A DNA stretch of 32,954 bases from Acidobacteriota bacterium. GTDB taxonomy: Bacteria; Acidobacteriota; Terriglobia; Bryobacterales; Bryobacteraceae. The first letter of the stretch is position 1, and every line of letters starts with the position of its first letter. Location: the NCBI GenBank assembly GCA_016871135.1, contig VFZQ01000003.1, forward strand, positions 1-32,954, in the 5' to 3' direction. A program made the position numbers and the translations under genes. Below, in pieces: positions 1-32,954 of the stretch. Below the pieces are notes generated by a model. That model was not told where the DNA came from and made no database searches. It saw nothing but the letters and a program-made list of their open reading frames with translations.

Positions 1-936
1 CTGGGCGGGGAGGAGGGCCTTGTAGATGTCGTCGTCGACGAAGGCGGCCTCGTCGACAACGATGAGAAGGGGATTGGAATATCCGCGCACGGTTGGCTCG
101 CTGTCCGGCAGGCCGATAACCTGGGTTTGGTTGGGTAATTCGAAGCCTTCGGCGATGGGCTTTACCTTCTTTCCCAGGAGTTTTATGGCCGCGGCGCGGG
201 CTTTGTCGAGGATGTGGCCGGACTGGCGGCTGGAGGGGCCGGCGAGGAGGATGATCTGGCCGGGGTTCTGGATGGCGGTGTGGAGGACCCTGAGCGCGGC
301 GGCGGTGGATTTGCCGGTTTGGCGCGCGCCGAGGACGAGGGTCTGGCCGGAGTTGTCGGTCATGATCTGGGCCTGGAGGGGGTCCGGCGTGAAGCCGAAG
401 TTCTGCTTGGCCCAGAGGAGGATATCCGCTTCGACGGCCGGTGTAGGTGTAGCGACCGGTGCGGGGAACTGGGACAGGTCGACCTGGTCCGCGGCGGTGG
501 CGGGTTCGAAGGAGTCGGCGAGCGGAGCGGGCTCGGGGACGGGTGGATCGGAGTCCTCGAGGGCGGGCTCGAAGGAGGAAGGGTCCTGAGGGGTCCTGGG
601 TAAGTCCTTTGTTTGCAACGGAGGAGTCCGTTTTGGACGTTTTTCTCCGCTTTTTTTCAAGCGGAGCATGGCGTTGATGAGGCGGTTGCGGGTAAGGGTA
701 GCGTTGGAGATGGCGCGGTCGAAGACGGGCTGGAGGGAGCCGTCGGAGGCGCCGAGGCGTTCGATGTTGAGGATGACGTCCTCGTTGGTGGCGCCGGGCT
801 GGAGGGAGCGGACGACGGCGTCATAGTGGCCGGAGAGGTCGGCATTACGGACGAAATACTTGCATTTTATCTGCCAATTGATGGCGGCTAGCTCGTCGGC
901 GAGCTGGATTTCCTGGACGTTAGCGGGTTGCCACAT
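1..936 (-). CDS. Terminase large subunit-like ATPase (partial, runs off window start) with an N-terminal helical region
   Basis: Manual minus-strand translation from ATG at 936 is open to position 1: MWQPANVQEIQLADELAAINWQIKCKYF...LGARQTGKSTAAALRVLHTAIQNPGQIILLAGPSSRQSGHILDKARAAAIKLL...SNPLLIVVDEAAFVDDDIYKALLPAQ. Walker A (GARQTGKST) and Walker B (LLIVVDEAAF) with terminase-like spacing. Not in the ORF track because it lacks a stop inside the window. The overlapping plus ORFs at 26-891 are antisense. Confidence 0.68.
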   Translation of the reverse strand, partial: MWQPANVQEIQLADELAAINWQIKCKYFVRNADLSGHYDAVVRSLQPGATNEDVILNIERLGASDGSLQPVFDRAISNATLTRNRLINAMLRLKKSGEKRPKRTPPLQTKDLPRTPQDPSSFEPALEDSDPPVPEPAPLADSFEPATAADQVDLSQFPAPVATPTPAVEADILLWAKQNFGFTPDPLQAQIMTDNSGQTLVLGARQTGKSTAAALRVLHTAIQNPGQIILLAGPSSRQSGHILDKARAAAIKLLGKKVKPIAEGFELPNQTQVIGLPDSEPTVRGYSNPLLIVVDEAAFVDDDIYKALLPAQ

Positions 937-1060
937 GTCGCGGCTCGGCAAAACGGGTGTAGTGTTTCCGGTAGGAGCTTTCGGAGTGGCGGCGACACAG
1001 CCAGAGAGGAACTGCTAAAGGCGTTGGACGCCGAAGAAGACGAAGAGGGGGAGCAAGAGT

Positions 1061-1066
1061 CATAAT
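1061..1066 (+). promoter_or_regulatory. -10-like CATAAT, 7 nt before antitoxin ATG 1074
   Basis: CATAAT-gggagca-ATG. Confidence 0.5.
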
Positions 1067-1073
1067 GGGAGCA

Positions 1074-1367
1074 ATGGCAACCGTCCACATGAGCGAAGCC
1101 GAGGTAGCTCGCGATCTTCACGCCGCGCTGGCCAAGGTGCAGCAAGGCGTCGAGATCGTCATCGAGCAAGACCACCGGCCCGTTGCCGTGCTGAAGCCGT
1201 CCGCATCCACACGCCCAGGCCGCAAGCTCAGCGAGTGCATCGCCATGGCGAAGGCTTACGAAGCCAAGTTCGGCTACGCGCCCATCCCGGACGAGGACTT
1301 TGCCAAAGACGTGCAAGCGGGCATCGACTCCCGCCGCGATTCGTTCGAGCCGCCGGCTTGGGATTAA
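1074..1367 (+). CDS. Type II antitoxin, Phd/YefM-like
   Basis: MATVHMSEAEVARDLHAALAKVQQGVEIVIEQDHRPVAVLKPS... is typical of the Phd/YefM fold. It lies 3 bp upstream of a PIN-domain gene. ATG 1074 is preferred over ATG 1065 because CATAAT lies 7 nt upstream. Confidence 0.82.
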   Translation: MATVHMSEAEVARDLHAALAKVQQGVEIVIEQDHRPVAVLKPSASTRPGRKLSECIAMAKAYEAKFGYAPIPDEDFAKDVQAGIDSRRDSFEPPAWD

Positions 1368-1370
1368 CGT

Positions 1371-1784
1371 GTGGGACTAGTCCTCGACTCCAGCGTGCTC
1401 ATCGCGGCGGAACGGGAGAAACGCCCGGTCAGTCAGCTTCTCGCGTCGCTCTCCGCTGAACATTCCGAAACCGAGTTCCTGCTGTCTTCCATCTCGGTGA
1501 TGGAACTGGAACACGGCTGGCATCGCGCCAACACGCCCGAAGCCGCCGCCAAGCGCCGCCGATATCTCGATGAAGTGCTAGCCATCCTGCCGGTGGAACC
1601 GTTCACGCGCGAGATGGGCGTGCTTGCCGCCAAGATCGACGCCGACATGAAGAAGGTAGGGCTCGTCATCGCTACCGCCGATCTGCTGATCGGAATCACG
1701 GCTCTGCATTACGGCTACGCCCTTGGAACCCGCAACGTCCGCCACTTCCGAATGATCCCAGGGCTTCAAGTGCTCTCTCTTTAG
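1371..1784 (+). CDS. PIN-domain toxin, VapC-like ribonuclease
   Basis: MGLVLDSSVLIAAEREKRPV...SSISVMELEHGWHRA...VIATADLLIGITALHYGYALGTRNVRHFRMIPGLQVLSL: PIN acidic residues (LDSS, E, D) and a C-terminal 'TRNVRHF' motif. GTG start. Confidence 0.88.
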   Translation: MGLVLDSSVLIAAEREKRPVSQLLASLSAEHSETEFLLSSISVMELEHGWHRANTPEAAAKRRRYLDEVLAILPVEPFTREMGVLAAKIDADMKKVGLVIATADLLIGITALHYGYALGTRNVRHFRMIPGLQVLSL

Positions 1785-1951
1785 CCGCCACCTTCCTTCG
1801 TTCTCAAACATTCCACAACGGTCCTCGCCGTGAAGGTTGAAGCTGCGCCGCGTCGCGCCCTTGGCCGCTCCGGGCCGTTGCAGACCGAATCCTCTTGTGT
1901 ACGGCGCGGGCTCGCTGCTGGAACGTGGCGGGCGATGGATGGCCGCCAAAT

Positions 1952-4900
1952 TTACTTCACGATGACCGCGGGGACTTGGGCGTCGCGGACGAGTTTGTTG
2001 AAGCCGGCGATGTCAGCGGCGAGGAGGCCGTCGAGCTTTTTCAACTGCGCGTTGAGTTTGGTCGCGAGGTCCTCGAAGACCTGATTCACCTGGGCCGTCG
2101 GCGCGCCTTCGTTTTGCTGAATCACGCTGAGTAGCGCGGCGAGTTTGTTGTTGAGCTTGATCGGGAAGTTGAGGGGGTCCTGGTTCGACTGCAGTTTCGT
2201 CTGGTAGATCTCTTCCTCGATCACCGTGAGCTCTTTCGACAACTTCTTACCCGCCTCGATGGCCTTGGCGGCGTCCTTGATCGAGGCCATGCGCTTCACT
2301 TCATCGTCGATCTGCTTGCGCGCGTCGCGGATTTTCGACACCGCTTCGTTGGCTTGTGTGACTTTGTCGCGCACTTGGATCGAGAGCTGCAGTTGCTTGT
2401 CAAAATCCTCTTGCGTGCCCGGCACGCGAGGGTCTTTCTTCAAGACAAACGGTTGCGTGTGCGAGACGCCGTCAACGGTGAGTTTGACCTGATAGCGGCC
2501 CGTAGTGGCGACTGGCCCACGGTTCGAGCCGGCCCAGTAGATGAGGCCTTGGAAGGTGGCCGCGTCGGGATGGCGCATGTCCCATACGAATTGATTGAGG
2601 CCCGCGGCATTGGAAACCACCGGGGCAGTCTCGCCTTCGCCTGCGGCGGGTTTGTCCTTGGTCGAGAACTTCTTGATGAGCTTGCCGGAGGCGTCCAGAA
2701 TTTCGATGACGACTTCTTCCTTGGCCTTATCCTTCAACATGTAGTGGATGACGACTCCGCCGGGGGGATTGGCACCCGTGGCGGCGGGCCCTCGGCGGCG
2801 AAATCCGCCAGAGATCCGATAGGCCTCTTCGGGGGCGAACAGGGTTGTGTCGGATTTGAGTTGTTGGACGAGATGGAGGTCGTCGAGGATCCAAAACGAG
2901 CGGCCTTGCGTGGCGACGACGAGATCGTTGTCGCGTTTTTGGAAGGCCAGGTCGGTGATCGGAACGGTGGGAATATTGAGGTTGAATTTCTGCCAGTTGT
3001 CGCCGTCGTCGTAGCTCAGATATAAGCCGGTCTCGGTGCCGGCGAAGAGCAGGCCTTTGCGGTTGGGGTCCTCGCGGACGACGCGCGTGAAGGCCGCGCC
3101 GTCGATACCGTTGACGATCTTGGTCCAGGTCTTGCCGTAGTCGGTGGTGCGGTAGAGATAGGGGCGAAGATCGTCGGACTTGTACATGGTCGCGGCGATG
3201 TAGGCTTTGGCCGGGTCGTGCGGAGAGGCTTCGATGGAGTTGATCTGAATCCATTCGGGGATGCCGCGCGGGGTGACGTTGTCCCACTTCTTGCCGCCAT
3301 CGCGAGTGACATGAACGAGACCGTCATCGGAGCCGGCCCAGATGAGGCCTTTGGTGAGTTTCGATTCGTCGACGGTGAAGATGGTGCAGTAATATTCCAC
3401 GCCGGTGTTGTCGCGGGTGATCGGTCCGCCAGAGGGGCCTTGTTTGGAGCGATCGTTGCGCGTGAGGTCGCCCGAAACCGGTTCCCACACGCGGCCGCCG
3501 TTGGTTGATTTGAAAAGCACGTTGCCTGCGGTGTAGAGAGTGTTCGGATCATGCGGCGAGAATAGTAGAGGGAAGTTCCACTGAAAGCGGTAGCGCATGC
3601 CCTCGGCACCGTAGCCCATGGGATTATCGGGCCAGACATCGATGCGCGACGTGTTGCCGGTGCGGTGATCGTAACGGGTGAGATAGCCGCCGTATGAACC
3701 TGCGTAGACGATGTTGGAGTCTTTGGGATCGGGAGCAATCCAGCCGCTTTCGCCGCCGCCAACGTCCCACCAATCCTTCTCGCTGATGACGCCGCCGTTA
3801 CCCCGGCTGGCGATGCGAATTGTCGAGTTGTCCTGTTGCGCGCCGTAGACGATGTAGGGGAACTGGTTGTCGGCGAAGACGCGGTAGAACTGGGCAGTCG
3901 CTTGATTTTGCGCGGTCCAGCGGCGGCCGCCGTCGTTGGAGACGTTAGCACCGCCGTCGTTGCTTTGGATCATGCGGTCGCTGTTGTTGGGGGCGATCCA
4001 AAGATCGTGGTTGTCGCCGTGCGGTGTCGGGATGGCATTAAAAGTCTTGCCGCCGTCGTCACTGCGAAAGAAACCAACGTTGAGAACGTAGACGGTGTTG
4101 GGCTTTAAGGGATCGGCGTAGATGCGGGAGTAATACCAGGCGCGCTGGCGAAGGCTGCGCTGTTCGTTGACCCGGGTCCAGGTGTCGCCGCCGTTGTCGG
4201 AGCGGAAGACGCCGCCGTCTTCGGCTTCGATGATGGCCCAAAGACGTTCGGGATAAGCGGGAGAAACGGCGACGCCGATCTTACCCTGCAAGCCTTTCGG
4301 CGCACCGGGATTGTGGCCGATTTCTTTCCAGGTTTCGCCGCCGTCGACGGACTTGAAGAGTCCGGAACCCTTGCCGCCGGACTCCATCGACCAGGGGCGG
4401 CGGATGACTTGCCAGAAGCCGGCGTACATGATGTCTGGGTTGGAGGGATCGATGGCAAGATCGACGCAACCGGCCTCGGGGCCGCGCGTGAACGGCTGTT
4501 TCCAGGTTTTGCCGCCGTCGACCGATTTGAAGATTCCACGCTGTTCGTTGGGTCCGGACATGTGGCCGAGCGCGCAGACGTAGACGAGGTCGGGGTTGCG
4601 AGGATGCACGCGGACGCGGCCGATTTGGCGGGTGTCGGCGAGCCCGAGATGCTTCCAGGTCTTGCCCGCGTCGGTGGATTTGTAGACACCGTCGCCGTGC
4701 GAGGCATTGCCGCGGATGGCCTGCTCCCCCATGCCCACGTAGACGATGTTCGGGTTTGAGTCGGCAACGGCGAAGGCACCGACGGAGCCCGTGTTGAGTT
4801 GACCGTCCGAGACCGGTTGCCAGCTCGCGCCGCCGTTGGTGGTCTTCCAGACACCACCGCCGGTGCCGCCGAAATAGTAGACATTTGGCTGCGAAGGGAC

Positions 4901-5026
4901 GCCGGCAACGGCGACGACGCGGCCTCCGCGATTGGGCCCGATGGAGCGGAAGTCGAGGCCCTTGAGGAGCTTGGCGTCCTGCGCGGTGCAGGCGAGAGAG
5001 GTGATCAAAACGGCAAGGCGAAACAT
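1952..5026 (-). CDS. Secreted BNR/Asp-box (VPS10/sortilin-like) beta-propeller protein, usually annotated 'glycosyl hydrolase'
   Basis: Many 'S.DGG.TW' Asp-box repeats (KTTNGGASW, KSTDAGKTW, KSVDGGKTW, RSDNGGDTW), signal peptide MFRLAVLITSLACTAQ, C-terminal coiled region. Start moved to ATG 5026 (ORF-track start 5059). Confidence 0.85.
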   Translation of the reverse strand: MFRLAVLITSLACTAQDAKLLKGLDFRSIGPNRGGRVVAVAGVPSQPNVYYFGGTGGGVWKTTNGGASWQPVSDGQLNTGSVGAFAVADSNPNIVYVGMGEQAIRGNASHGDGVYKSTDAGKTWKHLGLADTRQIGRVRVHPRNPDLVYVCALGHMSGPNEQRGIFKSVDGGKTWKQPFTRGPEAGCVDLAIDPSNPDIMYAGFWQVIRRPWSMESGGKGSGLFKSVDGGETWKEIGHNPGAPKGLQGKIGVAVSPAYPERLWAIIEAEDGGVFRSDNGGDTWTRVNEQRSLRQRAWYYSRIYADPLKPNTVYVLNVGFFRSDDGGKTFNAIPTPHGDNHDLWIAPNNSDRMIQSNDGGANVSNDGGRRWTAQNQATAQFYRVFADNQFPYIVYGAQQDNSTIRIASRGNGGVISEKDWWDVGGGESGWIAPDPKDSNIVYAGSYGGYLTRYDHRTGNTSRIDVWPDNPMGYGAEGMRYRFQWNFPLLFSPHDPNTLYTAGNVLFKSTNGGRVWEPVSGDLTRNDRSKQGPSGGPITRDNTGVEYYCTIFTVDESKLTKGLIWAGSDDGLVHVTRDGGKKWDNVTPRGIPEWIQINSIEASPHDPAKAYIAATMYKSDDLRPYLYRTTDYGKTWTKIVNGIDGAAFTRVVREDPNRKGLLFAGTETGLYLSYDDGDNWQKFNLNIPTVPITDLAFQKRDNDLVVATQGRSFWILDDLHLVQQLKSDTTLFAPEEAYRISGGFRRRGPAATGANPPGGVVIHYMLKDKAKEEVVIEILDASGKLIKKFSTKDKPAAGEGETAPVVSNAAGLNQFVWDMRHPDAATFQGLIYWAGSNRGPVATTGRYQVKLTVDGVSHTQPFVLKKDPRVPGTQEDFDKQLQLSIQVRDKVTQANEAVSKIRDARKQIDDEVKRMASIKDAAKAIEAGKKLSKELTVIEEEIYQTKLQSNQDPLNFPIKLNNKLAALLSVIQQNEGAPTAQVNQVFEDLATKLNAQLKKLDGLLAADIAGFNKLVRDAQVPAVIVK

Positions 5027-5034
5027 TGGTTGAA

Positions 5035-5040
5035 ATTGTA
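5035..5040 (-). promoter_or_regulatory. -10-like TACAAT, 8 nt before BNR protein ATG
   Basis: TACAAT-ttcaacca-ATG. Confidence 0.55.
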
Positions 5041-5094
5041 GCAAGGGGAGTGAGAACATTTGCCGGCGTTCCGCGCAAGACTACTTGTGGATCA

Positions 5095-5517
5095 GTGTCT
5101 CCCGTGAAAGGCATCGGATTGACAAGCCGGCCTGGACCGAAATTCTGGCTACTGGTGCTTGGACTGGCCGTGGTCGCGATGGCGGCGGCGTGGCTGGCGG
5201 CGGATCGCCCTCCCGACCTGTGGCTTGAGGTGGAGCTGCAGGGCCCAGTCGCCGAGGGAAGCGTTAGCATGAACGCGGCCGGGCGGGACGAAGATCGTGC
5301 GACGCTGGGGGCGCTGCGGGTAATTGATGAGCGTTCGATGACAGCGAAACTCCCGTTTGCGACGTCGAGGCCGGACCCTGTTGTGATCATTCGCGCCGGC
5401 GGGCTGCGGGTCGTAGAATTTCGCCTGCCGCTGGCGCGCGAAGAGGATTGGAGCGTGTGGACCGAAGGCGCGGGCGGGTATGCGTATCGATATCGAGTGA
5501 GAAAGCTGGAACCGTGA
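5095..5517 (+). CDS. Hypothetical protein with an N-terminal transmembrane segment
   Basis: In-frame GTG 5095: VSPVKGIGLTSRPGPKFWLLVLGLAVVAMAAAWLAADRPPDLWLEVEL... One hydrophobic helix followed by a soluble beta-rich part. Ends at GTGA overlap with the next ORF. Confidence 0.55.
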   Translation: MSPVKGIGLTSRPGPKFWLLVLGLAVVAMAAAWLAADRPPDLWLEVELQGPVAEGSVSMNAAGRDEDRATLGALRVIDERSMTAKLPFATSRPDPVVIIRAGGLRVVEFRLPLAREEDWSVWTEGAGGYAYRYRVRKLEP

Positions 5518-5795
5518 TCTCGAAAACGGGTCTAGGATTCGCGGCCGTTTATGTCGTGGTGGCGATGTATCTCATCTACGACGACCGGAATGCGCAGGGC
5601 GGTGGGTGGATCAATTTGCACGGGATGCTGTCGGGCATCGCAACGCTGCCCGCGGCCGCCGTGTGCGAACTTCTGGGATTTCGGCCCGATTACAAAAGCA
5701 ACTTGCACATGGGCGTGATGGTGACGATTTGCGCGGGCCTAGTCTATTGGGTGGTTAGCGGCGTCCAAAACATGTTTACCAAATTCTCCGGTTGA
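5514..5795 (+). CDS. Small integral membrane protein (hypothetical)
   Basis: In-frame GTG 5514 overlaps upstream TGA (GTGA). MISKTGLGFAAVYVVVAMYLIYDD...LSGIATLPAAAVCELLGF...MGVMVTICAGLVYWVVSG: about three hydrophobic segments. Confidence 0.55.
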   Translation: MISKTGLGFAAVYVVVAMYLIYDDRNAQGGGWINLHGMLSGIATLPAAAVCELLGFRPDYKSNLHMGVMVTICAGLVYWVVSGVQNMFTKFSG

Positions 5796-5802
5796 AACGC
5801 GG

Positions 5803-5808
5803 CACAAT
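5803..5808 (+). promoter_or_regulatory. -10-like CACAAT, 6 nt before M2 peptidase ATG
   Basis: CACAAT-agtgcc-ATG. Confidence 0.5.
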
Positions 5809-5814
5809 AGTGCC

Positions 5815-7593
5815 ATGCGAGTTCTTCTACTGGCGGCCGCCGGGGCCGCGCTGTTCGGACAGACGGTGCAGGAGGCGAGGGCGTTCCTCGACGCCGCCGA
5901 GGCCGATCTGCTCAAGCAGAGCAACTACTTGAATCGCGCCCAGTGGCTGCAATCGACCTACATCAATCCCGACAGCGAAATGCAGGCGGCGCTGGCGAAT
6001 GAGCGCTACATCGAATCGGCGAAGGGCTATGCGAAGGCCGCGACGAAGTTCGACAAGTTGAAACTGCCGCCGGAGTTGGCGCGGAAGATGACGCTGTTGA
6101 AGATCAGCCTGACGCTGGCAACGCCGTCGAACCGGAATGAGGCCACGGAACTGACGCAGCTTGTGGCGAAGATGGAATCGGCCTACGGTTCGGGCAAGTT
6201 TTGCCGCGACGCCGCGGCGGACAAAGGCAAGTGCCTGGACCTGACGGCGATCTCGTCGCTCATGGCGACCAGCCGCGATGCGAAGGAATTAGCCGATTTA
6301 TGGCAGGGCTGGCACCGCATTTCGCGGCCGCTGCGGAAGGATTACACGCGTTTCGTGGAGCTCGGCAATAAGGGCGCCAAGGAGTTGGGCTTTGCCGATA
6401 AGGGCGCGATGTGGCGGTCGAAGTACGATATGACGCCGGATGCATTCGCGAAGGAGGTCGACCGGCTGTGGGAGCAGGTCCGGCCGCTCTATGTGAAGCT
6501 GCACGCCTACACGCGGATGCGGCTGCGCGAGAAGTACGGCGCTTCGGTGGTGCCCGCGAACGGCCCGATTCCGGCGCATTTGACGGGCAACATGTGGGCG
6601 CAGTCGTGGGACAACATCTACGACGTACTGGAGCCCAAGAACGCGGCGAAGAATTTCGATCTCACCGAGAAGTTGAAGGAGCGCAAGCTGAACGAGATCG
6701 AGATGGTGCGCTACGGCGAGCGGTTCTTTCAGTCGCTCGGATTCGCACCGCTGCCGAAGACGTTTTATGAGCGCTCGTTGTTTGTGAAGCCGCAGGATCG
6801 AGAAGTGGTGTGCCATGCGTCGGCGTGGGACGTCGATAACGACGAAGACCTGCGCATCAAGATGTGCATTCAGATCACGGGCGAAGAGTTCGCGGTGATT
6901 CATCACGAACTCGGGCACAACATCTATCAGCGGGCCTACCGGCAGTTGCCCTATCTGTTCCGCGATTCGGCCAACGACGGGTTTCACGAAGCGGTGGGCG
7001 ATACGATCGCGCTGTCGATCACGCCCGAGTATTTGGTGAAGGTCGGGCTGCTCGATAAGCCTACCGATCCAAGTGGCGATATCGGACTGCTGCTGAAGCA
7101 GGCGCTGGCGAAGGTGTCGTTCCTGCCGTTTGGATTGATGATCGACCAGTGGCGTTGGAAAGTGTATTCCGGCGAGATCACGCCGGCCAATTACAACGCT
7201 AAGTGGTGGGAGTTGCGGCGGAAGTATCAGGGGGTCGACGCGCCGGGACGCGGCGAAGGCGATTTCGATCCGGCGGCGAAGTATCACGTGGCGGCGAATG
7301 TGCCGTACACGCGGTACTTCCTGGCGCACATTTTGCAGTTTCAGTTTCACCGCGCGCTGAGCCAGGCGGCGGGATGTAAGGATCCGTTGCATCGCTGCTC
7401 GATTTACGATTCGAAGGAAGCGGGCAAGAGGCTGAACGATATGCTGGCGTTGGGGCTGAGCAAGCCGTGGCCCGATGCCTTGCAGGCGATTACGGGCAAG
7501 CGCGAGATGGACGCGACGGCGATCAAGGACTACTTTGCGCCGCTGGAGAAGTGGCTGGATGAGCAGCTCAAGGGGCAGCCGGTGGGGTGGTAG
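5815..7593 (+). CDS. M2 family zinc metallopeptidase (peptidyl-dipeptidase A / ACE-like), secreted
   Basis: HHELGHNIYQRAYRQLPYLFRDSANDGFHEAVGDTIALS: HExxH plus downstream glutamate as in family M2. N-terminal signal MRVLLLAAAGAALFGQ. Confidence 0.93.
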   Translation: MRVLLLAAAGAALFGQTVQEARAFLDAAEADLLKQSNYLNRAQWLQSTYINPDSEMQAALANERYIESAKGYAKAATKFDKLKLPPELARKMTLLKISLTLATPSNRNEATELTQLVAKMESAYGSGKFCRDAAADKGKCLDLTAISSLMATSRDAKELADLWQGWHRISRPLRKDYTRFVELGNKGAKELGFADKGAMWRSKYDMTPDAFAKEVDRLWEQVRPLYVKLHAYTRMRLREKYGASVVPANGPIPAHLTGNMWAQSWDNIYDVLEPKNAAKNFDLTEKLKERKLNEIEMVRYGERFFQSLGFAPLPKTFYERSLFVKPQDREVVCHASAWDVDNDEDLRIKMCIQITGEEFAVIHHELGHNIYQRAYRQLPYLFRDSANDGFHEAVGDTIALSITPEYLVKVGLLDKPTDPSGDIGLLLKQALAKVSFLPFGLMIDQWRWKVYSGEITPANYNAKWWELRRKYQGVDAPGRGEGDFDPAAKYHVAANVPYTRYFLAHILQFQFHRALSQAAGCKDPLHRCSIYDSKEAGKRLNDMLALGLSKPWPDALQAITGKREMDATAIKDYFAPLEKWLDEQLKGQPVGW

Positions 7594-7602
7594 AGCCGTC
7601 AG

Positions 7603-8532
7603 CTACAGCGGTATTGGCGGTATGGTGATCGACGCCGGCGGCGCGAACGCCTCCCCGCTGACCAACTGGCCGGGGAATTTGTGCACCGTGGCCAGCATCT
7701 GCGTCACCTTGACCGCGGGCCGAATGATCTCAAACCCGCTGGAAAGCCAGACAGCATAGGCATTCGCCATCGATGTCGCTGCCGGGTCGCCCGCGTTTCC
7801 CAGGTACTGTTGGAGTTGCGGCCGCAGGAAACCACGGCTTACATAATTGTGTCCGCTCATGTCCTGAAGCAGCATGAACGGCGTCGCGTGCATCGGCGGC
7901 GGGGACGTTGAAGCGTTCCAGTTGGCATACGGCGGGTAGGCATTAGGCACATTTGTATGGATCTGCCCGGTGTAGGAGCGTAGAATCATGTCCAGAAAAT
8001 CGGCCCACTTCTCGGCAACCTGATCGGAGGCCCCTCCGTTCCGCAAGCGCTGCGTGAACTGCCAGCGCGTTGTGAACACACTGCTCACCGATCCGATCGG
8101 GATGGTAAGCGCCGATCCCCTTACCTGGGCGCCGCGAATCAATGCTCCTCGGAACCAGTCCGCCACCGAGTCCCGCGTCGCTTCCTTGGCGGCCCGCAAG
8201 ATCGTCGTCCAATTCGGGATCACGAAGATCTTGCCAGCCCGGGGACTCGGGCCGTTCCTGGCCGCCGTTGAAAAGCGCCAGTTATACCCGTCCGCAGTCG
8301 GCGTGTTGCAGCTGACGTACTCCCGTAGATACCAGTTGATCTCGTAAGGATCCGTCGTCTTGAAATTCATCTCGATGATGTCCACGGCCGGCAAGCCGTA
8401 GCGAGCCGCAAGGGACTGCCAGTTCTCCCCATCCGCGATCAAGTGCGGAATGCTGTTCGGCGGTGTGTAACTGATGGGTACCAACGTTACCGGGGATGGT
8501 TTCTTCTCATTACCTGGCTTGAGTTGCGGCAT
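7603..8532 (-). CDS. LysM-like domain protein of unknown function
   Basis: N-terminal IPHLIADGENWQSLAARYGLPAVDIIEMNFKTTD...GKIFVIPN resembles a LysM module. The C-terminal ~200 aa are unassigned. Strong Shine-Dalgarno AGGAGG (8546-8541) 8 nt upstream. Confidence 0.7.
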   Translation of the reverse strand: MPQLKPGNEKKPSPVTLVPISYTPPNSIPHLIADGENWQSLAARYGLPAVDIIEMNFKTTDPYEINWYLREYVSCNTPTADGYNWRFSTAARNGPSPRAGKIFVIPNWTTILRAAKEATRDSVADWFRGALIRGAQVRGSALTIPIGSVSSVFTTRWQFTQRLRNGGASDQVAEKWADFLDMILRSYTGQIHTNVPNAYPPYANWNASTSPPPMHATPFMLLQDMSGHNYVSRGFLRPQLQQYLGNAGDPAATSMANAYAVWLSSGFEIIRPAVKVTQMLATVHKFPGQLVSGEAFAPPASITIPPIPL

Positions 8533-8640
8533 GACAACGACCTCCTAGAGTTGTGAATTGCATCGGCCGCGGATATGTAACTCCCGATTGAGGGTTTTCG
8601 CCTCGGGCTGTCGATAGGCAAGAGCTATCGATTCCGCCGC
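8533..8640 (-). promoter_or_regulatory. Candidate structured 5' leader of the LysM protein gene
   Basis: Hairpins TCGATAG-N7-CTATCGA (8611-8631) and CCCGA...TCGGG (8583-8607), followed by AGGAGG SD (8541-8546) 8 nt before ATG. Confidence 0.4.
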
Positions 8641-8773
8641 CGTTAATGGGAAGTGTGAAAAAGCGGGGAATATCCCATCATGCCCGGCTTGAAAAAAAAC
8701 GTGATTGGGGAGTTTCGCTTGCTGTCCGCGTTTTGGGGGCGTCGATTTGATAGTATCGTCGTCACGGAGAGCC

Positions 8774-11371
8774 ATGCGACCGCTACTGCTCATGGCCCTG
8801 GCGCCGGCGTTGCTGGCGCAGGGCGAGTTATTCGAAAGCCGCATACGGCCTGTATTGGCCGCGCGCTGCCAGGGGTGTCACTCGGCGGCGAAAAAGACAA
8901 GCGGGCTGGCGGTTGATTCGAAGGCCGGCCTGGAGCGCGGCGGATCACGCGGGACGGCGGTGCGGCCGGGCGATGCGATGGGCAGTCTTCTTTATCGCGC
9001 CGTGAGTTACACCGATGCGATGTTGAAGATGCCGCCGGATGGAAAGCTGCCCGCCAACGTCATCGAGGACATTAAACGATGGATCGACAGCGGCGCGGAA
9101 GATCCGCGTGTGGAGACGGCGCCCGCGGTGCAGTCCTCGATCGACTGGGCGAAGGCGAAACAGTATTGGGCGTTTCAGCCGTTGCGACCGGGCGGCGGGA
9201 GTATCGATTCGCTGTTGCGCGAGCGATGGACGCGCTCGGGGTTAAAGCCTTCCGGGCCCGCCGATAAACGCACGCTGCTGCGGCGCGTGACGTTCGACTT
9301 GACTGGCTTGCCGCCGACCGCGGCGGAGATCGAGGCGTTCTTGGGCGACAGCAGCGCGAACGCTTATACAAAGGTTGTGGAGCGGCTATTGGCGTCGCCG
9401 CACTACGGCGAACGTTCGGCGCGATTGTGGCTGGATCTCGTCCGCTTCGCGGAAACAAACGGCCACGAATTCGATTTTTATAAGTACGAGGCGTGGCGTT
9501 ATCGAGACTACGTGATTCGTGCGTTCAATGAAGATCTGCCGTACAACACGTTCGTGCGCGAGCATGTAGGCGCCAATGCGCCATCGCGGCCGTCGCGCGA
9601 TGGTTCTTATGTTGAGTCGGCGATTGCGAGCGGGTTCTATGGGCTGGGCGAGGAACGGAACGGCGCGACGGACTTGGAGGAAGTTCGGACCGAGATGCGG
9701 GACTCGAAGATCGATGTGTTCGGGAAGGCGTTTCTCGGACTCACGGTGGCCTGCGCACGCTGTCACGATCACAAGTTCGATCCGATTCCGACGACGGACT
9801 ATTATGCGCTCGGGGGCGTGTTCGATAGCACGCGCACGTCGCTGGGGTCGATCGCCTCGGCGCCGGTGACAAAGGCGATTGAAGATTCGCTGCGCGCGAT
9901 CGAAAGGCCGATGCCGGCGGCGCCCGCGACATCGTTGCGTAAAGGTGACGAACGATTCGACATGTCGCTGTTCTACCGCACGGGCGCGGGATTCGCCGAG
10001 ACGCGCAACGGCTGGTTGGATTCGTCGCGCGGGGCGTCGAACGCGCTGACGGGCATCATGGTTTCGCGCAGTTTCGTACCGAAGAAGAAGTACATCCACG
10101 TGCGCGTGGCGGGGACGAAGTTCGCGCCGGTGCGCGAGGAGCCATCGTTGCTGGCGGTGACGATCTTCGCGCCTGGCCGGTATCCGAAGGGAGTGGCGGG
10201 GGCGGGTGATAGAACGCTGCGGTGGCGCACGATTACGCTCCATGAAGAGATCAATCAGGTCTGCCATCTGGAGATTGCCGATCGCCAGCGCGACGGCCAT
10301 ATCGTCGTCGGCGACATTATCTTCTCCGACGACAAGACCCCGCCGCCCGATGTTGCCGAATCGCTGCCCGAACTCGCCGGCGCGAACGCGACCCTCCCCG
10401 TAGAGGCCTTCGGGCGCGTGACGTACGAAGACGTTCCGCACAACATGCGTGTGCACGAACGCGGCAATCATCTGAACCTCGGCGAGGAAGTCCCGCGCGG
10501 ATTCCTGCGCGTGCTGAGCGCCAAGGGCCGCTTCGACGCCGATAGCGGGCGCGATGGCCTGGCGGCGTCGCTCACCGAATCGCCACTGCTTGCGCGCGTG
10601 ATGGTGAACCGGTTGTGGAAGCAGCATTTCGGCGAAGGCATCGTGCGGACGGTCGATAACTTCGGACAGATGGGCGAACGCCCAACGCATCCCGAGCTGT
10701 TGGATTATTTGGCGAACAAGTTCGTCGACGGCGGATGGTCGCTCAAGGCGATGCATCGCGAGATGGTGCTAAGCGATGCGTATCGGCGCGATAGCGCGGC
10801 GTCGCCCGAAGCGGCGGCAAAAGACCCGCAGAACCGGCTATTGACGCATATGCCCGTGCGCCGCCTGGAAGCCGAAGCGGTGCGCGATTCGATTCTGGCG
10901 GTGACAGGCTCGCTCGACCGCAAAACGCACGGCCCAAGCGTGAAGGTGCACATCAGCGAGTTCCAGGACGGGCGCGGCAAACCTGTTTCCGGCGCGTTGG
11001 ATGGGGAAGGGCGGCGCAGCGTGTATCTCGAAGTGCGGCGGAATTTCATCACACCGCTGCTGTTGGCCTTCGACTATCCGTTGCCGACATCGACAGCGGG
11101 CCGGCGTTTGGTATCGACCGTGCCGGCGCAGGCTCTCACCATGATGAACAACCAGTTCGTGGCGGAGCAGGCGGCGAAGTGGGCGGCGCGCGTTTCGACG
11201 GCTTTCCACACGCCGCGCGCGCAGTTGGACGTGATGTTCGAGGAGGCATTCGCGCGGCCGCCGACAGCGCAAGAGCGCGATCGCGCGGCAACGTTTTTCG
11301 CCAGCGGCGGAACGTTACAAGAGTTCGCGCATGTGTTGCTGAATACGAAAGAGTTTTTGTTTGTGAGGTGA
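8774..11371 (+). CDS. PSD1 / DUF1549 / DUF1553 domain protein (planctomycete-type cytochrome C domain)
   Basis: Signal MRPLLLMALAPALLAQ then ESRIRPVLAARCQGCHSAAKKTSGL (CxxCH), RRVTFDLTGLPPTAAEIEAFL (DUF1549), ARVMVNRLWKQHFGEGIVRTVDNFG and PVRRLEAEAVRDSILAVTGSL (DUF1553). Start corrected to 8774. Confidence 0.92.
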   Translation: MRPLLLMALAPALLAQGELFESRIRPVLAARCQGCHSAAKKTSGLAVDSKAGLERGGSRGTAVRPGDAMGSLLYRAVSYTDAMLKMPPDGKLPANVIEDIKRWIDSGAEDPRVETAPAVQSSIDWAKAKQYWAFQPLRPGGGSIDSLLRERWTRSGLKPSGPADKRTLLRRVTFDLTGLPPTAAEIEAFLGDSSANAYTKVVERLLASPHYGERSARLWLDLVRFAETNGHEFDFYKYEAWRYRDYVIRAFNEDLPYNTFVREHVGANAPSRPSRDGSYVESAIASGFYGLGEERNGATDLEEVRTEMRDSKIDVFGKAFLGLTVACARCHDHKFDPIPTTDYYALGGVFDSTRTSLGSIASAPVTKAIEDSLRAIERPMPAAPATSLRKGDERFDMSLFYRTGAGFAETRNGWLDSSRGASNALTGIMVSRSFVPKKKYIHVRVAGTKFAPVREEPSLLAVTIFAPGRYPKGVAGAGDRTLRWRTITLHEEINQVCHLEIADRQRDGHIVVGDIIFSDDKTPPPDVAESLPELAGANATLPVEAFGRVTYEDVPHNMRVHERGNHLNLGEEVPRGFLRVLSAKGRFDADSGRDGLAASLTESPLLARVMVNRLWKQHFGEGIVRTVDNFGQMGERPTHPELLDYLANKFVDGGWSLKAMHREMVLSDAYRRDSAASPEAAAKDPQNRLLTHMPVRRLEAEAVRDSILAVTGSLDRKTHGPSVKVHISEFQDGRGKPVSGALDGEGRRSVYLEVRRNFITPLLLAFDYPLPTSTAGRRLVSTVPAQALTMMNNQFVAEQAAKWAARVSTAFHTPRAQLDVMFEEAFARPPTAQERDRAATFFASGGTLQEFAHVLLNTKEFLFVR

Positions 11372-11376
11372 TCGGG

Positions 11377-12753
11377 ATGTCGACGCGGCGAGACTTTTTT
11401 CAAATTGCGTTGGCGGCGCTGCACGCCGAGTACGCGCCGGCGCAGACGCGCGTGACCGATCCGTTGGCGCCGCGCGCATCGCATTTCGCGGGCCGGGCGA
11501 AGTCGGTGATCCTGCTGTACATGGATGGCGGCGTGTCGCACGTGGATAGCTTCGATCCGAAGCCGCGATTGCAAGCGGAAGCCGGTCAGCCGTTGCCGCT
11601 AGAAAGGCCGAAGCATGTCCGCGCCGTGAGTACGTCGATCTATCCGTCGCCCTTTGCATTCCAGCGTTACGGGCAGAGCGGGGCGGCGGTGTCGAGCCTG
11701 TTTCCAGAGACCGCGAAGTGCGCCGACGATCTCTGCATCATTCGTTCGATGGTGGCCGATCACTCCGAACACACGGCCGCGAATTACTTCATGCACAGCG
11801 GGTCGGGTTTGCAGGGCCGGCCGAGCATGGGCGCGTGGGTGACCTTCGGGTTGGGCAGTGTATCGCGGAATCTGCCAGGGTACGTCGTGCTCGACAACGG
11901 GATGATTCCGCCGGGCGGCCTCGACATTTTCGGCAGCGGTTTCCTGCCCGCGAGTTATCAGGCGTCGTTGTTTCGGCGCGGCGCGCAGCCGTTGGCCGAT
12001 CTTGCTCCGCGTGAAGCTCCGGCGCGACAAAAGGCGAAGCTCGATCTGTTGCGCGAATTCGATGGAGACGCGCTGACCCGTTATGGCGGCGCCGGCGAGA
12101 TGCAAGCGGCGATCTCCAATTACGATCTGGCGTTTCGGATGCAGGCGGCGGTGCCGGAGTTGACCGACATCTCGGGCGAGAGCGAAGCGACGCGCAAGTT
12201 GTACGGCCTTGATGAAGCCGAAACGGAAGAGTACGGGCGGTCGTGCCTGATGGCGCGGAGGTTGGTTGAGCGCGGCGTGCGGTTCGTCGAGTTGTTGTCG
12301 CCGAAGCAGGATGGCGAGGACCGGTGGGATCAACACGCGCACCTGAAGCGCGGGCATACGCGGAATGCGAAGGCGGCCGATAAGCCTATCGCGGCGTTGC
12401 TTACGGATTTGAAGGCGCGCGGGTTGTTGAAGGATACGCTGGTGGTGTGGACGGGCGAGTTCGGGCGTTCGCCGACCGTGCAGGGTTCGGGTGAGGCGGT
12501 GGGGCGCGATCATCATCCGTACGGGTTTTCGATGTGGATGGCGGGCGCGGGCGTGAAGGCGGGATTGACGTTTGGCGCGACCGATGAGTATGGGTATTAC
12601 GCGATCGAAAATCGCGTGCATGTGCATGACTTACATGCGACGATTTTGCATTTGTTGGGGATTGAGCATACGCGGCTGACGTATCCGTTTAGCGGGCGAG
12701 AGATGCGGCTGACGGACGTGCATGGGAGGGTTGTGCGGGAGGTGTTGGGGTAG
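11377..12753 (+). CDS. DUF1501 domain-containing protein
   Basis: MSTRRDFFQIALAALHAEYAPA... SVILLYMDGGVSHVDSFDPKP...ADDLCIIRSMVADHSEHTAANYFMHSG...WTGEFGRSPTVQGSGEAVGRDHHPYGFSMWMAG. Start corrected to 11377. Immediately downstream of the PSD1 gene. Confidence 0.92.
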   Translation: MSTRRDFFQIALAALHAEYAPAQTRVTDPLAPRASHFAGRAKSVILLYMDGGVSHVDSFDPKPRLQAEAGQPLPLERPKHVRAVSTSIYPSPFAFQRYGQSGAAVSSLFPETAKCADDLCIIRSMVADHSEHTAANYFMHSGSGLQGRPSMGAWVTFGLGSVSRNLPGYVVLDNGMIPPGGLDIFGSGFLPASYQASLFRRGAQPLADLAPREAPARQKAKLDLLREFDGDALTRYGGAGEMQAAISNYDLAFRMQAAVPELTDISGESEATRKLYGLDEAETEEYGRSCLMARRLVERGVRFVELLSPKQDGEDRWDQHAHLKRGHTRNAKAADKPIAALLTDLKARGLLKDTLVVWTGEFGRSPTVQGSGEAVGRDHHPYGFSMWMAGAGVKAGLTFGATDEYGYYAIENRVHVHDLHATILHLLGIEHTRLTYPFSGREMRLTDVHGRVVREVLG

Positions 12754-12791
12754 GCTTGCGGTGACTGTTCTAACAGGCGACAAAGCGAAGG

Positions 12792-13472
12792 CTATTCCCA
12801 GGGGCGATCCTTTAGAAACGCGATGTGCGTGGGAAGTGGTTTATCCGTCTTGAAGTGTTTCCGATAGGCCGCCACCCAATCAGTGGCGATATCGCGCTGG
12901 GCATCGGTGAGTCTCAATTTTCCGGAGCACACGAGGCCGCGCAGATGATCTTCTAGTGCGTCCTTGACGTTGGCTGTCCAGTATCCGCCGCGATAGGGTT
13001 GTGGCCACAGGTTGCGGATGTCGTCGGCGCCGCCGAGCGCTGGGCTGATTAGGTAATCGACCTCGTAGGCGCGCGGCGCGGGGCGGTCGATTCGATACTG
13101 CGCGAAGACTCGCCGGGCGAGCGATTCGGGAATTTCGGTTTCGCGTTCAACAACGCAAACCTGCTCGGCGGTCAGTGCGCTGGCGGCGCCGGGAGTCAGG
13201 CGTGCGTCGGGCAGATAAGCCGCGTGGACCGGCCGTTGCGGAACGAACAACAATCCGGCGACGGCGAGGACCGAAGCCGCGGCCGCCACGGCGTAGGGCC
13301 AACGGCGCCGGCGCACCGAATCCGAATACGCCGCGCTGGCATCGGCGAGCGCCTTTCGCCGCGCCGTGCAGACATCGCATTCGCCGAGATGAGCGCCCAC
13401 GTCCAAGGCGGTCTGCGCGTCCAACTCGCCGTCGATAAACATCACAAGAATGTCGTCATCAGGATGCTGCAT
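12792..13472 (-). CDS. Anti-sigma factor (zf-HC2 + TM) with a C-terminal HNH-like domain
   Basis: N-term [39 protein letters not shown] (HxxxCxxC), TM WPYAVAAAASVLAVAGLLFV, C-term LTPGAASALTAEQVC...YEVDYLISPALGGADDIRNLWPQPYRGGYWTANVKDALEDHLRGLVCSGKLRLTDAQRDIATDWVAAYRKHF. Overlaps the sigma gene by 14 nt. Confidence 0.82.
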   Translation of the reverse strand: MQHPDDDILVMFIDGELDAQTALDVGAHLGECDVCTARRKALADASAAYSDSVRRRRWPYAVAAAASVLAVAGLLFVPQRPVHAAYLPDARLTPGAASALTAEQVCVVERETEIPESLARRVFAQYRIDRPAPRAYEVDYLISPALGGADDIRNLWPQPYRGGYWTANVKDALEDHLRGLVCSGKLRLTDAQRDIATDWVAAYRKHFKTDKPLPTHIAFLKDRPWE

Positions 13473-13941
13473 GGCGGCTCAACTTGTCGAGAGATCGAGC
13501 GATCGACGCGGCGACCGAACCGAGCGAGATATCGAGGCGCTCGGCGATTTCGCGGTACCGAAGTCCCTGAGCCCGAAGCGCCAGACAGCAGCGATCCCGC
13601 TCGGGCAGAGCGTCGATGACCGCGCGAATTCGTTTCCGCCGCGCCTTCGCCGCGACGATTTGTTCCGGATTCGGCGCCTGGCAAATCGATGACACCTCCG
13701 GAAGCGAGCGTTGCAGCCGCGTCCGCTGGCGCAGCCCCAGATTGTGGCCGACACGAAATACCCAGCCCGCCAGATTGTCGCGCGGCTTGCCGGCCCGTAG
13801 ATGGTCGCCGAGCGCGAGAAAAACGTCCTGTCCCACGTCTTCGGCTTCGGCGGCTGGCAGGCCGAGCTTTGCCAAATAACGCAGCAGCGGCGCGCGCAAC
13901 TCCGCGTACAACTCGGTCCATGTGAGGACGCTCTCGGCCAT
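13459..13941 (-). CDS. RNA polymerase ECF sigma factor
   Basis: [44 protein letters not shown]...[20 protein letters not shown]...[46 protein letters not shown]: region 2 and region 4 signatures. Start at M31 of the track ORF. Confidence 0.9.
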
Positions 13942-13947
13942 CAATCC

Positions 13948-13953
13948 ATTATT
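13948..13953 (-). promoter_or_regulatory. -10-like AATAAT, 6 nt before ECF sigma ATG
   Basis: CTGAAC-N17-AATAAT-ggattg-ATG (minus strand). Confidence 0.5.
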
Positions 13954-13980
13954 CCTGAACAACGGACGCCGTTCAGGAAT
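13951..13980. promoter_or_regulatory. Perfect 10-bp-arm palindrome between divergent sigma and TonB receptor genes
   Basis: ATTCCTGAAC-AACGGACGCC-GTTCAGGAAT, arms perfectly inverted. Confidence 0.75.
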
Positions 13981-13983
13981 ATT
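13978..13983 (+). promoter_or_regulatory. -10-like AATATT, 6 nt before TonB receptor ATG
   Basis: CTGAAC-N17-AATATT-cgtctt-ATG (plus strand). Confidence 0.5.
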
Positions 13984-13989
13984 CGTCTT

Positions 13990-16626
13990 ATGGGATTGTT
14001 GTTGGCGGTGGCGCTCAGCGTGTTTGTGCAAGATCCATCGGGCGCAGGAATGAAGGCAAAAGGTGTGTTGGAGCCGGCGGGCGGCGGCGCGGTCACTCGG
14101 TTTGAAACGGCGGCCGACGGCGGTTTCGACGCCGGAGATATCAAGGCCGGCCGATACCGGTTGACCGTGTCGGCGGACGGTTTTACCGCGCCGGCGGTTG
14201 TGTTCGACATCGAAGAGGGCAAGCCGGCGCGGCAGGTCGTTAAGATGTTGGTCGGAACGGCCTCATACTCGGTCAACGTGGTCGCGGCGACGCCTCTGGG
14301 AGGATTGGATCGCGCCGTAGAGGAGATTCCTTCCCCAGTGCAAGGGGCAACCCATCGGGAAATCGGCTCCAGCGGCGCGCTGGATCTATCGGACTTCCTC
14401 AACCGGCGCATGAATGGTGTGTTCGTCAATGAGATTCAAGGCAACCCGTTTCAGGCCGACGTGAACTATCGCGGCTACACAGCGTCGCCCCTGGTAGGAA
14501 CACCGCAAGGCATTTCGGTCTTCCTGGATGGCGTCCGGCAAAACCAGCCGTTCGGCGACATCGTGAGTTGGGATCTGATTCCGCGGACTGCGATCGCCGA
14601 GACTGCTCTGATTGCCGGCTCCGATCCGGTATTCGGCTTGAACACGCTGGGCGGCGCGCTATCGATGCGCAGCAAGGACGGAACCGCGTTTCCGGGAACG
14701 GCGCTGCAGTTGGGTGGCGGGAGTTTCGGCCGCAAGACAGCCGATTTCGAACACGGCGGATCACGGCGGTCGATCGATTGGTTCCTGGCGAGCGGCATGT
14801 TCTTCGAAGAGGGCTGGCGGGACTATTCGCCGACCAACGTGCGCCAGTTTTTCGGGCGCCTCGGCTGGAGGCGCGATCGCACCTCGATCGGGCTCTCGAT
14901 CGGCTACGCAAACAACGCGCTGATCGGCAACGCGCTGCAGGAGCAGACTCTGCTTGCGCGCCGGTACGCGAGCGTCTACACGATTCCCGACATCACCGCC
15001 AACAAGGCACCGTGGCTCAACCTGCAACTACGCCACACCTTTTCGCCCCACGTCGCGTTGTCCGGAAACGCCTACTTCCGCTACGTGCGTTCCCGATTGT
15101 TCAACGGCGACTTGAATGACGACTCGCTCGATCAATCCCTCTACCAACCCAACGCCGCCGAGCGGGCTGCGCTAACCGCGGCCGGTTTCACGGGTTTTCC
15201 GGCGAGCGGTGAATCGGCGGCCAACACGCCGTTCCCGCGCTGGCGCTGTATCGCCAACGCCGTGCGTCGCGACGAACCCGGCGAAAAATGCAACGGCCTA
15301 CTGACCCGCAGCGCCTCGCAGCAGCGCAACTTTGGCGGGTCGGCGCAGGTGTCGTGGTTTGCGCGCCGGCACACGTTGACAGCCGGACTGGGTTACGACG
15401 GCAACAGCACCGGATTTACACAAATCGGCGAACTTGGCTATTTGACTTCCAATCGCGGGATCGCCGGCGTCGGCGCGTTCGGCGACGGTGTCACCGGCGG
15501 CGATATCGATGGCGAACCGTTCGACACACGCGTGAATCTACGCGGCAGGATTCACACGGGCAGCTTCTATGCCACCGATTCGGTGTCGCTCGGAAAGTCG
15601 GCGCGGGCGACGCTTTCCGGCCGCTACAACCGTACCGTTATCGACAACCTCGACCGCATCCGCCCGCGCGCCGGCACAGGCTCATTGACCGGGCATCACT
15701 CCTTTGGCCGGTTCAATCCGTCGGCGGGCTTCACGTGGAAAGGCGTGTACTTCAACTACGCCGAGGGAAGCCGGACGCCGACGTCGATCGAGCTCGGCTG
15801 CGCCGATCCCGAAGCGCCGTGTAAGCTGCCGAATGCGATGGCCGGCGATCCACCGCTGAAACAGGTTGTGTCGCGCACGCTGGAAGCGGGCGTCCGTGGC
15901 GGCGGCGAAGGCCCGCTGCGCTGGAGCGCGGGCTGGTTCCGAGGCGCCAATCGCGACGATATTCTTTTCGTCGCCTCCGAGCAAACAGGCTTCGGGTACT
16001 TCAAGAACTTCGGCCGGACGCTGCGCCAGGGCGCCGAGTTTGACGCCAGCGCGCGCCTCGGCCGCGCGCTGCTCGGCGCAAGCTACACCTACCTCCGCGC
16101 AACGTTCGAGAGCGAGGAGGAAGTCAACGGCGAAGGCAACAGCACCAATGCAAAAGGACCCGGCTTCGAAGGTCTGATCCACATCGAGCCTGGCAACCGG
16201 ATCCCTCTCACCCCCTCCCACATCACGAAGGCCTACGCCGATATCACCGTCACTTCGAAGTTCACCGTCAGCCCGTCGGTGATCGGCATCGGCGGCGCCT
16301 TCGCGCGTGGGAACGAGAACAACCGGCATCGAGCCGATGGCCGTTATTATCTTGGTCCGGGCCGTTCGCCGGGCTACGGCGTCGCGAACCTTGCCGCGCG
16401 CTACGTATTCAGCAAAACGTTCGAGCTCTACCTCAACGTCAACAACCTGTTCGACCGCAAATACTACAGCGCCGCGCAGCTAGGGCCGGTTGGGTTCAAC
16501 GCCGACGGCAACTTCGTCGCGAGGCCGTTTCCCGCCGTCAACGGCGAGTACCCGCTGCGCAATTCAACATTCTTCGCCCCAGGCGCCCCGAGAGGCGCCT
16601 GGGCCGGACTCCGGGTTCGATTCTAA
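13990..16626 (+). CDS. TonB-dependent receptor with N-terminal carboxypeptidase-regulatory-like domain
   Basis: [31 protein letters not shown]...[13 protein letters not shown], plug-like [60 protein letters not shown]-terminal [18 protein letters not shown]...GLRVRF. Start corrected to 13990. Confidence 0.92.
16578..16603. other. Perfect 10-bp inverted repeat inside the TonB-receptor 3' end
   Basis: CCCAGGCGCC-CCGAGA-GGCGCCTGGG, 20 nt downstream of the converging minus-strand gene's stop. No T-tract. Confidence 0.5.
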
Positions 16627-17690
16627 GGCCGGAAGCCGATTAGAATCGCGATAATCGTGTTGCTGGTGCCGTCGGTGATACTGCTAATCAGGCTGCTCGC
16701 CGACGTTGTCGTTCCGGTCGTTGACGAGATCTGACCGCCGGTCACGGTACCTGCCAGCCGCTGCGTGTTTGACACGCCGAAGCCGAAGCCATTGCCGCCG
16801 TTGAATCCACAGTTCAGACCGACACAATTCGACCCGCCGCTACAGCCAATGGTGTTGAAACCGAATGAGGCACAACCGAATCCACCGAAGCCGAATTCGG
16901 GCTGCGGAGAAGTCGACGCGTATTTTCTCCATTCGTTGCCGTTCACGTGTGCGAACGTGCTGACTCTCAGGCCGGCCGGCAACGCGCGCCGCGTGGGAAG
17001 AATGAACGAGATGCCGGCGCCGCTGGGCGCGTTCTCCTGCGGACTAATCGAGATCTGATATTGTGCGCACCACCAGGTGTCTTCCGCGTCGGCAGGGAGG
17101 TCGGCGTTGACGACGCGCCGGCGATCAAATGTCATCGTCGTCTGCGTTCGCACCGCACCCTCGCGGACGAATAGGATCACGCCGGTCTTGCCGACCGCCA
17201 CTGGTCCATTCTTGCCCGCCGCGTCGATCGTTCCGCGCTGATCGAAAATTACGCTACCGCTCTCTTCGAGCGGGATCAGCGGCCGGTTGGACCCGTTGTA
17301 GCTGATCAGCCCTTTCTCCGGTGTCTGAAAACTTACTGCCGCCGGTTGTTCGACCACCAGCGGCGCCGCGCCGTCGGGCTTTACGCGAAACGTGAAGGGC
17401 CCTACCAAACGATCCTCGCCGATCTCGGGAAAAGACCAAACGGCGACGTTGTCGCGAACGCCCTCGAAGACGGCGCCCGCGGGCGCGTCGACGGCCTCGA
17501 TGAAACGAGCGCCAAGCGGTACGGTTGAGCCGACCGCCACGCCTCCGATTTTCGCGTTCTTGGTGGCGACGTAGGCGCTATATAGGACAGAACCATCGGC
17601 ATCGTAAATGCCGAGGCTACGAACGAGGGCGAGCCCATCGTCTTGAGCAAACATAGAAAGGCTAAGAATAAGCAGTGTTGCGATCTTCAT
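16623..17690 (-). CDS. Secreted hypothetical protein with Gly/Phe/Cys-rich segment and C-terminal '[10 protein letters not shown]' motif
   Basis: Signal [75 protein letters not shown] end. CATCAT box 6 nt before ATG. Confidence 0.7.
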
Positions 17691-17696
17691 GCCTCA

Positions 17697-17702
17697 ATGA
17701 TG
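17697..17702 (-). promoter_or_regulatory. -10-like CATCAT, 6 nt before ATG 17690
   Basis: CATCAT-tgaggc-ATG. Confidence 0.4.
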
Positions 17703-17747
17703 CGGCGAACCGGCCCGGGAAGTTGTCAGCAAATGGTAAAGATTTGC

Positions 17748-17987
17748 TTACGAGTCGCCGGATTCTTCCGGCGGCAGCGGCCGTTTCTCGGCGCCCGGAA
17801 CGCCGCTATTCAGCAGGGTGACGAATAGCAGGGTCATCGACAAAAACGTCGCCACCGCGCCGATGACCAGGTAGTCGGTCCTGGAGTGCGGACCCGGAAT
17901 CACTTTGAGCAGAATGACGATGCTTGCGATGAACAGAACGGTGATCCCGCCGGCCAGCATCCAGTTTCGTTTCGAACGGCTATCCAC
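17748..17987 (-). CDS. Small two-TM membrane protein (79 aa)
   Basis: GTG 17987: VDSRSKRNWMLAGGITVLFIASIVILLKVIPGPHSRTDYLVIGAVATFLSMTLLFVTLLNSG.... TACAAT lies 7 nt upstream. The longer track ORF (to 18176) overlaps the FNR gene. Confidence 0.6.
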   Translation of the reverse strand: MDSRSKRNWMLAGGITVLFIASIVILLKVIPGPHSRTDYLVIGAVATFLSMTLLFVTLLNSGVPGAEKRPLPPEESGDS

Positions 17988-17994
17988 TCTCTCG

Positions 17995-18000
17995 ATTGTA
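17995..18000 (-). promoter_or_regulatory. -10-like TACAAT, 7 nt before GTG 17987
   Basis: TACAAT-cgagaga-GTG. Confidence 0.55.
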
Positions 18001-18004
18001 TTCG

Positions 18005-18658
18005 CTAATCGTACTTCTCGTAGACGATCTGGCGGCGGTCGAGGCCTTTCTCTTTGCACAGCGCCCGGACGCCATCGACCATCTCCTTCAATCCGCAGAT
18101 ATAGACTTGGCCGATCGCACCGGTCGCCAGTTGTTCCTCGACGATCGCTTGCACGCGGCCAGTGCGGCCAGTCCACGATTCGGCCGGGCGTGTGAGCGTC
18201 AGGATCAGATCGCTTTGTGCCGCCAGTTCATCGCGCCACAGAAAACTCTCCTCGTAGCGCGCGCCGTAAATCAGAACAGGCCGAACCGGCGCGGCCTGCA
18301 GCATCGCACGGAAGGGGACGATCCCCGTGCCGGTAGCCACCAATAAAGGCGAGGTCACCGGCTCGCGCCAGCCGAAAGTGCCAAGAATGCCTTTGCAGTC
18401 GATTTCGCCGCCTAGGGCCAAATCGAACAGATGCGGCGAGAACAGCCCACCTTCGACGCGGTTCAGGCAGATCTCGAAACGATTATCGCCGCGCGGCGCC
18501 GCGGCCAGAGAATAGGCGCGGGTGATCTCCTTGCCGTTAACGTTGGCCACGAGCGACGCAAACTGGCCAGCCTCGAATTCAACGCGCTCCGGCAGTTCGA
18601 AAACGAAATGCCGGATGCCCGGAGCGGGATCGGTGAATGAAACGAGCCGGGCTTTCAT
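18005..18658 (-). CDS. FAD-dependent ferredoxin/flavodoxin reductase-like oxidoreductase (FNR family)
   Basis: FEAGQFASLV...ITRAYSLAAAP...ICLNRVEGGLFSPHLFDL...GILGTFGWREPVTSPLLVATGTGIVPFRAML: FAD (RAYSLA) and NAD(P) (GTGIVPF) motifs. Confidence 0.88.
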   Translation of the reverse strand: MKARLVSFTDPAPGIRHFVFELPERVEFEAGQFASLVANVNGKEITRAYSLAAAPRGDNRFEICLNRVEGGLFSPHLFDLALGGEIDCKGILGTFGWREPVTSPLLVATGTGIVPFRAMLQAAPVRPVLIYGARYEESFLWRDELAAQSDLILTLTRPAESWTGRTGRVQAIVEEQLATGAIGQVYICGLKEMVDGVRALCKEKGLDRRQIVYEKYD

Positions 18659-19020
18659 TGTAGTGCCGCGGTGGCGCGCTGCAATAGGATCTCAGCCAGC
18701 GCGGGATGGCCGTCGAGCGGTTCGGTAACGTCGATGCGCAACCCGTTGTGCTTCTGGGCCAGTTCGGCGACGATGCGTGGCAGGTCGCGGCGAAGATGGA
18801 TGCCGAGGGTCAGAAAGTAGGGCAGCACGACAACGCGGTCGACGTCCTTGATAGCGAGCGCGGCGACGGCATCGGCCAGGTCGGGTTTTGCCGCCTCCAG
18901 AAACGCGGTCTCTACGAATTCGAAACCGCCTTTGGCCCGCATTGCGGCGGATACCCGCTTCACGGCTTCATTGGCTTCGGGGACGCTCGACCCGTGCGCG
19001 AACACAATCAACCCGGTCAT
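18655..19020 (-). CDS. Sirohydrochlorin chelatase / CbiX-like protein
   Basis: MTGLIVFAHGSSVPEANEAVKRVSAAM...FVETAFLEAAKPDLADAVAAL...DRVVVLPYFLTLGIHLRRDLPRIV...EPLDGHPALAEILLQR: CbiX/SirB signature (HGS, PYFL..G.H...D). Start 19020 overlaps upstream stop (ATGA). Confidence 0.88.
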   Translation of the reverse strand: MTGLIVFAHGSSVPEANEAVKRVSAAMRAKGGFEFVETAFLEAAKPDLADAVAALAIKDVDRVVVLPYFLTLGIHLRRDLPRIVAELAQKHNGLRIDVTEPLDGHPALAEILLQRATAALQ

Positions 19021-19616
19021 CCGACCGACGCCTCCATGTTGGGCGGCAGCGTGGCGCGCAGGTAATGCAGAAACGCCCGGCATCGCGGCCGGCCGTTGTT
19101 GTGGCCGTGTGCGACGCGCGCGATGAACACGAGCACTCGGACGAACGTCTCGTCGCTGAAGACGCTCTCGGCGCCTTGGTCCTTGGTGATCTCGGCGCGG
19201 AACTTGTCGTACTCGGCGCAGAAGTTGTCGTAGATCTGGAGCGCGATCGTTTCTTCAGGCGGGGCCGGAGCGCCCTTGAAGCGCTGAATGACAGCCTCGA
19301 TGGCGACACGCATTTCGGCGTCGGTCGCATTCGGTATCGGCGCGGCCGCGCGGCTCAAAAACGCCGAGAACAAAATGAGCGTAACATCGGCGTGTTGCAG
19401 GAACTGCTCGTCGATGCGAACCTCGCGATGCGGCATCGTAGAGGCGTCCAATTCGTGTTTGGTATGGGCGCGCGATTCCTGCAGGTAGACGCACTCAAAC
19501 GGGCAGTTGATGGAAACCTCGCGTTCGGTGGCGCAGCATTGCGTGCAGATATTCTCGCCGCGCGCCGTGCAGTAGCGTTTGGGTTTCCGCGTGCCGCAGA
19601 TTTGGCAGGTAGGCAT
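19017..19616 (-). CDS. Hypothetical Cys-rich (zinc-finger-like) protein
   Basis: MPTCQICGTRKPKRYCTARGENICTQCCATEREVSINCPFECVYLQESR: four Cys pairs, then a helical domain of unknown function. Confidence 0.72.
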   Translation of the reverse strand: MPTCQICGTRKPKRYCTARGENICTQCCATEREVSINCPFECVYLQESRAHTKHELDASTMPHREVRIDEQFLQHADVTLILFSAFLSRAAAPIPNATDAEMRVAIEAVIQRFKGAPAPPEETIALQIYDNFCAEYDKFRAEITKDQGAESVFSDETFVRVLVFIARVAHGHNNGRPRCRAFLHYLRATLPPNMEASVG

Positions 19617-19619
19617 GAG

Positions 19620-20489
19620 TCAGGCGGACCAGTTGTCGGCTTTGCGATACTCTTCGAAACACTTCATCAGGCCCGGCAGACCAGGTTGCGTCAAGCCGTG
19701 TTCCATGCCGATCAGCCCCTTGTAGCCGAGAGCGTGGATCGATTTGAACACGTTGGACCAGTTCACCTCGCCGCTGCCCGGTTCTTTGCGGCCGGGAACG
19801 TCGCCGGTCTGGAAATAGCCGATGAGCGGGTAGTGCTTCTTGATGTGGTTGATCAGATTGCCTTCCGAGATCTGCTGGTGGTAGCAGTCGAACAGCAACC
19901 GCACGTTGGGGTGATTGGCGTTGGCGATGATCTCGGCGCCGTGATCGGAAAAAACGACGAAGTACCCGGCGTGATCGACGCGAATATTCAGCGGTTCGAG
20001 CACCAGCACCATCTTCGTTTTCGCGCACAGATCGCCCGCACGCTTCAAGGCTTCAATGCAGTTGGTGGTTTGCTGCGTATAACTCAAGGTGTCCACGGCC
20101 AGCCCGCTGCACACCGTGGCTACTTCGTTGCCGATGATCTTGTGGATTTCGACGGCCTTCTTGACGTCTTCCAGAAACTCGCCGTGGAACTTCTTGTCGA
20201 CCATCGCCGACGGTTTCCACCCGCCGCGGTTGACGACCAGCGTTCCCATCGACAACTTCAACTCGTCCATCTTTTTACGAAACTGTTCGATCTCGTTGAA
20301 CGTATGTTTCGGCAGACCGTTGTACTCAAAGCCCGTGAAACCGTTTTCGGCGATGATTTCAAGCTGCCTTGTTACCGGCTCGTTGATCATTCCGATCCGC
20401 GGCGCGTACCGGAGGCGAAGGGCATGTTTGGTCTGCGCCGCGAGCAGCGGCGGGGCTGCGGCGGTGAGGAGCATTCGGCGTCGATCCAT
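19620..20489 (-). CDS. Sugar phosphate isomerase/epimerase (hydroxypyruvate isomerase-like, TIM barrel), signal peptide
   Basis: MDRRRMLLTAAAPPLLAAQ...GFTGFEYNG...LVLEPLNIRVDHAGYFV...NVRLLFDCYHQQISEGNLINHIKKHYPLIGYFQTGDVPGRKEPGSGEVNW...LIGMEHG: Hyi-like metal ligands. Confidence 0.88.
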   Translation of the reverse strand: MDRRRMLLTAAAPPLLAAQTKHALRLRYAPRIGMINEPVTRQLEIIAENGFTGFEYNGLPKHTFNEIEQFRKKMDELKLSMGTLVVNRGGWKPSAMVDKKFHGEFLEDVKKAVEIHKIIGNEVATVCSGLAVDTLSYTQQTTNCIEALKRAGDLCAKTKMVLVLEPLNIRVDHAGYFVVFSDHGAEIIANANHPNVRLLFDCYHQQISEGNLINHIKKHYPLIGYFQTGDVPGRKEPGSGEVNWSNVFKSIHALGYKGLIGMEHGLTQPGLPGLMKCFEEYRKADNWSA

Positions 20490-20495
20490 GAGGCC

Positions 20496-20501
20496 ATCGT
20501 A
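20496..20501 (-). promoter_or_regulatory. -10-like TACGAT, 6 nt before ATG 20489
   Basis: TACGAT-ggcctc-ATG. Confidence 0.5.
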
Positions 20502-20505
20502 TCAT
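20500..20505 (+). promoter_or_regulatory. -10-like TATCAT, 7 nt before small-ORF ATG 20513
   Basis: TATCAT-tgacctc-ATG. Confidence 0.5.
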
Positions 20506-20512
20506 TGACCTC

Positions 20513-20668
20513 ATGTTGGTCGATGTGTTCTTCAAAGTGGAATTAGATCTGGACGCAAGCGAAAACCCGCAACGCGTGGCCATCGAATTGGAGCGGCTGC
20601 TGAAACGCTACTATGGCGTCCGTAACGTGGAGACAACGAACATGGTGACGCGAGAAGAAGCCGCGTAG
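20513..20668 (+). CDS. Small ORF (51 aa), hypothetical
   Basis: MLVDVFFKVELDLDASENPQRVAIELERLLKRYYGVRNVETTNMVTREEAA*. Below the ORF-track length cut-off. TATCAT 7 nt upstream of ATG; fills the gap before dinG-like gene. Confidence 0.6.
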   Translation: MLVDVFFKVELDLDASENPQRVAIELERLLKRYYGVRNVETTNMVTREEAA

Positions 20669-20687
20669 CGCGTAAACTTGTAGAGGG

Positions 20688-22616
20688 ATGGCGCAGCGAA
20701 CCTCGGCCGTAAGCGCAAAGAGTTTCTTTGGGCGAAACGGCACGCTCTCGGATTGGCATCCGAACTACGAGTTCCGTCCGGGGCAGTTGGAGATGGCGCA
20801 GGCCGTCGAGAAGGCCCTGGAGGAGCGGCGGCATTTGCTCGTCGAGGCGGGAACCGGAACGGGAAAGTCGCTGGCCTACCTGGTGCCCGCGATTCTTTCC
20901 GGCAAGCGCGTCGTGGTGTCGACCGGCACCAAGAACCTGCAAGAGCAGTTGTTCTTCAAGGACATCCCGTTCCTGCAGCAGCACTTCGCCAATGAACTTC
21001 GCGTCTGTTACATGAAAGGCCGCGGCAATTACGCCTGCCGCCAGCGGATCTACGACGCCGAACGCGAACCGGTGCTGGCCGGGCTCGAAGAGGTCGCCGA
21101 TTTTCAGATCATCCGCGAATGGGAGAAGACGACCGAAACGGGCGATCGCGCCGAGATCAAGACGCTGCCGGAAAACTCGTCGGCGTGGGGAAAGATCGAC
21201 GCCCGCCGCGATCTGTGCACCGGCCAGAAGTGCGCGCAGTTCGATCGCTGCTTCATCACGCAAATGCAGCGCAAGGCGATGGAGTCCGACATCATCATCG
21301 TCAACCACCACCTGTTCTTCGCCGACCTCGCGGTGAAGGAGGGCGACTATGCCCAGATCATTCCCGACTACGAGGGCGTGATCTTCGACGAAGCGCATGA
21401 GATCGAGGACGTCGCCGGGCAGTATTTCGGCATCTCGCTTTCCAATCACGGAATCGCCGATCTGCGGCGCGACGTGATGGCGGTGACGCAGCGAAAAAAT
21501 CTCGGCTCGCCCGAACTCGACCGCGTATTGATGGCGATGCAGGACGCCAGCGAACGCTTTTTCGCCTGCTTCCCTTCCCAGGATGGCCGCACGGGATTCA
21601 AGAATCGCGCCGGGTTCGTGTCGATGTACGAGGACCAATACCGCGAGCTTCTTGCCGGCCTGGAACTTGTCGGCATTCATTTGCAAATGATCCGCGAGTC
21701 GGTGGACGAAATTCTGCCGCTCTTCGGGAGGGCGCGCGAGCTAGGCGACGTGTTGAAGCGTTACCTCGAAGGCGAGGAGGAGGACTACGTGCATTGGATC
21801 GAACGGCGCGGGCGGGGTGTGTTCCTGCAGGCCACGCCGATCAACGTGTCGACGCTTCTGACCGAGAAGTTGTTCGATCGCGTACCCGTCGCGGTGTTGA
21901 CTTCGGCGACGCTGTCGGTCGGCGGCGGCTTCGACTTCGCGATCAAACGCCTCGGGATTCCGGCGCCGCGTTCCATGGTGGTCTCCAGTCCGTTCGACTA
22001 TCAGCAGCAGGCGATGCTCTACGTGCCGCAACACCTTCCAGAACCGCGCGAGCCGGCATTCACAAAGGCAGCCGCGCTGGAAATCGTGAAGCTATTGGAG
22101 CTCAGCAAAGGCCGCGCGTTCGTCCTGTGTACGAGTTATTCGTCGATGCGCGCCCTGCACGACATCGTGTCCTTTGAAATCGACTATCCCACGCTGCTGC
22201 AAGGCACCGGTCCGCGCAACGCGTTGTTGGACGAGTTCAAATCGACCAAACATGCGGTGCTCTTCGCAACGTCGTCGTTCTGGCAGGGCGTCGATGTGCA
22301 GGGCGATCAATTGAGCTGCGTGATCATCGACAAACTGCCGTTCGCGGTGCCGAGCGATCCGGTCGTTGCCGCCCGCACCGAAGCCGTTAAGCGCGCAGGC
22401 GGTGAACCATTCCGTGAGTATCAGATTCCGCAAGCGGCGATCGCCCTGAAACAGGGCCTCGGCCGGTTGATCCGCAGCCGCACGGACCGCGGTTTGCTGG
22501 CGATTCTCGACAACCGCATCACGCGCCAGCGCTACGGGCAGATCTTCTTCGACAGCCTGCCCGACTACGCGTTCACCACCAGCTTCGACGAGCTGAAGAC
22601 ATTCTGGAGGGGCTGA
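20688..22616 (+). CDS. dinG: DinG/XPD-family ATP-dependent DNA helicase with Fe-S cysteines
   Basis: EAGTGTGKSLAYLVPAI (Walker A), four-Cys cluster (C..ARRDLCTGQKCAQFDRC), VIFDEAHEIEDVA (DEAH), LFATSSFWQGVDVQGDQLSCVIIDKLPF, QGLGRLIRSRTDRG. Confidence 0.9.
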   Translation: MAQRTSAVSAKSFFGRNGTLSDWHPNYEFRPGQLEMAQAVEKALEERRHLLVEAGTGTGKSLAYLVPAILSGKRVVVSTGTKNLQEQLFFKDIPFLQQHFANELRVCYMKGRGNYACRQRIYDAEREPVLAGLEEVADFQIIREWEKTTETGDRAEIKTLPENSSAWGKIDARRDLCTGQKCAQFDRCFITQMQRKAMESDIIIVNHHLFFADLAVKEGDYAQIIPDYEGVIFDEAHEIEDVAGQYFGISLSNHGIADLRRDVMAVTQRKNLGSPELDRVLMAMQDASERFFACFPSQDGRTGFKNRAGFVSMYEDQYRELLAGLELVGIHLQMIRESVDEILPLFGRARELGDVLKRYLEGEEEDYVHWIERRGRGVFLQATPINVSTLLTEKLFDRVPVAVLTSATLSVGGGFDFAIKRLGIPAPRSMVVSSPFDYQQQAMLYVPQHLPEPREPAFTKAAALEIVKLLELSKGRAFVLCTSYSSMRALHDIVSFEIDYPTLLQGTGPRNALLDEFKSTKHAVLFATSSFWQGVDVQGDQLSCVIIDKLPFAVPSDPVVAARTEAVKRAGGEPFREYQIPQAAIALKQGLGRLIRSRTDRGLLAILDNRITRQRYGQIFFDSLPDYAFTTSFDELKTFWRG

Positions 22617-22999
22617 TGTACGAAGTCCATGTTTCGACCATGTTCCCCGCGGCGCACGCACTCCGCAACTACTACGGCAAGACCGAGCCGATCCACGGCC
22701 ACAACTGGCGGGCGAAGATCACTATCGCCGGCGAGAAGGTCGATTCAATGGGCCTCTTGATCGATTTCGTGCCGCTGCAGAAGGAGATCGCGCGCGTGAT
22801 CGGACGGCTCGATCACCAGTTCCTGAACGAGGTGCCGCCCTTTGACACGGTCAATCCGTCGGCCGAAAACATCGCGAAGTACCTGCTCGACGAGTTCGCC
22901 GCCTCGGTGCCGCCGATGCAGCCCGAGTTCACGGTCAACGTTTCGCGCGTCGAGGTCTGGGAAACCGACAACTGCAGCGCGGTCTACTTGCCGAAGTAA
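22616..22999 (+). CDS. queD: 6-carboxy-5,6,7,8-tetrahydropterin synthase
   Basis: FPAAHALRNYYGKTEPIHGHNWRAKITIAGEKVDSMGLLIDFVPLQKEI...LDHQFLNEVPPFDTVNPSAENIAKYL...VWETDNCSAVY: PTPS zinc His and catalytic motifs. Starts inside dinG-like stop (TGATG). Confidence 0.9.
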   Translation: MYEVHVSTMFPAAHALRNYYGKTEPIHGHNWRAKITIAGEKVDSMGLLIDFVPLQKEIARVIGRLDHQFLNEVPPFDTVNPSAENIAKYLLDEFAASVPPMQPEFTVNVSRVEVWETDNCSAVYLPK

Positions 23000-23244
23000 G
23001 CGGCGTTCCGGGGCGCGAAATCGGCCCATTTCTCCGGCAGGTCGTCAATCGCGAAAATCGCCGACACGGGGCAGACGGGAACACAGGCGCCACAGTCGAT
23101 GCATTCGACCGGTTCAATGTGCAACATCTCGGCGGATTCGAATTTGGGATCGTCCTTCTTCGGGTGGATACAATCAACCGGACATGCGTCGACGCACGCG
23201 GTATCCTTGGTCCCGATGCAGGGTTCAGCGATCACATAAGCCAT
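22984..23244 (-). CDS. Ferredoxin family protein (two 4Fe-4S/3Fe-4S clusters)
   Basis: MAYVIAEPCIGTKDTACVDACPVDCIHPKKDDPKFESAEMLHIEPVECIDCGACVPVCPVSAIFAIDDLPEKW. AAGGAG Shine-Dalgarno upstream. Confidence 0.93.
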   Translation of the reverse strand: MAYVIAEPCIGTKDTACVDACPVDCIHPKKDDPKFESAEMLHIEPVECIDCGACVPVCPVSAIFAIDDLPEKWADFAPRNAAYFGK

Positions 23245-23318
23245 TGCGAGAGTTGCTCCTTGAAATACGGCGGAAAAGACTGTTGTACCACAGCGCGGGC
23301 TGTTGGCTCAATGTGGAA

Positions 23319-23346
23319 CGGGCGGCGCAACATAGCGCGCCGCCCG
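23319..23346 (-). terminator. Hairpin downstream of cytochrome c gene, candidate terminator
   Basis: CGGGCGGCGC-AACATAGC-GCGCCGCCCG perfect 10-bp stem 14 nt after the cytochrome c stop. Only a weak T stretch (TTCC) follows on the minus strand. Confidence 0.5.
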
Positions 23347-23360
23347 TCTCCAACGATTGC

Positions 23361-23684
23361 TTAGAGGGTCTTGAGGTACGCCATGAGGTCGGCCTTTTGC
23401 GCCGCCTCGAGCTGCTCTTCGTAAGGAGGCATACCGTTGCCGCCCTTGTTGATCTTGTCGAGGATCTTCGCTTCGGTCATGCCGTCGCGTTTGGAGATGC
23501 CCTTGAGCGACGGCGCGTTCCCGCGCTTCTCGTCGTTATCGGTGTTGTGGCAGCCCATGCAGGCCGAGTTCTCGAAAACTTCCTGGCCCTTTTTGGCGTC
23601 GCCCTTCTTATCGGCTCCAACCGCAAGAGCCGCCGCGATGATCGCCGCGCTTGCAAAAGCCAAACTACGTTGCGCAAAACTCAT
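23361..23684 (-). CDS. Small periplasmic c-type cytochrome
   Basis: MSFAQRSLAFASAAIIAAALAVGADKKGDAKKGQEVFENSACMGCHNTDNDEKRGNAPSLKG...NGMPPYEEQLEAAQKADLMAYLKTL: signal peptide, CxxCH, distal Met. Start corrected to 23684, AGGAG-type SD upstream. Confidence 0.92.
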   Translation of the reverse strand: MSFAQRSLAFASAAIIAAALAVGADKKGDAKKGQEVFENSACMGCHNTDNDEKRGNAPSLKGISKRDGMTEAKILDKINKGGNGMPPYEEQLEAAQKADLMAYLKTL

Positions 23685-23724
23685 TGTGATTCCTTCTCCT
23701 GACCTGATGTGTACCATTTCATTC

Positions 23725-23730
23725 TACAAT
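23725..23730 (+). promoter_or_regulatory. -10-like TACAAT, 7 nt before ATG 23738
   Basis: TACAAT-tgccgcg-ATG. Confidence 0.6.
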
Positions 23731-23737
23731 TGCCGCG

Positions 23738-24823
23738 ATGCGTCCCGCTATCGCCGTTTTTGCAAAAGCTCCGATCGCCGGACGGGTAAAGACCCGGCTC
23801 GCGGTATCGGTGGGCCCCGAAACGGCCGCCCGTTTGTACGAATCGATGGTCGCGCGGTTGCTCGATCGCTTGATCGGCGCCGGCCTTGCGGCCGATATCG
23901 AGCTCCACACTGACATCTCGACAGATGCTTGGAAGAGCTTTAACGTTACCCGGCGGCTGCAAGTCGAGGGAAATTTGGGGGACCGGATGCGGAGCGCGCT
24001 GTCGCTCAAGTTGGCCGAAGGACGGCCCCGAGCGATGATCCTCGGCGGCGACGTTCCCACCGTGCCGATTTCCCATCTCGAAAAACTTCTGGCTCTCGAC
24101 GCCGATGTCGCGCTCGGCCCAGCCGACGATGGAGGCTACTATGCCATCGCCTGCCGCCGGACTACCGAGAAAATGTTCGACGGCGTGGCGTGGTCCACAG
24201 CCTCGGCGCTGTCCGACACCAAGGCCGCCTGTGAACGGGCTGGGCTAACAGTGGCGTTGGGGGAATCTTGGTTTGACATCGATACACCCGAAGACTTGGC
24301 GCGGTGGCCTCAAGTTACGGTTGCGGAGGAGAGCGACGCGGCAGAGATCGTCGCGGTCCGGTCTGCCGCTGCAAACCGGCTGACCCACGATTTCGGCAAG
24401 GGACACTGGTCGTCGTGCCCGACCGAAAACGGGGTGCTGCGTCAGATTCGAACCGAACGCGTGCTGATCGCGCGCAACGGTGATCGGATCCTCGGAACAT
24501 TGGTGCTGGCAACCAAGAAGCCCTGGGCGATCGACGTCGCCTATTTCACCTTTGTTCCGAAAGCGATCTACCTGCACAGCATGGCTGTAGCGCCCGACGC
24601 GCAGCGGCGGGGGATCGGCCGTATTCTGCTCGAAGAAGCCCGCCAGATTGCGCGGGCGTGGCCAGCGCAGTCGATCCGCCTGGATGCCTACGATGCCGCG
24701 GCCGGAGCGGTGGAGTTCTACGCGAAGTGCGGCTTTCGGGAGACGGGCAGGGTGGTCTATCGCGGAACGCCGCTCGTCTATTTCGAGTCTGTGTTTACCC
24801 CGTTAGGCAAACCGCCGGAATAA
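23738..24823 (+). CDS. Fusion: TIGR04282/DUF2064-type glycosyltransferase-like domain + GNAT acetyltransferase
   Basis: N-term FAKAPIAGRVKTRLA...LGGDVPTVPISHLEKLLALDADVALGPADDGGYYAIACRR...SWFDIDTPEDLARW; C-term IYLHSMAVAPDAQRRGIGRILLEEARQIA...DAAAGAVEFYAKCGFRETGR (GNAT acetyl-CoA loop). Confidence 0.87.
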   Translation: MRPAIAVFAKAPIAGRVKTRLAVSVGPETAARLYESMVARLLDRLIGAGLAADIELHTDISTDAWKSFNVTRRLQVEGNLGDRMRSALSLKLAEGRPRAMILGGDVPTVPISHLEKLLALDADVALGPADDGGYYAIACRRTTEKMFDGVAWSTASALSDTKAACERAGLTVALGESWFDIDTPEDLARWPQVTVAEESDAAEIVAVRSAAANRLTHDFGKGHWSSCPTENGVLRQIRTERVLIARNGDRILGTLVLATKKPWAIDVAYFTFVPKAIYLHSMAVAPDAQRRGIGRILLEEARQIARAWPAQSIRLDAYDAAAGAVEFYAKCGFRETGRVVYRGTPLVYFESVFTPLGKPPE

Positions 24824-25879
24824 CGCTTCGTAAGCCGTTGTCACCGCGTCCCAACTGTATCGTTCTTCCACCCGGGCGATCGCGGCGGCTGTTAGGCGCA
24901 TCCGTTCCTCGGCCGAAAGAGTCAGCGCCTCGGCGAGAACTGCCGGCAAGGTATCGTGCGTGAAGGCCAACCCACAGCCGCCCGCGACTTCCCGGTTCTC
25001 AACCGTATCGAGATACAGCACCAGCGCGCCGCGGCCCATCGCCTCGATCAACGCCGGATGTGTGCCGCCGACTTCGGTCGCGTGGATGTACGCGAAGCAG
25101 TGCGAGCCCAACTCCTTATAGCCATCGCCAAAGATGTAGCCGGGCATTACGATGCGGTCGTCGTTGGTCGATCGGACCCTTGCCTTGTACCCCGGCGCAT
25201 AGGGCGCGTCACCGATGAGCGCCAGCTTCATCGGCGTAACGACGCTTTCAAACGCCTCGCGAACAAGCAGCGCATTGTTCTCCGGTTCCCAACGCGAAAC
25301 GTACAGAAAATACCGGTCCGGAGTGAGCGCCAATTCGTCGAGCACCTTCATTGACGGCACTTTGCCCGTCTCGGCGCCGTAGGGGATGAAGGTGGTTTCG
25401 CATCCGTACGTTTTGCGGTAGTAGGCGCGAATGGCCTCGGCGTCGGAAACAGGATGCGTCGGACAGAAAGTCGAAAGCCACTCCGACAACCGGTACCATG
25501 CCTTGGCAAGGCGGTTCCACTTCTTCCGCAAACGTTCAAGGCCATCGACGTTCAGCAGCACCGGCGTTCGAAACAGACGCGGCAGCCAGCAAAAAACAGC
25601 GTTGGCGGCGTTGCAGCAAAGGATGACGTCATAACACTGCGTGACCGCGTGAAGAGTGGAGATCGCCGTGTGCGCCAGCGTATCGGTGTATTTGTGTCGC
25701 AGCGTCGGCAGTGTGACCAGCCGCACACCGAGATAGGTGGGCGCGCTATGCCGCTCCCGGCAATAGACAGTGACGTCATGGCCGCGCGCGGCGAGGCGCC
25801 GGCCTAGTTCCTCGGCGAAGGTCTCAAACCCGCCATAGCGGGCCGGGATACCACGAGTGCCGAGAATCGCGACGCGCAT
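24803..25879 (-). CDS. DUF1972-type family 4 glycosyltransferase (rhamnosyltransferase-like)
   Basis: MRVAILGTRGIPARYGGFETFAEELGRRLAARGHDVTVYCR...VLLNVDGLERLRKKWNRLAKAWYRLSE...CFAYIHATEVGGTHPALIEAMGRG. Confidence 0.9.
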   Translation of the reverse strand: MRVAILGTRGIPARYGGFETFAEELGRRLAARGHDVTVYCRERHSAPTYLGVRLVTLPTLRHKYTDTLAHTAISTLHAVTQCYDVILCCNAANAVFCWLPRLFRTPVLLNVDGLERLRKKWNRLAKAWYRLSEWLSTFCPTHPVSDAEAIRAYYRKTYGCETTFIPYGAETGKVPSMKVLDELALTPDRYFLYVSRWEPENNALLVREAFESVVTPMKLALIGDAPYAPGYKARVRSTNDDRIVMPGYIFGDGYKELGSHCFAYIHATEVGGTHPALIEAMGRGALVLYLDTVENREVAGGCGLAFTHDTLPAVLAEALTLSAEERMRLTAAAIARVEERYSWDAVTTAYEALFRRFA

Positions 25880-25885
25880 CGCGCG

Positions 25886-26935
25886 CTATCCGCGGGCTGC
25901 TCGGACGCGCGCCAGCACACGCGGAGACGGCTTCGGCGCGGGCCGGCTGACCGGTTGCGGACGGAACCAGGATGCCATGTACTCGTCGGTGGCCTTGCGG
26001 CGCTTCATGATCTCGGCACGCTTTTCGAGCATTCCGCGCCAGTTCCGGCAAACCATCCAGAAAGCTTTGAGCGAGGTCTGTTCCCGCACCAGACACGCGC
26101 CGACGACGACCAAGTCGCGCAGCGTGATCGACAGCCAATTGCGCCGGTACAGATCCCAGGTCATGTTCTTGACACGCATTAGAAAACGGTTCTTCACCGA
26201 ATGCATGTTGATCTCGGCGGGCAGAGCGCGGCGGTTGCCGGGCAGTACGTTGCGAACGTGATAAGCGCGCGCGTACGGCGTATAAAGACAACGCCATCCC
26301 AACAGTTGATGACGCCAGGCGACATCGGCGTCTTCGCGGTAGACAAAGAACTCGCTGTCGAAGAACTCGCCGCCGATCGCGACATCCTCGATCATCTCGC
26401 GGCGGTAGAGCGCCGCCGCGGCGGTAGCGCCAAAAACGTATTCGAAGTTCGAGTATTCTCCGTTGTCCGGAAGTTGGCTGCCGCGATCCAGGTGCCGTAG
26501 CATCGGAGTGAAATACATCCCGGTCGAATCGATGACCGGGCGATCCGGCAGTTCAAACGTCGACTTGATGGCGAGCAGCTTGCCGCACACCGCCCCGATC
26601 CGAGGATGAATCTGGCCCGCCTCGACAAGTTGTTGGATGAAACCGGGCATCAGCAGCACATCGGGATTCAGCGTCAGAATCCATTCTCCACGCGACTTTG
26701 CGATCGCCTGGTTTTGCGCCGACGCAAACCCGATGTTTTCGTCGTTATAGACAATCCGGCAGCGGTCTTCGAACTGTTCCAGAATGTCGATGGTGCCGTC
26801 GGTGGAAGCGTTGTCGATAACAACAACTTCCAGATCCGCATATTTCTGGGCCAGCACCGATTCAAGGCACTTCTTGATGAATCGGCCACTGTTGTAGGTC
26901 ACCAGGGTGACGGAGACGAGTTCAGTTAAAGCCAT
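25886..26935 (-). CDS. Family 2 glycosyltransferase
   Basis: MALTELVSVTLVTYNSGRFIKKCLESVLAQKYADLEVVVIDNASTDGTIDILEQF...GEWILTLNPDVLLMPGFI...FFVYREDADVAWRHQLLGWRC. Confidence 0.92.
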   Translation of the reverse strand: MALTELVSVTLVTYNSGRFIKKCLESVLAQKYADLEVVVIDNASTDGTIDILEQFEDRCRIVYNDENIGFASAQNQAIAKSRGEWILTLNPDVLLMPGFIQQLVEAGQIHPRIGAVCGKLLAIKSTFELPDRPVIDSTGMYFTPMLRHLDRGSQLPDNGEYSNFEYVFGATAAAALYRREMIEDVAIGGEFFDSEFFVYREDADVAWRHQLLGWRCLYTPYARAYHVRNVLPGNRRALPAEINMHSVKNRFLMRVKNMTWDLYRRNWLSITLRDLVVVGACLVREQTSLKAFWMVCRNWRGMLEKRAEIMKRRKATDEYMASWFRPQPVSRPAPKPSPRVLARVRAARG

Positions 26936-27867
26936 TTGGTCGATGGTGAGAAAGAGCTTGCCCGTTGGAAAAAACAGGTTCCAGCCATTCTCCAGATTTG
27001 TAGGATGATTGCAATTGCTGACTGCTGCGGGGCCCGCCGGCTACGAAAAAGAACGCGGGGAACGACTCCAACGACAACGACCGCCGCAACGACCCGCCGC
27101 GCAAACGGCGAGAAGTGCTTCGACACGTATTTAAGAAGGCTAGCATACCAAACGTTCATCCGCTCGCCAAAGTCAATCTTTTGAACGGAATGGCCACCCA
27201 AATGTGTGGCCTTGGCTACCGGATCGTACTGAATAGTACCCCCGGCGGCGAGAATCCTTTTACAAAAGTCAACATCTTCGAACCAGACAGGATGAAAGCG
27301 CTCGTCGAACCCGCCCAGCGACTCCCAGACCTCCCGTCGAAACAGCAGAAACGCCGCTGCCGGCTGCTCGACCGTCCTCGCAACAAGGAGATCCGCATCC
27401 AGGCAGCGATACCGACGATTGACAGGGTTGGCCGGCCAGATTCGGTTTATCCCCAGCACTTCAAATGCCAATGCGGCTGGCGTCGGCAAGTTGCGGTAGG
27501 TGAAGCCCTTCTGCGGAGATTTGTCCTCGGCGACAAGCATTCCGGCGGCGGCCATGTGTCCTTCTTCCCCGACCGCCCGTTCCAACGCCTCAATACTGGT
27601 CGTCAGCCGGGCGTCGGGATTGAGCAGTAAGACATATGGCGTATCGACCGCCCGGACGCCTTGATTTACGCCTCCAGCGAAACCGGCATTTGCCGAATTG
27701 CGAACCACCGTCACCTCTTTGCGCTTGGGAATCCGGCCAACCGTGTCATCCACCGATCCGTTGTCAATCACCCTGACGACGATTTCAGCGGCCAGACACG
27801 ACTCGACCGCATCCCGAATGTACTCCTCGGAGTTGTAGGTCACGATCACGGCCGTGGTCTGTGTCAT
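26926..27867 (-). CDS. Family 2 glycosyltransferase
   Basis: MTQTTAVIVTYNSEEYIRDAVESCLAAEIVVRVIDNGSVDDTV...VLLLNPDARLTTSIEALERAV...FDERFHPVWFEDVDFCKRILAAGG. Start set at 27867 (TACAAG box 7 nt upstream). Confidence 0.9.
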   Translation of the reverse strand: MTQTTAVIVTYNSEEYIRDAVESCLAAEIVVRVIDNGSVDDTVGRIPKRKEVTVVRNSANAGFAGGVNQGVRAVDTPYVLLLNPDARLTTSIEALERAVGEEGHMAAAGMLVAEDKSPQKGFTYRNLPTPAALAFEVLGINRIWPANPVNRRYRCLDADLLVARTVEQPAAAFLLFRREVWESLGGFDERFHPVWFEDVDFCKRILAAGGTIQYDPVAKATHLGGHSVQKIDFGERMNVWYASLLKYVSKHFSPFARRVVAAVVVVGVVPRVLFRSRRAPQQSAIAIILQIWRMAGTCFFQRASSFSPSTKWL

Positions 27868-27874
27868 GGGACTT

Positions 27875-27880
27875 CTTGTA
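27875..27880 (-). promoter_or_regulatory. -10-like TACAAG, 7 nt before ATG 27867
   Basis: TACAAG-aagtccc-ATG. Confidence 0.4.
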
Positions 27881-27917
27881 AGGTTTACCACCTACTCGGT
27901 CGCCAGACCGGGAAATT

Positions 27918-28604
27918 CTACCGGCGACGGCCCGGCGCGAAGCGTTTCTTAACCAGAAACCAAAGATTATGGAAGCCATCCCGCCACGGGTTGAGCTTGA
28001 TCTCCCCAAGCCGGGAGGAGTAAAGAATCGAAATTTCAGAAAAACGAACGTTTGAATGACGAAGCGCCTCGATCTTGATCTCCTCCGAAAAGGCCATTCC
28101 GTCACTCTCCAGCACGAAGTCATCGAGAATCGCCCGCTTAAACACCCACATGCCGGATTGCGAATCGCGCACCCAACGGAAATACAGAACGCTCATCGCC
28201 AACGAAAGCACAAAGTTGCCGAACTTGTGCTTGAAGCTCATGGCTTCCCGGTCTCGGACCGGGAACCGCGACGCATTGAGGAAATCGACCTCCAGGTGCA
28301 GGTAGGCTTCAATCAGGTAGGAGATGGCGTCGGGCGGGTAGGAGTGGTCGCCGTCGAGCGTGACGATGATGTCGCCGGTGGCGGCGGCGAACCCGCGTTT
28401 GTAAGCCCGCCCATAGCCCCGGACATTCTCGCGGATGACAGTCGCGCCGAAGCCTTTGGCCACATCCGCCGTGCGGTCGGTCGAGCCGTTGTCGACGACG
28501 ATCACATCATCGACGAATTCGGGCATGCGGCGCAGCACCTTTTCGATGCCCTGCTCTTCGTTCAGGCACGGGATGATCACCGTGATGCGGAGATCTTTGT
28601 ACAA
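27918..28604 (-). CDS. Family 2 glycosyltransferase (dolichyl-phosphate-mannose-synthase-like)
   Basis: YKDLRITVIIPCLNEEQGIEKVLRRMPEFVDDVIVVDNGSTDRTADVAKGFGATVIRE...GYGRAYKRGFAAATGDIIVTLDGDHSYPPDAI. TTG start with TACAAT 6 nt upstream. Confidence 0.92.
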   Translation of the reverse strand: MYKDLRITVIIPCLNEEQGIEKVLRRMPEFVDDVIVVDNGSTDRTADVAKGFGATVIRENVRGYGRAYKRGFAAATGDIIVTLDGDHSYPPDAISYLIEAYLHLEVDFLNASRFPVRDREAMSFKHKFGNFVLSLAMSVLYFRWVRDSQSGMWVFKRAILDDFVLESDGMAFSEEIKIEALRHSNVRFSEISILYSSRLGEIKLNPWRDGFHNLWFLVKKRFAPGRRR

Positions 28605-28610
28605 GATGAC

Positions 28611-28616
28611 ATTGTA
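28611..28616 (-). promoter_or_regulatory. -10-like TACAAT, 6 nt before TTG 28604
   Basis: TACAAT-gtcatc-TTG. Confidence 0.58.
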
Positions 28617-28622
28617 GCTGGG

Positions 28623-29990
28623 TTAGTCAACCCGCGCGGCGGCCGCGTAGTCGTTCGGCGCGATCCAACCGGGGTGCGGCCGAACCGAAGACACAATATC
28701 GCCGTCCGGATGCACCGCGCGCCAGTTGTCGAGGACCTCGGCGAGTTCCTTGACCTTCGCCGGATATTGATCCGCGATGTCTGATTTCTCGCCAGGATCG
28801 GCGGATAAGTTGAAGAGATGATGGGCGAGCTTTGTGTTCCCCTCTTCAACGATCCGCACAAGCTTCCAATCACGGTGCAGCACCGCAAACCGGTAGTCGG
28901 CGCGTTCGTTGGATTTGACCGCGAATACAAGGGGCTCACGCTCTACGACAGTTGCACCCGAAAGCTGCGGCCAGAGGTTCTTGCCGTCGAGCGGTTTCTT
29001 GCCCGCGGGATCGACACCCACCGCCCCGGCCAGCGTCGGAAAGATGTCGGTCGCGTGCATCACCTGCGCGGAACGCCTGCCCTTTGGCAGCTTACCCGGC
29101 CAGCGAATCGCAGCGGGAACGTGTATGCCGCCTTCGAACGTCGTTCCCTTCGCGCCTCGGAACGGGCCGTTGCTCGCGCCCTGCGCCAAAGGCCCGCCGT
29201 TGTCGCTCATGAACATCACGATCGTGTCGTTGACAAGGTTCTGTTTGTCGAGGTATTCGAGCACCCGGCCCACGCTTGTATCCATCACATCAATCGCGCC
29301 GGCCAGGATCCGCAGCTTGTCCTGCTTGCGGTCGCGATACTTAAACAACACCTCGTCCGGCGCCGACAGTGGTGTGTGCACCGCGTTGAACGGGAAATAC
29401 AAAAAGAATGGCCTGGACGTATCGCGCGCCGCGAGCCAGCGCAGAGCCTCATCGGCCAGCAACGTTGTCGCATAGCCGTCTTCGTCCACCGATTTCCCGT
29501 TCCGTTGCCAATCCAGCCCGCCCATGAACTTGTGCGAAAAGTAGTGAATCTCGGCGTTCACGCAGCCGTAGAAATGATCGAACCCGCGGGCGTTCGGCAA
29601 TAGCTTGCGATGCGCGTGCCCAAGGTGCCACTTGCCGATGCACGCCGTCTGATAACCGGCCGATTGCAACGTCTGCGGCAGCAGATGTTCGTCGAGCGGA
29701 ATGCCGTTCGGCGACCACGCCCGAATCACGTTGTAGACCATGCCAAATCGCACGGGCATGCGTCCGGTGAGCAACGCCGCGCGAGTCGGCGTGCAGTACG
29801 GATAGGTATAACAACGGGTGAGCTCGAGGCCCTCGCGTGCGATGCGATCGATGTTCGGCGTGGGCGTTGCGCCGCCGTGGAAACCAACATCGCCCCAACC
29901 AAGATCGTCGGCTAGAAAGAGGACGATATTCGGCCTGCGCGAGGCGGGCGCCTGCGCGGCAAGGGCGACGGCGAAGCTGCGTCGAGTCAT
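28623..29990 (-). CDS. Type I sulfatase (FGE-type Cys motif)
   Basis: RRPNIVLFLADDLGWGDVGFHGGATPTPNIDRIAREGLELTRCYTYPYCTPTRAALLTGRMPVR (CxPxR sulfatase motif), CIGKWHLG, FMSDNGGP. Start corrected to 29990. Confidence 0.93.
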   Translation of the reverse strand: MTRRSFAVALAAQAPASRRPNIVLFLADDLGWGDVGFHGGATPTPNIDRIAREGLELTRCYTYPYCTPTRAALLTGRMPVRFGMVYNVIRAWSPNGIPLDEHLLPQTLQSAGYQTACIGKWHLGHAHRKLLPNARGFDHFYGCVNAEIHYFSHKFMGGLDWQRNGKSVDEDGYATTLLADEALRWLAARDTSRPFFLYFPFNAVHTPLSAPDEVLFKYRDRKQDKLRILAGAIDVMDTSVGRVLEYLDKQNLVNDTIVMFMSDNGGPLAQGASNGPFRGAKGTTFEGGIHVPAAIRWPGKLPKGRRSAQVMHATDIFPTLAGAVGVDPAGKKPLDGKNLWPQLSGATVVEREPLVFAVKSNERADYRFAVLHRDWKLVRIVEEGNTKLAHHLFNLSADPGEKSDIADQYPAKVKELAEVLDNWRAVHPDGDIVSSVRPHPGWIAPNDYAAAARVD

Positions 29991-30023
29991 CACCTTGTTC
30001 CCATGGTAAACCGCGCACATGCG

Positions 30024-30029
30024 TACAAT
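30024..30029 (+). promoter_or_regulatory. -10-like TACAAT, 6 nt before GTG 30036
   Basis: TACAAT-gaggac-GTG. Confidence 0.6.
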
Positions 30030-30035
30030 GAGGAC

Positions 30036-30524
30036 GTGAAACGAATTCTCTTTGCCGCGGCCTTACTGCTTCCCGCCGCCGAACCGGAAGCGCGCAACGT
30101 AAAGACAGTCTACCTCCTCAAGATGACCGCCGGCCTGGATCAGTATCTGGCCAATGAGCTTACGACAGGCAATGTGTATGCAGTGACCACCGATCCGCAG
30201 CGCGCCGATGCGTTGTTCACCGACTCGGTGGGCGAAGCGTTTGAAAAGCGAATCGCCGAACTCTACCCGCCTCCGGCCCCGAAGAAAGACGAGAAGGAAA
30301 AAACCGAGACGGCGTCAACGGACCAGGTCGTGCGCCTCGGAACTTCGACCTGGAGCCGCGGCCACGGAACGGTATTTCTAGTTGACCGCAAAACGCGCAA
30401 CGTGTTGTGGTCGATGCACCGCACGACCAAGAACACGCAGCGCGCCCAGATGGTGGAGCAAGCGAAAAAGATCGCGGCACAACTCAAGAAAGATCTTGGA
30501 ATGACGCCGCAGGGAGCGAAATAA
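30036..30524 (+). CDS. Secreted hypothetical protein
   Basis: GTG 30036: MKRILFAAALLLPAAEPEARNVKTVYLLKMTAGLDQYLANELTTGNVYAVTTDPQRADALFTD...LGTSTWSRGHGTVFLVDRKTRNVLWSMHRTTKN. TACAAT box 6 nt upstream. Ends in TAATG overlap with next ORF. Confidence 0.7.
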   Translation: MKRILFAAALLLPAAEPEARNVKTVYLLKMTAGLDQYLANELTTGNVYAVTTDPQRADALFTDSVGEAFEKRIAELYPPPAPKKDEKEKTETASTDQVVRLGTSTWSRGHGTVFLVDRKTRNVLWSMHRTTKNTQRAQMVEQAKKIAAQLKKDLGMTPQGAK

Positions 30525-30913
30525 TGAAAACGATTCTGATGGGTCTCGCGTTCGCCGCTGCCTTGTTGGCGGGCGATATTCGTTCGGGCGGCTCGTTGGT
30601 CGGGCGCGTGGAGTCTGATGGAACGGTTCGGCTGCGAGGGTCGATTGTCGGGAAGTTTGAGAGCGGCGGTTCGATTCGGGTGAAGGGGTCGCTGGCCGGC
30701 CAGATCGAATCGAGCGGCCACATTCGTAAGAACGGATCGCTGGTGGGTCGCGTGGAATCGGACGGCACGGTTCGATCGAACGGCTCGATTGTGGGCAAAG
30801 TCGAAAGCGGCGGTACGGTACGCAAGGGCGGTTCAATTGTCGGAAGCGTGGAAGGCGTGGCAAAAGAACTGGCCGCGGTGATCTTCTTCTGGGACTTCTT
30901 CGACGTTCCCTAA
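30524..30913 (+). CDS. Small secreted repeat protein with ~5.5 tandem 16-aa units
   Basis: MKTILMGLAFAAALLAGDIRSG then GSLVGRVESDGTVRLR / GSIVGKFESGGSIRVK / GSLAGQIESSGHIRKN / GSLVGRVESDGTVRSN / GSIVGKVESGGTVRKG / GSIVGSVEG. Start corrected to 30524. Confidence 0.8.
   Translation: MKTILMGLAFAAALLAGDIRSGGSLVGRVESDGTVRLRGSIVGKFESGGSIRVKGSLAGQIESSGHIRKNGSLVGRVESDGTVRSNGSIVGKVESGGTVRKGGSIVGSVEGVAKELAAVIFFWDFFDVP
30590..30856 (+). repeat. 48-nt (16-codon) tandem coding repeats
   Basis: Period of 16 residues visible in the translation; about 5 full units plus a partial one. Confidence 0.8.
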
Positions 30914-31046
30914 AACACCCCAAGCGCGTCGGCGGGACCCGGACTGGCCGCATCCTCGTTGGTGCGGATGCGAATGCCCTGATTCCGGCACGGCGCGAGC
31001 TACCGTTCGTTCACCAGACAATTGACGGCGCCGATTCGGTTGGTCC

Positions 31047-32327
31047 TCACGGCCGCTTAATCTTATACAGGCTCTGCGCGCCGCGAATGTAGAGCGCGTC
31101 CGCACCGATAGCGGGCGTCGCCATGATCATCTCGCTGATCGTATTCTTGTGCAGTAACTTGTACTCCGCGCCCGCGCCAATGACGAAGGTATCGCCATCC
31201 TCGCTGGCGGCGTATAGCTTGCCGCGAGACGCCCACGGCGAAGCCGTGAACGCCGCGGCGGCGGGATCAATGCGCTGTTTGCCGTAAAGTTCTTTGCCCG
31301 TCCGCGCGTCGTGCGCCGTGAAGAAACCCCGGTCCATCAGCGTGTAGTAATTGTCGCCGTAGATGATCGGCGACGGATTGTACGGTCCGGCTTGCGGCAA
31401 CTTCCACGCGATGTGCGCCTCGCCCAGCGCTCCCTTCGCGCCCGGCTTGACGACAAAAACCGGCCGGTTCTGATCTCCCACGTAGCCCGAAGTCAAATAG
31501 AGGAGTCCGAACCGTTCGAGCGGCGTCGGAATCGCGATCGTGCTCATACCGCCGAACTCCCAAACGACTTTGCCGTCGAGGTCGTACGACCTGTTCTTCA
31601 CTGTGCCCGTTGTGACGATTTCAGTCTTTCCATCGTGTTGCCAGATGAAAGGCGTCGACCAGTTGGACTTCTCATCGGAGCGATCCGCCTTCCAAATGAC
31701 CTTGCCCGTCTTGGCGTCGACAGAAAGAAGCTGGCTCGAGTCGTCGTTATCTTTGAGAATGTACAAGCGGCCCTGATGAAGAACCGGCGAGGCCGCCGTG
31801 CCCCAGCCATACCGCGTGTTGTTGGCGTCAAGCGGGAGTGTCCAGGCGATCTTGCCGTCTTTCGTCAGCGCCCACAGACCGTTGTTGCCGAACAGCGCGT
31901 AGACCATGTTCCCGTCGGTCACGGGCGTCTCCGATGCGAAGCTGTTCTTCAAGTGGCGCGACTGCGGCGGCACTCCCTTCCACACTTCGCGCTCCCACAC
32001 AACCTTGCCCGTCTTGGCGTCGAGCGCCATGACAAGCAACCGGTGTTCGTCGGTTACCTTGCCGCGATTACCTCCAAAGTAAAGGCCCTTCTTGGGCGGT
32101 TCGATGTCGCCCTTCGAAATAGCGGTGGTGAGATAGATTCGATCGCCCCACAACACCGGCGACGACCAGGCCATGCCGGGGATCGGCGTCTTCCAGGCGA
32201 CGTTTTCGGTTTCGCTCCAACGCTCGGGGAAAGTCGAGTAGTCGGCCAAGCCGGCGGCGCCGGGTCCTCGGAACTGCGGCCAATTCTGCGCGACCAGCGC
32301 GGCGGTTAGAAATAGTGTGCGGTACAC
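31047..32327 (-). CDS. PQQ-binding-like beta-propeller repeat protein, secreted
   Basis: VYRTLFLTAALVAQNWPQFRGPGAAGLAD...NVAWKTPIPGMAWSSPVLWGDRIYLTTA...VMALDAKTGKVVWERE...LLSVDAKTGKVIWKADRSD. GTG start. Confidence 0.9.
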   Translation of the reverse strand: MYRTLFLTAALVAQNWPQFRGPGAAGLADYSTFPERWSETENVAWKTPIPGMAWSSPVLWGDRIYLTTAISKGDIEPPKKGLYFGGNRGKVTDEHRLLVMALDAKTGKVVWEREVWKGVPPQSRHLKNSFASETPVTDGNMVYALFGNNGLWALTKDGKIAWTLPLDANNTRYGWGTAASPVLHQGRLYILKDNDDSSQLLSVDAKTGKVIWKADRSDEKSNWSTPFIWQHDGKTEIVTTGTVKNRSYDLDGKVVWEFGGMSTIAIPTPLERFGLLYLTSGYVGDQNRPVFVVKPGAKGALGEAHIAWKLPQAGPYNPSPIIYGDNYYTLMDRGFFTAHDARTGKELYGKQRIDPAAAAFTASPWASRGKLYAASEDGDTFVIGAGAEYKLLHKNTISEMIMATPAIGADALYIRGAQSLYKIKRP

Positions 32328-32329
32328 GC

Positions 32330-32339
32330 AATAATGATC
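32330..32339. promoter_or_regulatory. Overlapping -10-like boxes of PQQ-propeller (-, GATCAT) and TPR (+, AATAAT) genes
   Basis: 14-bp intergenic GCAATAATGATCTC: plus AATAAT (32330-32335) N6 ATG; minus GATCAT (32339-32334) N6 GTG. Confidence 0.42.
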
Positions 32340-32341
32340 TC

Positions 32342-32878
32342 ATGTGGCTGCTGTTCCAGGTGGCGGCGGCAATGCCGCTTTTGCAGGAGGGGCGTTTCGA
32401 GGATGCCCGCGCGCCGCTGGTCCTGGCTTGTAAGCAGGGCGAGGCGAACGGTTGCTACCTGCTCGGCCGGACGCTATACACACTCGAAAAATACGACGCT
32501 GCGCTGGCAACGTTACTGCCGCTGCGGGCGACGGATAAAGATCCATGGCGGGTCGATGATGCGATTGCGCTGGTGTACGAGGGCCTACGCAGACCCGCCG
32601 AAGCCGATAAGTATTTTCAAACGGCGATCACCGGCCGCGCGCCGGATCCGAGGTATCACTACGGGCGATTTCTAATTCGCGAAGGACACGCCGAGAAAGC
32701 TGTCGCAGTGCTCGCCGCGTCCGCGAAGGAATTCCCCAAACACGAACTCACGCGGTTCGAACTAGGCCGCGCGTATTCTCAACTCGGGCGCCTTCAGGAA
32801 GCGGAGATACAACTGGCGCTGGCGCCGTCGCTGGACGAAGCGCGCCGATTGCTTATCAAAGTTCGAGCTAGAAAATGA
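32342..32878 (+). CDS. TPR-repeat protein
   Basis: MWLLFQVAAAMPLLQEGRFEDARAPLVLACKQGEANGCYLLGRTLYTLEKYDAALATLLPL...HELTRFELGRAYSQLGRLQEAEIQLALAPSLDEARRLL: TPR helices. Start corrected to 32342. Confidence 0.78.
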   Translation: MWLLFQVAAAMPLLQEGRFEDARAPLVLACKQGEANGCYLLGRTLYTLEKYDAALATLLPLRATDKDPWRVDDAIALVYEGLRRPAEADKYFQTAITGRAPDPRYHYGRFLIREGHAEKAVAVLAASAKEFPKHELTRFELGRAYSQLGRLQEAEIQLALAPSLDEARRLLIKVRARK

Positions 32879-32954
32879 CTACGAAGCCGCGGCCTTTTTG
32901 CGCGTCGTCTTCTTTTTCTTATCCGGCGCCTGCCGGTCGCTCTTCTTCAGGTTC
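32879..32954 (-). CDS. C-terminal end of a protein with Lys-rich tail (partial)
   Basis: Minus-strand translation NLKKSDRQAPDKKKKTTRKKAAAS* with stop at 32881-32879, abutting the TPR gene stop. No N-terminus in window. Confidence 0.45.
   Translation of the reverse strand, partial: NLKKSDRQAPDKKKKTTRKKAAAS

Follow-up and report, generated by a model that had tools for sequence, protein, structure and literature searches.

The window, the whole stretch of 32,954 nucleotides analysed here, contains two divergent genes whose start codons, at 13941 on the reverse strand and 13990 on the forward strand, lie 48 bp apart. The rightward gene encodes a TonB-dependent receptor and the leftward gene an ECF sigma factor with sigma2 and sigma4 regions only (Sigma70_r2 at residues 11–78 and r4_2 at 103–154 of 160). 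The sigma factor gene is overlapped by 14 bp by the gene for a probable anti-sigma factor, whose zf-HC2 match scores barely above the cut-off.

13990–16626, forward strand: TonB-dependent receptor, 878 residues, with CarboxypepD_reg, plug and beta-barrel domains (Pfam); predicted leaderless, with its ATG 8 nt after the −10 element
13459–13941, reverse strand: ECF sigma factor, 160 residues, with Sigma70_r2 and r4_2 (Pfam) and TIGR02937; ATG 8 nt after the −10 element
12792–13472, reverse strand: probable anti-sigma factor, 226 residues, with an N-terminal zf-HC2, one predicted membrane helix (about residues 58–76) and a C-terminal domain

We note that the C-terminal part of the anti-sigma factor (EVDYLISPALGGADDIRNLWPQPY...), which has no reported Pfam match, is similar to sequence encoded immediately ahead of the receptor at locus L026. 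A 355-residue predicted secreted protein with a glycine/phenylalanine-rich tail is encoded convergently to the receptor (16623–17690, reverse strand); it gave no match in Pfam or NCBIfam.

The gap between the start codons holds a palindrome. Positions 13950–13981 read TATTCCTGAAC-N10-GTTCAGGAATA (with the spacer, TATTCCTGAAC-AACGGACGCC-GTTCAGGAATA), the perfect 11 bp arms occupying 13950–13960 and 13971–13981. A sequence-only reading of the window had described ATTCCTGAAC-N10-GTTCAGGAAT at 13951–13980, which is confirmed to the base; its 10 bp arms are each one pair shorter than those given here. Beyond the arms, weaker symmetry reaches both ATGG starts (23 nt arms, 78%). With 0–3 mismatches allowed, the palindrome occurs at a single place in the 6.46 Mb genome. 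A search at up to three mismatches found none in 100 shuffles of the window, and single-strand DNA folding is better than that of shuffles (z = −4.4). Taken together, the shuffles, the single genomic site and the folding score argue that the palindrome is not a product of chance.

The folding score would also fit a hairpin, whether a terminator, an attenuator or another RNA element. We regard this as very improbable, since the repeat would lie outside both mRNAs if transcription starts at the start codons, and relatives have not kept the inverted repeat. A terminator or known RNA was rejected, there being no terminator-like site and no Rfam match.

Comparison with relatives provided a different description of the site. 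Orthologous receptors were located in Bryobacteraceae and other Acidobacteria (placed from named records), and orthologues of the ECF sigma factor in 33 of 101 genomes. The motif TGAAC-N15-GGAATA, with at least 10 of 11 bases matched, is present upstream of 31 of the 51 acidobacterial orthologous receptor loci at a spacing of 15, whereas each other spacing from 10 to 20 gave 0–1 loci and shuffles gave 0.08 loci; the loci are related, and among them are the window, its sister and a duplicate, so that these counts do not represent independent cases. The profile built from 28 promoters consists of an A-tract followed by TGAACA(A/G)A, N12 and GGAATAT, in which T, G, A, A and C of the −35 element are invariant. 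The unit is thus better described from the relatives as TGAAC-N15-GGAATA(T)-N7/8-start codon, and the whole genome contains two exact matches to it, both within this palindrome. The sequence-only reading had proposed CTGAAC-N17-AATAWT at 13955–13983 (forward) and 13976–13948 (reverse), ahead of ATG codons at 13990 and 13941 with 48 bp between them. These coordinates are all correct; its −35 and −10 hexamers are where it placed them, but are 1–2 bp off the conserved elements.

An unbiased search for TGAAC-N15-GGAATA-N7-RTG (ATG or GTG) across 237 family genomes returned 27 matches, against none for the reversed control pattern in the same genomes. Twenty of the matches stand at the start of a homologous receptor, which in one case is only a distant relative, and the remaining seven lead into short frames of at most 51 residues. 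Locus L187 (G153:C200:17858-17893) shows this leaderless-type promoter ahead of a second, distantly related TonB receptor (about 25% identity); its genome also contains the main receptor and is the only one of the 237 with two exact matches. At three loci (L014, L015 and L024) the ECF gene is not divergent but follows the receptor in the same orientation; the first two of these retain the receptor promoter. Receptor homologues from Betaproteobacteria and other distant sources (L130 onward) essentially lack the motif, 1 of 42 reaching at least 10/11. The homologues L130–L170 (50–57% identity), from Janthinobacterium, Zoogloea and other Proteobacteria, are without it; most of them align only from about residue 90 on, which leaves out the CarboxypepD_reg part.

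When the conserved unit is placed on the window, the palindrome resolves into two opposed copies of it, as follows.

13950–13981, no strand: 32 bp palindrome with perfect 11 bp arms around N10, read here as two interlocked copies of one promoter
13956–13960, forward strand: putative −35 element (TGAAC) of the receptor promoter, invariant in the 28 listed orthologous receptor promoters, with a peak at spacing 15
13976–13982, forward strand: putative −10 element (GGAATAT) of the receptor promoter, from the motif scan and the 28-promoter profile
13971–13975, reverse strand: putative −35 element (TGAAC) of the sigma factor promoter, the same motif on the opposite strand, with ECF-side copies in other species
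13950–13955, reverse strand: putative −10 element (GGAATA) of the sigma factor promoter, abutting the receptor −35; exact motif match, with ECF-side copies elsewhere

The −10 element of each promoter abuts the −35 element of the other and no element base is held in common. One promoter consists of a −10 element (6 bp), a spacer (15 bp) and a −35 element (5 bp); placing the rightward −35 directly after the leftward −10 makes each arm a single 11 bp block of −10 plus −35. The arms are exactly this block and contain no further sequence. On geometric grounds, a rightward copy that shares no element base can interlock only with its −35 placed within the leftward spacer, and the placement seen here is the tightest of these. 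Both −35 elements contain the AAC typical of ECF promoters,PMC8103513 and both −10 elements are GGAATA, without CGT; the AAC (−35) and CGT (−10) hallmarks have since been relaxed.PMC8103513 No sigma-70-type promoter was found in the 48 bp gap. Against the profile of 28 promoters the core scores are 26.6 bits on the receptor side and 16.5 bits on the ECF side, the latter lower than any of the receptor copies scored (17.9–29.9 bits). The A-rich extension after TGAAC is absent from the ECF-side copy, and a strong upstream A-tract was seen in neither direction in the window. The low ECF-side score, these two absences and a −10 other than the classical CGT of ECF promoters count against reading the palindrome as two ECF promoters.

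On the ECF-facing strand, the motif was found in 11 loci at spacing 15 and in none at other spacings (a set that includes the window, its sister and the duplicate). Leaving aside the window and its sister, a pair of copies (at least 9/11) was seen at 11 loci. In every case the pair is back-to-back, and 10 to 75 bp lie between the 5′ bases of its −35 elements. That both genes have their own copy in these 11 loci supports co-regulation of the sigma factor and the receptor. One of the 11, L047, belongs to another family within the same order and faces a different receptor-like protein; upstream of its ECF gene the divergent copies flank a palindromic A-tract pair (CTCTTTTTCGCCGCGCGGCGAAAAAGA), a shared upstream element. 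Measured in the same way, the −35 to −35 distance is −19, i.e. interlocked, only in the window and its sister. The exact palindrome is likewise confined, among the 237 family genomes, to the window's genome (G000) and this 98%-identical sister (G013), a MAG labelled K_DeepCast_65m_m2_251, with five further matches at 3 mismatches. It follows that there is no independent second case of interlocking. Eight species of a sister clade, near which the receptor tree places the window pair with moderate support (80–87), have the same 48 bp gap and the receptor copy, and their ECF side matches 3–5 of 11 bases in the interlocked register. Autoregulation is therefore not universal. In these comparisons it is the promoter that is conserved, the palindrome itself being peculiar to a single pair of species. 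The sequence-only reading had tied its case to conservation of the palindrome in orthologous loci; the palindrome fails in this respect and its two promoters do not.

These observations bear directly on whether the palindrome is instead an operator through which a homodimeric regulator represses or activates the two genes together, its likeness to promoters being secondary. Perfect two-fold symmetry, half-sites about two helical turns apart and the lack of an extended −35 in the left-facing copy would all suit such an operator. We nevertheless consider it distinctly unlikely. The arms are accounted for by −10 and −35 consensus alone, relatives retain the receptor promoter with the symmetric partner absent or elsewhere, the palindrome has the single genomic site described above, and no regulator gene other than those for the sigma and anti-sigma factors is found among the immediate neighbours (sigma, anti-sigma, receptor). 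The comparison with relatives thus explains the palindrome without a dimeric regulator. The proposal in the sequence-only reading that one bound dimer controls both genes is not supported, the arms having no extra sequence and the palindrome being absent from relatives that keep the promoter. As the main reading the operator was accordingly rejected, the palindrome being unconserved and the promoter conserved.

A second alternative accepts the receptor promoter as a true ECF promoter but takes the leftward match to be weak or inactive, the sigma operon depending on a different sigma factor or on a start elsewhere; the sister clade may have the same arrangement. The sister clade, which at the same 48 bp spacing has no ECF-side copy, and the score of the window's leftward copy, the lowest of all, both favor it. 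On the other hand, the leftward copy matches all 11 core bases at the sole correct spacing and is followed 8 nt later by an ATG, as on the right; such a match is very unlikely to arise by chance in a 48 bp gap. Further, ECF-side copies occur in 11 other loci, and the gap offers no sigma-70-type promoter in place of this one. On balance this alternative seems unlikely to us.

The position of the start codons is also informative. In all 36 motif-bearing loci an in-frame receptor start follows the −10 element, at 7 nt in 26, 8 nt in five, 9 nt in three and 13 nt in two. Both start codons in the window are 8 nt after their −10 elements, which leaves no room for a Shine-Dalgarno region and lies within the distance of about 7–12 nt expected between −10 box and start codon in leaderless genes. 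Transcription starting 7–8 nt past the −10 element would fall on the start codon, so leaderless mRNAs are predicted. Both window mRNAs thus probably begin at or next to the ATG, a feature absent from the sequence-only reading. In some relatives the ECF-side copies are followed by a longer leader with a Shine-Dalgarno-like GGAGG, and leaderless starts are therefore not general on the ECF side. Leaderless genes have been predicted in all three Acidobacteria genomes surveyed, at 13.3% of genes on average.PMC3160421 The window resembles these in having a −10-like signal at a fixed short distance ahead of the start codon; it differs in that the survey used sigma-70-like TANNNT boxes, whereas the box here belongs to an ECF-type promoter.

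We therefore favor, as a probable reading of the comparative evidence, that the palindrome is two opposed, interlocked TGAAC-N15-GGAATA promoters serving an autoregulated module of ECF sigma factor, anti-sigma factor and TonB receptor with leaderless mRNAs. Judging from the neighbourhood and the type of −35 element,PMC8103513 the adjoining ECF sigma factor is most likely the one that reads both promoters. The membrane anti-sigma factor would hold the left-encoded sigma factor inactive until an envelope signal frees it. RNA polymerase with the freed sigma factor would then bind the palindrome in either of two orientations, the rightward giving receptor mRNA and the leftward giving sigma/anti-sigma mRNA and hence positive feedback; positive autoregulation is usual for ECF operons.PMC8103513 Since the same DNA is needed in both orientations and the polymerase footprints would overlap, only one polymerase should occupy the palindrome at a time, making the orientations mutually exclusive. 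The difference in core scores suggests that the rightward output would be the stronger. With two promoter copies packed as tightly as separate copies allow, a single short element could activate the pair of genes. The sequence-only reading had proposed a divergent ECF promoter pair, a sigma factor reading the element both ways and autoregulation. All three are supported by the single spacing of the motif at receptor orthologues and by the second copy that faces the ECF gene in several other species.

A large regulon was considered and rejected: the exact genome scan gave the palindrome site alone, and among the 28 sites with one mismatch that were examined, not one looks like a leaderless promoter of a clear gene, their start-codon context being unconvincing. 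These results suggest that the regulon may be this locus alone. At its simplest, the module might be a minimal two-way switch in which a sigma factor acts on a single 32 bp site, with two complete ECF promoters packed to the geometric limit and one polymerase at a time choosing between feedback and receptor; both mRNAs would be leaderless, and base differences between the half-promoters, not a regulator, would set the ratio of receptor to sigma factor. We put the chances of this simplest form at about even.

A conserved promoter motif is now available for a group of ECF sigma factors in Acidobacteria, and leaderless receptor mRNAs are predicted across a bacterial family. The locus also provides a very small natural test case of whether two directions can share one sigma factor site. 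It urges caution as well: perfect symmetry between two divergent genes does not always mark an operator, and here it is the appearance that two interlocked promoters take.

In FecI/FecR/FecA-type regulation, an ECF sigma factor and an anti-sigma factor control a neighbouring TonB-dependent receptor. The present locus shares this control of an adjoining receptor, but its anti-sigma factor is of the zf-HC2 type and not FecR-like, and its receptor has CarboxypepD_reg, the FecA-type signalling domain having been judged by Pfam scan alone. FecI-like ECFs are, moreover, usually not autoregulated.PMC8103513 Another likeness is to autoregulated ECF/zf-HC2 anti-sigma modules with a divergent target, which have in common with the window an ECF gene overlapping a membrane anti-sigma gene, a −35 element of the AAC type and one motif ahead of both sigma operon and target.PMC8103513 The window differs from them in that the promoters for both directions occupy the same 32 bp, the −10 element is GGAATA as opposed to CGT and the start codons are 8 nt after the −10. 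Among the papers searched, we found no match for overlapping ECF promoters with leaderless starts and no promoter study of this acidobacterial ECF group. Warman et al. (2021) reportedly described bidirectional bacterial promoters that arise from symmetry of the −10 sequence, one −10 region being read on both strands. There, as here, one short symmetric site would support transcription both ways; in the window, a −35 and a −10 of its own serve each direction, and the two sets have no base in common. A single symmetric −10 used on both strands does not describe the window, which has separate −10 elements at 13950–13955 and 13976–13981. The locus combines known principles in an unusual arrangement, one that is real and well supported at the level of sequence.
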